Below, piece by piece: positions 1-64,000 of a stretch of DNA of 64,000 bases. The translations under genes and the position numbers were made by a program. The stretch comes from Treponema sp. (GTDB taxonomy: Bacteria > Spirochaetota > Spirochaetia > Treponematales > Treponemataceae), in contig JAEEIU010000027.1 of assembly GCA_016281495.1 (NCBI GenBank), forward strand, positions 62,001 through 126,000, in the 5' to 3' direction. The notes below the pieces were generated by a model. The model was not told the origin of the DNA. It saw only the letters and a program-made list of their open reading frames with translations, and ran no database searches. Within the stretch, counting starts at the first letter, position 1, and the number at the start of each line of letters is the position of its first letter.

Positions 1-1781
1 TTTTCGATAAGAGCTTCGGTACGTGTGTCAATGGATGATGTTGCCTCGTCAAGAATCAAAACCGGCGGATCTGCAACTGCGGCACGTGCAATGGCCAGAA
101 GCTGCCTCTGTCCCTGACTCAAGTTTCCACCGTCGCCTGTTATTACCGTGTCATATCCCTTGTCCAGATGGCGGATGAAGTTGTCTGCGTTTGCAAGTTT
201 GGCGGCCGCAATGATCTGGGATTCACTTGCCTCAAGGTTTCCGTATTTTATGTTGTCGCGTATTGTTCCCGTAAACAGATGGGTATCCTGCAATACCATG
301 CCAAGGGACTTCCTCAAATCATCCTTTGCAATGTCCTTGAGTGGTATTCCGTCGTAGGTTATGGTTCCCTTTCCGTCCTCTATGTCATAGAAGCGTGTAA
401 GCAGGTTTGTAATTGTCGTCTTGCCGCTACCAGTTGAACCGACAAGAGCAATTTTTTCTCCGGGCTTTGCATGAAGGTCTATGTGGTGCAGGACTTCCTT
501 TTCCGGCACATAGCTGAACGAAACGTCATTAAAGATAACGTCACCCTTCAGTTTCCTCAAGTGGAAGCCGGGATTGTCTGCGATTGAAGGCATTTGCTCA
601 GAGTCTGAATCAACCTTTACAGAATCGTTAATCCTCCACGCCCACTCACCCGTGTATGCGAATGACTGGACAAGGTGTGAAACTCCGTCTGGAGATGCGG
701 CTGGAATTGTCTCGCTTGCGTTTACCAGAGTTACTGTGCCCTCGTCTACCTCTCCCTTTTCGTCGATTACGGCAAAGATTCTTTCGGCACCGGCCAGGGC
801 GTTGAGTATTCCGTTAAGCTGCTGGCTCATCATCGTGATGGGACGGTTAAAGCTTCTTGTGTACTGAAGGAATGATGCTATGCTACCCAAGTCAAGATGT
901 CCTGAAATGACGCGTACTGCACCGGCTATTGCAACAATGGCATATTGGACATGGCTAAGGTTTCCCATAATCGGCATAAGTATGTTTGCAAAAGAATTTG
1001 CCCTTGTACCCGCCCTGCACAGATTATCGTTAATCGTGTTGAAATCCCTAATCGATTCATCCTCGTGGTTGAATACCTTGATTACTTTCTGGCCTGAAAC
1101 CATTTCCTCAACATAACCGTTTACCTTTGCAATCGCAGCCTGCTGGTCACGGAACGCCATTGCAGACCTCTTTCCGATAAAGCCCGCAATGAAAATGCTC
1201 AAAGCCATCGTCACAATCACTATGGCCGTAAGTAGTGGACTTACAACAAGCATCATCGTAAAGATTCCGATTACGGAAATCACGCTTGAAAACAGCTGGG
1301 GAACGGTCTGGCTCATCATGTCACGCAGAGTGTCAATGTCATTTGTAAAAAGCGACATCAGCTCACCGTGGGTGTGACCGTCAAAATATTTAAGCGGAAG
1401 TGTTTCCAGCTCGCGGAAAAGATCCGTGCGGATAATGTAAAGGGTTCTGCTTGAAATGTACAGCATTATCCTGCCATTAACCCATGCTGCAAAAGCACCG
1501 AACAGATAGATTACCGCCATGATTAAAATCAGTTTTGTAAAAGGCAGGAAATCAATGGCGCTAAGGCTTCCCTCGGCACTGAATTTTTTTGCAAGGTCCA
1601 CCAGTCCGTTTACGGCAGGCTTTAAAAGCGAATCTCCCACAACCTGGGCTCCAGAACTTACAAGAACTGCAAGAAGCACAAAAACAAGAAGAACCTTGTA
1701 TTTTCCGATGTATTGAATCAGGCGGCCTATGGTCTTTTTTGCATTAACCGGCTTGGCTACACCCCTTATTGGTCTTGGCAT
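1..1781 (-). CDS. ABC exporter, membrane-ATPase subunit (partial)
   Basis: Half-transporter of the type IV ABC exporter (multidrug/lipid) class: N-terminal membrane domain followed by a nucleotide-binding domain. Reading the minus strand, Walker A (GSTGSGK) lies near 423-446, the signature LSQGQ near 93-125 and Walker B with catalytic Glu (LILDEATSS) near 22-52. The C-terminal part after Walker B, including the H-loop, lies beyond the window. The start at 1781 has a good ribosome site (GGAAGGGG) and begins 12 bp after the stop of the other half-transporter, so the two are co-transcribed and probably form a heterodimer in the inner membrane. This subunit keeps the consensus ATPase motifs and its partner does not. 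Substrate cannot be read from the sequence. Confidence 0.9.
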   Translation of the reverse strand, partial: MPRPIRGVAKPVNAKKTIGRLIQYIGKYKVLLVFVLLAVLVSSGAQVVGDSLLKPAVNGLVDLAKKFSAEGSLSAIDFLPFTKLILIMAVIYLFGAFAAWVNGRIMLYISSRTLYIIRTDLFRELETLPLKYFDGHTHGELMSLFTNDIDTLRDMMSQTVPQLFSSVISVIGIFTMMLVVSPLLTAIVIVTMALSIFIAGFIGKRSAMAFRDQQAAIAKVNGYVEEMVSGQKVIKVFNHEDESIRDFNTINDNLCRAGTRANSFANILMPIMGNLSHVQYAIVAIAGAVRVISGHLDLGSIASFLQYTRSFNRPITMMSQQLNGILNALAGAERIFAVIDEKGEVDEGTVTLVNASETIPAASPDGVSHLVQSFAYTGEWAWRINDSVKVDSDSEQMPSIADNPGFHLRKLKGDVIFNDVSFSYVPEKEVLHHIDLHAKPGEKIALVGSTGSGKTTITNLLTRFYDIEDGKGTITYDGIPLKDIAKDDLRKSLGMVLQDTHLFTGTIRDNIKYGNLEASESQIIAAAKLANADNFIRHLDKGYDTVITGDGGNLSQGQRQLLAIARAAVADPPVLILDEATSSIDTRTEALIE

Positions 1782-1793
1782 ATCATCCCCTTC

Positions 1794-3527
1794 CTAGTTC
1801 TGAGACTGCTGTGAATCGTAAACTTCACGGTAAATCTTATTGTTTTCAAGCAGCTCTTCGTGAGTGCCGCATCCGTCTATCATTCCGTTGTCAAGGACAT
1901 AAATCTTGTCAGCATCCTGAACTGAATTGATTCTCTGTGCGATGATGATTTTGGTCGTTTCCGGAAGTTGAGTCCTCAGGGCCTTTCTTATGCGTGCATC
2001 GGTGGCCGTGTCAACTGCGGAAGTACTGTCGTCAAGGATAAGGATCTTAGGCTTTTTTAACAGGGCACGTGCAATGCATAGGCGCTGTTTCTGTCCGCCG
2101 GAAATGTTTACTCCACCCTGTCCCAAATCCGTGTCATATCCGTTGGGGAATGAAGAGATGAACTCATGTGCATCCGCCGCAATACATGCCTGTTCAATTT
2201 CTTCATCCGTGGCATCCTCGTTTCCCCACCTTAGGTTGTCGCGTATCGTTCCCGAAAAGAGCACGTTCTTCTGCAGCACCATTGCAACACTGTCACGCAA
2301 TGCCGTAAGGTTGTATTTCTTTACGTCGATTCCACCAACACTCACTGAACCAGACAGTACGTCATAGAGCCGTGGAACAAGAGATACCAGAGTGGTTTTT
2401 GAAGAGCCTGTTCCTCCGATGACACCAATCATCTGTCCGCTGTCGATATGCAGGTTGATTCCTGAAAGAACGCAGTTGTCCTCGCGCTTTGAATAGCTGA
2501 AACGCACGTCCTTAAAGTCAATTGAACCGTCGGGGACTTCTTCTGTGGCTTCTGCATCCGGGTTTTTAATCTCGGGGTCTTCGTCAAGTACTTCCACAAT
2601 ACGGGAAATGCTTGCACGTGAGAGAACCAGCATTATGAAAATCATGGAAAGCATCATCAATGACATCAGGATCTGACCGATGTAGGTTATGAAGGAAATG
2701 AGCTCACCGGTCTGCATGTTGCCTGCAACAACCATGTGGCCTCCAAACCACAGTGAAAGGATGACGCATGAATAAACGACAAGCTGCATTATCGGACTTG
2801 TAAATATGACCAGTTTTTCCGCATTTACCTGGGCACGCCTTACTGCATCCGCTGAATCGGAGAATTTCTTGTTTTCAAAAGGTGTACGTACAAAACTCTT
2901 TACTACACGAATGGCGGTAAGGTTTTCCTGAACCGTGGCATTCATGTTGTCGTACTGCTTCATCATTTTGGAAAAGCGCGGGAAAGCCTTGATTCCAATC
3001 AGGGCAAGAAAGAAAGCCAGGACCGGAATGGCAACAAAGAAAATTACCGAAAGGTTCCTGTTTATGATGCATGCCATGACCGTACCGGAAACCAGCATGA
3101 ACGGTGCCCTGAAGCAAAGCCTTATTATCATCTGATAGGTGTTCTGGACGTTGGTTACGTCAGTTGTGAGTCGTGTTACAAGGGATGATGTGGAAAAGCG
3201 GTCCAGATTTCCAAATGAAAAATCCTGAATCTTGGAAAAGAGATTACGCCTTAGGTTACGGGAAAAGCCGAGTGCCGCAACAGCAGAAAAGCGTGCCCCC
3301 AGCGCACCAAATAGGAGTGAAAGGCATGAAAGCCCCACCATTATGAGTCCCACTTTCAACACATAGGAAAGGTCTCCATTCGCAATGCCCACATCAATTA
3401 TGCGAGCCATGAACAACGGGATGACAATTTCAAGCAGGACTTCGCCAATCATTGAAACCGGGCTCAAAACAGAACAAATCTTGTACTTATCCTCAAGCCC
3501 TTTTAATAGTTTAGAAACGTTTGACAT
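1794..3527 (-). CDS. ABC exporter, membrane-ATPase subunit with degenerate ATPase site
   Basis: Full-length half-transporter of about 577 residues with a membrane domain (roughly residues 1-310) and an ATPase domain. Walker A reads GGTGSSKTT, with Ser in place of the last glycine; the signature is ISGGQ; Walker B reads LILDDSTSAVD, with Asp where the catalytic Glu is expected. One consensus and one degenerate site is known for heterodimeric exporters of this class, so pairing with the downstream gene is likely. A TTG 36 nt upstream would extend the frame, but I prefer ATG at 3527: it has no Shine-Dalgarno but lies 7 nt after a -10 box (TATACT). Divergent from dapA. Confidence 0.88.
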   Translation of the reverse strand: MSNVSKLLKGLEDKYKICSVLSPVSMIGEVLLEIVIPLFMARIIDVGIANGDLSYVLKVGLIMVGLSCLSLLFGALGARFSAVAALGFSRNLRRNLFSKIQDFSFGNLDRFSTSSLVTRLTTDVTNVQNTYQMIIRLCFRAPFMLVSGTVMACIINRNLSVIFFVAIPVLAFFLALIGIKAFPRFSKMMKQYDNMNATVQENLTAIRVVKSFVRTPFENKKFSDSADAVRRAQVNAEKLVIFTSPIMQLVVYSCVILSLWFGGHMVVAGNMQTGELISFITYIGQILMSLMMLSMIFIMLVLSRASISRIVEVLDEDPEIKNPDAEATEEVPDGSIDFKDVRFSYSKREDNCVLSGINLHIDSGQMIGVIGGTGSSKTTLVSLVPRLYDVLSGSVSVGGIDVKKYNLTALRDSVAMVLQKNVLFSGTIRDNLRWGNEDATDEEIEQACIAADAHEFISSFPNGYDTDLGQGGVNISGGQKQRLCIARALLKKPKILILDDSTSAVDTATDARIRKALRTQLPETTKIIIAQRINSVQDADKIYVLDNGMIDGCGTHEELLENNKIYREVYDSQQSQN

Positions 3528-3534
3528 GACCCAA

Positions 3535-3563
3535 AGTATAATGGTTTTTACCATAAAATTCAA
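3535..3563 (-). promoter_or_regulatory. Sigma70-like promoter, leaderless start of the ABC exporter
   Basis: On the minus strand TTGAAT (3563-3558), 17 bp, TATACT (3540-3535). The -10 box ends 7 nt before ATG at 3527, so transcription should begin at or next to the start codon. Confidence 0.5.
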
Positions 3564-3575
3564 TTGTCAAAATGC

Positions 3576-3604
3576 TTGTAAATTTTCTTCAAATGTGCTT
3601 TAAT
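3576..3604 (+). promoter_or_regulatory. Possible promoter of dapA-asd
   Basis: TTGTAA, 17 bp, TTTAAT, about 45 nt upstream of the dapA start. Weaker match than the others in the window; chosen by position and spacing. Confidence 0.35.
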
Positions 3605-3648
3605 GTCGGAGAATCAACGGTTTTACGCTGATTCAGAGGAGTTACAAA

Positions 3649-4554
3649 ATGCCTATTTTAAAGGGTGCTTACACAGCAATGATTACCCCCATGCTCGAAG
3701 ACGGCTCAGTCGACTACGAAGGCTTTAAGAAGAATGTTCTCTTTCAGCTTGAGCATGGAATTGACGGACTTTTACCGCTGGGAACCAGTGGCGAAACACC
3801 TACTCTTACAGAAGAGGAAGAAGAAAAACTCTTGAATATTGTCATTCCTACTGTAAAGGACTACAACAAACGTACAGGCCGTGACGTAAAAATCATGATC
3901 GGTGCGGGAAGCAACTGTACACGTGATGCAGTTCGCTATGTTGAACGTGCCAAACAGATGGGCGGAGACTTTGCGCTTGTAGTAACTCCATATTACAACA
4001 AACCCAGTGATGAGGGTATCTACCGCCATTTTGAGGCTGTTTCAAAGGTTGGCATTCCGATTGTGGTATACAACATTCAGGGACGCACAGCAAAGAACAT
4101 TTCCACTTCCCTTCTTGAACGCATAGCGGATCTTCCTAACATCATCGGCGTAAAGGAAGCAAGCGGAAACATCAACCAGATGATGGAAGTTATCGAAAAG
4201 GTCGTTTCAAAGCATCCAGACTTTTCTGTGATGAGCGGAGACGACGGACTTACACTTCCACTTATGGCAGCAGGAGGACAGGGCATCATTTCCGTTGTTA
4301 CAAACCTGATTCCGGATCTGATGACAGAACTTACACATGACTGTCTTGAAGGAAAGTTTGCAGAGGCACGCAAGATTCACTACCGCCTGCAGCCATTCTT
4401 CCGTGCGGCATTTGTAGATGGAAACCCTTCATGCATCAAGTATGCCATGAACGTAAAGGGACTTCCGGCTGGATCCGTAAGGCTTCCGCTGGTTGAACCA
4501 AAGCCCGAGGCAAAGGTCATCATCGAACAGGCCATCAAGAGCTGCGGACTTTAA
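3649..4554 (+). CDS. dapA: 4-hydroxy-tetrahydrodipicolinate synthase
   Basis: Condenses pyruvate with aspartate-4-semialdehyde, the first committed step toward diaminopimelate and lysine, in the cytoplasm. The 301-residue length is normal for this TIM-barrel aldolase. Visible residues are the GTSGET loop (about 45-50, one of the two usual threonines being serine), the tyrosine in VVYN (Y141), the carboxylate-binding Arg in GRT (R146) and the Schiff-base lysine in IIGVKEASG (K169). The start has a clear ribosome site (GAGGAG). It precedes asd, whose product is its substrate, by 57 bp in the same direction, so the two form a short pathway operon. Confidence 0.96.
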   Translation: MPILKGAYTAMITPMLEDGSVDYEGFKKNVLFQLEHGIDGLLPLGTSGETPTLTEEEEEKLLNIVIPTVKDYNKRTGRDVKIMIGAGSNCTRDAVRYVERAKQMGGDFALVVTPYYNKPSDEGIYRHFEAVSKVGIPIVVYNIQGRTAKNISTSLLERIADLPNIIGVKEASGNINQMMEVIEKVVSKHPDFSVMSGDDGLTLPLMAAGGQGIISVVTNLIPDLMTELTHDCLEGKFAEARKIHYRLQPFFRAAFVDGNPSCIKYAMNVKGLPAGSVRLPLVEPKPEAKVIIEQAIKSCGL

Positions 4555-4611
4555 TCATTCAAAAGGGGTCGCTTCATAAAATGAACCGGCTCCGAACAAG
4601 AGGAGTATCAC

Positions 4612-5715
4612 ATGAGCGATAAAATAAAGGTCGGAGTACTGGGAGCCACCGGTATGGTAGGACAGAGGTACATCAAGCTTTTGGAAGATCATCCATGGTT
4701 TGAGGTAAGCTATGTCGCCGCTTCTCCCCGCTCTGCAGGAAAACTTTACAAGGACGCGGTAGCAAACCGCTGGCTGATTGGAGAAGACATTCCAGAGGGT
4801 GTTGCAAACCTCACCGTTCAGGATGCAAACGACGCTTCACTGGCATTGGGAAAATGCAAGTTTGTCTTTAGTGCGCTTGAAATGGGAAAGGATGAGATCA
4901 AGGCTCTTGAAGAAGCTTATGCGGCAGAGGGAATCCCTGTCGTTTCAAACGCCTCTGCAAACCGCTGGACCCCAGATGTTCCAATGCTTGTTCCGGAAAT
5001 CAACTACAAGCATCTTGACGTCATCAAAAAGCAGCAGGAGCACCACGGCTGGGACAAGGGCTTTATCGTCGTAAAACCAAACTGTTCCCTGCAAACCTAC
5101 ATGATGCCCCTTCATGCACTGATTCAGGCTGGTTATCCTGTAAAGAGGATGATCGTAACCACGGAGCAAGCAGTCAGCGGCGCGGGGTATCCTGGCGTTC
5201 CAAGCTATGACGAAATTGACAACATTGTCCCATACATCGGCGGCGAGGAAGAAAAGACGGAAAAGGAATGCCTCAAGATCCTCGGTTCAGTTGAATTTGA
5301 CAGAATCGAAAACGCATCCCTTCCGGTAGTTTCTTCAACCTGTACGAGGGTACCTGTAGTTGACGGTCACACTGCCATAGTAAACTTGGAGTTTGACCTG
5401 CCGGAAAACAAGAAACCATCACTTGAAGAAATTGAACGCGTATGGACAAGCTATACCTCAGTACCACAGGAGCTGAACTTGCCTTCTGCACCGGTACATC
5501 CTATTGTCGTGCGTCATGAGGAAAACAGGCCTCAGCCACGCCGTGACAGGGAGACGGAAAAGGGAATGGCTTGTGTAATCGGCCGCCTCAGAAAGTGCAA
5601 TGTGTTCGATGTCAAATTCGTAGCATTGAGCCACAACACCAAACGTGGTGCCGCAAGAGGAGGAATCCTGAATGCGGAACTTCTTCAGGCATACGGTTAT
5701 TTTGAAAAACTGTAA
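4612..5715 (+). CDS. asd: Aspartate-semialdehyde dehydrogenase
   Basis: Makes aspartate-4-semialdehyde from aspartyl phosphate with NADPH, feeding the dapA enzyme encoded just upstream. Of 367 residues, GATGMVGQ (about 11-18) is the nucleotide-binding loop, KPNCS carries the catalytic cysteine (C158), and TCTRVPVVDGH carries the expected Arg (R246) and His (H253). The length and the spacing of these motifs fit the fungal/archaeal-type branch of the family rather than the E. coli type. Start has AGGAG 6 nt upstream. A terminator hairpin follows the stop. Confidence 0.95.
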   Translation: MSDKIKVGVLGATGMVGQRYIKLLEDHPWFEVSYVAASPRSAGKLYKDAVANRWLIGEDIPEGVANLTVQDANDASLALGKCKFVFSALEMGKDEIKALEEAYAAEGIPVVSNASANRWTPDVPMLVPEINYKHLDVIKKQQEHHGWDKGFIVVKPNCSLQTYMMPLHALIQAGYPVKRMIVTTEQAVSGAGYPGVPSYDEIDNIVPYIGGEEEKTEKECLKILGSVEFDRIENASLPVVSSTCTRVPVVDGHTAIVNLEFDLPENKKPSLEEIERVWTSYTSVPQELNLPSAPVHPIVVRHEENRPQPRRDRETEKGMACVIGRLRKCNVFDVKFVALSHNTKRGAARGGILNAELLQAYGYFEKL

Positions 5716-5741
5716 TCGATAGATAGAAGACAAACATGAAT

Positions 5742-5784
5742 GCAGGCGGTTGCATCCGAAAGGGTCGGCCACCTGCTTTTTTTT
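5742..5784 (+). terminator. Rho-independent terminator after dapA-asd
   Basis: Stem GCAGGCGG (5742-5749) with CCACCTGC (5769-5776), one C-A mismatch, followed by eight T. It reaches the 3' end of the convergent gene. Confidence 0.8.
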
Positions 5785-7666
5785 ATTCGCTGTATGACAT
5801 TACAACTTTGGCATCACAGTCTGCATCCCAGGCAAAATCCCATTCAGCAGGAACAGAAGATGAACGGCATGCGATAGTTTGATCAGCATTCCAGAACCAG
5901 AATGCATAATTCTTTATTGTGTTGACAGAAGATGGAATAACTATCTTTTTTATCTCAAGGCAGTTTGCAAAAGCATGAGTTCCTATTGAAGCCAATCCTT
6001 CATTTAATGTAATCTCGCTCAAGTTAGTGCAGTTGTCAAATGCATGATGTCCCAAGGACTTTACATTCTTGAGGACCACTTTCTTAAGGTTATAGTTACG
6101 GTTGAACGCATATGGTGCAATAGCTTCTACAGTGTCAGGAACAGTAATTGAACCGGAGGCTGCCGGCCATTCAACCAGGGTTTTAAGATCGGCAGAATAA
6201 ATTGCTCCATTCTGGGCCTTGTAAGTCCTGTTTCCATCCTGAACGGAAATGGAAGTAAGGGATGAACATTCAGCAAAAGCACCGCCATCACAACGCCTAA
6301 GGTTGGCAGGCAATTCAACCTGTTTTAACGAAGTACATTTTTCAAATGCATATGTTTCGATTATCGCGACATTACTCATAATTACAATGGACAAGTCCGG
6401 GCATGAAGAGAACGCCTGATATCCGATTTCCCTTACAGATTTTCCAAGTGTTATCTGGACAAGACCGCTTTGATTCTGGAATGCACAGTCATCAATTCTT
6501 GTAACGGAATCAGCAACGGAAACACTTTTCTTTGCAGATGGCCATGCATAGAGCACAGTTCCATCATAAGAAAGCAATTGTCCTTTGTTTGAGCTGTAGA
6601 CGGTATTTTCTTCTTCGATTTTTATGTCCTGCAGCAGGTCACAATGTTCAAACACATTTTTTTCTATTGATTCAAGCTTTGACGAAAATTCAACCTTATC
6701 CAGGGATGAGCAATCCTTAAACGCATGAGGTTTTACGGTAACGACTCCCGGCATCCTTACAGAAGAAAGACTTGTACATCCAGCAAAACAATAATCATTC
6801 AAAAGCAGAATGTTCTCCGGAACAACAACATCTCCTGCGGCAGAAGGCCATGCAACAAGCGTACGTTTCGCTTTATCAAACAAAATGCCGTTTTCTGAAT
6901 AAAATGATTTGTTCTTAGTACCTACATCAATCTCCGTAAGAGAGGTACATGCCTCAAACACACCACCTTCTATCGTCTGCACTGAATTAGGTATTTCAAC
7001 ACGATACAATGACGAGCAGAACGCAAAAGATTCCTTTCCAAGAGTATTCATATCCAAAGAAAGTGCAATTGACTTTAAGTTCTTAAGGCCATAAAAACCG
7101 CGGTATCCCATGGTCATGTTGGGACAGTCGGACAAGTCTATGTTTACAGGAGAATTTATCTGACCGGATGCCACTATAAGGGGATTGTCATATCCCAGGT
7201 TAACGAATGTCTTGTCCTTTATTACAAGGAAAATGCCGGCTGTATCTGTATTTGCCAAAATCGCATCCCTGGCATAAGCAAGGGTCGAACAATAGACTAT
7301 CTGAGCTTTGTCATGCTTAAGGTCTGTCGTGAAAAATGCACCTGTATCCTTTCCATCCTCAAACAACCTGTATTCACCGGCCGGAACAGTTGCATGATAT
7401 ATGTTGCTGCTTTCTTCTGAAGATTCAAGAGGTGTGTCACCCAGGAAAGTTATTTCTCCGTTGTCACCAACCTGCTCAATCACCTCTCCGTTTATGTTCC
7501 TTAGTGAAAAATTCCTTACTTCGCCGATATAGATGTCATCATCAATAAAGAGGTCAAGCTCAAAATCTACAATCTCGGCTTTTTTTCCCGCACATGAGCA
7601 GAATGATGCTAAAACAAAAAATCCTAAAGCACAAAAAAAAGTACAGGCTGTTTTTCTACTTTTCAT
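5783..7666 (-). CDS. BspA-like leucine-rich-repeat lipoprotein
   Basis: Predicted surface or periplasmic lipoprotein of 627 residues. The N-terminus is a signal peptide ending in SFCSCAG, with C25 the likeliest lipidated cysteine (relaxed lipobox). Most of the protein, from about residue 170, is a run of BspA/LRR_5-type repeats with the recurrent phrases YAFEKCTSL, CFAGCTSL and SLTEI, interrupted three times by a module with a WPSA or WPAA core. In oral treponemes and Bacteroidota, proteins of this family bind host matrix or other bacteria; that role is only inferred here. It begins 30 bp after the M15 peptidase gene with GGGAG as ribosome site and is probably last in the SpoIIE-STAS operon. 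Confidence 0.88.
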   Translation of the reverse strand: MKSRKTACTFFCALGFFVLASFCSCAGKKAEIVDFELDLFIDDDIYIGEVRNFSLRNINGEVIEQVGDNGEITFLGDTPLESSEESSNIYHATVPAGEYRLFEDGKDTGAFFTTDLKHDKAQIVYCSTLAYARDAILANTDTAGIFLVIKDKTFVNLGYDNPLIVASGQINSPVNIDLSDCPNMTMGYRGFYGLKNLKSIALSLDMNTLGKESFAFCSSLYRVEIPNSVQTIEGGVFEACTSLTEIDVGTKNKSFYSENGILFDKAKRTLVAWPSAAGDVVVPENILLLNDYCFAGCTSLSSVRMPGVVTVKPHAFKDCSSLDKVEFSSKLESIEKNVFEHCDLLQDIKIEEENTVYSSNKGQLLSYDGTVLYAWPSAKKSVSVADSVTRIDDCAFQNQSGLVQITLGKSVREIGYQAFSSCPDLSIVIMSNVAIIETYAFEKCTSLKQVELPANLRRCDGGAFAECSSLTSISVQDGNRTYKAQNGAIYSADLKTLVEWPAASGSITVPDTVEAIAPYAFNRNYNLKKVVLKNVKSLGHHAFDNCTNLSEITLNEGLASIGTHAFANCLEIKKIVIPSSVNTIKNYAFWFWNADQTIACRSSSVPAEWDFAWDADCDAKVVMSYSE

Positions 7667-7696
7667 AAATAAACTCCCGACGATGTGATCAACAGT

Positions 7697-8587
7697 TTAT
7701 ACGGTTTTCTTCCATTCGTCGATAAATTCTATCATGAACTGCTGGACATCGCCAAACCATTTATATTGCAAAACACAGGCAGGTTTACCAATATAGCGGA
7801 AGTGCCAGCATTCCCACATAAAGCCTGTTACATCTTCATAATCCTGAGGGAAAGAAAGCGACCATCCGTATTCCTCACTGTGCTCATTAAGCCATTTTCC
7901 CATCTTGGTCAATGCAAAATCATCTGTTACAGAACCAAAGTCTATGGCAACTCCAAGCTGGTGCTGACTTGTTCCCGGTTTTGCAGAATAGCGTGATGCC
8001 AGTTCCTCTCCGTCTTCCCTTACATAGCGGGCAAAAAGGTTTTTCTGGTATTCATATGATCTGTATGTGGAAGAAACCATCAGCTTAATGCCATCCTCAA
8101 GGGCTGCATCTGCCATGACAGTCAGGGCTTCCTCTACATCCGGGCGTAATGAAAGATCGTTGCGGCTTACGTTGTAATGTTTATTATTTGAAACCTTGAC
8201 AAGATCCTTTGGGACATAGTTTTCATCTACAAAATGCTTTTTATCGATTAAATAATAAAGCGAAAGGTCATCATCACGGAAAGTCTTCTCTTCATCCAAA
8301 GCCCTGTGAAGGTCTGCCAGAAATTCATCATAATTTGACTCAGGAATCTTAACAACTTCCTTGAACCTTGAGCTCATTTTTGAGGTGACAGTCTTGATTT
8401 TTTCATATTCAGGATTGACAGGAACTACCTCTTCTTTTTTCTCTTCCACTTTTACGGCTTTATTTTCTGTAGGCTGTTGTTCTGCAGATGCCTTTAGCAG
8501 TATCGGCGAATCCTTTCCCTTATTGCAGGAAAAAAACATGACCATAGCCACCAAAGACAGACAAAAACAAAAAACTCTACGAAACAT
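7697..8587 (-). CDS. M15 (VanY/DdcY-type) D-Ala-D-Ala carboxypeptidase lipoprotein
   Basis: Zinc peptidase predicted to trim the terminal D-alanine of peptidoglycan stem peptides in the periplasm. The signal peptide ends FFSC (C21). The family motifs are present in order in the C-terminal half: SSTYRSYEYQ, the zinc-binding GTSQHQLGVAIDFG (His and Asp), and ECWHFRY with the third ligand His. The N-terminal 100 residues form a charged linker. The start overlaps the end of the STAS gene by 11 nt, and a GGAGG site precedes it, so translation is probably coupled to the regulatory genes upstream. Confidence 0.9.
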   Translation of the reverse strand: MFRRVFCFCLSLVAMVMFFSCNKGKDSPILLKASAEQQPTENKAVKVEEKKEEVVPVNPEYEKIKTVTSKMSSRFKEVVKIPESNYDEFLADLHRALDEEKTFRDDDLSLYYLIDKKHFVDENYVPKDLVKVSNNKHYNVSRNDLSLRPDVEEALTVMADAALEDGIKLMVSSTYRSYEYQKNLFARYVREDGEELASRYSAKPGTSQHQLGVAIDFGSVTDDFALTKMGKWLNEHSEEYGWSLSFPQDYEDVTGFMWECWHFRYIGKPACVLQYKWFGDVQQFMIEFIDEWKKTV

Positions 8588-8912
8588 CGGAAACCTCCGT
8601 GATACCGTGTATTATATTGAAAGTATCCAGAAAGCCTGTCCGTTCAAGTGCATGGCGGGAAGATTCAGATGGATTCATGATGAAAATCTGAGTATCATGT
8701 TCCTCTCCGTCGTTAATGCCGGCAAGAATAACTCCTACCCCAGCGGCATCAATTGAAAGAACTTCGGACATATCCAGAACCACATGGGTATCACGAATGT
8801 AACTGTACACCTTTTCTTGAAATTCTGCAAGAGTATAGCCGTTTACAGAGCCGCTTAACTCCAAAAGCATGTAGTTTGCACCAGATTTTTCATGTATGGT
8901 AAGTTGATCCAT
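8577..8912 (-). CDS. STAS-domain protein, anti-sigma-antagonist type, lacking the phospho-serine
   Basis: Single STAS domain of 111 residues, the fold of SpoIIAA/RsbV antagonists that are switched by serine phosphorylation and dephosphorylated by SpoIIE/RsbU phosphatases. The fold motif is clear (VVLDMSEVLSIDAAGVGVI), but the usual D-S-S-G reads D55-A56-A57-G58, so neither serine is available. I read these alanines directly from the codons. It sits 13 bp after one SpoIIE-like gene and overlaps the M15 gene. Either it is a constitutive (always unphosphorylated-like) binder, or it is controlled by another route. No anti-sigma kinase gene is seen in the window. Confidence 0.87.
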   Translation of the reverse strand: MDQLTIHEKSGANYMLLELSGSVNGYTLAEFQEKVYSYIRDTHVVLDMSEVLSIDAAGVGVILAGINDGEEHDTQIFIMNPSESSRHALERTGFLDTFNIIHGITEVSDVS

Positions 8913-8925
8913 TTATTTCACCCTC

Positions 8926-11100
8926 CTATTTGTTGCCCTTGTACTTAAGGACCAGGACAGTAACGTCATTTTCCAGAGCACGGGATGTAAACTGAACAAG
9001 ACCGTCGTATGTGAACTGAGCCATTTTGTCTGCCGGGAAAGAGGCGTTTTCCATGATTTGTGACTGGACACGTGTTTTTCCATAGCTTTCACCACGCAAT
9101 GACTTTTGTTCTATCAAACCGTCTGTACATGCAAGGATGATGTCGCCTTCAGAAAGCTTTACTTTCTTTACACGGACCAAATTGCTTATGTCCTTCTTGA
9201 ATCCCAGAACATGGCCTTCTCCCTGAATCTCGATGACATTGTTGTAGATGTGGTTGTACATGAAAAGCGCTGGGCTGCCGCAGTTTATGTAATACATTGT
9301 ATCAGTAGAGAAATCCAGCATGCCAAGGACACCCGCAAAGAATGTTCCCTTTGGAAGGCTGTTTCGTATAAAGCTGTTTATTTTCTGAACAAGAACCTTG
9401 AAATCTGAAGTTTCGGCAAGGTCAGTACGGATGACGGACTTTAAGATGACCATACTCATGGAAGCCGCAATACCCTTACCGTTCAATGAACCGATTATGA
9501 ACATGTGGCGCGTGCTGTTCAGGCGGATAAGGTCGATGAACTCACCACCGATGTTGTGGGCAGGAACCATGCGGTAACCGCAGTCAACCTTTGGATTTGT
9601 GATGTAATCCATGTTCTCCTGAATTGAGGTGATTATCTGGCTGGACATGCGGATTTCCCTGTTAACCGTACCAACAACAGATTCGTTCATGATGTTCTTC
9701 ATGTAATAGGCGTTTACAAAGAAGTTAGAGTACATTTTTGTAAATACCTCATAATCGTAAGGAGTATAACGGTTGCCGCTGTTTTTGGGTCCCAGGAAGA
9801 TGATTCCAATAACACGGCGTCCTTCGTTCAAGACTATGAATGCATCGCTTTTTGTACTGTCCAGAAGCTGAACAAGCTGTTCACGGACATTGGCGACTGA
9901 ATAATCCTTTTGGGCATATTCACGGAATACAATAGGATGCTTTTGGTTCAATAGGACATCAAAAGAAGGATCATCAATCGGAATCATTATCTTGTTCTCA
10001 TCATCAGTGAATATAGATTCCAGGAATCCTGTACCTGCATCAATTGCAAGAGTAAATGTACTTGCATCAACATACTTCATGAAGCAGTTTGAAAGAATGT
10101 CGATTATGGCTTTTGAGTCTCCGTCATAGGTGATTTTTGAGATTGCATTCTCGAACGCATCCCCATAACGGCTGTTGCGCAATTTTTCCGCCTTCATGAA
10201 ATAGCGGCCTGTAAATACCCAGAGGAAGACAACAACAATCGTACCAGCAAAAACCATGCTGTAATACGACAAGGAACCGACAGGGAAAAGATGGCGTGCA
10301 AGCAAATACAATCCGCCTTCCAATGCACCAGGAAGAATATAAATCAGGAAAACGCGCAGAATGGTTCTCTTGATGAGTTCCTTACCCCAAACCTCGATTG
10401 TATCAAATGCAATAGCAAAAATGATGATTGCAGGGACAAAACTCAACATGTAAAGGCTTGTGAACATCGGCTGGAAACGGTTTCCGAGCTGCAAAAGCGC
10501 ATATACCACCCACATGGACATAAAGCCCAGGGCTATTGTATGAAGATTCTGCCTTATCAATCTGGAACTTGTATTCTCCGCACGGATAAGGACAATCAAT
10601 GATGAAAGGAACGGCAGCACGATGATGAATACCACACAGTATAATGTAAACCATGTAAAAGGAATCAGCTGGCCAAGTCCCCCTGAAAATGCATATCCTG
10701 AATAGACCTTATAGTAATTATCCGGTTCAATAATGAGGTCACGGAAGCCACCTTTAACGACAAAAATCACAATGAAGGCAGCGATATTTATCATCCATCT
10801 TACAACATTAAGAACAGGATGCGGCTTGTCTGACTCATAGGTCATTGCAATCTTGCACAATCCTGTTGAAACCCATGCCATAAGGACATACTTCAAGCGG
10901 GCAATTAAAAGAACAAACGGACGCGGTGCGGAAATAATCGTAAAGAACTGAACAAATGCTCCCAAAAAGAAAAGTGCGGAAACAAACATGATCATGTTTA
11001 CAAAGGGATTGTTAAAACGGGATCCATTCGTGTTGTCAAACGAAAATGCAAAAAGAATCAACAGAACACCGATTACAGCAGTTAATATCATAAAAAACAT
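8926..11100 (-). CDS. Membrane protein with degenerate SpoIIE/PP2C phosphatase domain
   Basis: 724 residues: several membrane helices in the first 310 residues, a GAF-like middle region (about 330-480), and a C-terminal SpoIIE-type PP2C fold. The metal site is altered: the usual GGDF is GGEF, and the usual GDVSGKG is GSLNGKG (about residues 515-545), while ACTDG (about 658) and END (about 710) remain. Loss of the Asp in the second motif suggests weak or no phosphatase activity. The neighbour upstream has an intact site, so this one may act as a sensor or partner. It starts 3 bp after that gene, with GAGGGG as ribosome site. Confidence 0.85.
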   Translation of the reverse strand: MFFMILTAVIGVLLILFAFSFDNTNGSRFNNPFVNMIMFVSALFFLGAFVQFFTIISAPRPFVLLIARLKYVLMAWVSTGLCKIAMTYESDKPHPVLNVVRWMINIAAFIVIFVVKGGFRDLIIEPDNYYKVYSGYAFSGGLGQLIPFTWFTLYCVVFIIVLPFLSSLIVLIRAENTSSRLIRQNLHTIALGFMSMWVVYALLQLGNRFQPMFTSLYMLSFVPAIIIFAIAFDTIEVWGKELIKRTILRVFLIYILPGALEGGLYLLARHLFPVGSLSYYSMVFAGTIVVVFLWVFTGRYFMKAEKLRNSRYGDAFENAISKITYDGDSKAIIDILSNCFMKYVDASTFTLAIDAGTGFLESIFTDDENKIMIPIDDPSFDVLLNQKHPIVFREYAQKDYSVANVREQLVQLLDSTKSDAFIVLNEGRRVIGIIFLGPKNSGNRYTPYDYEVFTKMYSNFFVNAYYMKNIMNESVVGTVNREIRMSSQIITSIQENMDYITNPKVDCGYRMVPAHNIGGEFIDLIRLNSTRHMFIIGSLNGKGIAASMSMVILKSVIRTDLAETSDFKVLVQKINSFIRNSLPKGTFFAGVLGMLDFSTDTMYYINCGSPALFMYNHIYNNVIEIQGEGHVLGFKKDISNLVRVKKVKLSEGDIILACTDGLIEQKSLRGESYGKTRVQSQIMENASFPADKMAQFTYDGLVQFTSRALENDVTVLVLKYKGNK

Positions 11101-11103
11101 AGC

Positions 11104-12504
11104 TTACCCCTCAATCTTTGCAACCATCATGGTAACGTCATCACGAAGTTTCTTGTCGCCATTGTAGGACATAACAAGATTGACCACATCATCTATAAAT
11201 TCCTGAGGCTCTTTTACAGCACTGGCTTTGATTGTATTCTCGTAAAGCTTTGTATTTCCAAGTTCCTCTCCGTTTTCATCCATAACCTCGGATACACCGT
11301 CAGATGCCATGAGGATTACATCTCCACGGAAAAGCCTTTGCTCGCTAACTGTTACCTCCGTCAAGTCGATGATACCGACAAGAGAACAGTTTGAGCTAAG
11401 GGGCTTAATCCTGTAACCGTCCGGTGATCTGGAAATAATCAGAGGATCAGACATGGAAGCATTGACATAGCGAATTGTCATTGCATTTGTATCTACGATG
11501 CCAAGGAAAAGAACCGTATATTTGTCCTGAAGCTTCATGCCCTTGATAGCCTTGTCTACTGCACGGATCATATTCGGCAAATCTTCCTTGTTGTCAAGGA
11601 TCTTTACCGTGTTCATCACAAGACCCATAACAAGGGCGGCTGCAAGACCCTTACCAGATACGTCACCAAGCATCAAAAGCGTTTTTGAGCGGCTTATTGG
11701 AAGAACCGAATAATAGTCACCGGAAACATTTACCAGAGGACGGTAATATGCGGCTACCTTAAGCTTGTCTATCTCCGGCATCACCGGTGGAAGGAATGAG
11801 CGCTGTGTATCTGCAAGCTGGTTCCATTCAGAAGAAAGTTCAGAAATTTCAGCAAGATCATCGATTGTCTTGGCACGTGCAAAAAAAAGCTTGAACTCAT
11901 GTACGAAAGTTGAATAAATGGCTGGATCAAAAAGCTTGGTATAACGGCAGAAAATGAAAAGCTGGTGGCTGTTGTGAACTATAAAGAATCCACGGGCAGT
12001 CTTTGGTCCGGACACGATACCGTAGTTGTCTCCAAGGAAATAACATCCTTCCGCCCATGACAGGGGAAAGTTCTGGGAAAGCTTTGTCAGCACTGCAGGA
12101 TTGCATGTAAGCTTGTCGGAGCTGTTGTAAAGGACATAATCCTTCTGCCTGTCTATGAAAAGTACTGAACAGTCGGCCTTTTCCTCAAGAATTGTTCCTA
12201 TATTTTCATAAAAATCATCCATTGAGTAGCAAAAGCGCAGTTTTTCTATGAATTCCGTAAGAATTCCCGTTTCCTGCTGATGAAAAGTCTTGTTCCTGAT
12301 TTTTGCCACAAGATTAAAGCTTTTTATGTGCAATATAGTGGAAATAAATACAAAAATACCTGTAACTGTGAGCCAGACAAAAAGAGGAATGTGGCTTTGG
12401 TCACGAATTGGATTAGGGATAACGAAAGCAACTAGTAAAATCAAACATATAACCAAAAGCAGGTCCGTCAAAACCATGACCGCATTTCGTTTAGTTTTAA
12501 ACAT
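11104..12504 (-). CDS. Membrane-anchored SpoIIE/RsbU-type serine phosphatase
   Basis: Predicted PP2C phosphatase of the partner-switch type that dephosphorylates STAS antagonists. About 466 residues: two N-terminal membrane helices, a middle sensor-like region, and a C-terminal SpoIIE domain with complete motifs VSGDYYSV (about 260), LGDVSGKG (about 277), ASDGVSE (about 400) and RDDVTMMVAK at the end. ATG at 12504 has AAGGAG at ideal spacing; a GTG two codons earlier is less likely. First gene of the operon SpoIIE - SpoIIE-like - STAS - M15 peptidase - BspA-like lipoprotein, behind a strong promoter. Its phosphoprotein target is not obvious, because the neighbouring STAS has no serine at the site. 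Confidence 0.9.
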   Translation of the reverse strand: MFKTKRNAVMVLTDLLLVICLILLVAFVIPNPIRDQSHIPLFVWLTVTGIFVFISTILHIKSFNLVAKIRNKTFHQQETGILTEFIEKLRFCYSMDDFYENIGTILEEKADCSVLFIDRQKDYVLYNSSDKLTCNPAVLTKLSQNFPLSWAEGCYFLGDNYGIVSGPKTARGFFIVHNSHQLFIFCRYTKLFDPAIYSTFVHEFKLFFARAKTIDDLAEISELSSEWNQLADTQRSFLPPVMPEIDKLKVAAYYRPLVNVSGDYYSVLPISRSKTLLMLGDVSGKGLAAALVMGLVMNTVKILDNKEDLPNMIRAVDKAIKGMKLQDKYTVLFLGIVDTNAMTIRYVNASMSDPLIISRSPDGYRIKPLSSNCSLVGIIDLTEVTVSEQRLFRGDVILMASDGVSEVMDENGEELGNTKLYENTIKASAVKEPQEFIDDVVNLVMSYNGDKKLRDDVTMMVAKIEG

Positions 12505-12582
12505 AAACACTCCTTAACACCAAAGGCTGTCTCTAACAGGGGAAAAAATAAATTTCATTGAAAAATCAAAGAAATTTACCCT

Positions 12583-12611
12583 ATTATAACACATTATCGG
12601 CAAAAAGACAA
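12583..12611 (-). promoter_or_regulatory. Promoter of the SpoIIE-STAS operon
   Basis: Minus strand TTGTCT (12611-12606), 17 bp, TATAAT (12588-12583). Predicted start near 12576 gives a leader of about 70 nt that contains a hairpin with arms AAATTTC / GAAATTT. Confidence 0.6.
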
Positions 12612-12617
12612 AGTTTT

Positions 12618-13742
12618 TTAACGTGTCAAGGAAGCCAAAGGTATAAGTTGTGGTGTTTTGGTTGCATTCTCCAGTTTTGCATACTCTTCCATGACAGCCT
12701 GCTGCTGCCGCGTGAGTTTTGTAGGCAATTGAACGATTATCTTTACGTAAAGATCGCCCTTTCTGCCGGAAGAAGAAGGAACTCCCTCGTCCTTTATGCG
12801 CAAAAGCTTGCCCTGCGGGGTGCCTGACGGAATACGAACGGTAATCCTGCGCCCGTCAAGTGCCGTAATGTCCACATCCGCCCCCAGAGCCGCCTGAGAA
12901 ATGGATATCGGAACCGCACAGTAAAGGTCGTTTCCGTCGCGCTCAAAGAATTTATCACTTTTTACATGAACTACGATTATAAGGTCACCCGGAGTACCGC
13001 CGTTTGTGCCCGCATCCCCCTGATGTGGAATTGAAATGCGCCTGCCATCGTCGATACCGGCCGGAATCGTAACCGTCATCCGCTTTTCCTTTTCCACAAC
13101 ACCTGAACCACGGCAATGCTGACACGGATTGTCGATTACAGTGCCCTTGCCGGAACATGTGGGACAAGTCTGCTGTACGGCAAAAAATCCCGCACTACGC
13201 CTGATTTGCCCCGCACCCTGACATGTCGGACAAGTTTTGCGGCTAGAACCGGCTGCTCCCCCGCTACCGTTACATTCAGGACAGGTTTCATTGTGCCTGA
13301 ACCTGATGTCGGTCTTGCAACCGTAAACGGCATCCTTGAAGTTGATTTCAAGGTCATAGCGGAGGCTTGCTCCGTCGTTGTTCTGTCTGCTTCTTGATGA
13401 AGAAGAAAATCCGCCACCAAAGAGATTCTCAAAAATGTCTCCGAAGCCACTGGAACCAAAAATATCGCTGAAATCGTGGAAGGCATGGCTGTATCCGCCG
13501 GCACCTCCCATTCCGTCAACACCAGCAAATCCATACTGATCGTAGATTGGACGCTTCTGGTCATCGCTCAATATTTCATAAGCTTCCGTAGCTTCCTTGA
13601 ATTTCTCCTCGGCTTCCTTGTTGCCGGGGTTACGGTCAGGATGGTACTTGATGGCAAGCTTTTTATAAGCTCTTTTTATTGTTTCCTTGTCGGCAGTCTT
13701 ATCGACTCCCAGAACCTCGTAATAATCTCTTTTGTTGGCCAT
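12618..13742 (-). CDS. dnaJ: Chaperone DnaJ
   Basis: Hsp40 co-chaperone that stimulates DnaK ATPase and delivers clients. 374 residues in classic order: J-domain with YHPDRN (about 35), Gly/Phe-rich segment (about 75-125), four zinc-finger repeats CPECNGSG, CPTCQGAG, CPTCSGKG and CQHCRGSG, and the C-terminal substrate-binding part. Length and motifs are standard. It lies 54 bp downstream of dnaK, separated by a hairpin that may set the DnaK:DnaJ ratio. Confidence 0.97.
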   Translation of the reverse strand: MANKRDYYEVLGVDKTADKETIKRAYKKLAIKYHPDRNPGNKEAEEKFKEATEAYEILSDDQKRPIYDQYGFAGVDGMGGAGGYSHAFHDFSDIFGSSGFGDIFENLFGGGFSSSSRSRQNNDGASLRYDLEINFKDAVYGCKTDIRFRHNETCPECNGSGGAAGSSRKTCPTCQGAGQIRRSAGFFAVQQTCPTCSGKGTVIDNPCQHCRGSGVVEKEKRMTVTIPAGIDDGRRISIPHQGDAGTNGGTPGDLIIVVHVKSDKFFERDGNDLYCAVPISISQAALGADVDITALDGRRITVRIPSGTPQGKLLRIKDEGVPSSSGRKGDLYVKIIVQLPTKLTRQQQAVMEEYAKLENATKTPQLIPLASLTR

Positions 13743-13762
13743 TTTCGCTCTTCTTATCCAAA

Positions 13763-13788
13763 CCTCTAAAAACCTAGGCCTTTAGAGG
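13763..13788 (-). promoter_or_regulatory. Intercistronic hairpin between dnaK and dnaJ
   Basis: Perfect 8-bp arms CCTCTAAA (13763-13770) and TTTAGAGG (13781-13788) with a 10-nt loop and no T-run on the coding strand, so more likely an mRNA processing or stability element or attenuator than a strong terminator. Confidence 0.6.
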
Positions 13789-13796
13789 TAAGCTTT

Positions 13797-15755
13797 TTAT
13801 TTGTCGTCATGCACTTCGTACTGCACGTCGTCTGCTGTTCCCTTGTCAAATTTAGAGTTATCAGAAGATCCTGCATTAGCGGAACCACCGGCTGAACCTG
13901 CATCGGCACCCTGATTAGCACCACCTGCAGCACCTGCGGCATTCTGTGCCTTGTACATTTCCTCTGCAATCTTGTAAGAGGCCTGCTTGAGGTTTTCTGT
14001 CTTTGCCTTGATTGTAGCAATGTCCTGTCCGTTAAGGGCATCCTTCAGCTCTTTTACGGCATCCTCTACCTTGCTCTTGTCTCCGGCAGAAACCTTGTCA
14101 CCATAGTCCTTGAGTGCCTTTTCAGTCTGATATACGAGGCTGTCGGCTTCGTTGCGTGCGTCAACTTCCTCACGCTTTTTCTTGTCAGACTCTGCGTTGG
14201 CCTCCGCATCCTTTACCATGCGGTTGATTTCGTCCTCGCTAAGGCCTGAAGAGTTCTGGATCTGAATCTTCTGCTCTTTTCCGGTTCCCATATCCTTTGC
14301 AGATACCTTTACGATACCGTTTGCGTCAATGTCGAATGTAACCTCAATCTGTGGAACTCCGCGTGGTGCCGGTGGAATACCTACCAGGTCAAAGTTGCCC
14401 AGAGTGCGGTTTTCTGATGCCATCTCGCGCTCACCCTGCAGAACGTGGATTGTAACAGCTGTCTGTCCGTCTGCGGCTGTAGAGAAGATCTGGCTCTTTT
14501 TTGTAGGAATGGTTGTGTTGCGGTTGATGAGGCGTGTAAATACGCCACCCATTGTCTCGATACCGAGGGAAAGAGGTGTTACGTCAAGCAAGAGGACATC
14601 CTTTACGTCTCCTGTCAAAACACCACCCTGAATTGCGGCACCGATTGCAACAGCCTCATCCGGGTTAACGGCGCGGCTTCCTTCCTTTCCGAAAATGCTC
14701 TTTACGATTTCCTGAACCTTTGGCATGCGGCTTGAACCACCGACAAGAAGAACCTCGTCAATCTTGTCTGCGCTGATTCCTGCGTCATTCATTGCCTTGA
14801 TACATGGCTCACGTGTTGCCTCAAAGAGGTCGTCGGTCATCTTTTCAAATTCTGAGCGGCTGAGTGACTTCTGCAGGTGTTTTGGACCTGATGCATCAGC
14901 TGTGATGAACGGCAGGTTGATGTCTGCTGTCGTCTGGTTGGAAAGAGAAATCTTTGCGTTTTCTGCAGCCTCACGCAAGCGCTGGAGTGCCATGCTGTCC
15001 TTTGAAAGGTCGATTCCAGTGTCTGCCTTAAAGCTGTCGATGAGCCAGTTGACTATGCGGCGGTCCCAGTCGTCTCCACCAAGGTGTGTGTTACCGTTGG
15101 TTGACTGAACCTCAAATACGCCGTCACCAAGTTCAAGAATTGAAATATCAAATGTACCGCCACCAAGGTCGTAAACTGCGATTGTCTTTTCCTGCTTTGA
15201 ATCCTTGTTGAATCCGAATGCAAGTGAAGCGGCTGTTGGCTCGTTGATGATCCTCTTTACATCAAGGCCTGCGATTTTACCGGCATCCTTTGTTGCCTGG
15301 CGCTGTGCGTCGTTGAAGTATGCTGGTACTGTGATTACAGCTTCCGTAACCTGTTCGCCAAGATAATCCTCAGCAGTCTTCTTCATCTTCTGCAGGATGA
15401 ATGCGCTGATTTCCTGCGGGCTGTACTGCTTGTCCACTCCGTTTTCCTGAACCTGAACGCGTACATCCTCGCCGTGATCGATAACTGAATAAGGCACCAT
15501 CTTTGCTTCACCAGCAAGTTCGCTGTAACGGTGTCCGATAAAACGCTTGATTGAATAGACAGTGTTCTTTGGGTTTGTTACCATCTGGTTTTTTGCCGGA
15601 AGACCAACAATGCGGTCGCCCTTTGTAGTAAAGCCGACGATAGATGGAGTTGTGCGTCCACCCTCAGAGTTCTGGATTACTACAGGCTCTCCATTTTCCA
15701 TAACTGAAACACAAGAGTTTGTTGTTCCCAAGTCAATACCAATAATCTTTCCCAT
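13797..15755 (-). CDS. dnaK: Chaperone DnaK (Hsp70)
   Basis: ATP-driven chaperone acting with DnaJ and GrpE. 652 residues beginning [14 protein letters not shown], with phosphate loops [10 protein letters not shown] (about 200) and LVGGSSRMP (about 345), the linker [17 protein letters not shown] (about 395), the substrate-binding domain, and a Gly/Ala/Asn-rich tail ending in an acidic EVHDDK. Standard length. Ribosome site GAGGAG. It follows grpE by 26 bp, so grpE-dnaK-dnaJ is one unit. Confidence 0.98.
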
Positions 15756-15781
15756 ATCTTTATCTCCTCAAAAAATATTCG

Positions 15782-16450
15782 TTATTTAGACTCTTCTGCA
15801 TTCTCTGCCTTGGAGTCACCTGTATCTTCAGCCTTGACACTGCCATCCGGCATGCTTACCATTACCTTTGCATGACGAATGACCCTGTCCTTAAGCTTGT
15901 ACCCTTTTAAATATACTGCTTTTAAAACCGGTTCGGCAACAGGATCGTCAGATTTTCCTATGGCCTCATGAATGTCGGGATCAAAAGCGTCTCCAACAGC
16001 CCCGTAAGCTACCAGATCATACTTGTTTTCCAGCATGCTCACCATGCTCTTGTTTATCATGGTTACTCCGTCCGCTATCGTCTTTGGATCGGTCGCGCTG
16101 GCAGCGGCTTCCACCGTACGGTCGAAATTATCCAGACTGTCCAGCAGGTCCTTCAGCAGGTTTGTATTGGCATAGTCAAATGCTTCCTGCTTTTCCTGAA
16201 TCGAGCGTTTCCTGAGGTTCTGGAAATCTGCAACGGCCCTAAGGTACTTGTCCTTGTAGTCCGCAGCCTCCGCCTCAAGCTCCTCAATCCTCTTTTTGGC
16301 CTTGTCCAGTTCCGATTCCTGAGTTTCCTCTTCGGCCACAGTTTCCTCGGAAGCCTGAACCTCGGCATTTTCTGTCTCTGATTCCTTTTCTACAGGAATA
16401 TCTGTCTGAGCCTCTGACTCAGCTTCTTTTTCATTTACTTCTTCGCTCAT
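15782..16450 (-). CDS. grpE: Nucleotide exchange factor GrpE
   Basis: Releases ADP from DnaK. 222 residues: a long acidic, disordered N-terminal segment (about 1-60), a coiled-coil helix region (about 50-115), and the conserved beta domain with YLKGYKLKDRVIRHAKVMVS near the end, typical of GrpE. First gene of the chaperone cluster as read here; no hrcA lies next to it and no CIRCE-type inverted repeat was seen upstream. A weak promoter-like TTGACG (16526-16521) lies upstream with poorly spaced -10 candidates. Confidence 0.94.
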   Translation of the reverse strand: MSEEVNEKEAESEAQTDIPVEKESETENAEVQASEETVAEEETQESELDKAKKRIEELEAEAADYKDKYLRAVADFQNLRKRSIQEKQEAFDYANTNLLKDLLDSLDNFDRTVEAAASATDPKTIADGVTMINKSMVSMLENKYDLVAYGAVGDAFDPDIHEAIGKSDDPVAEPVLKAVYLKGYKLKDRVIRHAKVMVSMPDGSVKAEDTGDSKAENAEESK

Positions 16451-16584
16451 GATTGAACGGCCTCTTGATAATAAGTAATTCTTCTTGTTATAGGAAAAAA
16501 TACTAAAAATATACGCCTATCGTCAACATTTTTTAATAAAAAAATATGTGAATTCAGCAGAGTTTTTCAGTAAGAGAGAGCTTT

Positions 16585-17145
16585 TCAAGCAGTCTTTTTC
16601 TTATCATCCAGAAACGGAAGGATTTTTACGGCTATATTCCACAGTTTGGGTCCCAGCCAGAGGGAAATGCACGCGCAGACTATTCCGACCGCCATTCCAC
16701 CCAAGACATCCGTCGGATAATGAACACCTACATACATGCGTGACAGGGCTATCAAAACGGCAAGAATCACAGCAGGAATTCCAAAGCGTTTTTTTGTGGT
16801 GAAAAGAAGGACAATTGATACGGCAAAGGAAATGGCCGTATGTCCTGACGGGAAAGAAGAATCATCGGGAAGGTTACCCAGAGGAACCAGCCCCTGTATC
16901 ACCTCGTAGGGCCTAGTTCGGTCTACTATATGCTTTATGCAGATGTTGTTGATCAGGAACATGCATCCTATGGCAAAACAGCACATGAAGCCCACTTTGC
17001 GCGTCTTCCTGAAAATCAGCAGCACCAGTGAAAGCGTAATCCAGAACCATCCGTGATCCGCAAGAAAAGTTATGCCCTTCATAATCGTATCCAAAAACGG
17101 CATCCGGATGTTGTTTTGGATGAACAGTAAGATATCCCCTTCCAT
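16585..17145 (-). CDS. PAP2-family membrane phosphatase
   Basis: Integral membrane phosphatase of the type-2 phosphatidic acid phosphatase family, often acting on undecaprenyl diphosphate or phosphatidylglycerol phosphate. 186 residues with several membrane helices. All three catalytic motifs are visible: KHIVDRTRP, PSGHT and SRMYVGVHYPTD (nucleophilic and acid His, Arg, Asp). It lies 42 bp downstream of the citrate synthase gene in the same direction, with an AGGAG site. The substrate is not determined by sequence. Confidence 0.88.
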   Translation of the reverse strand: MEGDILLFIQNNIRMPFLDTIMKGITFLADHGWFWITLSLVLLIFRKTRKVGFMCCFAIGCMFLINNICIKHIVDRTRPYEVIQGLVPLGNLPDDSSFPSGHTAISFAVSIVLLFTTKKRFGIPAVILAVLIALSRMYVGVHYPTDVLGGMAVGIVCACISLWLGPKLWNIAVKILPFLDDKKKTA

Positions 17146-17187
17146 TTTTATCTGACTCCTATTTTATTACTTTAAGTTTATAATCGC

Positions 17188-18618
17188 CTAGTCCGAAGGT
17201 CCTGCAGTCCCGCCGTCATCATCCTGAACCTTGTCCGGTCCAAGCGGTGTCTGAACCCTTTCTTCAATCGGCACGTAATCACGCTCCTCCATAACATTCT
17301 TGTATGCCGGGCGGTAAATGCGGCCTCCTGCAACAATTTCCTCTATGCGGTGTGCGCTCCAGCCTGCAATACGGGCTATGGCAAAGAGTGGTGTAAACAG
17401 TTCACGAGGAATTCCAAGCATGGAATAGACAAAGCCTGAATAGAAGTCGACATTGGCACAGATGCGCTTTTTGTCCCCGAGCTTTTCGTAGATGACATCA
17501 GGGGCAATCCGTTCAATTATGTTATACAGGTTGAGTTCTTCCTCACAACCCTTTTCTTTTGCAAGTTCGGTAGCCTTTGCCTTTAACAGTGTGGTACGCG
17601 GATCGCTGACCGTATAAACCGCATGTCCCTGACCGTAAATCAAGCCGGTGTGGTCGAATGCCTCTTTGCGAAGGATTTTGCGGAGGTATTCAGCAATCTC
17701 CTTCTCGTTGCTCCAGTCCTTTACGTTGGACTTGATTTCATCCATCATTTCCATTACGCGGATGTTGGCACCACCATGACGGCGTCCCTTAAGTGAACCG
17801 ACGGCAGCGGCAACAGCGGAATATGTATCCGTATCAGCAGAAGAGACGACATGAATCGTAAGAGATGAGTTGTTTCCACCACCGTGCTCTGCATGAAGGA
17901 TAAGCGCAAGGTCAAGGATTTCGGCTTCAAGGCGTGTGTATGATTTGTCCGCACGAATAAGTCGCAGGAAATTCTCTGATGTGCTCAAGCTGGGGTCCGG
18001 ATTGTGGATGTACATGCTCTTTCCGTCATAGTAACGCCTCTTTGCCTGGTATCCGTAGGCTGCAAGGGTTCCGAAACGGGAGATTAGCTCAACGCACTGA
18101 CGCATGACATTCTGCACGTCACGGTTTTCCGGATCACTGTCATAGGAATATGAAGCAAGTACTCCACGGGCAATCTTGTTCATTATGTCGCTGGAAGGAG
18201 CCTTCATGATCATGTCTTCTGTGAAATTTGGCGGAAGGGTCCTCAACGCACCAAGGACATAGGTAAATTCATCAAGCTGCTGCTGTGTGGGCAGTTCTCC
18301 AAAAAGAAGGAGGTAAACGCACTGCTCATATCCAAACTGATGGTTTTTCTGAGCGTCATGAACAATGTCTTCAACGGAGTATCCGCGGTAAATAAGGCGG
18401 CCTGGTATTGCAACCTTGTTTCCATTTTCGTCCATCTCATAGCCGACAACATCACCGATATGTGTAAGGCCTACAAGAACACCGCGACCGTCTGCATAAC
18501 GAAGTCCACGCTTTACATCGAATTTCTGATAAAGGCTTGTATCGATGGGGTCATTATTTTGTGCCAGCTTGGTCAATTTTTGAATCAATTCACCGTAATC
18601 CAATGTTTCAAAAGACAT
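17188..18618 (-). CDS. gltA: Citrate synthase
   Basis: Condenses acetyl-CoA and oxaloacetate; in an anaerobic spirochaete this most likely serves glutamate synthesis rather than a full citric acid cycle (inference). 476 residues, with catalytic regions HAEHGGGNNSS, LKGRRHGGAN and GQGHAVYTVSDPR (active-site His residues) and DFYSG (Asp side). The N-terminal extension of about 60 residues and the GRLIYRGYSVEDI phrase fit the longer citrate-synthase branch. Ribosome site GGAGG; strong promoter about 65 bp upstream. Confidence 0.94.
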   Translation of the reverse strand: MSFETLDYGELIQKLTKLAQNNDPIDTSLYQKFDVKRGLRYADGRGVLVGLTHIGDVVGYEMDENGNKVAIPGRLIYRGYSVEDIVHDAQKNHQFGYEQCVYLLLFGELPTQQQLDEFTYVLGALRTLPPNFTEDMIMKAPSSDIMNKIARGVLASYSYDSDPENRDVQNVMRQCVELISRFGTLAAYGYQAKRRYYDGKSMYIHNPDPSLSTSENFLRLIRADKSYTRLEAEILDLALILHAEHGGGNNSSLTIHVVSSADTDTYSAVAAAVGSLKGRRHGGANIRVMEMMDEIKSNVKDWSNEKEIAEYLRKILRKEAFDHTGLIYGQGHAVYTVSDPRTTLLKAKATELAKEKGCEEELNLYNIIERIAPDVIYEKLGDKKRICANVDFYSGFVYSMLGIPRELFTPLFAIARIAGWSAHRIEEIVAGGRIYRPAYKNVMEERDYVPIEERVQTPLGPDKVQDDDGGTAGPSD

Positions 18619-18679
18619 GATTTCCTCCGTTGTTAAGTTTTCGCATAAATATTCAAAAGATTTTAGGATAGATTAAATA

Positions 18680-18708
18680 ATTATACAAAAACTTGCTGTT
18701 TGATTCAA
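18680..18708 (-). promoter_or_regulatory. Promoter of citrate synthase
   Basis: Minus strand TTGAAT (18708-18703), 17 bp, TATAAT (18685-18680); transcription start near 18673, leader of about 55 nt. Confidence 0.65.
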
Positions 18709-18716
18709 GAGGGGAA

Positions 18717-18938
18717 TTCATAATTCATAATTCATAATTCATAATTCATAATGAGGAATGAGGAATGAGGAATTGAGCTTGTCTTGCTGATTTGCTTTGT
18801 GTCTTGCTGGTTGGTGATTGAAAAAGAGGTTTGTCACGCGGATTATAGTTAATTCAGAATGCATAATTAAGAATTAAGAATTGGGATTGTCTTGCTGATT
18901 GGCTTTGTGTCTTGCTGGTTGGTAATTGAAAAAGAGGT
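18717..18938. repeat. AT-rich short repeats and two copies of a dispersed lead sequence
   Basis: 18717-18750 is a run of the 9-mer TTCATAATT and variants. It is followed by two near-identical ~70-bp lead sequences (about 18772-18844 and 18878-18953), both with the phrases CTTGCTGATT, CTTTGTGTCTTGCTGG and GAAAAAGAGG, separated by GCATAATTAAGAATT-type repeats. The first lead ends in a truncated element end (TTGTCACGCGGATT, 18831-18844); the second runs into the element at 18939. The same lead occurs near 22054 and 27254. No gene seen. Confidence 0.75.
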
Positions 18939-19272
18939 TTGTCACGCGGATTCGATTTTGCTACGCAAAATCCTGGTAAGAAGTTGCCTAGATGGTTGGT
19001 GTTTACATCTTGTTGTTTGGTCATTCCGGGCTTGACCCGGAATCTTAGCGTTGTATATTTTGTAGATGTTGACTCTTGCTGATTGGTATTGGAAAACTCG
19101 ATTCCCATACGTCAGTTTATATCAGAAAACTTCCACTACCCCCCAAAAAAAGCCAAACAAAAAATCCTTTAAACAAATTGCGTAGCAATTTGGAATACGT
19201 CTCTTCGAGCCGTTTGCATGAGTTGAAACTATTGAAACCGTCGCTAAAGCGACTTGCGCATCCGCGTGATAA
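18939..19272. repeat. Palindromic dispersed element, copy 1 (upstream of PD-(D/E)XK gene)
   Basis: Left end TTGTCACGCGGATTC (18939-18953), then a palindrome GATTTTGC-TAC-GCAAAATC (18954-18972), a palindrome ATTCCGGG-CTTGA-CCCGGAAT (19023-19043), a palindrome AAATTGC-GTA-GCAATTT (19175-19191) and a degenerate right end (ATCCGCGTGAT, about 19260). The remaining bases to 19362 hold CAAAAATTGTTAAAAAC, also present upstream of the gene at 27778, and an AGGAGG ribosome site. No protein gene seen between 18619 and 19362. Confidence 0.75.
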
Positions 19273-19362
19273 AAAAAATCAAAAATTTCTCCCAAAAATT
19301 GTTAAAAACACAGTTTGCATGCTAATTATATGTTAAAGAGCTATTTTTTTTAGGAGGATTCT

Positions 19363-20205
19363 ATGCCCAAAAAGAAAAAGTCACCGTCATGGGAGGAACT
19401 CACATTTGCAAACAATTTCCTCTTCTGCAAGATAATGGAAAGCGAGCCGGAATTATGCCGACAAATCTTGGAGATACTCCTCGGCATCAGGATTGAACGA
19501 CTTGAGGCTCCCCAGGCAGAAAAGACGATGTATGAAAACATTGATTCAAAATCCGTACGTTTTGATGTCTATGCAAAGGACAGGAGGCACGTCTTTGACA
19601 TCGAGATACAGACCACGATAAACAAGAAACTACCTAAACGTGCCAGATATTACCAGAGCGTCATCGACATGGATACACTGTCCCGAGGGGACAAGTACAC
19701 CAAGCTGAAGGATTCGTATGTAATTTTTCTATGCCTCGATTCTCCGTTCAAGAAGAGCAAGCCGGTATATTTCTTTGAAAACCTATGCCGTGAAGACACA
19801 AGCATAAAATTGAACGACAGGGCCTACAAGGTCTTTTTCAATGCCTCAGAATATGCTAATATGAAAGGAGAAGAGGCAAAGAACTTCTTCAAGTACCTAA
19901 AGGAACACAGCGCCCAAAGCGCGCTGACCAAATCCATTGAGGAAAAGGTGAATTTCGCCAAGAAAAACATGACATGGAGGAAACAGTACATGACATGGGA
20001 GCAGACAATAGAAGACGAAAAAGAAGACGCATACGAGGAAGGCCTTGAAGATGGACGTGCCGAAGGAGCCTCTCAGAAAGCCATGGAAGATGCTGAAAAC
20101 CTCCTGCGGGAAGGAATACCTATGGAAACTGTTTCCCGGTGCATTGGTCTCCCACTGGAAAAAGTGCAGGAAATGTCGGAGCAATTAACAATTAAGAATT
20201 CATAA
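19363..20205 (+). CDS. PD-(D/E)XK nuclease-family (Rpn-like) putative transposase
   Basis: Member of the PDDEXK_2/Rpn group, annotated in many bacteria as recombination-promoting nucleases or transposase-like proteins. 280 residues: nuclease core in the first half with RFDVY (D68) and DIEIQ (E81, Q83) as the D...E-x-Q active site, a middle helical region, an acidic stretch, and a C-terminal tail with EGASQKAMEDAENLLREG and a helix-turn-helix-like ETVSRCIGLPLEKVQEM. Start has TTAGGAGG. The last residues (TIKNS) and the stop codon are contributed by an AT-rich repeat. Its tail is nearly identical to that of the gene at 27778 while the front halves differ more. Confidence 0.85.
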   Translation: MPKKKKSPSWEELTFANNFLFCKIMESEPELCRQILEILLGIRIERLEAPQAEKTMYENIDSKSVRFDVYAKDRRHVFDIEIQTTINKKLPKRARYYQSVIDMDTLSRGDKYTKLKDSYVIFLCLDSPFKKSKPVYFFENLCREDTSIKLNDRAYKVFFNASEYANMKGEEAKNFFKYLKEHSAQSALTKSIEEKVNFAKKNMTWRKQYMTWEQTIEDEKEDAYEEGLEDGRAEGASQKAMEDAENLLREGIPMETVSRCIGLPLEKVQEMSEQLTIKNS

Positions 20206-20248
20206 TGCATAATTAAGAATTATAAGTCAAAATTATGCATTATGAATT
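20197..20248. repeat. 18-bp inverted repeat between convergent genes
   Basis: Perfect arms 20197-20214 and 20231-20248 made of the dispersed AT-rich repeat (core CATAATGCAT). It overlaps the end of the PD-(D/E)XK gene, supplies its stop codon, and may act as a bidirectional terminator for the convergent pair, though it has no GC-rich stem. Confidence 0.7.
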
Positions 20249-20256
20249 ATGCATTC

Positions 20257-21963
20257 TTAATTATTTATGCACAAAGCGGGACATACACCGCCATACGTAT
20301 AGTCGACGTGGGGGGTGTCGGTCGCACGGCCATAGTCGTTCACATTATGCACGTACCCCATATTGAGACAGCTAGGCGAGCGAAGCCACCACCAACCAGG
20401 ATTGCCGTTGTCTGTGGTTGAGCCAATCCATGCTCCGCTTGCCTTGGCAAAGTCCGTCAGTATGCGAATCCTTCCAACATCTTTATATTGATAGTTGGAA
20501 CTAAACCCATAGTCTGTTATCGTAACCTCCCTTTCGCTCAAAAGGAAGATCTTGTCTGTGGTATTTACACAGGTATAGTTTGTTGAATATTGTGAATTTG
20601 TTCCATCAGCCTTTATTATTGCACTTGTCACAGTTGTTGTACTGGCTCCGCTGTTGTCCACAGTTGTCTCCGCGATTGTGGAACGCAACGATTCGTTAAA
20701 GGCAGTCTGAAGGAATCCCTTGCCATTGAACTCAGTGTTCACAGACTGTGTAGCATTGCTACTCGATTTTACATTATAGCTCAGACCGTTAAGATATGCC
20801 CGAATCCGGCTTTCCTTGTAGTTGTTGGGATATATTGCTCCACCCTCAGACCTGAGCACGTTCATATAATCATAATATGCACAGTTTACAAGGATGTTTT
20901 CCACAAGCAGAAGCTTTTTTCCGCTTCCGTTGTAATCCTCGGTAAGTACGCGCCACTTTATCGGCTCCACCTTAAAGTATTTGTAGCTGTCTGCACCGTC
21001 CTGGGCAACATCCTCACCATTGGTATACTTGTAACCGGCCTCGTATGCGTTCTCCTTTATCTTCGCATACCAAGCCCCGTCGCTTCCCATATAGTAGGTG
21101 AACATCCCTACTTGAACTGAAGCATCATCATAAATATCTACATTATTCGCCTTGATGGTTTGCGGCCAGTCGCCGAACAAAACATATGTCCATTCTGTTC
21201 CGGCGGTTCCGTCTGTACCTGGGTCCATCGGTTGATATGATGTACCCTGGTATTCGCTTACAGGCACCCACCTTGCATACAGCGTCAGGTTTTCCCTTAC
21301 ACCGTTTCCAAAGTCAAACTTTATGCCTTCATACTCGTCAGTATACCATCCAGAGAATGCGAATCCAGTTCTTGTTGGGTTTGTTGGCTTTGACACATTG
21401 TCGCCGCTTAAAACCGTTTGGGTTTCATACTCCGTTTCTCCATTCATGAAGGTGACTCTCAGGACCCTCCTCATCACAAGGTTCAGGGTGCTTACTTCGC
21501 CGGGGGTCATCCTTGCGTTTATGGAGCCTGTCGCATATACGCCACCGGTCGGTAAGAGCGCAGAACATTTGACCGGGTAGATTTTTTCGGCGGGTATGTT
21601 GTTTATTACCACAACCTGGCCGGCAGAAAGGGTTTCGGTGTGGATGCTTCCGTTTATGTCGATTTCAAGCTCAAAGGACAGTTCCGCTTCTATCTGGCTG
21701 TTTTCCGGGGCCTTGAAGATAATGCATGCGAAGCCGGGGTTTATTGCAATTCCGTCTGCGATTTCTTCTTCCGGTGTGTTGTCATAAACCTGAATTGTAA
21801 CTTCCTCGGTATAGTCATGCATCACTCCGTCGCAGGATGAAAGGACAAGGGCAAATGTGGCAAGAATCAGGAATAATATTGATTTGAATGTTTCATTCAG
21901 CGTTCTGTGGCTGGGGGGGGGTACAAGTGTGTAGTTATTTTTGGGATTCACATTCAGTTCCAT
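20257..21963 (-). CDS. InlB-repeat / DUF6273-like surface lipoprotein with N-terminal poly-C tract
   Basis: 568 residues. A hydrophobic signal segment ends ALVLSSC (C44), the likely lipidated cysteine. About residues 190-255 form an InlB B-type repeat (FMNGETEYETQTVLSG ... GFAFSGWYTDE ... LTLYARW). The C-terminal half resembles DUF6273 (PIKWRVL, KESRIRAYLNG, FLQTAF, KIFLLSEREV, WWLRSP, GVCPALCI). The function is unknown; such proteins are usually exported to the spirochaete surface. The start codon lies 24 codons before the hydrophobic segment and is separated from it by nine C residues encoding three prolines, so slippage there would switch the protein off. Confidence 0.82.
   Translation of the reverse strand: MELNVNPKNNYTLVPPPSHRTLNETFKSILFLILATFALVLSSCDGVMHDYTEEVTIQVYDNTPEEEIADGIAINPGFACIIFKAPENSQIEAELSFELEIDINGSIHTETLSAGQVVVINNIPAEKIYPVKCSALLPTGGVYATGSINARMTPGEVSTLNLVMRRVLRVTFMNGETEYETQTVLSGDNVSKPTNPTRTGFAFSGWYTDEYEGIKFDFGNGVRENLTLYARWVPVSEYQGTSYQPMDPGTDGTAGTEWTYVLFGDWPQTIKANNVDIYDDASVQVGMFTYYMGSDGAWYAKIKENAYEAGYKYTNGEDVAQDGADSYKYFKVEPIKWRVLTEDYNGSGKKLLLVENILVNCAYYDYMNVLRSEGGAIYPNNYKESRIRAYLNGLSYNVKSSSNATQSVNTEFNGKGFLQTAFNESLRSTIAETTVDNSGASTTTVTSAIIKADGTNSQYSTNYTCVNTTDKIFLLSEREVTITDYGFSSNYQYKDVGRIRILTDFAKASGAWIGSTTDNGNPGWWWLRSPSCLNMGYVHNVNDYGRATDTPHVDYTYGGVCPALCINN
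21913..21921. repeat. Homopolymer G9/C9 tract inside the lipoprotein start region
   Basis: Nine G on the plus strand, nine C in the coding strand, encoding Pro-Pro-Pro upstream of the signal peptide. The nine-base length keeps the frame open. Confidence 0.95.
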
Positions 21964-22020
21964 AAAGGACCTCGCAGCAAAGAAGTATTAGTCAGAGGGG
22001 CTTCATACCCATCATCATAT

Positions 22021-22048
22021 AGTATAATCAAAAACCAAAAAAAATCAA
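22021..22048 (-). promoter_or_regulatory. Promoter of the InlB-repeat lipoprotein
   Basis: Minus strand TTGATT (22048-22043), 16 bp, TATACT (22026-22021); start near 22014 and a leader of about 50 nt ending in GAGGT before ATG. Confidence 0.55.
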
Positions 22049-22113
22049 TTCTGAATTGAGCTTGTCATGCTGATTTACTTTGTAGCTTGCTGAAGGGTGA
22101 TTGAAGAAGAGGT

Positions 22114-22314
22114 TTGTCACGCGGATTCGATTTTCCTACGGAAAATCTTTAAATTTTGGATGTCTGGCTGGTTGTTGTTCTCATCTTGCTTTCTGGTATA
22201 AGAAAATGTTATCCCCTACTCAAGCTTACACCAGAAAATTCCCTGAAATCACAGAGTCAACCCAAAATAAATCCTTTAAACAAATTGCGTAGCAATTTGG
22301 AATCCGCGTGACAA
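22114..22314. repeat. MITE-like element with perfect 15-bp inverted ends, copy 2
   Basis: Left end TTGTCACGCGGATTC (22114-22128), right end its exact reverse complement (22300-22314), total 201 bp. Each end is joined to a palindrome: GATTTTCC-TAC-GGAAAATC (22129-22147) on the left and AAATTGC-GTA-GCAATTT (22282-22298) on the right. A central imperfect inverted repeat (CTGGTATAAG with CTTACACCAG, one mismatch) spans about 22193-22234. No open reading frame. The flanking stretch 22054-22113 is the same lead sequence as at 18772 and 27254. Confidence 0.85.
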
Positions 22315-22332
22315 TCTTCGCTCAACTTTCGG

Positions 22333-22361
22333 TTGCATGATTTTACATTTGGGATTATACT
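22333..22361 (+). promoter_or_regulatory. Sigma70-like promoter, leaderless start of phosphohexomutase
   Basis: TTGCAT, 17 bp, TATACT, then only 6 nt to ATG at 22368. No ribosome site present. Confidence 0.6.
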
Positions 22362-22367
22362 GTTTTT

Positions 22368-24212
22368 ATGGAACATAACATGATTCTTTCTGCGTCGGGA
22401 TGGCGCAAGGTTTTTGCTGAATCTGGAGACGGCGAGGATGTCTCACCGGACATTGGATATGAAAATGCGGAGCTTTGTGCCCTTATTGCCGACACATTTG
22501 CCGACTATATAAGCGAAAAGGCCAACGGTAAGGCTGTTGTCGTTGTTGCCAGGGATACACGCCCTACCGGAGAGGAAATCACAGACTGCATACTCCGGAC
22601 ACTCATTGCAAAGGAAATAAACGTCCGCTATCTTGGCATTGCATCTGCCCCGGAAATCATGGCTTATGCACGTTCATTCAGCGGTTTTGTATATATATCC
22701 GCAAGCCATAACCCCATCGGTCACAACGGCATAAAATTCGGCCTCAATGACGGTGGAGTACTCCCTGGAAGTGAAAATTCCAAGCTTGCCGAAATATTTA
22801 CGGAAAAATGCAAATCCCCGGAAGCAGAAGAAAACGCACAGGACCTTTTGCACGGATGTGAGGAAACAGAACTTCAGCTAGCCTATACCCTTAGCGACCA
22901 GTACAAGAAGGAATCCCTATGGGTCTACGAAGATTTTCTGCGGGAAGTAATTGTGGGAACAAAGGATCCTCACATTCAGGATGAAGTCTTTTCAATAATC
23001 AGGGCATCATTCCAAAAGCATCCTCTTGGCATAACAGCCGACATGAACGGATCATCCAGAACTAGATCTGTGGATGACAAAATCATAATGGGAACAGGCA
23101 TCAATTTCCTGCCGTTCAACAATGATCCCGGCAACATCGCCCATGCAATCATTCCCGAGCCGGAAAACCTCAAATGGTGTGTTGAAGTAATGGAAGACCT
23201 GCACAAGGATGGTGACGAGGACACGATTCTTGGTTACATGCCGGACTGCGACGGTGACCGCGGAAACATAGTCTACTGGGACACAAAAAGCCGTTCCGCA
23301 AAGACGATAGAGGCACAGGACGTATTTGCCCTCAGCGTCATAGCGGAGACTGCCTTTGAGATGTGGAAGCACAACACATTCCCGCAAAAAAGCCTTCTGT
23401 GGAAAGCAATGGCCCATTACGGAAAGACAGCGGTTGTTGTAAACGGACCTACTTCCATGAGGATTGACCATATATGCAAGGCATTGAACATCGCTTTGTT
23501 CAGGGCAGAAGTTGGAGAAGCAAATGTCGTTAACCTTGCCCGAGAGAAAAGAAGCCAGGGATATTCCGTGCGGATTCTTGGAGAAGGCAGCAACGGCGGA
23601 AACATTACCTATCCGTCCAGCGTACGTGACCCGATTGCCACCGTTTTTGCAATAGTCAAGCTGCTTACTATACGTGACACGGTTAATGAAGACGGAAGCA
23701 AGAATCTGGGACCGTTCCATCTGTGGTGCAAAAAATCAGACCAGGAATACAAGTACAAGGATGATTTTACAATGGCAGACATCATGGCTACCCTCCCCGA
23801 ATACACTACTACAGGTGTAAGTGAGGAAAGTGCCATCCTTCAGGTGGAAACAGAGGACAAGGGCATCCTAAAGGAGCATTTCCAGGAAGTCTTTGACGCG
23901 GAATGGGACCAGCACCTTGAGGAAATGCAGGCAATATATTCAATCTACAGCTACAGGGTTTTTGCCACCAACGGAACCGTGGAAGGGGAACTCAAGAACG
24001 GAGAAAGCTGGAACAACGGTAACGGAGGCCTTAAAATCATGTTCTATGACCAGGCACAGAGACCGTTTGCATTCATCTGGATGCGTCCCAGTGGAACAGA
24101 GCCTGTTTTCCGCGTAATGTGCGATGTAAGGGGCAACGAGCTGGCCGCAGAAAGAAGCATCCTCAGGTGGGAAACCAGCATGATACGCAAAGCCGACAAA
24201 ATGGGGTCTTAA
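22368..24212 (+). CDS. Alpha-D-phosphohexomutase (phosphoglucomutase/phosphomannomutase)
   Basis: Interconverts hexose 1- and 6-phosphates. 614 residues with the four superfamily motifs in order: phosphoserine loop YISASHNPIGHNGIKF (about 108), metal loop PDCDGDRGN (about 290), sugar-specificity loop GEGSNGGN (about 407) and phosphate loop RPSGTEPVFR near the C-terminus. All catalytic positions are present. The protein is longer than the usual 450-580, with extra segments around 155-215 and 440-500. The sugar preference cannot be decided from sequence. The start has no Shine-Dalgarno and lies 6 nt after a -10 box. Confidence 0.92.
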   Translation: MEHNMILSASGWRKVFAESGDGEDVSPDIGYENAELCALIADTFADYISEKANGKAVVVVARDTRPTGEEITDCILRTLIAKEINVRYLGIASAPEIMAYARSFSGFVYISASHNPIGHNGIKFGLNDGGVLPGSENSKLAEIFTEKCKSPEAEENAQDLLHGCEETELQLAYTLSDQYKKESLWVYEDFLREVIVGTKDPHIQDEVFSIIRASFQKHPLGITADMNGSSRTRSVDDKIIMGTGINFLPFNNDPGNIAHAIIPEPENLKWCVEVMEDLHKDGDEDTILGYMPDCDGDRGNIVYWDTKSRSAKTIEAQDVFALSVIAETAFEMWKHNTFPQKSLLWKAMAHYGKTAVVVNGPTSMRIDHICKALNIALFRAEVGEANVVNLAREKRSQGYSVRILGEGSNGGNITYPSSVRDPIATVFAIVKLLTIRDTVNEDGSKNLGPFHLWCKKSDQEYKYKDDFTMADIMATLPEYTTTGVSEESAILQVETEDKGILKEHFQEVFDAEWDQHLEEMQAIYSIYSYRVFATNGTVEGELKNGESWNNGNGGLKIMFYDQAQRPFAFIWMRPSGTEPVFRVMCDVRGNELAAERSILRWETSMIRKADKMGS

Positions 24213-24237
24213 CATTTAGGTCCTTTTTGCCGATAAA
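24209..24237 (+). promoter_or_regulatory. Possible promoter, leaderless GTG start of secreted protein
   Basis: TTAACA, 17 bp, GATAAA, then 6 nt to GTG at 24244. The -35 overlaps the stop of the preceding gene. Confidence 0.4.
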
Positions 24238-24243
24238 CAAGGC

Positions 24244-24876
24244 GTGAAAAAGAATTTTTTTAACGGAAAACATAAATTTCTCCTTGCCTTTGTGCTTTTT
24301 GCCATTATTGTTGCAGACAGTGCAAGCGCATACGTCTGTAAATACAAGGAAGACTACTACAAGCTCTACCACATCCACTACCAGCAGCTTCCCGATGACT
24401 GCATCGAAAACATCTACTGGCTGGAAAAGGCCGTCAATGCCGACTTTGCAAACCCATACTATGCCATGGCCCATGTAGAGACCGAACGCGAATGGGAAAA
24501 ATACCGCTATCTCTTCATGATGCACGTAAACCTCAAGCTTATAGAGCAGCACCTCCGTCTTGGCCGCATATACGACAAGCAGGCCGCACTCTTTTACGAT
24601 GCCCCCTGGAACGAAGAATACCTCCGCAACCTGGAAAAGGCAAAATCATGCTATGAAGCGGGCTACTACTACTGGGAAGAAGTAAAGCTCTGGGCGGAAA
24701 AGGCAACCGTATCCCAGTTCAACTTCCTTTACCTGACCGACATCCAGAACTGGGAAGATGAACGCGAGCGCATTGTAAACGGCGAACTCGACTACAAGAG
24801 GACTTTGGACAGGGAACTTACAAGGCTCCAGAAGGTAATCGACAAGCTAGTTGACATGACAGATAAAAAATACTAA
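24244..24876 (+). CDS. Secreted protein of unknown function
   Basis: 210 residues with a classical signal peptide (KKN..., hydrophobic core, cleavage after ADSASA). The mature part is rich in Tyr, Trp and Glu and looks all-helical (YYKLYHIHYQQLPDD, YYYWEEVKLWAEKA, and a coiled-coil-like C-terminus DRELTRLQKVIDKLVD). I do not recognise the family. The only start in frame is GTG at 24244, without a convincing ribosome site. It lies 31 bp after the phosphohexomutase and 9 bp before aroB, so all may share a transcript in addition to their own promoters. Confidence 0.75.
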   Translation: MKKNFFNGKHKFLLAFVLFAIIVADSASAYVCKYKEDYYKLYHIHYQQLPDDCIENIYWLEKAVNADFANPYYAMAHVETEREWEKYRYLFMMHVNLKLIEQHLRLGRIYDKQAALFYDAPWNEEYLRNLEKAKSCYEAGYYYWEEVKLWAEKATVSQFNFLYLTDIQNWEDERERIVNGELDYKRTLDRELTRLQKVIDKLVDMTDKKY

Positions 24877-24879
24877 ATT
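24851..24879 (+). promoter_or_regulatory. Sigma70-like promoter, leaderless start of aroB
   Basis: TTGACA, 17 bp, TAAATT, then 6 nt to ATG at 24886. The promoter lies over the last codons of the preceding gene; no ribosome site is present. Confidence 0.55.
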
Positions 24880-24885
24880 CTCCGC

Positions 24886-26040
24886 ATGGAAAAAAACTTA
24901 TTTACCATCTCATACCCAAAAGACTCCGGATTTGACAGGACAGACATATATTTTTATCAGGGGAAACCTTCTCCGGAAGAAGTATACCTTAAGGATACAA
25001 GTGTCGGACGGCAGAGGCTTTTTGTAACGGACGCTTCAATTTTTTCACTTGAATCCATGAAAGAATTTTCCAAAAGCTTTACCCAAGTTGAATGTACCAC
25101 ACTTTGCGACGGGGCAAAACTCTTTTCTTCGGGCAAAGACCTTCTTGTAGTCCTTGGATCCGGAGAAAAATTCAAAAACCTTCAGAACGTAACGAACATA
25201 ATTCAGGCAGCACTTGAACACGACTATAACCGCAACTGCCTTTTCATTGCCATAGGTGGTGGGGTAATCTGCGACATGACCGCTTTTGCTGCCTCAATCT
25301 ACAAGCGCGGGGTGGAAGTTGAATTTGTACCCACTACCCTTCTTTCCATGGTTGATGCCGCTATCGGTGGCAAATCAGGATGCGATTATTCAAGCTACAA
25401 GAACATGATAGGCTCTTTCTGGCCTGCAAAAAAACTTCACGTATGGTCGGACTTCGTTCTTTCCTTACCGGACAGCGAATACCTTTCCGGACTTGGGGAA
25501 GCATTAAAGACAGCCCTTTTGTTTTCCGAAAAACTTTGCCGTATTTTTACACAGGAAAAAGACAAAGTCATGGCAAGGGACCGCAATACGCTTAAAACCA
25601 TAATTGACGAATGTGCCTGTGCAAAGGCAGCCATAGTTGAAGAAGACCTGAGGGAACATGGAAGACGCGCCTTCCTGAACCTTGGCCACACCTTTGGGCA
25701 TGCCCTTGAAAGCTGTGCGGGCTTGGGAACGATTTCACACGGAGAGGCTGTTGTCTGGGGAATCGGACGTGCACTTGACCTTAGTGCAAACCTTGGCCTC
25801 TGTTCAGAAGAATATGCCGCCACAAACAAAAGCATGCTTTCTTCCTACGGCTACGACATGAAACCCATTCCATCGGTACTCAAAGGATTTGACGGAGACT
25901 GCACGCAGGAACTCATCAGGGCCATGCACAAGGACAAGAAAAACAACAGCAATGAAATCAGGCTAATTTTGCAAAGAAATTATTCGGACACTGTAATTCA
26001 AACGGTGAGCGATGGGGAAATAGAGAAAGTACTCAAATGA
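24886..26040 (+). CDS. aroB: 3-dehydroquinate synthase
   Basis: Second step of the shikimate pathway (DAHP to 3-dehydroquinate, NAD- and metal-dependent). 384 residues with GGGVICDMTAFAAS and YKRGVEVEFVPTTLLS, the MVDAAIGGKSG loop, LNLGHTFGHALE (metal His) and HGEAVVWGI (second metal His). Length is slightly above the common 350-370. Its stop overlaps the ATG of the cysteine desulfurase gene by 4 nt, so those two are translationally coupled, although their products share no obvious pathway. Confidence 0.93.
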   Translation: MEKNLFTISYPKDSGFDRTDIYFYQGKPSPEEVYLKDTSVGRQRLFVTDASIFSLESMKEFSKSFTQVECTTLCDGAKLFSSGKDLLVVLGSGEKFKNLQNVTNIIQAALEHDYNRNCLFIAIGGGVICDMTAFAASIYKRGVEVEFVPTTLLSMVDAAIGGKSGCDYSSYKNMIGSFWPAKKLHVWSDFVLSLPDSEYLSGLGEALKTALLFSEKLCRIFTQEKDKVMARDRNTLKTIIDECACAKAAIVEEDLREHGRRAFLNLGHTFGHALESCAGLGTISHGEAVVWGIGRALDLSANLGLCSEEYAATNKSMLSSYGYDMKPIPSVLKGFDGDCTQELIRAMHKDKKNNSNEIRLILQRNYSDTVIQTVSDGEIEKVLK

Positions 26041-27212
26041 CGGACAAGACACATTACTTTGACTGGGCTGCCACCGCCCCTCAGGATGCAGAAATTGCAA
26101 GACAGGCACTTGAACTCACTCTGGAAAACTGGGCAAATCCGTCCAGCATACACAAGGCCGGAACCGACGCAAAAAAGATTCTTGAGGAAGCCAGGATACG
26201 AGCAGCAAAGGCTCTTGGAGTAAAGCCGGAAACCCTTTATTTTACATCAGGCGGAACAGAAAGCGACCACATTCCCCTTCTTTCACTTTTGACAAGACAG
26301 GGCAAGGGCTCATTTATAACTTCCGCAATCGAACATCCGGCACTCTCCCACATGACAAAGATGATGGAAAACTGCAGGTGGAAGCCAATCATAGTTTCTC
26401 CAGACAAAAACGGATTCATTCAACCAGAGGCTGTCGTATCCCACATTCAGGATGACACGGCCTTTGTTGCCATCATGAGCGTAAATAACGAAACCGGTGC
26501 GGTCCAGGACATAAAGGGAATTGCACAGGCGATACTGCAAAACACAAAAAACGGACGCAAGCCGTGGTTCCATGTTGACTGCGTTCAGGCTGCGGGTAAA
26601 ATTGAGCTTGACTTGAATACAGCCGGAATTGACTCTGCCGCAATGAGCGCGCACAAGATTGGTGGTCCAAGGGGCATCGGCCTTTTGTATCTTTCCCGAC
26701 AGATGACTTCATTTCTAAGGGGTGGCGGTCAGGAAAAGAACATAAGGAGCGGAACCGAAAACGTCTATGGTGCGGCGGCATTCTCCATGTGCCTTGAAAA
26801 ATACCTCATACGAAAGGAAAATCCATCTTCTACCGAACGCTTTGAACAGCAGATGGATTGGACCAGAAGCTTCATAAAGGACATACTTGAAATACCGGGA
26901 TGCACGATAATCCCACACTGCCGTAAAGATGATGGCATGGCCGAAAAGTTTTCTCCGTGGATAGTCCAGGCCTCATTCAAGGGGATTCCGGGACAGGTGA
27001 TGGAAAGGGCATTGAGCGAAAAGGGCTATTACATCTCCACCGGAAGCGCATGTTCACAGGGGCGCCATTCAAGGCCGGTACTGGACAGCATGGGCATAAG
27101 CGCGCAGGAAAAGGAAGATGCGGTAAGGTTCAGCTTTGGCCACGACACCACAAAGGAAGCCATGGATGATTTGGTCAATGTCCTGAAGGAAACTGTGGGA
27201 TTGTTTGGGTAA
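26037..27212 (+). CDS. Cysteine desulfurase (NifS/IscS family)
   Basis: PLP enzyme that takes sulfur from cysteine for Fe-S clusters or thiolated tRNA. 391 residues: start motif YFDWAATAP, EHPA with the PLP-stacking His (about 101), NNETGAVQDI, HVDCVQAAG (Asp), SAHKIGGPRGIG with the PLP lysine (about 206), GGGQEKNIRSGTENV, and the mobile-loop cysteine in STGSACSQGRHSRP (about 340). The SACSQG loop fits the NifS-like group. Translationally coupled to aroB (ATGA overlap). No iscU, sufE or mnmA partner is adjacent. Confidence 0.92.
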   Translation: MTDKTHYFDWAATAPQDAEIARQALELTLENWANPSSIHKAGTDAKKILEEARIRAAKALGVKPETLYFTSGGTESDHIPLLSLLTRQGKGSFITSAIEHPALSHMTKMMENCRWKPIIVSPDKNGFIQPEAVVSHIQDDTAFVAIMSVNNETGAVQDIKGIAQAILQNTKNGRKPWFHVDCVQAAGKIELDLNTAGIDSAAMSAHKIGGPRGIGLLYLSRQMTSFLRGGGQEKNIRSGTENVYGAAAFSMCLEKYLIRKENPSSTERFEQQMDWTRSFIKDILEIPGCTIIPHCRKDDGMAEKFSPWIVQASFKGIPGQVMERALSEKGYYISTGSACSQGRHSRPVLDSMGISAQEKEDAVRFSFGHDTTKEAMDDLVNVLKETVGLFG

Positions 27213-27221
27213 AGGGAAAGT

Positions 27222-27684
27222 TAATTAAGAATTAAGAATGCATAATTAAGAATTGGGGTTGTCGGGTTAGTTTGCTTTGTGTCTTGCTGGATGGCCAATG
27301 AAAAAAAAAGTGTTGTCACGCGGATTCGAGATTTCTACGAAATCTCTTTAAATGTTGGTTGTGTTGCTGATTTTTTTTATCTTGCTGGATGGTGATTGAA
27401 AAAAGTCTTTGTCACACGGATTCGAAATGCCTACGGCATTTCCCGATAAAGAGTTATCTGGCTGATTGGTATTTTCATCTTGTTTTATGGTATAAGAAAA
27501 CGATATCCTCTTATACCAGCAAACTTCCACTAATCCCAGAACCAAACAAACACAAATCCTTTTAAAGAATAACACTCGAATGTACTGCAGAGTTTTGATG
27601 TTTTTTCCAAAGGAAAAATGCGAGCCTTCGCGAGCAAAGCAAAACTCTTTAGCAAGCGCAAGCTTGCGTCAATCCGCGTGACAA
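27222..27684. repeat. Composite dispersed repeat, copy 3 (upstream of PD-(D/E)XK gene)
   Basis: AT-rich ATTAAGAATG repeats (27222-27253), the ~60-bp lead sequence, then two element left ends: TTGTCACGCGGATTC (27313-27327) with palindrome GAGATTTC-TAC-GAAATCTC (27328-27346), and TTGTCACaCGGATTC (27409-27423) with palindrome GAAATGCC-TAC-GGCATTTC (27424-27442). Further in are GGTATAAGA / TCTTATACC (about 27488-27516) and the branched element at 27590-27667. The right end AATCCGCGTGACAA is at 27671-27684. No gene is seen from 27213 to 27777; the last 90 bases carry CAAAAATTGTTAAAAAC as upstream of 19363. Confidence 0.8.
27590..27667. repeat. Branched palindromic element, copy A
   Basis: Outer stem GAGTTTTG (27590-27597) with CAAAACTC (27640-27647) enclosing two hairpins, TTTTTCC-AAA-GGAAAAA (27602-27618) and GCGA-GCCT-TCGC (27620-27631), followed by GCAAGC-GCAA-GCTTGC (27652-27667), whose loop is a GNRA tetraloop. 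Copies B and C lie at 52200 and 52732. Confidence 0.8.
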
Positions 27685-27777
27685 AAAAAATTCAAAAAAA
27701 ACCTCTCAAAAATTGTTAAAAACGCAAGGTACTTCACCATATATATATTGGGAGGAAAACTAAAATTCGAGGTTGAA

Positions 27778-28605
27778 ATGAAACAACAGTTTTTTAAGAA
27801 AGTGGACGAACTTACATTCTCCGATGACTATATGTTCGGAGAAATCATGAAGGACCAGGATATCTGCGCACACGTCATTGAACTCCTGCTTAAAATCAAG
27901 GTCAGAAAAATCGAATATTCTGAAAGACAAAAGGTTTTCAAGGAATTCTATGATTCCAAGGGTGTTCGGTTCGACGTCTACGTAATGGATTCCGATAGGG
28001 TTTTTGACATTGAGATACAGTGCCGGACAGTAAGCGACCTGCCCAAGAGGACAAGGTATTACCAGTCAATGATAGACATGGACAACCTGCTCAAGGGAGA
28101 AACATACGACAGCCTTCCAGAAAGCTTCATCATCTTCATCTGCAAGAAGGATCCCTTCACGCTCAACCTTCCCCAATATACATTCCAAAACCGATGCATC
28201 GAGGACAATTCCCTTTTTCTTAATGACAAAAGTACAAAAGTGTTTTATAATGCTAGCTGTTATGATGGTACGGAAGATAGGGAACTTCGGACCTTTCTGA
28301 AGTTCGTGGCGGAGAATCAGGCGGAAGATGACTTTACCAGAAGGCTGGAAAATCATGTTCTTGAAACCATAAGGAGCGAGACATTTCGCAGGGAGTACAT
28401 GGAGATGACGTTACGGGAACACGACCTTTTGTACTGGGGTAAGCAGGAAGGGATTGAGGAAGGTGCCTCCCAGAAAGCCATTGAATCTGCAGAAAACTTC
28501 TTGCGGGAAGGAATACCCATGGAAACTATTTCCCGCTGCATTGAACTCCCACTGGAAAAAGTACAGGAAATTGCAGAAAGAATTAAGATAAAAACTGAAA
28601 GATGA
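27778..28605 (+). CDS. PD-(D/E)XK nuclease-family (Rpn-like) putative transposase
   Basis: 275 residues from ATG at 27778 (GAGGT upstream; a TTG 30 nt earlier would extend the frame but lacks a fitting site). Same family as the gene at 19363: LTFSDDYMFGEIM at the N-terminus, nuclease motif RFDVY (D66) and DIEIQ (E79, Q81), LPKRTRYYQSMIDMD, and a C-terminal tail EGASQKAIESAENFLREG plus an ETISRCIELPLEKVQEI helix-turn-helix-like end. The active-site residues are intact. Preceded by composite palindromic repeats. Biological role unproven; Rpn proteins of E. coli promote RecA-independent recombination and cut DNA. Confidence 0.85.
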   Translation: MKQQFFKKVDELTFSDDYMFGEIMKDQDICAHVIELLLKIKVRKIEYSERQKVFKEFYDSKGVRFDVYVMDSDRVFDIEIQCRTVSDLPKRTRYYQSMIDMDNLLKGETYDSLPESFIIFICKKDPFTLNLPQYTFQNRCIEDNSLFLNDKSTKVFYNASCYDGTEDRELRTFLKFVAENQAEDDFTRRLENHVLETIRSETFRREYMEMTLREHDLLYWGKQEGIEEGASQKAIESAENFLREGIPMETISRCIELPLEKVQEIAERIKIKTER

Positions 28606-28665
28606 AAGTTTTCTTGCTGGTTGATGTTATCATCATGTAAACTGGTGATTTATAAGTTCAAATAC

Positions 28666-28694
28666 TTGTTTTTTTTTCTTTAATATATTATATT
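28666..28694 (+). promoter_or_regulatory. Possible promoter of the PUR protein gene
   Basis: TTGTTT, 17 bp, TATATT; predicted start near 28701, about 30 nt before ATG. Confidence 0.4.
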
Positions 28695-28731
28695 TCTTGA
28701 AAATCCATTTACATGAACAAGGAAGGAAACG

Positions 28732-29184
28732 ATGGGTATTCGCGGTGAACTTTATACGACTCAAATAAACTTTGACAACCGTTCATATTTTTTCAATGTC
28801 AAGGAAAACCGTAACCATGACGTGTTTTTGCAGATTGTCGAAAGCAAGGTCAAGGACGGACAGGATGACAGGCGTGCCATCGTAGTTTTTGCTGACGACA
28901 TGCAGGAATTTTTGTCAGGCATGGATCAGGCCCTTACATTCATAGAAAAGGACAGGAAGGAAAAGGCCAAGGCAAAGGCAGAAAAGAAAGCCGCCAAGGA
29001 AGCCAAATTCGGCCAGGGTGAATCTGATTCTGATGCCTCAAAAAAGAAGGTTTACCGCAGGAAGGGAGAAAGCCGTCTTGTTGCCGAACGCAAGGCCAAA
29101 AAGGAAGATACCGGCGTAAAGAAAACAGGACGCATCATCGTAACTTCAAAGCGTGCCACAACAAAAGAAGACAACGAATACTAA
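28732..29184 (+). CDS. PUR-domain nucleic-acid-binding protein
   Basis: 150 residues. The first about 70 (IRGELYTTQINFDNRSYFF..., DVFLQIVESK, RRAIVVFADDMQEFLSGMDQAL) match the bacterial single PUR repeat known in spirochaetes, for example the Borrelia PUR protein BpuR, which binds RNA and DNA. The remaining half is a Lys-rich, disordered tail (KEKAKAKAEKKAAKEAK), which would add nonspecific nucleic-acid affinity and is longer than in a minimal PUR protein. Ribosome site AAGGAAGG. A role as a post-transcriptional regulator is inferred from the family. It converges on rnhB with 14 bp between the stops. Confidence 0.83.
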   Translation: MGIRGELYTTQINFDNRSYFFNVKENRNHDVFLQIVESKVKDGQDDRRAIVVFADDMQEFLSGMDQALTFIEKDRKEKAKAKAEKKAAKEAKFGQGESDSDASKKKVYRRKGESRLVAERKAKKEDTGVKKTGRIIVTSKRATTKEDNEY

Positions 29185-29198
29185 ACTTTTATCCAGAA

Positions 29199-29801
29199 CT
29201 ATTCTTTTTCGTAATTAAAACTCATCCGCTGAATGGGAGACGGTCCGATTTTACGGCAGATTTCCCTATGAGCCTTTGTGGGATATCCCTTGTGCTTTGC
29301 ATATCCGTATTCGGGGTAAAGCGCGTCATATTTGACCATTATCCTGTCACGCTCAACCTTGGCAAGTATGCTGGCCGCCATAACCTCTGGAACCGTGGCA
29401 TCAGCCTTGACCCTTGACTCAACTTCACAAGAAAGATCCGGCACTTTGTTTCCGTCCACAATTGCATGAATCTTTCCAATTGAATTAAAATCAATTCCGT
29501 TTGACTTGCACCACACCTCAAGCTTTTTAATCATCTTTTCGTATGCTTTTTTCATGGCAAGGAGGCTTGCATTCAGAATGTTGATTCTGTCAATTTCATC
29601 GTGTTCAACGCGGGCAACACCCCAGAGGCATTTTTCCTTTATGATTTTTTCTGCCATGTTTCTTTTTCTCTCGGAAAGCTTTTTGCTGTCACCCAAAATT
29701 TCAACAGGGAAACCTGGGCTCAAGACGACACAAGCGGCAACAACAGGGCCTGCCAGAGGACCCCTTCCCGCTTCATCAAGACCTGCCTGCAATACAGCCA
29801 T
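29199..29801 (-). CDS. rnhB: Ribonuclease HII
   Basis: Removes RNA from RNA-DNA hybrids and single ribonucleotides misinserted in DNA. 200 residues with the catalytic AGLDEAGRGPLAGPVVAA (Asp, Glu), HAIVDGNKVPD (Asp), and VMAASILAKVERD (Asp region), ending with KHKGYPTKAH. Normal length. The start overlaps the stop of the upstream beta-helix gene by one base (TGATG), so translation is coupled. Confidence 0.95.
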   Translation of the reverse strand: MAVLQAGLDEAGRGPLAGPVVAACVVLSPGFPVEILGDSKKLSERKRNMAEKIIKEKCLWGVARVEHDEIDRINILNASLLAMKKAYEKMIKKLEVWCKSNGIDFNSIGKIHAIVDGNKVPDLSCEVESRVKADATVPEVMAASILAKVERDRIMVKYDALYPEYGYAKHKGYPTKAHREICRKIGPSPIQRMSFNYEKE

Positions 29802-30832
29802 CAGTCGAATACCTCATTGTTTTCTTCATCCTGAATCACAGTGCATATTTCATCGACATAGAGAGAACGTCCGTCTCCTTTTGTAAGGTGTCCCGTAAAA
29901 CTGTTTCCGTAAAGTGAAAGTCTGGTTCCGCTGGCCTCCACCATTCGTCCAAGTTCACCCCATAACGTGCATGAACTGTTAGCCAAAGAACATGAGCCGC
30001 CATTGACACTCAGGGCTGTGGCATGAACTCCGGTACATGTAAATCTGGATTCATTTATTGATACGGCGGAATCCCTCGAATTGACCAGGACCGCATATTC
30101 CTTGCTCTGCATTGTCAGACCACCGCCATTAAAGCTTAAACGGCTGTCCTTAAGATCCACCATAGAGGCAGTTTCCAAAAAGTTTCCGATAAGTTCGCAG
30201 TCATAAAAACTCAGGCTTGATCCTTTTGCATCAATAATCCGGTCAGAGGAAGCGTTACTTTCCTTTTTCAGGACACACAATTCAAGCTGAACATCCGCAT
30301 CCTGAACATAAAGGACAGAATTACAGTCGAAAATGATAGTATGATCTCCCCCGTCAATAGTGCAATCCTGATACAGGGCATATGAATTCTTAAGTGTAAT
30401 GTCAGACAGAAGGTGAAGCTTGCACTGATATCCGTCGTTTACAGCCATTAATGCCTGCTCCAGGGTGGAATATGGATTCTGGTATGAACCGGCAGGATAT
30501 TGACTGTCTCTTGAGGAAGTTGAGCCTACATAGATGTCTGCCCCATGCCTCATGATTTTTTTGTAGGAAACGGGATTTCCTTCTTCGTAGGCCATGGACT
30601 GCCATCGGACTATGTGGTCCTGCCTCATGTCAAGCTTTCTGGGATTTTTATCCGCCGACCAGTATTCATCGTCAATCTGATAAATCAAAAAATCACCGGT
30701 AAAGGTAAAGGTTCCATCGCGGTCTATAGAGTAAGGTATGATTTCCTGAACATCCAGCGCCACGGCAATCTGACAGCAAAAAACAAAGGTCAGAAAAACG
30801 GAAATCCGCAGCACTGTTCTCTTAAAAGCCAT
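29801..30832 (-). CDS. Exported parallel beta-helix-like protein
   Basis: 343 residues with a signal peptide (hydrophobic segment ending CCQIAVA). The phrase NPYSTLEQALMAV followed by short repeats with alternating hydrophobic residues (TIDGGDHTIIFD, SSLSFYDCELIG, SRLSFNGGGLTMQ, SAVSINESRFTCTG, GSCSLANSSCTLWG, TRLSLYGNSFTGH) is typical of right-handed beta-helix surface proteins with a DUF1565-like entry. No catalytic motif recognised. Ribosome site GGAGG; coupled to rnhB downstream. Confidence 0.75.
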   Translation of the reverse strand: MAFKRTVLRISVFLTFVFCCQIAVALDVQEIIPYSIDRDGTFTFTGDFLIYQIDDEYWSADKNPRKLDMRQDHIVRWQSMAYEEGNPVSYKKIMRHGADIYVGSTSSRDSQYPAGSYQNPYSTLEQALMAVNDGYQCKLHLLSDITLKNSYALYQDCTIDGGDHTIIFDCNSVLYVQDADVQLELCVLKKESNASSDRIIDAKGSSLSFYDCELIGNFLETASMVDLKDSRLSFNGGGLTMQSKEYAVLVNSRDSAVSINESRFTCTGVHATALSVNGGSCSLANSSCTLWGELGRMVEASGTRLSLYGNSFTGHLTKGDGRSLYVDEICTVIQDEENNEVFD

Positions 30833-30904
30833 TTAAGCCTCCATTTTGAAAAACTGGCCGGCATTCCTAAAAGATCATTGAAAATGAGTTTTTAGAATTG
30901 CCCT

Positions 30905-31513
30905 TTATTTATCGGCAAAAATCGGCTCAAGCACCTTTCTTAATTCAGGATATGGTGTATAAAAATTCTTTTCAAGCTCTTCTTTTGTAAGCCCCACAAG
31001 CTCATGACTGTTGTAGTTTATCCATGGATTATTCTCCGGCTGATCTATCTCCAGCTTGCGGCACCAGTAGTCAGGAACTATTGGAAGTGGATCCTTGTAT
31101 TTGTATACCTTAAAATCATGAACGACAACCTTAATGTTCTCGCGTGGAACACCTTTTTCAAGCAAAACGCCTACCAGATAATTCAGGGTTTTTCCGGAAT
31201 CGTAGATGTCGTCCACAAGCATTACATTATCACCCTGTCGCAGGTAGTCCGGGGAATATGTCCATCCGTCCACACGCACCGCATCATGTTTCTTTACGTC
31301 GGTATAGGAACGTGCCACGACAGCCGCATACAGAACTGGTTTATGCCTCTTGAGTGCCACCTTGTAGTATTCGCTCAGGATATTGGCCATGTAGGCACCG
31401 CCTCGCAACGACGCATAAATCACATCAGGAACAAAACCGTCCTCCTGATAGATTTTGTGTGCAAGAAGAAGCGCATTATTTCTGACTGTATCGTAGGGCA
31501 AAAATTCCTTCAT
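30905..31513 (-). CDS. Phosphoribosyltransferase family protein
   Basis: 202 residues of the type I PRTase fold. The PRPP-binding motif VMLVDDIYDSGKTL lies near residue 98-111 and the pyrophosphate-loop-like YASLRGGAYMAN near 34. The domain resembles hypoxanthine/xanthine-type purine salvage enzymes, but the C-terminal hood is unfamiliar, so the base is left open. It follows clpC by 18 bp with AAGGAG as ribosome site and probably shares its transcript. Confidence 0.82.
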   Translation of the reverse strand: MKEFLPYDTVRNNALLLAHKIYQEDGFVPDVIYASLRGGAYMANILSEYYKVALKRHKPVLYAAVVARSYTDVKKHDAVRVDGWTYSPDYLRQGDNVMLVDDIYDSGKTLNYLVGVLLEKGVPRENIKVVVHDFKVYKYKDPLPIVPDYWCRKLEIDQPENNPWINYNSHELVGLTKEELEKNFYTPYPELRKVLEPIFADK

Positions 31514-31531
31514 GTTGAACTCCTTGAACTC

Positions 31532-34114
31532 CTATTTTTCCGTGTGTTCCAAATATTCAAGTGAATGAGCCCCTTCAATTTTCAAGGGAAGGGCATCATC
31601 AGAAATGCTTTTGATTTTTTTGACACCGTCTGCACTTGCAAAAGACACCTTGAGCTTTTCGTTCTTGCATTCAATTACTGCACGTGAACTGAACTTATTC
31701 TTGCCTGAAAGAATGAGTGTTGCCAGAGGGTCTTCAACTTCCTGCTGAATGAGGCGTCTCATCGGACGGGCACCCATAAGCGGGTCATAACCATGCTCCA
31801 CCATGTACTCACGGGCCTTGGGTTTTACCGAGATTGTAATTCCCTGCTCGGAAAGACGTTCCTCAAGTTCTGCAATCTGAATGTCGAGTATGCTGCTGAT
31901 TTCCTTTTTGCCAAGGGCATTGAACACTATTACGTCATCTATGCGGTTCAAGAGCTCAGGTGACATTATGTGCTTTAGCTCCTCCATGGCATTCTGCTCC
32001 ATTTCATCGTGAGGAAGTATGCCTTCCTTGCTGGATGCAAACCCAAGCTTGGACTCTGCATTTATGTTCCTTACACCGGCGTTACTTGTCATGATTACAA
32101 GCGTATTCTTAAAGCTTACGGTGTGGTTTTGTGTATCCGACAACTCACCTTCCTCAAAAATCTGAAGGAGAAGATTATAAATCTGCGGGTCGGCCTTTTC
32201 TATCTCGTCGAACAAAACGACTGAATATGGCCTTTGCCTTACTTTCTCGGTTAGCCTTCCACCCTCATCATGACCTATATATCCAGGAGGCGCACCAATC
32301 AATGATGATGAGGTATATTTGTCGCTGAACTCGCTCATGTCAAAGCGGATAAGGGCATCCTCGCTTCCAAACAGGAATTTTGCAAGGGCCTTTGCAAGCT
32401 GGGTTTTTCCGACACCAGTGGGCCCCAAAAACAAGAATGAACCAATAGGACGTTTTAATGAAGACACACCTGAGCGGCTTCTCCTTACGGCTGAACTGAT
32501 TACAGAAATTGCCTGATCCTGACCGATGACATCCTTCTTGAGCTTATCCTCCATCTGAAGGAGCTTTTGGCTTTCGTCGGCATCAAGTTTTTCTATCGGA
32601 ATTCCTGTCATTGCCGAGATAACCGAGCATATATCCTGAACCGTAACACGAGTCCTTACCCTTGCATCCTGAGCCCTTAATGCAAGATTGTATTCGTCAA
32701 GCTGTTTCCTCAAGTGGGTAACCTTGTCGCGCACGTATGCGGCCTGCTCGTAATCCTGTTCCTGAACAAGATTCCTCTTTTCCTCTATCAGGTCGTCGAT
32801 TGTCTTTTCCAGCTGCTCAAGCTCAACAGGCCTCTGTTCATTTTGAATTTTCTTTGCGGCACCGGCTTCATCCAGAACGTCAATTGCCTTGTCCGGAAGG
32901 CATCTTTCCTGAATGTACCTGCGGCTGTATTTTACAGCTGCCTTTATGACATCGTCATCGTAACGCACATGGTGGAAATCCTCGAACTTACCCTTAAGGC
33001 CCTCAAGCATTTCCTCTGTCTCTGCATCACTCGGCTCATTTATCACAATCATCTGGAATCTTCGAGTCAGGGCAGAATCCCTTTCAAAACGGTTCCTGTA
33101 TTCCTTTAGTGTCGTGGCACCGATTACCTGAATCTCTCCGCGGCTCAAAGCAGGCTTTATCATGTTGCTCGCTTCCATTGATCCCTCAGGTCCACCGGCA
33201 CCGATTATCGTATGTATTTCGTCTATAAAAAGAATGATGTCAGGGTTTTCCTTTACTTCCTTCATCACCCTCTTCATCCTTTCCTCAAAGTCACCCCTGT
33301 ATTTTGTTCCTGCAATCATGGCGGCCAGGTCAAGCGAAAGAATGCGTTTTTTCAGGAGCCCGCGCGGAACATTTCCCTTTGATATCCTTTGGGCAAGGCC
33401 TTCCACTATGGCAGTTTTTCCAACTCCAGGTTCTCCGACAAGGACCGGATTATTCTTGCTTCTGCGGCTGAGTGTCTGGACAATACGTGCAATCTCTTTT
33501 TCACGTCCCACTACAGGATCCGTATCTGACTCGCGTGCCAGTTCTGTAAGGTCCCTGCTGAACTGCTGAAGGATGCTGTCCGGGTTTTTCTTGCGCTGGG
33601 AGCTTCCGTCCGACATTGTGGGAACCGGCTCTGAATACATGGAATTTGCTCCCTCCATTTTTGCGGATGAAGGAACTTTTCTCTGTACTTCCATGGCACA
33701 CTGTCTTGCCTGGTCAAGGGTTATTCCTGCCCGTTCAAAAAAAGTCTTTACTATTGATTTATCTTCCCGGATTGCGGCAAGAAGGATATGCTCCGTTCCG
33801 ATGTAGTCTGATCGTGTTATCCGTGCCTCAACACCAGCGACCTCCATCAAGGCCGAAAGTCTTGTTGAGCGCGGCAAATCATAAAGTGCGGTATTGGAAA
33901 TCTTGGAAGGCATGCTCTGTTCGATTGTGGTCTGAAGCATGAGCACGTTAATCTTCAATGCCTTTAGCGTGATGTATCCCAGACCGTCAGCAGATTTAAG
34001 AAGGGCCAGAACCATGTGCTCCACATCAAGCTGACTGCTCCCCAGATTATATGCTTCTTCCGGTGCAAGTACCGATATAATTCTCTGTACGCGAGGTGAA
34101 GGACCTCTTACCAT
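31532..34114 (-). CDS. clpC: ATP-dependent Clp protease ATPase subunit ClpC
   Basis: Hsp100 unfoldase that feeds substrates to ClpP. 860 residues: two Clp N-terminal repeats (1-150), AAA+ module 1 with GEPGVGKTAIVEGLA (about 225) and DEIHTIIGAGG, a middle domain with a UVR-like segment (EEKRNLVQEQDYEQAAYVRDKV, about 450), and AAA+ module 2 with GPTGVGKTQLAKALAK (about 565) and a D2-small domain. The M-domain and length fit ClpC rather than ClpA or ClpB. Last core gene of mcsA-mcsB-clpC; McsA and McsB act as its adaptor and kinase in Bacillota. Confidence 0.93.
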   Translation of the reverse strand: MVRGPSPRVQRIISVLAPEEAYNLGSSQLDVEHMVLALLKSADGLGYITLKALKINVLMLQTTIEQSMPSKISNTALYDLPRSTRLSALMEVAGVEARITRSDYIGTEHILLAAIREDKSIVKTFFERAGITLDQARQCAMEVQRKVPSSAKMEGANSMYSEPVPTMSDGSSQRKKNPDSILQQFSRDLTELARESDTDPVVGREKEIARIVQTLSRRSKNNPVLVGEPGVGKTAIVEGLAQRISKGNVPRGLLKKRILSLDLAAMIAGTKYRGDFEERMKRVMKEVKENPDIILFIDEIHTIIGAGGPEGSMEASNMIKPALSRGEIQVIGATTLKEYRNRFERDSALTRRFQMIVINEPSDAETEEMLEGLKGKFEDFHHVRYDDDVIKAAVKYSRRYIQERCLPDKAIDVLDEAGAAKKIQNEQRPVELEQLEKTIDDLIEEKRNLVQEQDYEQAAYVRDKVTHLRKQLDEYNLALRAQDARVRTRVTVQDICSVISAMTGIPIEKLDADESQKLLQMEDKLKKDVIGQDQAISVISSAVRRSRSGVSSLKRPIGSFLFLGPTGVGKTQLAKALAKFLFGSEDALIRFDMSEFSDKYTSSSLIGAPPGYIGHDEGGRLTEKVRQRPYSVVLFDEIEKADPQIYNLLLQIFEEGELSDTQNHTVSFKNTLVIMTSNAGVRNINAESKLGFASSKEGILPHDEMEQNAMEELKHIMSPELLNRIDDVIVFNALGKKEISSILDIQIAELEERLSEQGITISVKPKAREYMVEHGYDPLMGARPMRRLIQQEVEDPLATLILSGKNKFSSRAVIECKNEKLKVSFASADGVKKIKSISDDALPLKIEGAHSLEYLEHTEK

Positions 34115-34132
34115 TGTTCGACTCCTGGTGCC

Positions 34133-35254
34133 TCAAAGGGCAAGCTTTATATCCTGAAAAGCCTCCTGCAAAATCAATGCCCTGAGCCTTTCATTTTTTT
34201 TCTGAGGTACATCCTTTACGTCCTTCTCAAAATGGAAAATACCGTTTTTAAGGACATACTCAAGGTGACCTTCCTGTATTCTATACAAAAGAGCGTGAAG
34301 CTCCGTGTCATCTATTCCTGTCAAAAATCCCATGTCCTTGCCCCATTTTACGCCGCTGATGATGGAGATTGCTTCCCTTAGGGAAACGAACATGCTGGAT
34401 CTTGCAAGGGCCACCGCCCTGTACATATAGTTTTTTACATTTGACGGTGTGTTTTTCTTATATTCATCTCGGCTTGTTCTCTCCATATCCTTAATCTTTG
34501 CCGCCATGGAAACAACCGCACTCATTTGGTCAAGTTCTGTGCCGGACAGGCAGTTTACGGTATCAAGCGTATAATAGGAGCCCAAAGACGAGCCCTTCCC
34601 GCCGGAACCGTCCACATTGTTGTATCCGCCGTTGCCGTATGTTGCCGTAAATGAAAAGCCTTCCGACATGACCATTGATGCCAGTGACCTTATGCCTCCC
34701 ATCGCAGACACAGACGGAAGATGCATGCGGAGAGAAATCTTCATGCCGCTGCCTGCATCCCATGTATTTGCCGTAAGATAACCGAAATCATAGCTTGCCG
34801 CAAACTGTATTTTTGACTGAAGCCCCGAATCAACCGCCGTAACCATGCGTACAGTCTGGTCCAAGTCCAGTCCCGTCGCAAATGCCTTTATCTGGACATG
34901 ATCACCAGAGTTCACCGTACAGGAGAGTTTTCCGTCATTCCTAAGGATAAGCCCCTCTTTTTTGGAACCGTGGACATCAAGGGCTCCACGCTCATGCAGT
35001 ATCCGCCAGCCAAGAGTATCCAGCTTGTCCATGGTTATTGCCTGAAAGCTTTCTCCATCCGACATCTGGTTGAATGCATCAAAAACAATAGAGATTATCC
35101 GCTCATCATCACCGGGACGCAAATGCTCGGGAAAAGGAAAATCAGCAAGGTTACGCGCCAGCCTTACACGTGTTGCAACAATGACATCATTATCCTGGCC
35201 GTCGTATGTGTACCATGCCTCTGTTCCCTGGCTTTCGGAAGAGCTATCCTTCAT
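34133..35254 (-). CDS. mcsB: McsB-like (ATP:guanido phosphotransferase) protein lacking catalytic loops
   Basis: 373 residues. The N-terminal kinase motif RVRLARN (29-35), the general layout and its place between mcsA and clpC identify it as an McsB homologue; McsB in Bacillus phosphorylates arginines and marks proteins for ClpCP. Key segments are changed: the NEEDH motif with the catalytic Glu is NSGDH (115-119), the guanido-kinase signature C-P-[ST]-N-x-G-T is ANTWDAGSG (162-170), and the GEGSE motif is absent (GNGGYNNVDGSGG, 208-219). HLP (178-180) remains. It may be an inactive adaptor or a diverged kinase. Its start overlaps the mcsA stop. Confidence 0.82.
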   Translation of the reverse strand: MKDSSSESQGTEAWYTYDGQDNDVIVATRVRLARNLADFPFPEHLRPGDDERIISIVFDAFNQMSDGESFQAITMDKLDTLGWRILHERGALDVHGSKKEGLILRNDGKLSCTVNSGDHVQIKAFATGLDLDQTVRMVTAVDSGLQSKIQFAASYDFGYLTANTWDAGSGMKISLRMHLPSVSAMGGIRSLASMVMSEGFSFTATYGNGGYNNVDGSGGKGSSLGSYYTLDTVNCLSGTELDQMSAVVSMAAKIKDMERTSRDEYKKNTPSNVKNYMYRAVALARSSMFVSLREAISIISGVKWGKDMGFLTGIDDTELHALLYRIQEGHLEYVLKNGIFHFEKDVKDVPQKKNERLRALILQEAFQDIKLAL

Positions 35255-35790
35255 CAGCAGTCCTCCTCTGCGGTGTTCTCCCTGCTTCCATCTGCAACAG
35301 CCTCGCTTTCAAGGGCCCTTAGGTAATCACGGTACATTGCGGCCTTTTCGTAATCCTCGCTTGCAACAGCCGCATCAAGCTTGTTCTGCAAAATCATGCG
35401 GTCATTGAGTACGGAATGCACGCTGGAAAGACGCTGGGGCATTGAGCCTGAATATGTTCCCGATATGCCCTTATTCTCCAGGCATTTTCTGATATCAGCC
35501 TTGAAAATTGAATAACATTCGGGACAACCGGCGGTCATGGTTTTCTTTATCTGAGACAGGGATGTTCCGCAGACAGGACACATCTTGGAGTCTTCGGCAC
35601 GGAGTTTTTGGGCAACAGCAGTAAGTTCCGAAAAAAGATCGCCAATAGAAGCCTCTATGCTCCTTGGATCGTCACTTATTCCACGCTCAAGGGCACACTT
35701 CATGCACATGTTTATCTTGCGCTTTTGTCCGTTATTTACTTGTTCTAGAAAAATAACAGCCTTTTCTTCATGGCAAAAATCGCAGACCAT
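35254..35790 (-). CDS. mcsA: McsA-like zinc-finger/UVR adaptor
   Basis: 178 residues with cysteine pairs MVCDFCHEE, CMKCALE, CPVCGT and CPECYS (two zinc sites as in McsA) and a C-terminal UVR motif (NKLDAAVASEDYEKAAMYRDYLRAL). In Bacillus McsA activates McsB and helps ClpC engage clients. TGATG overlap with mcsB couples translation. No ctsR repressor gene precedes it; the upstream gene is a Lol permease. Ribosome site GAGGG. Confidence 0.88.
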   Translation of the reverse strand: MVCDFCHEEKAVIFLEQVNNGQKRKINMCMKCALERGISDDPRSIEASIGDLFSELTAVAQKLRAEDSKMCPVCGTSLSQIKKTMTAGCPECYSIFKADIRKCLENKGISGTYSGSMPQRLSSVHSVLNDRMILQNKLDAAVASEDYEKAAMYRDYLRALESEAVADGSRENTAEEDC

Positions 35791-35828
35791 AAAACATCCC
35801 TCAAAAATATAAAAAAGTATATGCCAAT

Positions 35829-35858
35829 ATTATACACTAATTTTACATTTTACGCAAA
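35829..35858 (-). promoter_or_regulatory. Possible promoter of mcsA-mcsB-clpC
   Basis: Minus strand TATAAT (35834-35829) with a weak TTTGCG 18 bp upstream (35858-35853), overlapping the end of the Lol permease gene. Confidence 0.4.
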
Positions 35859-37195
35859 GTATCCAGCGGCTTTTCACGACCTGCCTTTACAGCGGGTATG
35901 GCGGATACAATCAGGGACAGGAGAAGGGTTCCAAGAGTAATTACCACAAGCTCCCCAAACGGTATAATTACTGGTATTTCCTGGAGATAAAAGGCCGGAT
36001 CAAGCAAATGCACGGCAGAAAATCCCCCTTCGCCACCATTTGACAGGACATAGACGAATTTCAGGAAAAGATTGACTATTTTTTCCATGAAACTGATTAT
36101 CTGGTTTATGTTCACTCCAGCCAACAGTCCTAGAGGAATGCCCATCAGCACCCCTCCAGCACCGGAAATCATTCCAATCAAAAGGAAACTTGTGGTTATG
36201 CCGGAACTGTTTGCCCCCACGCTCTTTAAGATGGCTATTTCCTTACGGCGTTCCATAACGATCATGACAAGGGCAGAACTTATGTTCACGGATGCAACAA
36301 GAACAATCAAAAGCATGATCAGGAGAAGAAGCAGCTTGGTGGACGAAAAATTCTCATATTCAGCGGCATTAAGCTCATTCCAAGAATAAACCCTGCTTTG
36401 CGAAATTGAAATATTGTCTCCGTAGCCCATTATGTCATTACGGACATTCTGCTTGATTTTTACCAGATCATTTGAAAAAGGATTCTCCGTTGTCAAGGAG
36501 AACATGGTTTGACTGGACCTTTGCGAAAGTACGGAAAAGGCTGTCTCCAGAGGAATGAACACCCACAGAGCATCAAGTTCCTGGTATCCGGAAGAGACAA
36601 CCGCACAGACTGTAAAAACCGCCATCTTAGGAACCATCTGCTCACCAATTTTTTCAACGGTAATCAGGCTTATTTTATCACCAGAATGAACATCCAGAAT
36701 CTGGGATATTTTTTCTCCCACAATCATGTTCCTTTCCTGATTTAAATCAATCTCACCTTCCTTTACCTGCATCAATGAGGAAAAGCCCGAATTTTTACTG
36801 AATATGTCGCTTTCTACTCCACGGACTGTAGCACCTGTCCTTATTCCGTTGAATGACACAAGAGCCATTCCCTGCATCTCGGGGTAAGAACCTGTAATTC
36901 CATCAAGCTCAGAAAAACGATCCGAAATCTCCATCATGGCATCATAAGATTCGACATCCGGAGAAAGGGAATTCACGTGAACCTGCAGGTCCTGTGTCGA
37001 AAGCCCGATCATGCGTCCGGTTATTCCCTGTATCATGCCCTCGCTTATTATCAGGACCCCGACAAGAGGAACAAGGCTTATTCCGATGCAAAGCATTGCA
37101 CCAAAAAGGCTCCTTCGTCCAAGGCTCCTGTCAGAAGATGAGCGATGAGGAAAACACAATCGTAATGCATATAAAAACGAAGCAGAAAGCGTCAT
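35843..37195 (-). CDS. LolC/LolE-type lipoprotein-release permease
   Basis: 450 residues: N-terminal membrane helix (about 30-55), a large periplasmic domain (about 60-275), and three C-terminal helices of the FtsX/MacB fold, with the family phrase ERRKEIAILKSVGAN in the coupling loop. Paired with an ATPase (LolD) and a second permease (37889-39190), it should form a LolCDE-like complex that extracts lipoproteins from the inner membrane. Which paralogue is LolC and which LolE is not decided. Overlaps lolD by 4 nt. Confidence 0.88.
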   Translation of the reverse strand: MTLSASFLYALRLCFPHRSSSDRSLGRRSLFGAMLCIGISLVPLVGVLIISEGMIQGITGRMIGLSTQDLQVHVNSLSPDVESYDAMMEISDRFSELDGITGSYPEMQGMALVSFNGIRTGATVRGVESDIFSKNSGFSSLMQVKEGEIDLNQERNMIVGEKISQILDVHSGDKISLITVEKIGEQMVPKMAVFTVCAVVSSGYQELDALWVFIPLETAFSVLSQRSSQTMFSLTTENPFSNDLVKIKQNVRNDIMGYGDNISISQSRVYSWNELNAAEYENFSSTKLLLLLIMLLIVLVASVNISSALVMIVMERRKEIAILKSVGANSSGITTSFLLIGMISGAGGVLMGIPLGLLAGVNINQIISFMEKIVNLFLKFVYVLSNGGEGGFSAVHLLDPAFYLQEIPVIIPFGELVVITLGTLLLSLIVSAIPAVKAGREKPLDTLRKM

Positions 37196-37899
37196 AGCTC
37201 ACCATCCTCTGAAAGTGCCCCGTTCCTGAGGAAAAGCTTTAGGTCTCCTTTTGCCGCAAGATTCATGTCGTGGGTTACAAGAATAAGGGTTTTCCTGTAT
37301 TTGTCCGCCATGGAGAACAAAAGGTCACCTATAACAGCCGCATTTGCAGGATCAAGGTTTCCTGTAGGTTCATCTGCAAGAATCAATTCCGGCTCGTTGA
37401 TAAGGCTTCTTGCAACAGCAACCCTCTGCCTTTCTCCACCAGACAATGCAGAAGGAAGATGATTTGCCCTGTCGCTTAAACCTACATCTTCCAGCAATGC
37501 CCGGGCTTTTTCCATTGCATCTTTTTTTGAGACACCGGCCATGTATGAGGGAAGGAAAACATTCTCCAGTGCAGTAAAATCCTTTAAAAGATAATGGAAC
37601 TGAAAAATCAAGCCCAAAAATTTCTGTCTGTAATCCGTCAGAGCCTCTTCCCCAAGGGATGAGATAATTTCTCCGTCAATCTCCACAGTACCTGATGATG
37701 CCGTATCAAGTCCACCTATAATGTTGAGTAAAGTTGACTTGCCGCTTCCGCTTTTTCCTACGATGACGCATTTAGTCCCGCGGCTTACGTTCATGTTCAA
37801 GCCCTTTAAAATCGTCAGGGTCTCGCTTGATGTCTTGTATGTTTTCTCAAGATTATTTATTTTAACAATAACATCCCTATTATTTGAATCAGTCGTCAT
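37192..37899 (-). CDS. lolD: Lipoprotein-releasing ATPase LolD
   Basis: ABC ATPase of the MacB/LolD group, about 235 residues: Walker A GKSGSGKSTLLNIIGGLD, Q-loop, signature LSGGERQRVAVARSL, Walker B LILADEPTGNLD, switch His THD. ATG at 37899 has GGAGG 6 nt upstream and is preferred to an in-frame TTG at 37914. It overlaps the upstream permease by 11 nt and the downstream permease by 4 nt, a tight operon. Confidence 0.92.
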   Translation of the reverse strand: MTTDSNNRDVIVKINNLEKTYKTSSETLTILKGLNMNVSRGTKCVIVGKSGSGKSTLLNIIGGLDTASSGTVEIDGEIISSLGEEALTDYRQKFLGLIFQFHYLLKDFTALENVFLPSYMAGVSKKDAMEKARALLEDVGLSDRANHLPSALSGGERQRVAVARSLINEPELILADEPTGNLDPANAAVIGDLLFSMADKYRKTLILVTHDMNLAAKGDLKLFLRNGALSEDGEL

Positions 37900-39190
37900 G
37901 AAGAACCTCCGCAACAGTTACATTAAGAATTTGCCGGCTTGCAAACCACGAGGCAGACAAAGAGGCAAATATTCCGAAAAAGAAAATCAATATTATTTCA
38001 CTGAACACCATTCTTGCAGGAATGCTGGCATATATCCTGAACATGGGATTCTCCTGCATCATGTAGGCATTACCAGGAGCAGTAATCATCGTAATGAAAT
38101 ACTGAACATAATAGAGTGCCTTTGAAAGGAACAAAAACACGCTCCTCATGTTCACGCAAATCAAAAGTCCCAGTATGAGTCCCGGAAGGGCACCTGTTAC
38201 TCCAGTCATGAACCCCTTGTAAATGAATACGGTCTGTACACTTCTTTTAGAACTTCCCAATGCCGTCAGAACCGCTATCTCCTCACGCCGCTCATAAACC
38301 ATCCTGCGCATACCGTTGTAAATGTTTATTGCAACAACGACAAAAATCAGGAACACCAAAAGCATGAGCATGTTTTTTTCTATGCGGAGTGCACCAAAAA
38401 ATGCACGGTTATATGACCTCCATGATTCAGCCTTTACATCCGGATATTTTTCGTTCAATTTGGCAATGAATGCTGAATCCTTGTTGCTGTCCTTTATTTT
38501 TATTCCAAGTACCTGTCTGGCGCTTTCTCCAAAATTCTTTTTTCCCGCATCCAAACTTACAAACGAATATGCACTGTTGATGTCGGCATAATTGGAAAAG
38601 AATATGCCCTTTACGACAAAGGACCTTTGATTGGAAAAGAGGCTTACATCGCTTGAGCCGCTTAATGCAAAAATAGTAACTGTACCGCCTGTCTTTGCAC
38701 CTATGCTTGAAGCAAGGTCATTCCCAAGGATTATGTAGTCATCTTCACTTAAGTCAAAATCTCCGGAAATCATTTTGAGTTCCTTGGCAAAACCTGGATC
38801 TTTTTCCATTACACCGGGATCAATAGCCCTGACAAGAGCAGCACCTTCCTGACCTGCAGAACTGAGCATCAGGCCCTGGGCTTCATAGAACGGAACAACG
38901 GTCTTTACGTTTTTATCTGAATTGCACCAGTCAACAAATTCATCCATATCCCCTATTTCTGAGACACGCACATGATAGGACGAAATTTCCATGATGGCAT
39001 CTATAAACTCCATCTGAAAACCATTCATCACAGAGATGACAACAATAAGGGCAAGTACGCCAAAACATACTCCAAGACTTGACAATGTTGAAGTAACCGC
39101 AGTCCTTCCGCTCCTGTCTACCTTGCTGAATCTTTTGGATACAAAGTTAATCCATTTAAGGGATGAAAACAGCCTATGTTTTTTATTCAT
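37889..39190 (-). CDS. LolC/LolE-type lipoprotein-release permease
   Basis: 433 residues with the same layout as its paralogue: membrane helix near 35-60, a periplasmic domain (about 65-255) and three C-terminal helices, with ERREEIAVLTALGSS in the cytoplasmic loop and PGLILGLLICVNM in the membrane part. Forms the heterodimeric permease with the 35843-37195 protein. Its ATG overlaps the end of the upstream gene by 8 nt. Confidence 0.88.
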   Translation of the reverse strand: MNKKHRLFSSLKWINFVSKRFSKVDRSGRTAVTSTLSSLGVCFGVLALIVVISVMNGFQMEFIDAIMEISSYHVRVSEIGDMDEFVDWCNSDKNVKTVVPFYEAQGLMLSSAGQEGAALVRAIDPGVMEKDPGFAKELKMISGDFDLSEDDYIILGNDLASSIGAKTGGTVTIFALSGSSDVSLFSNQRSFVVKGIFFSNYADINSAYSFVSLDAGKKNFGESARQVLGIKIKDSNKDSAFIAKLNEKYPDVKAESWRSYNRAFFGALRIEKNMLMLLVFLIFVVVAINIYNGMRRMVYERREEIAVLTALGSSKRSVQTVFIYKGFMTGVTGALPGLILGLLICVNMRSVFLFLSKALYYVQYFITMITAPGNAYMMQENPMFRIYASIPARMVFSEIILIFFFGIFASLSASWFASRQILNVTVAEVLHDD

Positions 39191-40190
39191 TCAACATTCC
39201 TCCGTATTCAACTCCCGCATGATATATCGTTTCATTTACCTTTACCCCATCCTTGAACTCACTCTTTATGGAAAATCCTTCATCAAAGAAAACTGTCTCC
39301 ACATAAGTGTCATCATTTTCACCGTATTCAGTCAAAAGCCTAAGCTTACCCTCTTCATAATACCAAACGTTGGGTTTTACATTACTACGCAGATACCTGT
39401 ATTCTCTTTTTTTGTTTATAAAACGCCCCTCATCCTTTATTAGGTCAGAGCTTTCTTCTTTTATGATTCTGTCCTTTGAATCATAGTCATATATGATTTT
39501 CTGTTCCAACACTTCCTTGGATTTTGCACTCGCCTTTGAGTATTTTTCAAACTGAAGGACTTTACCAGACGGAGAATAGCGTATCACATTTACCAGCTTT
39601 TTGTCATAGAGTTCCCTTCTTTCACGCACTGGAATGGATGAACTGGAAGAGCCGTAATAATAGATTATCTTGCTGAGCATCTCGGAATCTTTAACCGTCG
39701 GGGCATTTTTCCATGTGATTTTTTCAGAAAGACGATACTGGTCATCATACACATTTCGTACGATGATTGAGCTGTTTACATTTACGATTGAGTTGGAGCC
39801 ATCAAGAGGCATTGAGGGGGTAAAATATTCCTCACCATAATTAAAGAAAGCAAGACGACGCAGGGAATTCTTATAAACAATCTCCGCATAATTTTCTTCC
39901 TCAAGACCAAGGGCAAGGGCAGATCCCGCACTTTGTGGACCCAGTTCCGGATTTTCAAGCAGTTCAAGGTTTTCGATTGCAATTCCCTCTTCCTCTGTAT
40001 TAAGAAACTCATTCTGCATGAGAATATTCCATTCCTCAAGAGTTGCCAAAAGTGCCGTACCACCATCAATCTCTATGGAACTTCTGTCTGTTAGATTGCT
40101 TTCAAGATAATGTTCCTGAAGCTGTTTCTGTGGTGCTGAGATAATTGGAAAAATCATGTACAGTGACAGAACCATCGCCTCAAGTGTCAT
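39183..40190 (-). CDS. Exported protein of unknown function in the Lol operon
   Basis: 335 residues with a short hydrophobic N-terminus (MVLSLYMIFPIISA) that may be a signal peptide. The rest is acidic and rich in Tyr, with repeated short strands (EYRYLRSN, VWYYEEGKLRLLTEYGE, DTYVETVFFDEGF, IKSEFKDGVKVNETIYH) resembling MORN-like/antiparallel hairpin repeats. Family not recognised. Placed between ftsY and the Lol permease with overlapping or near-zero spacing, so a role in protein or lipoprotein export is possible but unproven. Confidence 0.7.
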   Translation of the reverse strand: MTLEAMVLSLYMIFPIISAPQKQLQEHYLESNLTDRSSIEIDGGTALLATLEEWNILMQNEFLNTEEEGIAIENLELLENPELGPQSAGSALALGLEEENYAEIVYKNSLRRLAFFNYGEEYFTPSMPLDGSNSIVNVNSSIIVRNVYDDQYRLSEKITWKNAPTVKDSEMLSKIIYYYGSSSSSIPVRERRELYDKKLVNVIRYSPSGKVLQFEKYSKASAKSKEVLEQKIIYDYDSKDRIIKEESSDLIKDEGRFINKKREYRYLRSNVKPNVWYYEEGKLRLLTEYGENDDTYVETVFFDEGFSIKSEFKDGVKVNETIYHAGVEYGGMLNE

Positions 40191-40199
40191 AAAGCCCCG

Positions 40200-41072
40200 C
40201 TATTGTCCTAGGAATTCATCAAGATATTTTTCCGGATCCAAAGCTGAGATGTCTGGATATTTTTCCCCAGTACAGACAAAAGCCACAGGAAGATTAAGTT
40301 CCTTGCCGATTGAAATGATGCATCCGCCCTTTGCCGTTGAGTCATATTTTGTAAGGATGATTGCATCCACCCCAACCGCCTCATTGAACACTTCCGCCTG
40401 ACGCAGTGCATTTTGACCCGTGGTTGAATCAACAACAAGCAGCTTTTTGTAACATCCCTCGCTTGCCTTTGACTTTGCAACCCTGTCGATTTTCTTAAGC
40501 TCGTTGACGAGGTTTTCCTTATTGTGAAGACGTCCCGCCGTATCCGCAAGAACAAGACCACCGCCAGCTGCCTCACAAGCAGAACAGGCATCAAACACGA
40601 CTGCAGAAGGATCACTTCCCATCTGATGCTTTACGACTCTTATTCCAAGACGTTCACCATGCATGGACAACTGGTCAACTGCCGCAGCCCTGAATGTATC
40701 TGACGCAGACATAACGACATTTACCTTGCGGTCTGAATATATTTTTCCGATCTTTGCAACCGATGTGGTTTTACCGACACCATTTACGCCAAGGACCATG
40801 AAAACATTTACTTTTCCATCTTCCACAGGAAGTTCAATTGAATTGACATAAGGACGAAGAAGTTCCTTTAATGCAGCTACAATTTTCTCCTGACCGGATA
40901 TTTTCTCTTCCTTACATTTTTCCTGAAGTTCATCAACCATTTCCATGGCAGTTTTTGCTCCGATATCACCTTCAATCAAAGCATCCATCAAGTCGTCAAA
41001 GAAATCCTGATCCTGAACATTATGTTTTCCAAAAAGAGATTTTAATTTTTCTGCAAAAGATATTTTAGCCAT
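40200..41072 (-). CDS. ftsY: Signal recognition particle receptor FtsY
   Basis: SRP-dependent targeting GTPase. 290 residues, NG domain only, without the acidic A domain of E. coli FtsY. G motifs: GVNGVGKTTSVAKIG (about 95), DTFRAAAVDQL, DTAGRLHNKENLVNEL, TKYDSTAKGG, and the C-terminal GEKYPDISALDPEKYLDEFLG. The N domain helix pair is at 1-85. Ribosome site GGAG; 5 bp after the PEGA-like gene. Confidence 0.94.
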   Translation of the reverse strand: MAKISFAEKLKSLFGKHNVQDQDFFDDLMDALIEGDIGAKTAMEMVDELQEKCKEEKISGQEKIVAALKELLRPYVNSIELPVEDGKVNVFMVLGVNGVGKTTSVAKIGKIYSDRKVNVVMSASDTFRAAAVDQLSMHGERLGIRVVKHQMGSDPSAVVFDACSACEAAGGGLVLADTAGRLHNKENLVNELKKIDRVAKSKASEGCYKKLLVVDSTTGQNALRQAEVFNEAVGVDAIILTKYDSTAKGGCIISIGKELNLPVAFVCTGEKYPDISALDPEKYLDEFLGQ

Positions 41073-41077
41073 TCCCC

Positions 41078-42733
41078 TTACTCCTTTTTCACTGCTTCTT
41101 CTGTAGCTTTATTTGTATTTGAATCATCTATGTCTGAACCGTTTTGCTCTTCCATATTGAGTGCATCGTTTTTGATCTGTATTACCTTTGAGTTGATAGC
41201 CTCAAGTTCTCCAGGTTTTGCCTCTCTTGCTCTTGCAGGAAGTGCCTTACTTGCCGTACAAAGATAACGCACCAGCTCATAAATGAAAAATCCTGCGGCA
41301 ACCGCCGTAATACCCAGAGACGTCCATCTGAGCGTATCCCATTTTTTTACTTCCTCATAGGGAATCGAGGCAGACGTATAGGCATTCACTGCACTGTTAA
41401 AATGACCAAGCGAATAGAACGTAAACGGCAAAGTCAGGATCAATGCCGTATATCCGCGGTAGGACCAGATTCTTCTTTTTTCTATTTCTGCCTCAAGGTC
41501 ATTTGGAACAACCGGGATAACAAGGCTGTTTTCGTTTTGCTGGAGTGACGGTAGAATTATAAAGAATGCATTTGTATCCTGAACTGCAAGCTGACCAATT
41601 ATATTGCGTCCGTTTATTGTAACCTGAGCTCCATCAAGTCCATTGCCAACGGCCTCCGAGTTAAAGTACATCTGTCCGTCAACAGGATTCTTGAGCATTA
41701 CAGAGAACATTCCGTCCGACTGCTCCTTTAGGGGAACATGGATTACAAAATGCGGGCTGTCCTGAAAAAGATATGTCACAGTCTGAGTAATGTAACCTGG
41801 ACATTGAATCTCTATCGTGTGCGTTGATGCAGGAACAATTATCGGTGAATTAATTTTTACCGGAAGTCCATCTACTGTAACACGAGCCTTTGACGTGAGT
41901 TCTGAAGGTTCAATCTCAAAATGCAATGCAGTTCCGCTTGTGTTCACGATTACGGGCAATATCTTTTGTGCAGTTGAACGTGCGATTCTTGCTATGTCAT
42001 CCATGGAGCCGACTTCCATCACAGTGGAGATTGTCTTTGCTCCAGGATAAAGCGTTATCTCCGTGCTTATAGACAGATACCTTTCGTATATGGTGATGCT
42101 TCCTGATATCATCGCGTTTATTTTTGAATCAATTACGGCTTTCTCATAGCGTCGTGATTTTACGCCTTCCTTTAAAACATCTTCAGATGGCACGAACAGA
42201 CTTGAGCTGTCTCCCTTGTATAGCGCAAGCTTTTCCGCACCAGGCAAAACCTCGGCTTCCTTTTCGTCTGACAAATCAAACACGGCACCAGGCATGTATT
42301 TTTCTGATTCATCCAGATTTGCCTGAATTTTATCCTGTATTTCCTGGATTTTTTTTTCTTCGCTTTCTATTTTCTTCTTTATTGCCCGTGCATTTGATTC
42401 CTGGACCAGAATTGAGTCACGTCTTTTTACTGCCGCTGACAATTCCAAAAACAAGGCCTGTCTTTCCTGCAGCAGGCTTTCATACTTTCTTGCATTCATC
42501 TCATCCACAGGAGGAACACGTCTGGCCTCTGTATTCAGCTGTTCAAGAATCAGGCTTGGAACCATCTTGCAAAGGCTTTTCTCCGCCTCTGAATGGGAAA
42601 CTTTCTGGGTAAAGGTAAATTCCCTTGCGGCAATCACCCAATCCCCGGCATGTACCAGCATCACCATGTTAAGACATATAAAAAGAGACAGCAGAGTTTT
42701 TTTGGCACATGGTCGGGAAAAGAGCGCTTTCAT
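41078..42733 (-). CDS. Exported PEGA-like envelope protein of unknown function
   Basis: 551 residues. Signal peptide ending VHA before GDW; a coiled-coil region at about 90-145 (ERQALFLELSAAVKRRD, KKIESEEKKIQEIQDKIQ); beta-rich part with a PEGA-like unit (ARVTVDGLPVKINSPIIVP, HTIEIQCPGY, about 280-325); two membrane helices at about 430-490; and an acidic tail. It may anchor to the membrane from the periplasm. The function is unknown. It lies between prfB and ftsY with about 5 bp on each side, so it is likely co-transcribed with them. Confidence 0.75.
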   Translation of the reverse strand: MKALFSRPCAKKTLLSLFICLNMVMLVHAGDWVIAAREFTFTQKVSHSEAEKSLCKMVPSLILEQLNTEARRVPPVDEMNARKYESLLQERQALFLELSAAVKRRDSILVQESNARAIKKKIESEEKKIQEIQDKIQANLDESEKYMPGAVFDLSDEKEAEVLPGAEKLALYKGDSSSLFVPSEDVLKEGVKSRRYEKAVIDSKINAMISGSITIYERYLSISTEITLYPGAKTISTVMEVGSMDDIARIARSTAQKILPVIVNTSGTALHFEIEPSELTSKARVTVDGLPVKINSPIIVPASTHTIEIQCPGYITQTVTYLFQDSPHFVIHVPLKEQSDGMFSVMLKNPVDGQMYFNSEAVGNGLDGAQVTINGRNIIGQLAVQDTNAFFIILPSLQQNENSLVIPVVPNDLEAEIEKRRIWSYRGYTALILTLPFTFYSLGHFNSAVNAYTSASIPYEEVKKWDTLRWTSLGITAVAAGFFIYELVRYLCTASKALPARAREAKPGELEAINSKVIQIKNDALNMEEQNGSDIDDSNTNKATEEAVKKE

Positions 42734-42738
42734 TTTTA

Positions 42739-43879
42739 TCAGTCGGCATCTCCCAGGTCATCATCGTCATCGCCAACCGGAACACCCTTCCACTTGACGG
42801 AAAGCCATGAATCCAGGAAACCGTCGATGTCACCGTCCATTACACCCTGAATGTTACCGACGGAATACTTTGTGCGGTGGTCCTTTACCATAGTGTACGG
42901 CTGGAAAACATAGGAGCGGATCTGGCTTCCAAAAGAAATGTCCTTTTTTTCGCCCGCAAACTTTTCGTTTTCCTTTTCCTTTTGTTCCTTGTAATATTCA
43001 TAGAGCCTTGAACGGAGGATGCTCATTGCTGTGGCCCTGTTCATCAGCTGGCTTCTTTCGCTTTCACACTGAACGACTATGCCTGTAGGAAGGTGGGTAA
43101 AACGGACTGCAGATTCGGTCTTGTTAACATGCTGGCCACCCTTACCGCCCGCACGGAATGTATCTACACGCAAATCCTTGGGGTCAATGTTCACCTCTAT
43201 GCTGTCGTCAAGAACGGGGAACACATAAACCGAGGCAAAAGAAGTGTGCCGCCTGGCGTTTGCATCAAAGGGGCTTATGCGCACAAGACGGTGTACTCCC
43301 GCCTCTCCCTTGGTATATCCGTAAACATAGGGACCAGAAATCCTCATGTTGATTGACTTGAGTCCGCCTTCAACTTCTTCCTGAGACAGAACCTCCATCT
43401 TGTAGCCGTGGCGTTCTGCCCATCTCTGGTACATTCTGCTGAGCATGAAAGTCCAGTCGCAGGCCTCTGTTCCACCTGCCCCCGCATGAACGGAAAGGAA
43501 GCAGTCGTTTTTGTCAACCTCATCTGAAAGCAGGTTCAGTATGCTCTGGTGCTCGTATTCCTTTTGTGCATTGTCCAAAAGTTCCTTGAGTTCCTTTTCA
43601 ACACTCTGGTCGTTTTCCTCAATGCCAAGATCGTAAAGGGTTTCCATGTCGGACACTTTTTGAATCAGTTCTTCCCACGGCTCAACACGTCCCTTGAGCA
43701 TCTTGATGTCGTTCATCACTTTTGTGGCCTTGTCATTGTCGTCCCAGAATCCAGGGGCAGTTGTCAAAGCCTCTTTTTCCGCTATTTTTTTCCTGATGTC
43801 GTCCGGGTCAAAGACGCCCCCATACGTCCATTATGTTTTCCTTAAGTTCGGAAATGGGTTCGCGTAAATCTTCAAGCAT
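42739..43879 (-). CDS. prfB: Peptide chain release factor 2, made by programmed +1 frameshift
   Basis: Recognises UGA and UAA stops. The full coding path starts at ATG 43879 (AGGAG upstream), reads 23 codons to an in-frame TGA at 43810-43808, and continues only after a +1 shift at CTT-TGA-C; the product is about 379 residues. The downstream part contains the RF2 anticodon-like tripeptide in RISPFDANARRHTSFASV and the catalytic GGKGGQHVNKTES. Low RF2 lets the ribosome shift and makes more RF2 (autoregulation known in E. coli). Confidence 0.95.
43804..43822 (-). other. RF2 programmed frameshift site
   Basis: Coding strand TGG GGG CGT CTT TGA C: a G-rich Shine-Dalgarno-like stretch 3 nt before the slippery CTT, the UGA stop at 43810-43808, and C as next base, matching the known RF2 site architecture. 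Confidence 0.95.
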
Positions 43880-43896
43880 TTTATTCTCCTGTTAAG

Positions 43897-44211
43897 CTAC
43901 CGTGTGGCCTGTCTTGCCGCACCTTTTTGTGGGGTCTGTGCCGCACTCATCTGACACCTTCTCCACTTTTTCTCCTTAAGCTCCGTAATGACAAACATTC
44001 CCTTGAGCGGAAACTGATAAATACGGACAACGTCATAATAATCCGTGACGCGGTCAATATCCTTCTTGATTTCAGAAAGTTCAGCCTCCGAAATCTTGGG
44101 GTTTTCCCAACATGAACGCTGTACTTTTTTGAATCCTGAATTAGTGAGCAATTCCACTAATGACTTGGCGCTATCGATGCTGCCCGGGTCTACAATAATT
44201 GAAACAAACAT
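43897..44211 (-). CDS. Orphan Cas2-like ferredoxin-fold protein
   Basis: About 104 residues from ATG at 44211 (MFVSIIVDPGSIDSAKSL...). The pattern beta-helix-beta, ISEAELSEIKKDIDRV, and VVRIYQF resemble Cas2: the starting strand with Asp (IIVDPG), a hydrophobic helix, and a late VRIY strand. No cas1 or CRISPR array is in the window, and the C-terminus is a basic tail (KEKKWRR...). It could be a VapD/Cas2-superfamily protein used for another job. The frame extends 5' to 44466 without good start signals. A strong promoter (TTGACA-17-TATTCT) ends 6 nt before this ATG, supporting this start. It is followed by prfB after 17 bp. Confidence 0.55.
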   Translation of the reverse strand: MFVSIIVDPGSIDSAKSLVELLTNSGFKKVQRSCWENPKISEAELSEIKKDIDRVTDYYDVVRIYQFPLKGMFVITELKEKKWRRCQMSAAQTPQKGAARQATR

Positions 44212-44217
44212 ATCTAT

Positions 44218-44246
44218 AGAATAATTAAAAGATTGCATCTTGTCAA
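44218..44246 (-). promoter_or_regulatory. Leaderless promoter of the Cas2-like gene
   Basis: Minus strand TTGACA (44246-44241), 17 bp, TATTCT (44223-44218), 6 nt to ATG. Its -35 box overlaps that of the divergent promoter base for base except one position. Confidence 0.65.
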
Positions 44247-44268
44247 ACCGTAATTTTTGTTCGATTAT
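44240..44268 (+). promoter_or_regulatory. Leaderless promoter of the secreted FN3/TPR-like protein
   Basis: TTGTCA (44240-44245), 17 bp, GATTAT (44263-44268), 7 nt to ATG at 44276; no ribosome site. Confidence 0.5.
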
Positions 44269-44275
44269 ATAAAAT

Positions 44276-45253
44276 ATGAAGAAAACACAACTTTTTAAGC
44301 GCATTTTTCTCTCTCTGGCACTATCCCTTTCTTTTTGTGCATTTTCACAGAGCTCAAGGCCTGTAGTAAGCGATATAGAGACTTCCACCGTATCTACAAA
44401 CAAAATCGAACTGCGCTGGTCCCTTCCCCAAAATCCTGCGGGAAAAACGATTACCGGCATATCCATCTACCGTGACACAAAACCCATCAAATCAATAGAC
44501 AACATGATTCCTCTTGCCGTAACCCATCCCCGTTCAGAAACCTGGCAGGACACGGTCACTGACCTTAAGGATTACTATTATGCCGTAGTTTGTGTCGTAC
44601 TTGAAAGTGAAACCGGCGGATACGAAAACAACCTGTATTATGACGAGCAGTATGACAAAAAGCAGTCGGAAGCCATCGGAAAAGCCTATACCCTGATTCT
44701 TCCGGGTGTAAATTCTACGGTTGCAGGCATAAGGGCAAAGGGACGTTCTGCCACCGACACGACGATTGAGCAGCAGAAGACCGAAAAAATCTACCGCGAC
44801 AACGAATTGAGGGAAAGGCCCCTGCCGTACATGGACATTCTTGACGGAGAGGATTATCCCGACCCTACTATAGACAAAAGCGTCCGTAATACAGCACTTT
44901 CCCTGGTTGAAGCCAAGCCCACCGCAAAACAGACCGTTTTGGAATACCATATTTTCCAGGAGGACATCGTAAAGGCAGAAAGCGGGGATGATGCGGTCCT
45001 GTTTGACATACTCAAGAGTTCGTTTATAAACAGGCGCTATGCACAGGCCGAAAAGGAACTGTATGACTTTACCCTCAGTTCCAGAAATCCGTCAACCAAG
45101 GACAGGGCATACTTTTATCTTGGAGAATGCTATTACTACAACGGAAAATTCAGCGACGCGGTAAGGATGTTCATCAGCCTGCAGGACAAATACCCGGCCC
45201 TGAGCCGAAAATGGACCGACGCCACCCTGGACCTCTTTTTAATCAGTGAGTAA
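44276..45253 (+). CDS. Secreted protein with FN3-like and TPR-like parts
   Basis: 325 residues. Signal peptide (KKTQLFKRIFLSLALSLSFCAFSQS), then a fibronectin-III-like segment (about 28-120: NKIELRWSLPQNPAGKTITGISIYRD, YYYAVVCV), a low-complexity linker, and a C-terminal TPR-like hairpin pair (INRRYAQAEKELYDFTLS, AYFYLGECYYYNGKFSDAVRMF). Likely periplasmic and possibly a binding scaffold. Divergent from the Cas2-like gene with only 64 bp between start codons. Confidence 0.72.
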   Translation: MKKTQLFKRIFLSLALSLSFCAFSQSSRPVVSDIETSTVSTNKIELRWSLPQNPAGKTITGISIYRDTKPIKSIDNMIPLAVTHPRSETWQDTVTDLKDYYYAVVCVVLESETGGYENNLYYDEQYDKKQSEAIGKAYTLILPGVNSTVAGIRAKGRSATDTTIEQQKTEKIYRDNELRERPLPYMDILDGEDYPDPTIDKSVRNTALSLVEAKPTAKQTVLEYHIFQEDIVKAESGDDAVLFDILKSSFINRRYAQAEKELYDFTLSSRNPSTKDRAYFYLGECYYYNGKFSDAVRMFISLQDKYPALSRKWTDATLDLFLISE

Positions 45254-45375
45254 TTTTTTTTCAAGGAATTACATATCATTTTCAAAACTTTAGACGGCAA
45301 GTTTTTTTACATCTCAAAACCATTAGGCAATCACCCGGCAAAATGAATCGTCAGGCAATTGCCTTTTTCAAATTA

Positions 45376-47529
45376 TTAATTAATCGAATGTATCATCGTT
45401 ATAAGTGAAGATTCCCTCTGAGGGGTTTTCATGTCTTCCCTTATCGAATCCTTTTCTGCTTTTTCGGCGGCGGCTGTGGCTGGCTTTCCGTCACTCTTTG
45501 CGGCTGCCCTTGTGTCTGTAACGGCATTTCCGTCGCTTGTTGCGACATCCTTGAGCTGAACCAGTACCAGTTCGTCACCTACATTAAGGGTGTCATAGAA
45601 TCCCTTCTTTGTATATGTGCCTTCTGAAATCTCTTCATTTACGGCTGTAACAACGAATTTGCCAAGTATGTCTGCTTCGGCATAGGATACTCCATAGCCT
45701 GAATCTGCGGTGCGTACCTTGCCCTTCTTTACGACATCAAAGGTTGAACCCTTTTCAATTCCGTCGCTTTTTCCAAGGTCTGCCAGTACGGTGCTGGTTG
45801 AATTGTAAAGTACAGTTCCACGGATCGGGAGGATGTCAAGAACTGCCTGACGTAGCCTGCGGATTGACTTTGCAACCCTGTCGTTTCCGGTGCGGTATAC
45901 CTTTACGGAAGTTGTCTTTGTTCCGGTTCTGGCTGAATAAACGTCTGCATTAAGCGTGAATGAGCGGCTTGTCTCATCCATCGTGATGATTACAAAATAA
46001 TCTTTTCCGGCGGTGCGTGCAAGCCTGTATGCCTGAGAGAATCCATCCACCGACTGAACGTCTACGTCAACAGTAGTAACTGCAACACCGTTGAACAGGT
46101 TCTTTGCGGCTGTAGCGATTATCTGCTCTGCCCCGGAATGCATCAGCTGAATCTGTGATTTCTGATAGTAGATTCCGATGTTCCACCTTGACTTGTCCAG
46201 ATAGAACGGCTTGACTTTGTATTTGTGTGCCAGATTTTCCTTGAGCATGCTTTCAAGGGCTTCAATCGTATCATCGTTCTTTACCTGCTGGCTAGTCCTC
46301 TTTATCTTTGCGGAATTCTCATCCTTTTGAATCTGGCGTGCAATTACGTCGCTGTCGTTTGAACGGATGAACTTGAGCTGTTCAAGATAGAGTTCATAGA
46401 AACCGTCTCGCTCAAGCATGTTTGCAAATGCCTGCCTTGCCTTCTTGTTGAGCGGATCCACAGAAAGGGCCCTCTGATATTCATAGCGTTCACTAGGACC
46501 GTCATATGCCCTCTTGAATTCTGCGGCCTTGTTTATGTGATAATTCGCCCATGTTGAACGGCGTGTATCCTCAATGGCAAGAGTTCTGTTCACCAGCTGT
46601 TCAAGTGCAAGCCTCATCACCTCATCAAGAGGATCAATTGAAAGTCCCGTGTTGAATGTGGATATTGCGTCCTCATAAAGGCCAAGCTTTTCCTGTGAAA
46701 GCCCCTTAAGGTACCATGCAAGCGGAAGCTTCCTGTTGCGTCCGATGCGGAATTCACATATGTCGATTACCTCGCTGTAGCGTCCCTGGGCATAGAGTAT
46801 GTCTGCAAGGAGCTCATAGGCCTTGTCGTAGTCACCTTTGATCTGTACTGCTGAGCGTGCGCGGCGTTCGGCTTCCTTTACATCCCCTCGTTTTGCGGCA
46901 AGATAGGAGGCTAGATAGTGTACTTCGGCTTCACCGCTGTGATATTCTAGCGCCTGGTTTACATAGCGTTCTGCGGCGGCGTTGTTTCCCTGATCTGCGG
47001 ATACAAGGGCAAGGCTCAAAAGTGCCTTTCTGTTGGTTGAATCCCTCTTTAGTGCGTCAAGATATCGTTTTTCGGCTGTTGTGATTCCACCGTTGTACAA
47101 ATCGATTTCTGCAAGGCCAAAGCGTGCGTTAAGGTCATTTGGATATTTTTTCAGGACTTCCTCAAAAACCGTACGTGCCTGAGTGATGTTGCCCAGGGAA
47201 ATAAGTGCCATACCCTTGAGGTTCTGGATGTCGCTCAAATTGCGGGCATATTTTGCGGCTGTATCGGCATAGGAAACTGCCAGGTCATATTCACCAAGAT
47301 GGAAAGTGCACAGGGCAAGATTGTACCATGCATCCCCATACTGCGGGTTAAGCTGAAGTGCTTCGCGGTAGGATTCAATTGCAGAATAATAATCTTCCCT
47401 TTGCTGGAACTGCATGCCCTTGTTGTAAAGTGAAAGAGCGGTCTTTTGCTGGGCATGGGCAGAGGCCACGGAGAACAGAAGCACTAGAAGAATGGCAATT
47501 ATTCTTGGCCTTTTGGATACGTTTTTCAT
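45376..47529 (-). CDS. Exported TPR-repeat protein
   Basis: 717 residues. Signal peptide (ending ASAHAQ), then about ten tetratricopeptide repeats from residue 30 to 350 (for example SLYNKGMQFQQREDYYSAIESY, GDAWYNLALCTFHLGEYDLAVSYADTAAK, PLAWYLKGLSQEKLGLYEDAIS). The C-terminal 300 residues are beta-rich with a GTKTTSVKVYR stretch and an EKGSTFDVV ... TAVNEEISEGTYT part, as seen in FlgT-like or SH3-like domains. Probably a periplasmic scaffold; exact role unknown. Ribosome site GGGAGG. It lies 22 bp after the corC-like gene, so likely the end of that operon. Confidence 0.82.
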   Translation of the reverse strand: MKNVSKRPRIIAILLVLLFSVASAHAQQKTALSLYNKGMQFQQREDYYSAIESYREALQLNPQYGDAWYNLALCTFHLGEYDLAVSYADTAAKYARNLSDIQNLKGMALISLGNITQARTVFEEVLKKYPNDLNARFGLAEIDLYNGGITTAEKRYLDALKRDSTNRKALLSLALVSADQGNNAAAERYVNQALEYHSGEAEVHYLASYLAAKRGDVKEAERRARSAVQIKGDYDKAYELLADILYAQGRYSEVIDICEFRIGRNRKLPLAWYLKGLSQEKLGLYEDAISTFNTGLSIDPLDEVMRLALEQLVNRTLAIEDTRRSTWANYHINKAAEFKRAYDGPSERYEYQRALSVDPLNKKARQAFANMLERDGFYELYLEQLKFIRSNDSDVIARQIQKDENSAKIKRTSQQVKNDDTIEALESMLKENLAHKYKVKPFYLDKSRWNIGIYYQKSQIQLMHSGAEQIIATAAKNLFNGVAVTTVDVDVQSVDGFSQAYRLARTAGKDYFVIITMDETSRSFTLNADVYSARTGTKTTSVKVYRTGNDRVAKSIRRLRQAVLDILPIRGTVLYNSTSTVLADLGKSDGIEKGSTFDVVKKGKVRTADSGYGVSYAEADILGKFVVTAVNEEISEGTYTKKGFYDTLNVGDELVLVQLKDVATSDGNAVTDTRAAAKSDGKPATAAAEKAEKDSIREDMKTPQRESSLITMIHSIN

Positions 47530-47551
47530 TTTTTCCTCCCAAAAAAAGTGA

Positions 47552-48346
47552 CTAATCGTCCTTATTATCTTTTCGATATATTATCTTGATAACATTAACT
47601 TTATGTCCTTCCATGTCCTGAACAATAAAGTCGTAGTCCTTCCACGTGACTTTTTCGAATTTCACCGGAATTTTGCCAAAAAGGTCAAAGACAAAGCCTC
47701 CAAGGGTGTCAAATTCCTGGGTCGGGAAGTTTGAAGATATGGTTTCGTTCAAATCTTCCAGCAAAACGCGGGCGTCACATACCCATACGTTGTCGGCAAG
47801 GGATATGATGTCCTCCCTCTCGTTGTCAAATTCATCCTGAATGTCACCGACAATCTGTTCTATAATATCTTCCATGCAGACTATACCGCTCACTCCGCCG
47901 TATTCGTCTATGGCAATGGCAATATGAACGTGCTTACGCTTGAATTCACGGAGCAGGCTGTCTATGTGCTTACTTTCCGGAACAAAATATGCCTTGCGGA
48001 TGATTTTTTCCAGATCTATCGCTTCCTTTCTTGCAAAAGTCCGGATCAAATCCTTTACATAAAGGACTCCCACCACGTTGTCAATTGAACCCGAATAAAC
48101 CGGGAGCCTGGAGTGTCCGCTCTCCGTAATCTTGAGGGGCAGATCCTCCTGTGCGGTGTCAAGGGAGATGAAGTCTACGTCAATGCGAGGTACCATTACT
48201 TCCTTGACGGTGGTTTCAGCAAGGTCTTCCACCCCCTGAATCATGTCATTTTTTTCTTCAGCCAGAATCTCCTGTTGCGACGGACCGGAAACGGCCGATT
48301 CACTTTCCTTCTTTTCCTTCTTTTTTCCTTTACCAAATATACCCAT
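47552..48346 (-). CDS. CorC/HlyC-type CBS-domain protein
   Basis: 264 residues without membrane segments. A CorC core TVKEVMVPRIDVDFISL, two CBS domains (about 50-175; SGHSRLPVYSG, HVHIAIAIDEYGGVSGIVCMEDIIEQIVGDIQDEFD), and a C-terminal transporter-associated domain (NFPTQEFDTLGGFVFDLFGKIP). Related proteins affect magnesium/cobalt efflux or bind nucleotides. The gene follows ybeY, as in many bacteria. Confidence 0.9.
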   Translation of the reverse strand: MGIFGKGKKKEKKESESAVSGPSQQEILAEEKNDMIQGVEDLAETTVKEVMVPRIDVDFISLDTAQEDLPLKITESGHSRLPVYSGSIDNVVGVLYVKDLIRTFARKEAIDLEKIIRKAYFVPESKHIDSLLREFKRKHVHIAIAIDEYGGVSGIVCMEDIIEQIVGDIQDEFDNEREDIISLADNVWVCDARVLLEDLNETISSNFPTQEFDTLGGFVFDLFGKIPVKFEKVTWKDYDFIVQDMEGHKVNVIKIIYRKDNKDD

Positions 48347-48367
48347 ATTTCTTCCTAACTGTAAATT

Positions 48368-48850
48368 TCAGTCATAAATATCTGCTGAGTCAAACCTCTG
48401 CATCAAGCGCTTTTGTATCCTGAGCATCTCGCATACAGGCTCCACACCCTTTTCCACATGCTCATCCCCGTGGTCAAGTCCGTGCAAGTGCAAAAGTCCG
48501 TGTATAAGCAGCCGTTTAAGCTCCTCGTTGCATGAAACCTCAAAATACTGTGCGTTCTTGGGCAAAGTCTCCAGACTGATCACTATGTCTCCCACAGATT
48601 TCCATGAATCACCCTGGTCATCGGTATATTCTTCGCCGTTCTCAAAACTTAAAACATCTGTAGGGGCGTCAATGTTACGGTATTCCCTATTTAAATTCTG
48701 AATGAACGCATCGGAACAGAAAAATACCGACACTTCCTCTTTATCATACGACAGTTCTTCCATTACTTCAAGCAGAAAAGGCTCAATATTGGAAATCCAA
48801 TGGGGCTGAGCGACGTTTTCCTCCACATCAAGCAAAATCCGGTTTGCCAT
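48368..48850 (-). CDS. ybeY: Endoribonuclease YbeY
   Basis: Zinc endoribonuclease used in 16S rRNA 3' maturation and ribosome quality control. 160 residues; the metal site LIHGLLHLHGLDHG gives the three-histidine HGxxHxxGxDH motif; NREYRNIDAPTDVLSFEN and GDIVIS are the other conserved segments. Directly follows the HD-domain gene. Confidence 0.95.
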   Translation of the reverse strand: MANRILLDVEENVAQPHWISNIEPFLLEVMEELSYDKEEVSVFFCSDAFIQNLNREYRNIDAPTDVLSFENGEEYTDDQGDSWKSVGDIVISLETLPKNAQYFEVSCNEELKRLLIHGLLHLHGLDHGDEHVEKGVEPVCEMLRIQKRLMQRFDSADIYD

Positions 48851-50677
48851 CTACTTTTTTTCCCTATCCTCTTTCTTTTGTCTTTTTTCAGTCTTTTTTT
48901 CCAGTTTTTTCTCAGTTTTACGATCTGTGGCGGATGCTGTAAGGACTGAAAGCTGACCCTTTGGAGACGGAACCTTTGTCTGCTGCGGCTGAGGGTTGTT
49001 TGCCGGTCCTAGAGGAGCCTGAACATTGTCCTCCGCATCAACCTGTCCCGGATATTTTACGCGGCTGTGATAATATCCCGCAAGGAACTGCTGGAATGCA
49101 TCGTGAATTCGCCTCAAATCCTGGAAGGTAAGGCCACAGTTGTCCATCTGCTTTGCCGAAATCTTGGCGTTTATAAGATCCGAAATCTTGTTGTCCAAAG
49201 CTGAATATGAAGGGTTTTTTCCAAGAGACTTGCAGGCCGCCTCCACGGTATCCGCAAGCATTACCACGGCGCTTTCCCTTGTTGAAGGTGGGTTTTCCGT
49301 GTATGAATAGTCGGCAGGGTCCACGTTGGGATCCTTTTCCTTTGCCTTTGCATAGAACCACTCGATTACCTGGTTTCCGTGGTGTTCGCTGATTATCCTG
49401 ATGACGGGTTCGGGAAGGTTCAGTTCCTTTGCCTTTTCCACTCCACGGCGCACATGGCTTTTTATGATGCTTACAGAAAGGGACGGATTAATGTCGTTGT
49501 GGATGTTTTCTCCGTCCAGCTGATTTTCCGTAAAATATTCCGGGTTGTCGATTTTTCCTATGTCGTGATAATAGGAAGATACGCGTGCAAGAAGCGCATT
49601 GGCACCAATTTTTTCACATGCAGACTCTGCAAGGGCCGCCACCATAATCGAATGGTTGTAAGTTCCCGTGGCAACCTCAAGCATTTTCTTTAGGATCGGC
49701 GTATTCTGGTCGCTCAAATCCATCAGGCGGAATACGGATGCGGTGTTCAGGGCAAGCTCAATCGGAGTAAGGAAGCCCAGGGCAAGGATGGCGGAGATGA
49801 AGCCGTTGAACGCCACCCCAAGGAAAGCGATGTGGGAGCCTTCCATTGACAAGTGGAAAATCAGCTTGAACATCAGGAGGAAGAACATGTTGGCAAAAGC
49901 CTGACCCAAGGATACCCATACCATCTGGGTACGGCGTTTCACCTGATATACAAGGCGCACGGAAACAAGCGAAGTTCCAAGCAGATACAGGAACGGCATG
50001 ACCATGTAACCGCTGGCGTTAAACACCCCGAAAGCAGCGATGATTGAAAAATTGATGGCAGTCCTGTGGCCGAATATGATTGCGATTAAAAACACGCAGA
50101 ACGACGACGGAAGGAAAACGGCAAGGGAGAATTGGGAGCTTACGTCCAATATACTCACGCTCACGCTGACTATCGTGTAAATCAGGAGGAAGCACACGCA
50201 GTCCATCCCCAGTTCCTTTGCGCTAATGACATAGCCCAGGGATGCCTTTGCAAACAGGAATACAGCCAGTGCCGTCAGAAGAAGAAGATAGATGACTGAA
50301 TAAACGAATGAAGAATAGTCGATGTAAGCCGGAGAATTTGCCATTTTCTGCAGCTTTTCGTACTGTTCTTTTGTAACCGGAAATCCCTTGCGTATTATCT
50401 GCTCGTCCTTTTCAACGGAGACAGGGTTTTCTGCTGTGGCGGCAAGGGCCCTTTCGGCAACTATGGTTTCGTCGGCAATCTGACCGATTTCGTATTCGGA
50501 AATTGACTTTGAGGCAATTGTAGTGCTTGAGGCTATGCGTATGAATGAAACAAAGCAGCTCAAGGCAAAGGTTATGCCGAAAATCAGCACGACCAGCTTG
50601 TTTTTCCTAAGGTATATGCCCATTCCCTTAAAGCCTTTCTGTATCTTTTTTTCGCTATTCGTCTTTGAGTTCTTCAT
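48851..50677 (-). CDS. PgpH-like 7TM-HD phosphohydrolase
   Basis: Predicted membrane phosphodiesterase; PgpH in Firmicutes hydrolyses cyclic di-AMP. About 608 residues: one N-terminal helix, a short extracellular segment (about 40-115), seven helices (about 120-320), and an HD domain with NHSIMVAALAE, YYHDIGKIDNPEYF, and SIIKSHVRRGVEKAKEL / EHHG. A Lys/Glu-rich C-terminal tail follows. The extracellular part is shorter than in Bacillus PgpH. I chose ATG at 50677, which overlaps phoH by 23 nt; an ATG at 50734 would overlap phoH more and encode an atypical N-terminus. Confidence 0.87.
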   Translation of the reverse strand: MKNSKTNSEKKIQKGFKGMGIYLRKNKLVVLIFGITFALSCFVSFIRIASSTTIASKSISEYEIGQIADETIVAERALAATAENPVSVEKDEQIIRKGFPVTKEQYEKLQKMANSPAYIDYSSFVYSVIYLLLLTALAVFLFAKASLGYVISAKELGMDCVCFLLIYTIVSVSVSILDVSSQFSLAVFLPSSFCVFLIAIIFGHRTAINFSIIAAFGVFNASGYMVMPFLYLLGTSLVSVRLVYQVKRRTQMVWVSLGQAFANMFFLLMFKLIFHLSMEGSHIAFLGVAFNGFISAILALGFLTPIELALNTASVFRLMDLSDQNTPILKKMLEVATGTYNHSIMVAALAESACEKIGANALLARVSSYYHDIGKIDNPEYFTENQLDGENIHNDINPSLSVSIIKSHVRRGVEKAKELNLPEPVIRIISEHHGNQVIEWFYAKAKEKDPNVDPADYSYTENPPSTRESAVVMLADTVEAACKSLGKNPSYSALDNKISDLINAKISAKQMDNCGLTFQDLRRIHDAFQQFLAGYYHSRVKYPGQVDAEDNVQAPLGPANNPQPQQTKVPSPKGQLSVLTASATDRKTEKKLEKKTEKRQKKEDREKK

Positions 50678-51635
50678 CTTCGTAAGCCTGTATGATCTTC
50701 CTGACAAGCGGATTACGCACCACGTCTTCGGCATTCATCTTCTTGAATCCAATCTCCGGAACGCCCTTAAGGATTTCCATTGCATTCAAAAGCCCGGACG
50801 GAGTCTTCCGCGGAAGATCTATTTGTGTTACGTCTCCGGTTATAAAAACCTTTGACCCCTGCCCCATTCGCGTAAGGAACATCTTCATCTGCTCGCGTGT
50901 AGTGTTTTGGGCTTCATCCAGAATCACCACAGAATCATTCAGAGTCCTTCCACGCATATATGCCAGAGGAGCGATTTCCACCAGACCGGATTCCGTCATC
51001 TTGCGGACCGTATCATGCGGCAGAACGGTGTTCATGGCATCGTAAAGGGGACGTATGTATGGATTGATTTTTTCTTCAAGCGCACCCGGAAGGTATCCAA
51101 GGCTTTCTCCAGCCTCCACCACCGGACGTGTCAGTATTATGCTGTTCTTCTGATGGCTCAGCACCAACCTCAAGGCCTCCGCCACCACCAGGAAAGTCTT
51201 TCCCGAACCTGCGGGACCTGTGGCAAAAACCATGTCGTGACTCCTCAAAAGCCTGACCAGTTCCGCCTGCCCCCGTGTCCTTGGATAAACGCGCCTTGTC
51301 CCCCCCGGAATCGTAATGCTGCACCGTTCAAAAAGTGCCCTATCGTCCTGTGACTGTGTCTTTGCGGTAAAGTCCGGGGAATGCAAGATGGATTGAACCA
51401 AATCCTCGTCGGTAATTTCCGTACTTCCATCCGCAATTTCATCCAGCATCCTGTTTATAATGAAGCTGAACCTCTGCTCGGTTTCCGTTTCGGCCGTATC
51501 CACAGAAAGCTCGTTTCCGCATGCAAATACCGGCACCCCCAAAAAGGATTCAATGAGTTTTAAGTTACTGTCGTTGGTTCCGCACACACGCTGCAGCACG
51601 TCAGTATCCGGAACAATAATCGTATACGCTGACAC
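50655..51635 (-). CDS. phoH: PhoH-like ATPase
   Basis: 326 residues with an N-terminal KH-like part (about 1-60), TRGQAELVRLL, Walker A FATGPAGSGKTFLV (about 137), LTRPVVEAGESLGYLPG, Walker B VVILDEAQNTT and ITGDVTQIDLP. Family role probably in RNA metabolism with YbeY; the order phoH-HD-ybeY-corC recurs in many genomes. The start is GTG (51635), with no ribosome site, 8 nt after a -10 box, so the message looks leaderless. Confidence 0.92.
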   Translation of the reverse strand: MSAYTIIVPDTDVLQRVCGTNDSNLKLIESFLGVPVFACGNELSVDTAETETEQRFSFIINRMLDEIADGSTEITDEDLVQSILHSPDFTAKTQSQDDRALFERCSITIPGGTRRVYPRTRGQAELVRLLRSHDMVFATGPAGSGKTFLVVAEALRLVLSHQKNSIILTRPVVEAGESLGYLPGALEEKINPYIRPLYDAMNTVLPHDTVRKMTESGLVEIAPLAYMRGRTLNDSVVILDEAQNTTREQMKMFLTRMGQGSKVFITGDVTQIDLPRKTPSGLLNAMEILKGVPEIGFKKMNAEDVVRNPLVRKIIQAYEDEELKDE

Positions 51636-51643
51636 TAAAGGTT

Positions 51644-51672
51644 ATTTTAATGTTAGATATGGAAATAGTCAA
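51644..51672 (-). promoter_or_regulatory. Leaderless promoter of phoH operon
   Basis: Minus strand TTGACT (51672-51667), 17 bp, TAAAAT (51649-51644), 8 nt to GTG. Confidence 0.5.
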
Positions 51673-51682
51673 TCGGGGTAGG

Positions 51683-51902
51683 TTAATTAAGAATTAAGAA
51701 TGCATAATTCATAATTCATAATTAAAAGTTGTCACGCGGATTCGATTTTGCTAACGCAAAATCTTTAAATTTGAGTTATCTTGTGAGGGTGGCTTTGTGT
51801 CTTGCGTGTGGGTCATTACGTGGGTGGGGTACGTCATTGATGTGGGTGCGGGTATGTCATTGCCGGACTTGATCCGGCAATCTCTCTCTAACCTGTCATG
51901 TC
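51683..51902. repeat. Composite dispersed repeat, copy 4
   Basis: AT-rich TTAAGAATTAAG and ATTCATAATTCAT units (51683-51724), then the element end TTGTCACGCGGATTC (51729-51743) with palindrome GATTTTGC-TAAC-GCAAAATC (51744-51763) and a lead-like GCTTTGTGTCTTGC. A palindrome ATTGCCGGA-CTTGA-TCCGGCAAT follows at 51859-51881. No matching right end was found before the broken PD-(D/E)XK gene. The rest to 52054 holds TTTTTGTCAAAAAC and a TATATATA stretch, which probably form the promoter of that gene. No protein gene seen. Confidence 0.72.
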
Positions 51903-52199
51903 AACGGAAGTCCGGGATGACGTTGCACTCAAAATTTCCACAAGTATTCATTTTTTTCAAATTTTTTGCCAAATTTTTGTCAAAAACCCCTACCCTGATA
52001 CTATATATATAGCAACGGGAAGTTATTTCCCAAAACTATTTCAAGGAGCATCAGATGGACTTTACGATTAAACCCCAGCGGGAATACAAAGACAGGTTGT
52101 TCAAGGCCATCTTCGGCAGGAACACAGATTAATTCATAATTCATAATGCGTAATTCATAATTATATTTTTCCATACAGATTGCATTACATGAATATAAA

Positions 52200-52288
52200 G
52201 GGAGTTTTTTCGTTTTTTTGCCTGCAAAAAATGCGAGTCTTCGCGAGCAAGTAAAAACTCCAAGAGCAAGCTTTAGCTTGCGACAGGA
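52200..52288. repeat. Branched palindromic element, copy B
   Basis: Outer stem GGAGTTTTT (52201-52209) with AAAAACTCC (52253-52261); inner hairpins TTTTTTGC/GCAAAAAA (52214-52231) and GCGA-GTCT-TCGC (52233-52244); then GCAAGCT-TT-AGCTTGC (52266-52281) and CGACAGGA. One frame is open through the element and joins in frame with part 2 of the broken gene. Confidence 0.82.
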
Positions 52289-52731
52289 ACAGCAATCCAG
52301 CCATAACCAGAATATGGCTCTTAGAGGATTCCTATACTTTTCCCAACTTTATCAGATTTACCTTGCAAGAAATGAGCTGGACATGAACCGAAGCAAAAAG
52401 ATTGAGATTTCCACCCCAAGCTTCGTCGTTTTCTACAACGGCTCATCAAGAACGGAAGATGAGTTTGAGATAAGGCTGTCGGACTCCTTCATTCACGGAA
52501 AACAGACCCCTTCCGGAGCTTATGAATGGACAGCCTACGTCAAGAACATCAACGAAAATCACAGTGGGGGACTTCAAAAAAACTGCAATGCGTTGTATGA
52601 TTACAGCAGGTTCGTTGGAAAAGTACGGCGCAACAAAGAGAGCGGAATGGTGATTCGGGATGCGGTGAACAGAGCCGTCAACATGGCGATAAGGGAAAAT
52701 CTTCTGGACGGCTTTTTCATATTTTACAGGT

Positions 52732-52820
52732 GAGTTTTTACGTTTTTTTGCGACAGCAAAAAATGCGAGCCCTCGCGAGCAAGTAAAAACTCAAAGAGCA
52801 AGCTTTAGCTTGCGGCAGGA
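52732..52820. repeat. Branched palindromic element, copy C
   Basis: Outer stem GAGTTTTTAC (52732-52741) with GTAAAAACTC (52783-52792); hairpins TTTTTTGC-GACA-GCAAAAAA (52744-52763) and GCGAG-CC-CTCGC (52765-52776 approx.); then GCAAGCT-TT-AGCTTGC (52798-52813) and GGCAGGAGG, which supplies a ribosome site. Confidence 0.85.
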
Positions 52821-53068
52821 GGTAGATTTTGGCAAACTCTTTGACAGAATTTGACGCGGAGGAAGCATACAGGGACATTCGGGAAGACGGCTACGAGGAA
52901 GGATATTCTCAAGGAGCCTCCCAGAAAGCCGTGGAAGACGCTGAGAACCTTTTGAGAATGGGAATGGGAACCGATGATCAAATCTCTAAGGCAATCGGTC
53001 TCCCCCTTGAGCAGGTGAAAGAGATTTCGGAGCGAATTGGTAATTCATAGTTACGAACATATAACCGA

Positions 53069-53093
53069 GAGTTTTTACGTTTTTTTGCGACAG
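53069..53093. repeat. Branched palindromic element, truncated copy D
   Basis: Only the first 25 nt of the element (GAGTTTTTACG, then seven T, GCGACAG) remain, directly joined to GAGGAAA, which acts as the ribosome site of the next gene. Looks like a deletion between the GCGACAG and GCGGCAG repeats inside one copy. Confidence 0.7.
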
Positions 53094-53107
53094 GAGGAAA
53101 AAGATAA

Positions 53108-54379
53108 ATGTGGAAAAGCAAGAAAATCACTTTCGCTGTTTTCATCGCCTTTACCATGGCGGCATCAGCTTTTGCAAACGGGGGCATACGCTGGTACTGG
53201 AATGCGACGGGAACTCCACCTGCCGAAATAACGCTGAAAAACGACGCTGACATCAGCCTTAAAAAGGAAAACCTAACCCTGCGCTTTGTGGATGACAGTG
53301 TAATCGTGGACTGCGACTACATCCTCTTTAACAAAAGCGGATCCGACAAGCAGATAGAATTTGCATTCAACATCACGGATGCCTACAACGACTCTCTTAT
53401 TTACTACTCAATTTTTCTTAACGGGGAAAAAATTCCCTCAGATTTCCACAAGGAAACCAGCTGGGACGAAATAGAGTCGGTATATAAATTCTGGGAACTT
53501 TCAAAACTGACACTCGCTTCAAAAAAGGAAAGCAAAGTCTCAGTCACTTACCGCGTTCAGACATCCAACGACGGAATGCATTACGCAAATAAATTCAATG
53601 ACAATAGCTTTATATACAACCTTTATCCTGCATTGAGTTTCGGAAACGGAATAATAGAAGACTTCAACATAACTGTTGACATTACCGACATACTAAGCTG
53701 GGGTGGAAAGCTTAAGAAAATCGAGGGAATTGATCTTAGCTTTAATAACTCTGACAGGATACTCTCCAGGCATTATTCAAACTTTGACCTGAACAAGCAC
53801 AGGCAGCTCAAGATAACATACAACATAAAGAACTGGTATTTCAGGAGCCTCTACGAACAGTATGCAAAATATCCAGTAATCAATGCGGACTCTGAGCTAA
53901 CAGAGGGAAAAACAATTTACGCAGCCGCAAACATGAGTGATCACAATTGCGACACAGCATGGGTTGAAGGAAAAAGCGATTTCGGTAAAGGGCAGAAAAT
54001 CAAGATAAACATAAAAGGCTGGATAACACAGGTCCTGCTTGTAAACGGTTTTAGGAAAACAGAGAAAACCTTCTACGAAAACAACCGCATAAAGAGGATT
54101 GCGCTGTACGTTGACGGAGTACGGCTGGGCGAGATGGAATTCCCAGACAGGAAATACTGCAGGGTTGACATGACCAACATACTCGACGAGGGCGAGCTTT
54201 TGAATCTTGGTGATTTCTTCGGGGAAAACAACCTTTCAAAAGTACTGCAATCGGGAAGGGGCTTCATTTCTGATTCCAACATAGAAATTGAGATTCTGGA
54301 CGTATACCGGGGAACGAAATACAATGACACCTGCGTATCGGATATCTATGTTATAGCAGCCCAGATACCCATACCATAA
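53108..54379 (+). CDS. Secreted protein with DUF4424-like and glycan-binding-like domains
   Basis: 423 residues. Signal peptide ending ASAFA. The first 250 mature residues (ISLKKENLTLRFVDDSVIVDCDYILFN, YFRSLYEQYAKYP) look like a beta-sandwich of the DUF4424 kind. The C-terminal about 150 residues (ANMSDHNCDTAWVEGKSDFGKGQKIKI ... GRGFISDSNIEIEILDVYRG) match the F5/8-type NADase-associated glycan-binding module. Predicted periplasmic or surface; ligand unknown. ATG follows AGGAGG derived next to a truncated repeat. Confidence 0.75.
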   Translation: MWKSKKITFAVFIAFTMAASAFANGGIRWYWNATGTPPAEITLKNDADISLKKENLTLRFVDDSVIVDCDYILFNKSGSDKQIEFAFNITDAYNDSLIYYSIFLNGEKIPSDFHKETSWDEIESVYKFWELSKLTLASKKESKVSVTYRVQTSNDGMHYANKFNDNSFIYNLYPALSFGNGIIEDFNITVDITDILSWGGKLKKIEGIDLSFNNSDRILSRHYSNFDLNKHRQLKITYNIKNWYFRSLYEQYAKYPVINADSELTEGKTIYAAANMSDHNCDTAWVEGKSDFGKGQKIKINIKGWITQVLLVNGFRKTEKTFYENNRIKRIALYVDGVRLGEMEFPDRKYCRVDMTNILDEGELLNLGDFFGENNLSKVLQSGRGFISDSNIEIEILDVYRGTKYNDTCVSDIYVIAAQIPIP

Positions 54380-54384
54380 TTAAA

Positions 54385-54414
54385 TTGGACTTTTTTTCAA
54401 TAATTCAGTATATT
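54385..54414 (+). promoter_or_regulatory. Leaderless promoter of lon
   Basis: TTGGAC, 18 bp, TATATT, then 7 nt to ATG at 54422; no ribosome site. Confidence 0.55.
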
Positions 54415-54421
54415 ATCTTGT

Positions 54422-56992
54422 ATGAGCAAGGATAAAAATTCAAACAAGCAGAAAAGCAACTCAAACAATACATTTTCTCTTCCGGCAGAGCAGATTCTCC
54501 CGAACAAACTATACATCGTGCCTATCAGCGGACGTCCCATTTTTCCGGGCATTTTTACGCCACTGATGATCAACAATCAGGAAGACACCAAGGTAATCGA
54601 AAAGGCATGCGAGGGCGACAATTACATCGGTATCGTCATGCTCAAGAACGACGCGGAGAAACCCACACTTGCCGATGTGCATGATGTTGGAACCGTTGCA
54701 AGGATCATAAAGAAGATAAACCTCCCGGACGGCGGAATAAACGTTTTCGTCTCAACACTTGAACGCTTCAAGATACGGAAGGCATTGAGCGCCTCAAATC
54801 CGATGGTTGCGGCAGTTGACTATCTTGAGGACCAGGAGGACGATACTTTTGAGGTAAAGGCCCTGACACGTGCCCTCATCAGCGAGATGAAGGAAGTAAG
54901 CGAGAACAACCCCATGTTCAGCGAGGAAATGCGCCTTAATATGGTGAACATCGATCATCCGGGAAAAATCGCCGACTTTATCGCATCCATACTGAACATC
55001 GACAAGGACGAACAGCAAAAGGTACTTGAGACAACGAGTGTACGCGACAGAATGCAGCAGGTGCTGATCTACATCAAGAAGGAACAGGAAATCCTCCGCG
55101 TTCAAAAGAAAATCCAAAACGAACTGAACGACAGGGTGGAAAAAAACCAGAGGGACTATTTCCTGCGAGAAGAACTAAAGGCAATTCAGGAAGAACTGGG
55201 AATAGCATCCGACCCAAAGAGCAGCGACTACCAGAAATTCAAGGCAAAAATCGACTCATTCAACTTTACGGGAGAGGTAAAGGAGACCGTCTACAGCGAG
55301 CTTGAAAAATTCCAGCTTCTGGACCCGCACGACCCGGAATACAACACCGTAAGGAATTACCTTGACCTCATAATCAACCTGCCGTGGAACGAAAAACCTG
55401 TGGAACAGTTCAACCTTCAGGAAGCGGAAAAAATCCTGGACGAGGACCACTATGGCCTTGAGGACGTAAAAAAACGCATCATGGAATATCTTGCAGTACG
55501 CAAACTCAAGCACGACGGAAAAGGCTCCGTACTTATTCTTGTGGGACCGCCAGGTGTGGGAAAGACAAGCATCGGACGCTCAATCGCACGCGCAATGAAC
55601 AAGAAATTCTACCGCTTTAGTGTTGGTGGAGAACACGACGAGGCAAAGATCAAGGGTTTCAGGAGGACCTATGTGGCCGCCATGCCCGGACAGATTCTTG
55701 AGGGCCTCAAAATCACAAAATCCGCATCCCCAGTCTTCATGATAGACGAAATCGACAAGATGAACGCATCACACCAGGGGGATCCATCCGCAGCACTTCT
55801 TGAGGTACTGGACCCTGAGCAGAACGTCAGCTTCAGGGACACATACCTTGACCTGCCGTTTGACGTAAGCAACGTATTCTTCATCTTAACCGCAAACACT
55901 TTGGACACGATTCCTCAGCCACTTTTGGACCGGGCGGAAATAATCGAACTTTCAGGCTACATCGACCAGGAAAAAATCGAGATTGCAAAGAAATACCTCC
56001 TTCCAAAGACTCTAAAGAAAAACGGCCTTAAGAAAAATCAGGTAAAGCTTACAAAAAATGCCTATGCGCTAATTGCAACTGAATATGCACGTGAGGCAGG
56101 AGTACGCAATTACGAAAAGTGCCTGGACAAAATATGCCGCAAACTCATCCGCGAGCAGGTGAACGAATATGAAAAACAGAACCCGCCTGCTCCATGTCCG
56201 ACAATCAGCGACATAAAAAAGAAAAAGGCAGCATCCCTTCCCGTCCAGAACGAAAAGAAGCTGAGCAAGGAAGAAGAACAGGAAATGAACGAAAGGCTCC
56301 TCAAGGAAGAGCAGGAAAAATATGCCGCAGAGGAATCCAAAAAAATCTCCAGTGCATTTGCAGACAAATCATTCAACATAGACATTCCGGAAGTAAGGAA
56401 ATACCTGGGCAAGGCAGTTTTTGACGAAAGCCAGATAAAGACCGCATCGGTTCCTGGAACTGCAATAGGACTTGCATGGACAAGCATGGGTGGAGATACC
56501 CTCATTCTTGAAAGCATTTCATTTGAATCAGAAAAGGGCGGACTCCAGCTTACAGGCCAGATGGGAGACGTAATGAAGGAAAGCGCCCAAATCGCAATCA
56601 ACTGGGCCAAGCAGTACGCAATCAGCAACAAATACAGGGACAGCCAGTGGTTTGAAAAGAACACGGTCCACCTGCACATACCCGAGGGTGCCACACCAAA
56701 GGACGGACCTTCTGCGGGCATTACGATGGCAACAACCTTTGTATCACTGTTCAGCGGAAGGAAAATCAAGCCGAACCTTGCGATGACAGGAGAATTGAGC
56801 CTTACAGGTCAGGTGCTTCCAATCGGAGGCCTCAGGGAAAAAACCGTTGCGGCAAAGAGGAACAAAATCAAGACAATCATAATTCCATCCGCAAACCAGA
56901 GGGACCTGGACGAAATCCCCGAGCACGTAAAGCAGGGCATAAAATTCATTCCGGTGAGCCGTGTGGAAGAAGTGATGAAGCTGGTGTTCTGA
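54422..56992 (+). CDS. lon: ATP-dependent protease Lon
   Basis: 856 residues: N-terminal substrate domain (about 25-230), coiled helix region, AAA+ with GPPGVGKTSIGRSIARAMN (about 375) and MIDEIDKMNASHQGDPSAALLEVLDPEQN, and a C-terminal Ser-Lys protease domain with TPKDGPSAGITMATT (catalytic Ser) and REKTVAAKRN (Lys). Between the ATPase lid and protease domain lies an extra charged stretch of about 65 residues (about 583-650, rich in Lys and Glu) not seen in short Lon proteins. Start without ribosome site, 7 nt after a -10 box. Confidence 0.95.
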   Translation: MSKDKNSNKQKSNSNNTFSLPAEQILPNKLYIVPISGRPIFPGIFTPLMINNQEDTKVIEKACEGDNYIGIVMLKNDAEKPTLADVHDVGTVARIIKKINLPDGGINVFVSTLERFKIRKALSASNPMVAAVDYLEDQEDDTFEVKALTRALISEMKEVSENNPMFSEEMRLNMVNIDHPGKIADFIASILNIDKDEQQKVLETTSVRDRMQQVLIYIKKEQEILRVQKKIQNELNDRVEKNQRDYFLREELKAIQEELGIASDPKSSDYQKFKAKIDSFNFTGEVKETVYSELEKFQLLDPHDPEYNTVRNYLDLIINLPWNEKPVEQFNLQEAEKILDEDHYGLEDVKKRIMEYLAVRKLKHDGKGSVLILVGPPGVGKTSIGRSIARAMNKKFYRFSVGGEHDEAKIKGFRRTYVAAMPGQILEGLKITKSASPVFMIDEIDKMNASHQGDPSAALLEVLDPEQNVSFRDTYLDLPFDVSNVFFILTANTLDTIPQPLLDRAEIIELSGYIDQEKIEIAKKYLLPKTLKKNGLKKNQVKLTKNAYALIATEYAREAGVRNYEKCLDKICRKLIREQVNEYEKQNPPAPCPTISDIKKKKAASLPVQNEKKLSKEEEQEMNERLLKEEQEKYAAEESKKISSAFADKSFNIDIPEVRKYLGKAVFDESQIKTASVPGTAIGLAWTSMGGDTLILESISFESEKGGLQLTGQMGDVMKESAQIAINWAKQYAISNKYRDSQWFEKNTVHLHIPEGATPKDGPSAGITMATTFVSLFSGRKIKPNLAMTGELSLTGQVLPIGGLREKTVAAKRNKIKTIIIPSANQRDLDEIPEHVKQGIKFIPVSRVEEVMKLVF

Positions 56993-57012
56993 ATCAGGGC
57001 ATTATAAAGATA

Positions 57013-58296
57013 ATGAAGGGAAAGATGGCTTTCATTTTAAAGGACAAGATTAAGAGTTCTCAGCGGCTAAGAAAAATGGGACAGATCTTTTACCTCACAT
57101 GCTCCAATTTCAACGGCAACAATCTCTGGGACAGCGCATCCGCATGCTCCTTCGGCTTTATCTTTTCTTTTGTTCCTCTTGCACTGATTATTTTTACCGT
57201 GCTCGTGGGAATACTCCGTGTCAATCCGGCACTGATTGACTATGTAAATGCTTTTTCGGATGAGATAGAGACTATCGTTGACATCAAGCCTTTTATCGAC
57301 AACATCCTGAACAAGAAGAATTTTCATGTCCTTGACATCTTCCTGGCTGTATGGATTATCTGGATGGCTCGAAAAATGTTCATTTCCATAATCCGCGCCA
57401 TGACAAAGATTTTCAACTACCAGAGAAAACACCGGGGAATCCTGAACCAGGCCCTTATGTTCATCTCTGAATTCCTTTTTGTAATCGTGATCACGGCAAT
57501 TATAATCTTTATCTTCAGCTTTAATCAGCTGGTCTCCGCAAATGTCTTTGAGCCGCTCAGAAAACTGCTGCCTGAAATAGTCAACCAAAGCTCGAACAAC
57601 ATTTTTTCATTCGCAATGTATTTTGTAATTTTTATCTTCACCTTTTTCGCCTATAGAGTGCTTTCAGGAACAAAACCGCCGGTCTTGATATGTTTTTTAT
57701 GCGGTCTCCTGGATTCAGTCTGCTTCTTCTTTATTTCGATGTGGGTCTCAAAGTTCATGAACCTTACAAACTACAACATAGTCTACGGAACAATAAGCAC
57801 AGTCATCGTACTGATGATGATTATATATTCATTCTTCATTTTCTTCCTTTTCTTTGCCCAGATGATTTATGTAATCCAGAATTTCCAGCTTCTCATTGAA
57901 TGTGAGGTATATCTCCTTCCACCCAGCGAGAAAAAGGGATGGTTTGTGTCCCTGCGCCGCATTCTTTTTATAAACCCCACTTCATTGAAGACGGCCGAAA
58001 ACGCAAGATCATACAAAAAAGGCGATGTCATTTTTGATGCTGGTCAGAAAGTCGATTCAGTGTATTACCTTCGCAGCGGAATAATCCGTGAGCAGATCGG
58101 AGATGTAATCATAGAGCACAAAAAAGGCATGTTCATAGGGGATACACTTTGCCTTCTGGACGAAGGATTCAGGGGTAGGGGCATTGCTGCAACAGACTGC
58201 AAGGTTTTGATTTTTACCGGGCAGGAGTTCAAATCATTTATAAAAAGGTCTCCGCTTGCCGCATCAAAAGCCCTGTCCAAACTCGCCGAGATATAA
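57013..58296 (+). CDS. YihY-family membrane protein fused to a cyclic-nucleotide-binding-like domain
   Basis: 427 residues. The first 300 form the YihY/BrkB membrane fold with six or so helices (SFGFIFSFVPLALIIFTVLVGIL, FLAVWIIWMARKMFISIIRAM, YGTISTVIVLMMIIYSFFIFFL). The last 110 resemble a Crp/cNMP-binding beta-barrel (YKKGDVIFDAGQKVDSVYYLRSGIIREQI, KKGMFIGDTLCLLDEGFRGRGIAATDCKVLIFTGQEFKSF). The phosphate-binding RxxxxxE/A cassette of true cNMP sites is not clearly conserved. Start at 57013 or 57025 (AAGGGA before the latter). Confidence 0.82.
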   Translation: MKGKMAFILKDKIKSSQRLRKMGQIFYLTCSNFNGNNLWDSASACSFGFIFSFVPLALIIFTVLVGILRVNPALIDYVNAFSDEIETIVDIKPFIDNILNKKNFHVLDIFLAVWIIWMARKMFISIIRAMTKIFNYQRKHRGILNQALMFISEFLFVIVITAIIIFIFSFNQLVSANVFEPLRKLLPEIVNQSSNNIFSFAMYFVIFIFTFFAYRVLSGTKPPVLICFLCGLLDSVCFFFISMWVSKFMNLTNYNIVYGTISTVIVLMMIIYSFFIFFLFFAQMIYVIQNFQLLIECEVYLLPPSEKKGWFVSLRRILFINPTSLKTAENARSYKKGDVIFDAGQKVDSVYYLRSGIIREQIGDVIIEHKKGMFIGDTLCLLDEGFRGRGIAATDCKVLIFTGQEFKSFIKRSPLAASKALSKLAEI

Positions 58297-58328
58297 CCAA
58301 CCCTTGCCTTTAAGCCATCTATTAAAAC

Positions 58329-58369
58329 AAAAAAAATGCGGAACATGCACAATACCATGCAGCCCCGCA
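58329..58369 (-). terminator. Rho-independent terminator of the secreted-protease operon
   Basis: Minus-strand stem TGCGG (58369-58365) with CCGCA (58341-58337), inner TGCA pairing, followed by eight T. Confidence 0.7.
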
Positions 58370-58392
58370 CTCAGTAACGTTTGAAACACCCT

Positions 58393-59013
58393 TTATTTCT
58401 CTTCCACAGCTTTTAGCACCGCTCTTGCCATATCACAGTGTTTACCAAGCCTGCGGTCCAGTTCTTCCTGAGCAGTATCATATTCATCGACCCGCTCAAA
58501 ATCATGAATCGTAAAATTATCTCCGGTCACATAGTAATTGAATGTTCCAAGATAAATGGCCTGTATATCATTGGGAACGTCAACTTCAAATGCGGCAGGC
58601 AGCGGAAGATAAATCATCGCCATGTTGCTTCCAAAGAAATACATATTGAAAGGGCTGGAAAATTTAAAGCTGTTGGGAGTCTTTTTCAGTCTTCTTACCT
58701 GAATGATAAAAGTCTCACCGATGCTGTACTCTGTCTGGTTTTCCTTGACGAAAGTCGATTTGTTGCTTCCAAAAGTATCAGAAGGATCTTCAACGTAAGG
58801 AACAACATAAGTATCCGGCTTTTCTGCGCAAGAATCTGGAAGGCCGCGTGTCTTGAAAATGAAGTCACGGCTCTCGTCAAAAATCACATTTACCTTTCCC
58901 ACAAAAATTACTTTTTTAGAATCTGGCTTGATTGCAGGAGCTTCTGAGAAGGCACAGATATTGCATGCAACCAGTACAAGACCAGCCAACAGGTATTTAT
59001 AAATCTTTTTCAT
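58393..59013 (-). CDS. Exported protein of unknown function
   Basis: About 206 residues with signal peptide (KKIYKYLLAGLVLVACNICAFSEA). Contains VIFVGKVNVIFDESRDF and a C-terminal QAIYLGTFNYYVTGDNFTIHDFERVDEYDTAQEELD stretch, which fits a beta-sandwich typical of some gut treponeme surface proteins, but no named family is recognised. ATG at 59013 follows GGAGG and overlaps the preceding stop (TAATG), so it is co-translated with the lipoprotein gene. Last gene before a terminator. Confidence 0.75.
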   Translation of the reverse strand: MKKIYKYLLAGLVLVACNICAFSEAPAIKPDSKKVIFVGKVNVIFDESRDFIFKTRGLPDSCAEKPDTYVVPYVEDPSDTFGSNKSTFVKENQTEYSIGETFIIQVRRLKKTPNSFKFSSPFNMYFFGSNMAMIYLPLPAAFEVDVPNDIQAIYLGTFNYYVTGDNFTIHDFERVDEYDTAQEELDRRLGKHCDMARAVLKAVEEK

Positions 59014-59573
59014 TACTTTACCTCCTTCAGCCTGCTTTGGATAACAGGCTCCCATTCAGTTCCCTTATATCTCCTCAGGGCCTCCTGAAGACATTCTATC
59101 TCCTGCTTCTTGGGATTGGTCGTGGCAAACAGGCCTGTCATCGGTACATTCTCTCCCTCTTTGAACGAGTCCTGTCCACTGTAATAACCAAAGTAATAAA
59201 TGCCGGGTTTTTCAGGAATCTTTATGTCAAATTCCTTATACTGCATCGGATAAACATCATTCCAGTAATACACTACTCGGCCATAATCAACTGACCCAGA
59301 AACCCATTCAAGCCTGTATCTTGAACCAGGTGCCACAGGGGCTGAAACTATGTACGGTCCTTCCAGCTGCTGATAATCAGGCTGATACTCAGAATCACAC
59401 TGAGACCAGTACATTGACCAGTCATTTCCGTAAAAACCAATAAAAATCACGGAATTTTCCGGAGTTTCCTGGCTTGCCCTCTCCTTATAGTCAAAGTTGG
59501 TTACTTTAGCAGAAAGGCAACCAGTAAGCAGGAACGCAAGCACTCCCGCAAACATCAATGAAATTTTTTTCAT
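59013..59573 (-). CDS. Lipoprotein of unknown function
   Basis: 186 residues; classical lipobox LLTGC (C19). The mature part is rich in Tyr and Trp (NDWSMYWSQCDSEYQPDYQQLEG, YYWNDVYPMQYKEFDIKIPEKPGIYYFGYYSG) and ends in an amphipathic helix (CLQEALRRYKG). Its paragraph PGIYYFGYYSG recalls the GTFNYYVTG of the next protein, so the two may be distant paralogues. Begins 19 bp after the protease gene; ribosome site AAGGAGA. Confidence 0.75.
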   Translation of the reverse strand: MKKISLMFAGVLAFLLTGCLSAKVTNFDYKERASQETPENSVIFIGFYGNDWSMYWSQCDSEYQPDYQQLEGPYIVSAPVAPGSRYRLEWVSGSVDYGRVVYYWNDVYPMQYKEFDIKIPEKPGIYYFGYYSGQDSFKEGENVPMTGLFATTNPKKQEIECLQEALRRYKGTEWEPVIQSRLKEVK

Positions 59574-59592
59574 TTATTTTATCTCCTTTTTT

Positions 59593-61296
59593 TTAAAAAC
59601 CTAATGAAACATAGAATACGACAGAATTAACAGTGCCGTCATATTCTGACTCCATGAATTCGAAGTATTTCCTGCCCTTGAATGCAATTCCCAAACCAGG
59701 ATGGCATGAAAGTGATGATGTATATGTAAATCTAATGCCTGCTTCATACACAAAAGACAGCATCGGTTCAAACGATCCCATACCGCCCGCAGAGATGCCA
59801 ATCTCTCCATAAGGGATAATCTCAAATGAATAATAATCCAAAGGAACTTGCACAAGTCCGCTCATCTGGAAAGAAAGCTTTGAAGTATACGGAGTCGAAG
59901 CCTTGTAAATTCCCAATCCCATACCGGTTACATCACTAAAACAGTATATTAACTCTGCTCCGAAATTAAAGCCCTGATCACTCAACGGAAGCTCAAAGGC
60001 CCCTTTGATAAAAATTGTTTCTGTGGAATTAATTCCAGCAAAGCTTAAACCACCGTAATTACTCTCCGTATCCTTATCCTTTTTCTTGCTTTCCTTGCCG
60101 TCATTTTTCTTTTCCTGCTCTGTATTTGCCGCACTTGAATCAAGACGCCAGAGGCCGTGTTCCTTTATCCATTCAGTTGTAAATGATACTTGATCATCAC
60201 CCTCGCCTGCAGTAAAAGCAATCGTTACTTTGTCTTTTGTTGATTCAACAACTTCTGTCTTGTAGGAATAAGATTTATCCGCCGTTGAGCCGTATTTCTT
60301 GAACAACTGGTATGCACACGCATAGCGCAGACCTTCTGCCGGATTAGAATTGAAAACATCAGAAACCGTAGAGCAGACACTTGTCGGGGCAAAGCGAAGT
60401 ACAGATTCAAAATCCTTCTGTCCGTCCACAGATGCCTTATGGAAAGAAATAAAGTTTATCAGGGAAGTATATTTCTGGCTTGAATCACCGAGTGCCTGTG
60501 CAAGTTTGAACGCCCTGTCCTTTGCAGATGATGATTCACCAGAAGAGATGCTGTTTATCATCTTTTTAATCTGGGCGGCAGGAATTGCAAAGTTTACAGA
60601 ATCACGATAAGCGGCCTTCCATGTGTTGATGCCGACCACAAGGTATTTATTGCCCGAAGAAATCAAAAGCGGTCCGCCTGAATTACCATAATCAACCTGT
60701 GCGGAATGCTGAATTATTGTGGAGATTTCAGGATTCAAAAGCTCCTTGATTCTTGCACGGGAATTGGTTACAGTACCCTTTCCAAACTGCCACACAGGCT
60801 CATCTCCAAGTGCCGGAAAACCAGCAGACCATACTTCCTGTCCGTCCTTTAGGGCTGTCTCGGAAAACTCCAGGCCTTTCGTAAAGGGTCTCTCACCGTT
60901 CTTGAATGCAAGGATTGCTATGTCGATGTCATCGTCCGTTGCTACAATCTTAAGACCCTCGTATTTTGTAATCGCACCGGTCTCATCGTCCTCAAATTCC
61001 ACAGAAACGGTTTCTGAATTTGCCACAACATGGCGGCTTGTCACAATGTAGTTTGTTCCGTCTTTTGCAACCCAGACAAATCCAGAGCCGAATCCGCCCT
61101 CAAGATATGAGTCAATTGCCTTTGAATAGGTGTTGTATCCTTCGCTCTTGAGCTCCTTGCTCATGTTCTTGAAAAAGTCAACATACTCCGCATAATACTG
61201 CTGACGGACAATGCCAACGTACTGCTTTACCTGTGCATAAACAAAACCAGGAATCAGCATGAAAAACAGTATGATACTTAAAAACAATTTTTTCAT
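59593..61296 (-). CDS. Secreted trypsin-like serine protease with C-terminal beta-barrel-like domain
   Basis: 567 residues from ATG at 61296 (AAAGGA upstream). Signal peptide ending VYAQ; S1-type protease core with TSRHVV (H89), DDIDIAIL (D125) and GNSGGPL (S206); a middle domain; a charged KEKKNDGKESKKKDKD linker (about 385-400); and a C-terminal about 160-residue part with alternating strands ending VNSVVFYVSLGF, whose final Phe fits an outer-membrane barrel signal. It differs from HtrA/DegP, which carry PDZ domains instead. First gene of a three-gene operon. Confidence 0.85.
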   Translation of the reverse strand: MKKLFLSIILFFMLIPGFVYAQVKQYVGIVRQQYYAEYVDFFKNMSKELKSEGYNTYSKAIDSYLEGGFGSGFVWVAKDGTNYIVTSRHVVANSETVSVEFEDDETGAITKYEGLKIVATDDDIDIAILAFKNGERPFTKGLEFSETALKDGQEVWSAGFPALGDEPVWQFGKGTVTNSRARIKELLNPEISTIIQHSAQVDYGNSGGPLLISSGNKYLVVGINTWKAAYRDSVNFAIPAAQIKKMINSISSGESSSAKDRAFKLAQALGDSSQKYTSLINFISFHKASVDGQKDFESVLRFAPTSVCSTVSDVFNSNPAEGLRYACAYQLFKKYGSTADKSYSYKTEVVESTKDKVTIAFTAGEGDDQVSFTTEWIKEHGLWRLDSSAANTEQEKKNDGKESKKKDKDTESNYGGLSFAGINSTETIFIKGAFELPLSDQGFNFGAELIYCFSDVTGMGLGIYKASTPYTSKLSFQMSGLVQVPLDYYSFEIIPYGEIGISAGGMGSFEPMLSFVYEAGIRFTYTSSLSCHPGLGIAFKGRKYFEFMESEYDGTVNSVVFYVSLGF

Positions 61297-61332
61297 TATG
61301 TACATCCTTTTATAAATTAATTCAATGTAACC

Positions 61333-61361
61333 ACTATAACCTATTATTTTGACTGTGTAAA
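61333..61361 (-). promoter_or_regulatory. Promoter of the secreted-protease operon
   Basis: Minus strand TTTACA (61361-61356), 17 bp, TATAGT (61338-61333); leader of about 30 nt with an AAAGGA ribosome site. Confidence 0.5.
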
Positions 61362-61456
61362 CCAATTCTTCCTGAAGTTTGAAGTTTTTTCAAATGATGC
61401 CCTATTTGATGACAAAGATGAATTAAGCCATAAACATTGATTTCCGGGGTTTTTTA

Positions 61457-61486
61457 TTGACATATATTACCATTTTATGCTAATAT
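61457..61486 (+). promoter_or_regulatory. Promoter of yebC
   Basis: TTGACA, 18 bp, TAATAT; leader of about 28 nt with GAGGAG before ATG. Confidence 0.6.
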
Positions 61487-61520
61487 CTATGCAAAATCGG
61501 TTTATATAGAGGAGTTCCCA

Positions 61521-62267
61521 ATGTCAGGACACAGTAAATGGTCAACCATCAAACATGCAAAGGGTATTGCAGATGCTAAACGTGGACAGTTGTTCACCAA
61601 ATTCATAAAGGAAATTTCAATCGCTGCAAAAATGGGCGGTGGGGATCCTGATTCAAACCCACGTCTCCGTACGGCCATGCTCAAGGCAAAAGCCGCATCC
61701 ATGCCAAAAGATAACATTGAACGTGCAATCAAGAAAGGTACCGGTGAATTGGGTGCCGTATCTTATGAAGAGCTTGTATACGAAGGATACGCAGCCGGTG
61801 GTGTTGCAGTTCTCGTGGAAGTTCTTACAGACAACAAGAACCGCGCAGCCGCAGACGTACGCAACATTTTCAACAAGAATGGCGGAAACCTCGGAACTTC
61901 AGGTTCAGTAAGCCGCATGTTCGACCGCAAGGGTGTAATTGAATATGATGCCGAAAAGGTAAACGAAGACGAGCTCATGGAAGTAGCACTTGAAGCCGGA
62001 GCTGAAGACATCGTTACAGAGGACGGAGTTACAACCGTTACAACAGATCCAAGCTCATTCGATTCAGTACTTGAAGCACTTCAGGCAAAGAACTACGAGT
62101 CACTTTCTGCTGCAGTAAGCATGGTTCCACAGGCTTATACTTCTGTTGATGCAGACACAGCCAAGAAAGTCGCAAAGCTCATCAACAAGCTTGAAGAAAA
62201 CGACGACGTACAGAACGTATGGTCTACAGTAGAATATCCGGATGACTTTGATCCAGATGCAGAGTAA
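61521..62267 (+). CDS. yebC: YebC/PmpR-family protein
   Basis: 248 residues, beginning [31 protein letters not shown], with [49 protein letters not shown] and [11 protein letters not shown], all typical. YebC proteins were long called transcriptional regulators; recent work ties the family to translation of proline-rich stretches. Followed by a terminator and ruvC. The common yebC-ruvC order supports the call. Confidence 0.96.
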
Positions 62268-62292
62268 TTCAAGCTACTGGTAAATACAGAAA

Positions 62293-62317
62293 AGCGGTCA
62301 TGTGGCCGCTTTTTTTT
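62293..62317 (+). terminator. Terminator-like hairpin between yebC and ruvC
   Basis: Stem AGCGG...CCGCT (62293-62310) with further inner pairing, followed by seven to eight T. It ends 12 nt before the ruvC start, so ruvC would be expressed by read-through. Confidence 0.75.
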
Positions 62318-62328
62318 ATGGAAGGAAT

Positions 62329-62820
62329 ATGGCGAAAAAAAGGCGTGTAATGGGAATTGACCCGGGGCTTGCAAACACAGGATTCGGCATAATTGACTCA
62401 TTGAACGGTAAACTCCATGCCGTAAGCTACGGTGTAATAGAAACGGATTCTCAGGAAGACCATTCAATAAGGCTACTGTCCCTTTACAACAGGCTGCTTG
62501 CCATAATAGATGAATTCCGGCCGGATGAAGCCGAGATGGAAACCCTTTATTTTTCCAGAAACAGCTCTTCCGCCATGCCTGTGGCCGAAGCAAAGGGAGT
62601 CATAACCTTATGCCTTGCCCAGCAGAACATACCGGTTCATTTTTACACACCAAACCAGATCAAATCCACGGTAACCGGAACTGCAAGCGCCGACAAGGAA
62701 ACCGTAGAGCACTGTGTAAGGCTTCTTTTGAACCTAAAGGAGCCTCCAAAGCCTGACCATGCCTCCGATGCCCTGGCTGGAGCAATAACGCACATTCATT
62801 CAAGCATCGCATTTGGTTAA
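62329..62820 (+). CDS. ruvC: Crossover junction endodeoxyribonuclease RuvC
   Basis: Resolves Holliday junctions. 163 residues from ATG at 62329 (GGAAGGA upstream; an earlier in-frame GTG falls inside the terminator). Catalytic acidic residues sit in MGIDPGLANTGFGI, EMETLYFSRNSSSAMPVAEAKGV, and HASDALAGAITH. Other conserved phrases are YTPNQIKSTVTG and KETVEHCVRLLL. ruvA and ruvB are not next to it in the window. Confidence 0.95.
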   Translation: MAKKRRVMGIDPGLANTGFGIIDSLNGKLHAVSYGVIETDSQEDHSIRLLSLYNRLLAIIDEFRPDEAEMETLYFSRNSSSAMPVAEAKGVITLCLAQQNIPVHFYTPNQIKSTVTGTASADKETVEHCVRLLLNLKEPPKPDHASDALAGAITHIHSSIAFG

Positions 62821-62827
62821 AACAGGT

Positions 62828-62856
62828 TTGACATAAAATGAATCTTGTTTCATAAT
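62828..62856 (+). promoter_or_regulatory. Leaderless promoter of the last gene
   Basis: TTGACA, 17 bp, CATAAT, then 6 nt (ATATAT) to ATG at 62863; no ribosome site. Confidence 0.6.
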
Positions 62857-62862
62857 ATATAT

Positions 62863-64000
62863 ATGAAGAAGCTTACGAATAATTATATCGAAGAACAGTC
62901 ATTTTTTACCCGTCTTGTCAATGTACTTCTTGGACGCAGCAAAGATGAAAGATACATCAAGCTCAAGTCCATCAACCGTACTCTGTGGCACGAGGGCTAC
63001 AAATATTATTCTTTCAGGAAGGGCCGTGTTACGCCACAATTTGCAAAATTCCTGTATTCAGTTTACGAGATTGTCGCTCCACTTCGGGAGTTTTTCCTTA
63101 AGAACAACGATAACGAATATTACAAAAAACAGATTCTGGTTTATGCCCAGACAGACAGTCAAAGGGATATAGCGCAAAAGCTTTCTCCAGCTTCAATAAA
63201 ACTGGCCTCAACAAACAATTCTATAAAGGCTGTTGCAGAATCAGGACAAAAACTGTTTGCTGAATTCCGCTCAGGATTTTCTGCAGGCGAAGGAATGGTC
63301 ATCAATGAAGTATTCCAGATTGTTCTGATACTCAAGCAATTCTGTGTTCTTGACTATTACGCATGCCTTAAGAAATTCTGCTTCGAGATGGAGGAGAACA
63401 CTTTTACGGAAAAATACAAATTCATTTCTGTGCCTCGTGACTATGTGGCGGATTTTATCATCGACTTCATCAATTACTCAAGCATGCTTCTGGAAATAGA
63501 AGATTTTCATCATATGGCGGATTTCCTTAAGACACTTGACGGATGGGAACAGAACAAGCTTACCGACCTTCTGAATCTTTTGGAAGAACTGCGCAAGATG
63601 AAGGAAAAGAGGTATCTTAAGATGATTGGGGCATTGATGAGCCTTGATCCCGACTTTACAGAAAAAAGCGCTCCGGAAGGAAGGGACATTGTTCGTCCGT
63701 ATGTGGAAAACATTTACCAGATGTTCCGTTCAACAGTACAGGAAATAATCCACGAAAAAAAGCTCAGCCAGTTCAACGAGTATCTTGAATCGGTTTTCTC
63801 ATATCAGGACTTAAAAAGGCTGCGTCATTACAATGATGATGAATCAAAAAAATATGAAAGCCGTGGTGCCAATGGTTTTGCATATTGCAACGCCGCAATG
63901 TATGTACAGGCATTTATTAAAAAATATGGACACGGAGAACTTGAGCAGTTCATGTCCATCTTCCAGGTAGCCGCCCACAGCTACATACCAAGTTATATTC
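62863..64000 (+). CDS. Spirochaete-type protein of unknown function (partial, runs off the window)
   Basis: At least 379 residues with an open frame to the window end. Begins KKLTNNYIEEQSFFTRLVNVLLGRSKDERYIKLKS, is rich in helical segments (FAKFLYSVYEIVAPLREFFLKN, VADFIIDFINYSSMLLEIEDFHHM), and has no signal peptide or recognised catalytic motif. It resembles DUF5312-like proteins restricted to spirochaetes, from memory only. Start at 62863 has no ribosome site but lies 6 nt behind a -10 box. Confidence 0.7.
   Translation, partial: MKKLTNNYIEEQSFFTRLVNVLLGRSKDERYIKLKSINRTLWHEGYKYYSFRKGRVTPQFAKFLYSVYEIVAPLREFFLKNNDNEYYKKQILVYAQTDSQRDIAQKLSPASIKLASTNNSIKAVAESGQKLFAEFRSGFSAGEGMVINEVFQIVLILKQFCVLDYYACLKKFCFEMEENTFTEKYKFISVPRDYVADFIIDFINYSSMLLEIEDFHHMADFLKTLDGWEQNKLTDLLNLLEELRKMKEKRYLKMIGALMSLDPDFTEKSAPEGRDIVRPYVENIYQMFRSTVQEIIHEKKLSQFNEYLESVFSYQDLKRLRHYNDDESKKYESRGANGFAYCNAAMYVQAFIKKYGHGELEQFMSIFQVAAHSYIPSYI

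Follow-up and report, generated by a model that had tools for sequence, protein, structure and literature searches.

A mcsA-mcsB-clpC cluster of Treponema encodes a McsB homologue without the arginine-kinase catalytic set, a probable phosphorylation-independent partner of ClpC

The window analysed here, the whole stretch of 64,000 nucleotides that corresponds to bases 62001-126000 of its source contig in a 3.2-Mb Treponema genome, carries on its minus strand, as judged from open reading frames and domain search, a ftsX-like permease gene followed by mcsA, a mcsB homologue, clpC and a phosphoribosyltransferase-fold gene:

35254-35790, minus strand: mcsA, 178 aa, whose product carries a UVR motif and two zinc fingers made up of four CxxC pairs; the putative partner of McsB.
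34133-35254, minus strand: mcsB homologue, 373 aa, a predicted pseudo-arginine-kinase with the McsB fold and without the catalytic set.
31532-34114, minus strand: clpC, 860 aa, whose product is an AAA+ unfoldase that has Clp N-repeats and, in its middle region, a UVR motif.
30905-31513, minus strand: a gene of the phosphoribosyltransferase fold that frequently comes right after clpC in related Treponema; listed as context, outside the proposed mechanism.

The initial annotation had placed a mcsA-mcsB-clpC cluster at 31532-35790, and all three genes are found there, adjacent on one strand and in the order typical of Bacillota. The mcsA stop and the mcsB start overlap in TGATG, and clpC follows mcsB at a distance of 18 bp. 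The McsA zinc fingers, also described earlier, are complete, with all eight cysteines present, and the assignment of McsA is supported by matches to NF053706 (2.7e-25, below its cut-off) and to B. subtilis McsA (8wtb, 2.1e-19). No CIRCE heat-shock element was found in the window, and a sigma-70 scan 5' of mcsA gave zero coding-strand matches and a total equal to that of shuffles. Elsewhere in the window lie a PD-(D/E)XK nuclease family transposase (PF12784, 27748-28605), a DUF3276/PurA-like protein that binds nucleic acids and has a long basic tail (28732-29184) and, upstream of RNase HII, a 343-aa protein that matches no Pfam family and whose start resembles a signal peptide (29801-30832); a reading frame similar to the PF12784 transposase also occurs near a second clpP of the same genome (L121).

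The McsB homologue matches PF00217 (6.7e-23) and, by phmmer, G. stearothermophilus McsB (5.8e-32), and scores far below the NCBIfam equivalog cut-offs (NF053707, 160.2 bits for a cut-off of 500; NF002194, 177.9 for a cut-off of 385). Structure prediction and superposition on McsB, a check proposed in the initial annotation, indicate that the fold is retained: an AlphaFold2 model built on 43 sequences (mean pLDDT 88, pTM 0.87) finds its best match in B. subtilis McsB 6tv6 (Z 39.2, rmsd 2.3 Å over 337 residues, 23% identity), followed by other McsBs and then by animal arginine and creatine kinases. With TM values of 0.83-0.88, the model has the fold of an ATP:guanido phosphotransferase domain and a McsB C-terminal domain; the structure search takes no account of side-chain geometry, so what it confirms is the fold alone, with no bearing on the active site. 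Chance or misalignment of the motifs described below was ruled out, as they align inside a 373-aa match with the McsB fold. Sequencing error or a pseudogene was likewise excluded by 94-97% identical copies in other genomes and by low dN/dS, the protein being 97% and 94% identical to those of two metagenome bins, Treponema sp. RGIG10242 (yak rumen) and UBA1233, which marks the source as a rumen-type Treponema. A PF00217 search of the genome found McsB and no second guanidino kinase, so that a takeover by another such enzyme was rejected on this search.

The earlier reading of the active site (RVRLARN kept, NSGDH and ANTWDAGSG as altered motifs, no GEGSE) holds in full. Below, residue labels such as E120, C167 or R337 follow B. 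subtilis numbering, and motif positions are residues of the window McsB:

35150-35170, minus strand (residues 29-35): RVRLARN, with R29, R31 and R34 retained.
34898-34912, minus strand (residues 115-119): NSGDH for NEEDH, with E120S and E121G; D122 and H123 kept.
34745-34771, minus strand (residues 162-170): ANTWDAGSG for the CPTNxGT loop, with C167N and a new Asp (window D166) at the position of B. subtilis N170.
34571-34642, minus strand (residues 205-228): Gly-rich lid TYGNGGYNNVDGSGGKGSSLGSYY for the GEGSE lid, with E212N (GNGG in the window).

The lid is about 11 residues longer than that of B. subtilis, with low pLDDT at 218-220, and R207T lies at window residue 203, just before it. The substitutions comprise E120S, E121G, R125Q, C167N, R176K, R207T, E212N and R337N, of which the replacements of R125, R176 and R207 by Q, K and T come in addition to those noted initially, and R29, R31, R34, D122, H123 and R341 are kept. 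The catalytic set of NEEDH, CPTN Cys and GEGSE Glu is absent, including E121, E212 and C167, which we take to be the counterparts of Glu225, Glu314 and Cys271 of arginine kinase. These three residues all contact the guanidinium in that enzyme (PMC11075012). In B. subtilis McsB, exchange of R29, R31, R34, R125, R176, R207 or R337 for Lys abolished in each case activity or labelling in vitro, and C167S serves there as the kinase-dead allele (PMC7235348). Only R29, R31 and R34 of these seven essential arginines remain in the window McsB, which lacks R125, R176, R207 and R337; insertions in the C-terminal region make R337 the position aligned with least certainty, and this residue is likewise not conserved in NEEDH-bearing spirochaetes. 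Judged by these residues, the Treponema McsB is very probably devoid of arginine-kinase activity.

Conservation of the loops across spirochaetes, a further check proposed at the outset, was followed in an alignment of 133 Treponemataceae McsBs (Treponemataceae standing in all counts for genome family code f1, treated as such) together with outgroups, and the loss turned out to be family-wide, kinase-intact sites occurring mostly outside the class. A PF00217 protein is present in 132/145 Treponemataceae genomes and in 192/296 genomes across the phylum. Among the 132 Treponemataceae McsBs other than that of the window, 118 keep none of E121, C167 and E212, 14 keep one and none keeps more. The degenerate site described initially is real and is not peculiar to this locus. 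E121 is kept in 12/133 family members, C167 in about 2% and R207 in 13/133; D122 persists in 131/133, H123 in 133/133, R29 in 110/133, R31 in 108/133 and R125 in 95/133, and position 176 is Lys in 110/133. Searched as a DNA pattern, NEEDHxR occurs in 31/296 spirochaete genomes; the 48 Treponemataceae listed all lack it. In the McsB tree, Treponemataceae group as a single clade (SH-aLRT 100), whereas intact sites belong mostly to families outside the class, the number of independent losses being unsure because several deep branches are long. Degenerate sites are also found in four other families of the class (f2, f5, f11 and f14), which suggests that loss of the active site predates Treponemataceae, and a further family, f9, is mixed (NEDDH in G281, a NEEDHxR match in G375). 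A degenerate McsB therefore characterises every Treponemataceae member examined with the gene, and probably most of the class.

The lid measures 11-21 residues in Treponemataceae as opposed to 10 in all kinase-intact spirochaetes, and about 27 relatives have the same lid length as the window protein, 21 residues. Brachyspira-like genomes of family f24 (L107-L109) have a separately degenerate McsB with NSNDH, NSNEH or NSDDH, no Cys, no GEG and Glu at R125. In families f29 and f46 (L110, L116 and L118), McsB reads xEDDH, with Asp at the place of the catalytic Glu, and has Ser at position 167, while R125 and R176 are kept, possibly an intermediate state.

Purifying selection on mcsB is strong: in a comparison of the window with its nearest relative only, dN/dS is 0.029 for mcsB, 0.036 for clpC and 0.044 for mcsA. 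At E120, E121 and C167, the mean gain in entropy within Treponemataceae is 2.84 bits, whereas columns with the same conservation in kinase-intact spirochaetes gain 0.89 on average (p = 0.001), and the losses are therefore non-random; E120 and E121 reach about 3.4-3.5 bits in the family, which is near-random. At the same time, Q243 is present in 133/133 Treponemataceae McsBs and is Ile in kinase-intact spirochaetes, one of many lineage-specific conserved positions, R325 being another. Loss of catalytic residues under purifying selection is the mark of a pseudokinase, and the pattern in mcsB is, on this reading of the alignments, that of a putative pseudoenzyme with a retained job and not of decay.

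Association with mcsA is very consistent. Both mcsA and mcsB are present in 80/80 named loci, mcsA-mcsB-clpC lie on one strand in 74/74 loci with clpC in reach, and each of the eight McsA cysteines is kept in at least 124/126 Treponemataceae. Thirteen Treponemataceae genomes, among them G020 of 1.1 Mb, have no PF00217 protein, and in these the McsB profile and the McsA query both came back empty; an empty result is weak where no positive control accompanies it, but this McsA query did find McsA across the phylum. ClpC-like proteins are present in all 13, twelve of them with E <1e-217, whereas the match in G085 is weaker and possibly a paralogue. In three Treponema loci (L239, L240 and L242), the clpC frame follows a ftsX-like gene at 60-90 bp, with neither mcsA nor mcsB between them, so that the place expected for mcsA-mcsB is empty. 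On gene content, mcsA and mcsB are thus seen to come and go as a unit, and since clpC is kept where both are gone, ClpC does not need this McsB; the apparent obligate partner, whose fate is tied to that of McsB, is McsA and not ClpC. The Brachyspira-like f24 genomes (L107-L109) carry mcsA-mcsB without an adjoining clpC. McsA R96 and R169, considered as signs of lost kinase stimulation, were uninformative, R96 being mostly Lys in NEEDH-bearing spirochaetes too.

CtsR is chiefly found in Bacillota. The gene upstream of mcsA is the ftsX-like permease and not ctsR, and CtsR was found neither in the cluster nor in the genome with the PF05848 profile, for which one positive control matched; the B. 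subtilis control genome gave no PF00217 or CtsR match although B. subtilis has both genes; the control set may lack the region, and control counts should be read with care. The absence of ctsR pointed out initially is upheld as an observation but weighs little, because of the largely Bacillota distribution of CtsR and because mcsA-mcsB-clpC has the same order in spirochaetes with an intact NEEDH and Cys. The sole low-molecular-weight phosphatase (PF01451) reads CHGNICRS, with Ile at the P-loop position (5) where YwlE-type enzymes have Thr; Ile at that place goes with pTyr and Thr with pArg specificity (PMC8001253). YwlE-type CTGNTCR phosphatases do occur in G156 and G178, whose McsB site is complete, but the pattern is present in only 4/31 NEEDH-bearing spirochaete genomes, too few for co-occurrence with intact McsB to be a general rule; the absence of YwlE alone therefore proves little and is supportive only. 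The ClpC pArg-pocket glutamates E32 and E106 (B. subtilis numbering) are both present in the window ClpC and kept in 123/124 Treponemataceae. As these pockets also stabilise the resting state of ClpC (PMC12583610), their retention is not decisive for pArg reading, and with E32 and E106 kept nearly everywhere the N-domain pocket was uninformative as a test of it.

Taken together, these data argue for an ancient, lineage-wide pseudo-arginine-kinase that acts together with McsA and is a partner of ClpC without recourse to phosphorylation, the reading that we regard as reasonably probable. In other bacteria McsB marks damaged proteins by phosphorylating arginine; here catalytic and ATP-binding residues are lost and mcsB is nonetheless strictly preserved beside mcsA and clpC, whence probably a non-enzymatic helper of protein breakdown. 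The mcsB product keeps its guanidino-kinase and C-terminal domains but would no longer phosphorylate arginine; it would form a complex with the zinc-finger protein McsA, a step that we consider highly likely; and this complex may bind or activate ClpC, clients being handed over by direct protein contact and not by a phospho-arginine tag. That McsB acts on ClpC as adaptor or activator is probable from the operon and the joint losses. Of the kinase-dead adaptor proposed in the initial annotation, kinase loss is very probable and the adaptor role fits best, because of strong purifying selection, the kept operon and loss together with mcsA. In B. subtilis, C167S keeps part of the McsB effect on MgsR turnover, read there as kinase-independent adaptor function (PMC7235348), but activation of ClpC by McsB was reported to need kinase activity (PMC5506225), so that a kinase-free adaptor must work differently. 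Retention of E32 and E106 in ClpC, as if pArg were still read, counts against the adaptor reading, and persistence of clpC without mcsA and mcsB means that ClpC need not be the target of McsB.

This last point also favours a reading in which the pseudokinase is not mainly a ClpC adaptor: McsA-McsB would be a ligand or redox sensor, its basic cluster (R29, R31 and R34, joined in most species by R125 and K176) binding a nucleotide or another phosphorylated ligand, and ClpC would only be co-expressed. The f24 genomes with mcsA-mcsB away from clpC agree with it, as does the family-wide retention of D122, H123, R29, R31, R125 and Lys176. The different ligand offered as an alternative in the initial annotation is likewise compatible with the retained R29, R31, R34, D122 and H123 of the window McsB and the new Asp (D166) in its old CPTN loop. 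R125Q and R207T in the window weaken the case for nucleotide binding, however, and throughout the family mcsA, mcsB and clpC retain their order; we consider this sensor role unlikely. More doubtful still is a rewired kinase for arginine or another substrate, in which a carboxylate such as window D166 (B. subtilis N170) takes over from the glutamates, accompanied by Lys at 176 and by the lengthened lid. An acidic residue stands at the N170 position in 80% of Treponemataceae but in no kinase-intact spirochaete, 12 family members keep E121, and Lys at 176 is also found in a few NEEDH-bearing spirochaetes. Against this, E121, E212 and C167, equivalents of residues that contact the guanidinium in arginine kinase (PMC11075012), are all gone in the window, R125, R176 and R207 are changed too, the sole candidate phosphatase lacks the hallmark of pArg enzymes, and the NEEDH positions E120 and E121 are nearly random in the family, unlike a replaced catalytic site, which is why rewiring is improbable. 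A decaying, pseudogene-like relic without remaining function would account for the Treponemataceae without mcsA and mcsB, G020 among them, but is very hard to reconcile with a full-length frame, dN/dS of 0.03, PF00217 in 132/145 family genomes and lineage-specific conserved positions such as Q243, and we give it hardly any weight.

If McsB is a pseudokinase partner of ClpC, the change may extend further: the whole family, and probably most of the class, could have turned McsB into a dedicated McsA-dependent, phosphorylation-independent ClpC partner, separating scaffold from chemistry and dropping the arginine-phosphorylation code, a generalisation to which we would give an even chance. In B. 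subtilis, adaptor and kinase functions of McsB are entangled, and whether it acts on ClpC without arginine phosphorylation is unsettled; here evolution has removed the catalytic site and kept the McsA-McsB-ClpC operon, which makes the question of a kinase-free McsB directly testable. Spirochaete genes annotated as 'protein arginine kinase' or 'McsB' should accordingly not be read as proof of arginine phosphorylation, and a pseudoenzyme of guanidino-kinase fold would join the few bacterial pseudokinases under discussion. No open-access paper treating McsB in Treponema or Brachyspira was found, most subscription papers lying outside the search.

With the known McsBs of B. subtilis, G. stearothermophilus and S. 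aureus (PDB 6tv6, 6fh1 and 8gqd), the Treponema protein has in common the two-domain fold along the whole chain, the mcsA and clpC neighbours and R29, R31, R34, D122, H123 and R341, at 22-26% identity; it differs in lacking E120, E121, C167, E212, R125, R176, R207 and R337, in its longer Gly-rich lid and in the company of its gene, with no ctsR and no YwlE-type phosphatase seen. The ctsR-mcsA-mcsB-clpC operon of Bacillota shows the same three-gene adjacency as the window, with ctsR at its head. Kinase-intact spirochaetes (G156 in f27, G178 in f36, G151 in f22 and G192 in f41) have the same mcsA-mcsB-clpC order as the window, whereas their McsBs keep NEEDH and C167, and in G156 and G178 also the GEGS lid. 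The B. subtilis C167S allele resembles the proposed Treponema McsB in having lost the kinase and kept part of the effect on substrate turnover (PMC7235348), although it is a single engineered change, whereas in Treponemataceae most of the active site has been lost naturally and across the family. Finally, ClpC adaptors such as MecA, which belongs to a different protein family and is compared here by proposed role, would share with Treponema McsB the activation of ClpC and the delivery of clients without covalent tagging.

Follow-up and report, generated by a model that had tools for sequence, protein, structure and literature searches.

The window, a stretch of 64,000 nucleotides, corresponds to G000:C36:62001-126000 in a genome (G000) of 3.2 Mb and 61 contigs. 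It contains a remnant rpn gene interrupted by two copies of a short structured repeat, which we call E; the E copies and the parts of the interrupted rpn gene that are located in the window below lie on the plus strand. The order is N-terminal rpn remnant, copy B, middle part of rpn, copy C, AGGAGG and rpnS. The N-terminal remnant (52055..52132, MDFTIKPQREYKDRLFKAIFGRNTD*) matches the intact Rpn of a second species, G009 (...HYKDRLFISIFGKDND). In the window the gene is broken, the remnant stops and about 80 residues are gone. Copy B (52201..52284) is identical in G009. From it an open frame (52218..52733) runs into the middle part of rpn and ends at the TGA with which copy C (52731..52816) starts. 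Copy C marks the boundary between the main part of rpn and its rpnS part: it supplies the upstream stop, and an AGGAGG Shine-Dalgarno sequence (52817..52822) follows immediately 3′ of it, ahead of the start of a separate rpnS-like antitoxin ORF (52829..53050, 73 aa, LANSLTEFDAEEAYRD...). In the rpn family TIGR01784 this ORF corresponds to the C-terminal part (family match at G000:C36:114871-115026).

A truncated fourth E (53069..53094, partial match L022) retains half of hairpin 1 and, from the outer stem, the 5′ arm; directly 3′ of it stands GAGGAAAAAGATAAATG, and the sequence suggests that the missing part was lost by internal deletion, apparently between two GCGACAG motifs. Downstream of it a gene at 53108-54379 encodes a C-terminal NADase_transloc domain (PF25302, E-value 6.6e-23). 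Copy A (27589..27670) lies far from the other copies, upstream of another rpn gene, which is of PDDEXK_2 type. On the 3′ side the copy passes into AATCCGCGTGACAA; this sequence forms the right arm of a larger inverted-repeat unit (27313-27684), which is bounded by TTGTCACGCGGATT...AATCCGCGTGACAA and has copy A at its right end. Relatives of this unit were seen at 18939, 22114-22314 and 51729, and the unit recurs upstream of rpn genes. Short heptamer-like runs of ATTCATAATTCATAATGC/ATTAAGAAT, which often adjoin rpn genes and E, occur at 18716-18766, 20183-20268, 27217-27253, 51686-51735 and 52131-52168.

E is a repeat of about 80-87 bp (about 84) with four paired stems. An 11-bp outer stem, counted with its flanking pair, encloses two hairpins, and a third hairpin follows. 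The order common to copies A, B and C is base -1 plus GAGTTTTNNN (the 5′ arm of the outer stem, P1), hairpin P2 (T-run/A-run), hairpin P3 (TGC-GA-GC-CTTC-GC-GA-GCA), the 3′ arm of P1, a short linker, hairpin P4 (GCAAGC..GCTTGC) and GAC. In the family as a whole the bases after the 3′ hairpin are GAC, GTC or GGC, and the trailing motif is TGCGAC in 73/127 and TGCGTC in 13/127. The base outside GAG and the base after CTC can form a Watson-Crick pair in 93 of 121 copies (shuffled 37, maximum 51), whereas the next position outwards gave no covariation signal; pairing at the first offset and none at the second fixes the 5′ border of E. The core pattern has three matches in the window (0.04 expected). 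An earlier note on this DNA had proposed that A, B and C share a branched fold of about 89 bp. All three copies were found, and they refolded better than shuffled sequences; the element stood, but its length had included neighbouring bases. In a reduced E downstream of a GGGtGRT gene (L189), P1 and P4 are present without P2 and P3 and still precede a copy of the gene end, a hint that P2 and P3 may be dispensable.

The paired changes that the same note had seen in the outer stem and in hairpin 1 proved to be a property of the family. When 27 copies were aligned unguided with MAFFT, 96.4% of the cells were paired, and double changes occurred in 76 cells, compared with 24.6 +/- 4.5 in shuffled alignments and 3-9 with slid partners. 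In 83 copies aligned to a covariance model there were 263 double changes (shuffled 69 +/- 11.5), although this alignment leans towards the structure, its model having been built from the first set. Positions 8-10 of P1 show up to four pair types, P2 alternates between GC, CG, AU and UA, and in P3 C-G is swapped to G-C while the intervening GA/GA steps are unchanged.

Pairing of this kind could be maintained in RNA or in DNA. If E were a structured RNA (a terminator, a stability element or an rpnS leader) retained for its RNA function, one could point to the tandem GA/GA with covarying pairs on either side, to the rpnS ribosome-binding site directly 3′ of E, and to the ends of long ORFs ahead of E, which are more often sense than antisense (23 versus 7). 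However, G-U pairs are almost missing from the stems (about 31 of about 2,260 paired cells in the 83 copies, versus the 263 double Watson-Crick changes), and the folding z-scores against shuffles are better with DNA parameters (A -3.9, B -3.2, C -5.0) than with RNA parameters (A -2.5, B -1.5, C -3.3). No Rfam family matched in the whole window or in the region of copies B and C, which was searched to E-values ≤1. The E strand has no terminator-like T-run, the contexts are diverse, and the orientation relative to shorter ORFs is balanced (28 sense and 24 antisense for ORFs of at least 80 codons). We regard the RNA explanation as quite improbable. The scarcity of G-U pairs and the better DNA z-scores favour selection on pairing as DNA rather than RNA, which is suggestive but not proof.

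The frame of copy B is open and fused to rpn codons (LPAKNASLREQVKTPRASFSLRQEQQSSHNQNMALRG...), in agreement with the description of copy B as inserted in a gene with one frame open. The comparison with Rickettsia palindromic elements, which had been drawn from this frame, stood in part. Like E, those elements are about 100 bp long, palindromic and capable of in-frame gene fusion (PMC2229807). Besides copy B we found one clear in-frame host: the E copy at G000:C31:23907 (L123) lies in frame inside an intact 369-codon PDDEXK_2/rpn ORF, where about 30 E-encoded residues stand in for about 20 residues of uninserted homologues. The host of copy B, as described above, is broken. E has no conserved open frame: the best plus-strand frame is open in 66 of 120 unique copies, and the six frames are similarly open (57-79). 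Unlike the Rickettsia elements, E lies mostly at gene ends and beside rpn; many copies stand just past stop codons, with upstream DNA repeated behind them. In the review PMC2229807 the target duplication of the Rickettsia elements is marked '?', and no mention of a repeat of upstream DNA was found there. That E is a Rickettsia-type element spreading chiefly via coding sequence is therefore very unlikely, the in-frame cases notwithstanding.

The covariance model found 25 copies of E in the genome of the window. The genus was sampled with 196 genomes (MAGs of ruminant and gut Treponema), and 142 of these have matches. The E-values of the model are rough; the genomes with most matches had at least about 21 each among the matches listed. 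In other genera of the family 1 of 53 genomes had a match (at 1e-6), and viral, phage and plasmid sequences gave none. A search of GTDB species genomes with the exact core pattern returned 32 contigs, all from Treponema or Spirochaetaceae MAGs, several of them from rumen. Most of the genomes are fragmented MAGs, and contigs frequently stop at E. Many of the further copies share the stems and lie in unrelated contexts; the family is thus not limited to the three copies of the earlier note, nor to one identical context.

The flanks of 127 distinct copies were compared by setting the bases after GCTTGCGAC against as many as 450 bases ahead of E. A repeat of upstream DNA, beginning no more than 2 nt from where E ends on its 3′ side, was present in the right flank of 47 of 122 testable copies; none of the shuffled right flanks reached the score cut-off. 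The DNA repeated behind E is mostly the 3′ end of the host gene, over 17-60 bp (about 220-300 bp at rpn). At an ilvD end (L153) an identical 26-bp repeat stands on either side of one E; at the end of a flavoprotein-like gene (L127) the repeat is 35 bp with 2 differences, and at a transketolase-like gene end (L113) FTAEKLAELLAK is repeated as FTAEELAKVLAK, both names being readings of the translated ends. In about half of the copies no repeat was detectable, including copy C and L123 at their own sites; such copies may be either old or the product of a different mode.

[Gene end-E] units form tandem arrays, the largest with 8 E (L097). Ends of the GGGtGRT gene (PF14057; ...AVAVAGSF*) occur with 1-5 E serially in at least 6 species (L121, L111, L098, L100, L103, L112), with arrays of 3-4 E in several species and of 5 E at L098. 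At two loci downstream of this gene (L183, L198) a different structured repeat (GCCGCTCGCTAGTCTCGCGGCGAGCCGTTCTTTCGATGAACC...AACGGTTCTTCGATT) has a diverged copy of the gene 3′ end behind it, so that the GGGtGRT gene end is a hotspot shared by at least two element families. At three others (L188, L205, L207) there is a third element type, a GCCCGATAAATCGGGC palindrome with copies of the gene end on both sides, inverted on the left and direct on the right. A strict rule by which E always lies after a gene and in sense was rejected, as only the longer ORFs show the skew and the piece repeated in the L149 array is part of an opposite-strand tRNA-Met gene.

Microhomology was rejected as the basis of the joints, since 23 of 34 have none. 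At independent joints other than GGGtGRT a G stands at position +3 to the right in 14 of 23 (5.6 expected, P 1e-4), and at GGGtGRT joints in 9 of 10. G is also favoured at -1, just left of the joint, so that the preference reads G|NNG. A target preference of this kind argues for an enzyme. An empty site was found in G009, where the end of the same flavoprotein-like gene lacks E and continues like the right-hand copy of G000 (L127 compared with L211). This comparison of hosts with and without the insert, which had been proposed as a check, indicates that the left end was added together with E, and that the native end of the gene is the right-hand one.

Could these patterns have arisen by tandem duplication only? 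E would then be an old, hardly mobile 3′-UTR or intergenic element, multiplied by slippage or template switching at its hairpin and by unequal crossing-over between strains. Most array units are indeed an upstream piece followed by E, as tandem duplication predicts, and a unit may contain an opposite-strand tRNA (L149). The GGGtGRT ends also fit, because their differences demand exchange between strains: three pairs show 16 synonymous and 0 non-synonymous differences over 34 codons, including TCA/AGC serine swaps, and simple duplication followed by drift in a dead copy cannot explain this. Judging from these sequences, there must have been an exchange with other strains' alleles that involved either the GGGtGRT end next to E or the whole E-bearing end. 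The model does not account as well for the empty site, for the many loci where a single E has a repeat and no second E is present (L127, L153), for the joints without microhomology, for the G|NNG preference, or for the at least 8 different E joints found in one gene. We judge it unlikely. The identical repeats at L153 favour duplication upon insertion. Exchange was also visible between species: G009 is 100% identical to the window through copy B and identity falls abruptly a few bases past its 3′ end, so that exchange between species, too, has its border at the 3′ end of E. The rpn part after copy B is diverged in G009, and there is no E at the site of copy C.

E is strongly associated with rpn. 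In the window's own genome 11 of the 25 copies have an Rpn (TIGR01784) match no more than 1 kb away, where 0.41 would be expected (P 8e-14). The assignment is based on TIGR01784 and PF12784 matches and on separate rpnS ORFs with AGGAGG-type sites; these are PD-(D/E)XK rpn genes whose C-terminal part is predicted to be separately translatable. Intragenic toxin-antitoxin genes of this type, RpnL/RpnS, were described in 2023, with rpnS also as a separate downstream gene (PMC10327210), and both arrangements occur here. E marks the joint between rpn and additional copies of its antitoxin gene rpnS, copy C being one such joint. At three loci (L126, L119, L125) a full rpn gene is followed by E and by a second rpnS with its own Shine-Dalgarno sequence and start. 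The second rpnS is of the same type at L126, has the same start with a different tail at L119 and belongs to a different rpnS family at L125; at L108 the order is E-rpnS-E-rpnS-E. The codon changes at L126 are mostly synonymous (18, versus 3 non-synonymous), so that both rpnS copies look functional.

For Rpn, RecA-independent recombination has been reported and template switching proposed (PMC5350276). The recombination that creates the downstream rpnS was left unexplained in PMC10327210, where RpnL was suggested as a possible initiator. No structured element at the rpn-rpnS joint was found described in these two papers; here it is E. It is tempting to consider Rpn, as a nuclease with a proposed role in recombination, a candidate partner of E. 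As an obligatory partner it was rejected: three genomes (G039, G068, G100) have E without an Rpn match at 1e-10, which suggests that Rpn is not strictly required, with the proviso that these MAGs are incomplete.

Among known repeats, GTAG- and CGTC-tagged REPs resemble E in being palindromic, multi-copy and sometimes intragenic; CGTC repeats occur in Spirochaetes without a dedicated transposase (PMC3733652), and the E copies ending in TGCGTC recall them. REPs are single hairpins of 20-40 bp, often in head-to-head dimers (PMC3733652), whereas E has a branched unit and a hairpin in constant order and repeats upstream DNA. A CGTC-tagged REP, a hairpin with a single 8-9 bp stem and an unpaired CGTC, was rejected because E is branched and its TGCGAC tail prevails. 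The GTAG REP/RAYT class requires a Y1_Tnp/RAYT transposase in the genome, and PF01797 is absent from the window's own genome. As a mobiliser, IS200/RAYT was rejected because PF01797 is absent (E-value ≤1e-8) from that genome and from other E-rich genomes such as G005, G009, G072, G125 and G203; it is present in 51/196 genomes of the genus.

Closest to E in behaviour is YPAL/RU-2 of Yersinia, an enterobacterial repeat of 168 bp (PMC2229807). It is, like E, a small non-coding mobile repeat with internal inverted repeats and empty and filled sites, and its target duplications vary in length (3-26 bp). The repeats of E are longer (to about 300 bp at rpn) and extend from a fixed 3′ end, and gene-end arrays or antitoxin copies were not found described for YPAL/RU-2 in the passages of PMC2229807 consulted. 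With dispersed non-coding copies below 200 bp and empty and filled sites, E belongs to the broad MITE-like class; a fixed short target duplication was not found, the duplications being variable, and no parent transposon sharing terminal inverted repeats with E was seen in the loci examined. E lacks a defining feature of each of REPs, Rickettsia elements and attC, which places it among the small palindromic mobile repeats, as a new family with unusual array-forming behaviour.

The likeness to attC sites is considerable: a folded site stands at the 3′ end of serial units in which the gene precedes the site, and the 3′ joint is precise. E could accordingly be an attC-like folded-strand site, with [gene end-E] and [rpnS-E] cassettes that a tyrosine-type recombinase other than IntI would excise and insert at the 3′ end of E. 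Its structure is more conserved than its sequence, units are arrayed serially with E, and E-rpnS units open with a ribosome-binding site directly past the preceding E. Yet E has no attC R boxes, the 5′ starts of the units differ widely, and the units are gene ends and not whole genes, except for rpnS. The integron attC itself was rejected, as IntI (TIGR02249) is absent from the E-rich genomes G000, G009, G072 and G125; it is present in some genomes without an E match (e.g. G001, G054), and no candidate recombinase was found. We judge the attC-like model unlikely. Integron integrases above the TIGR02249 cut-off occur in 57/196 genomes of the genus (e.g. L136, L137). It is equally a long shot that E is the recombination site of a new cassette-type system of Treponema, in which [gene end-E] or [rpnS-E] would be inserted serially at G|NNG and the folded DNA strand recognised by a putative, possibly Rpn-assisted enzyme.

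The explanation that we consider somewhat probable is that E is a non-coding palindromic DNA repeat which is mobile, confined to this genus and inserted enzymatically with duplication of a target stretch. No mobilising gene was found, integron integrase and IS200/RAYT transposase both being missing from the window's own genome, and repeat length is much more variable than with ordinary transposases. The copies that lack a repeat also count against it, as do the GGGtGRT ends, for which recombination with foreign alleles has to be assumed in addition. Folded single-stranded E DNA, a three-way junction with a 3′ hairpin, is probably the form recognised. A putative enzyme would cut at G|NNG and join the 3′ end of E there; the other side would be resolved some distance downstream, duplicating a variable stretch of target. 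Upon insertion near a stop codon the gene end would stay intact and a spare end would remain behind E. Later rounds would produce arrays, and recombination between strains would swap the ends. At rpn, rpnS would be appended or split off behind E with its own ribosome-binding site; because an antitoxin is gained in this way, selection may keep such events.

If the cassette-type reading were true, Treponema would possess interchangeable C-terminal ends and stockpiles of antitoxin variants, and would turn over its antitoxins in an integron-like way with neither IntI nor attC. Spare gene ends could be made by way of a small repeat whose 3′ end is fixed, which duplicates the gene end beside it, leaves the gene whole and builds arrays; no description of such a route was found in PMC3733652, PMC10327210 and PMC5350276 or in the part of PMC2229807 available. 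The origin of the stand-alone downstream rpnS is an open question in PMC10327210. E marks the joint in many independent cases, and with a defined 84-bp element at the joint the process that generates rpnS becomes traceable and testable.
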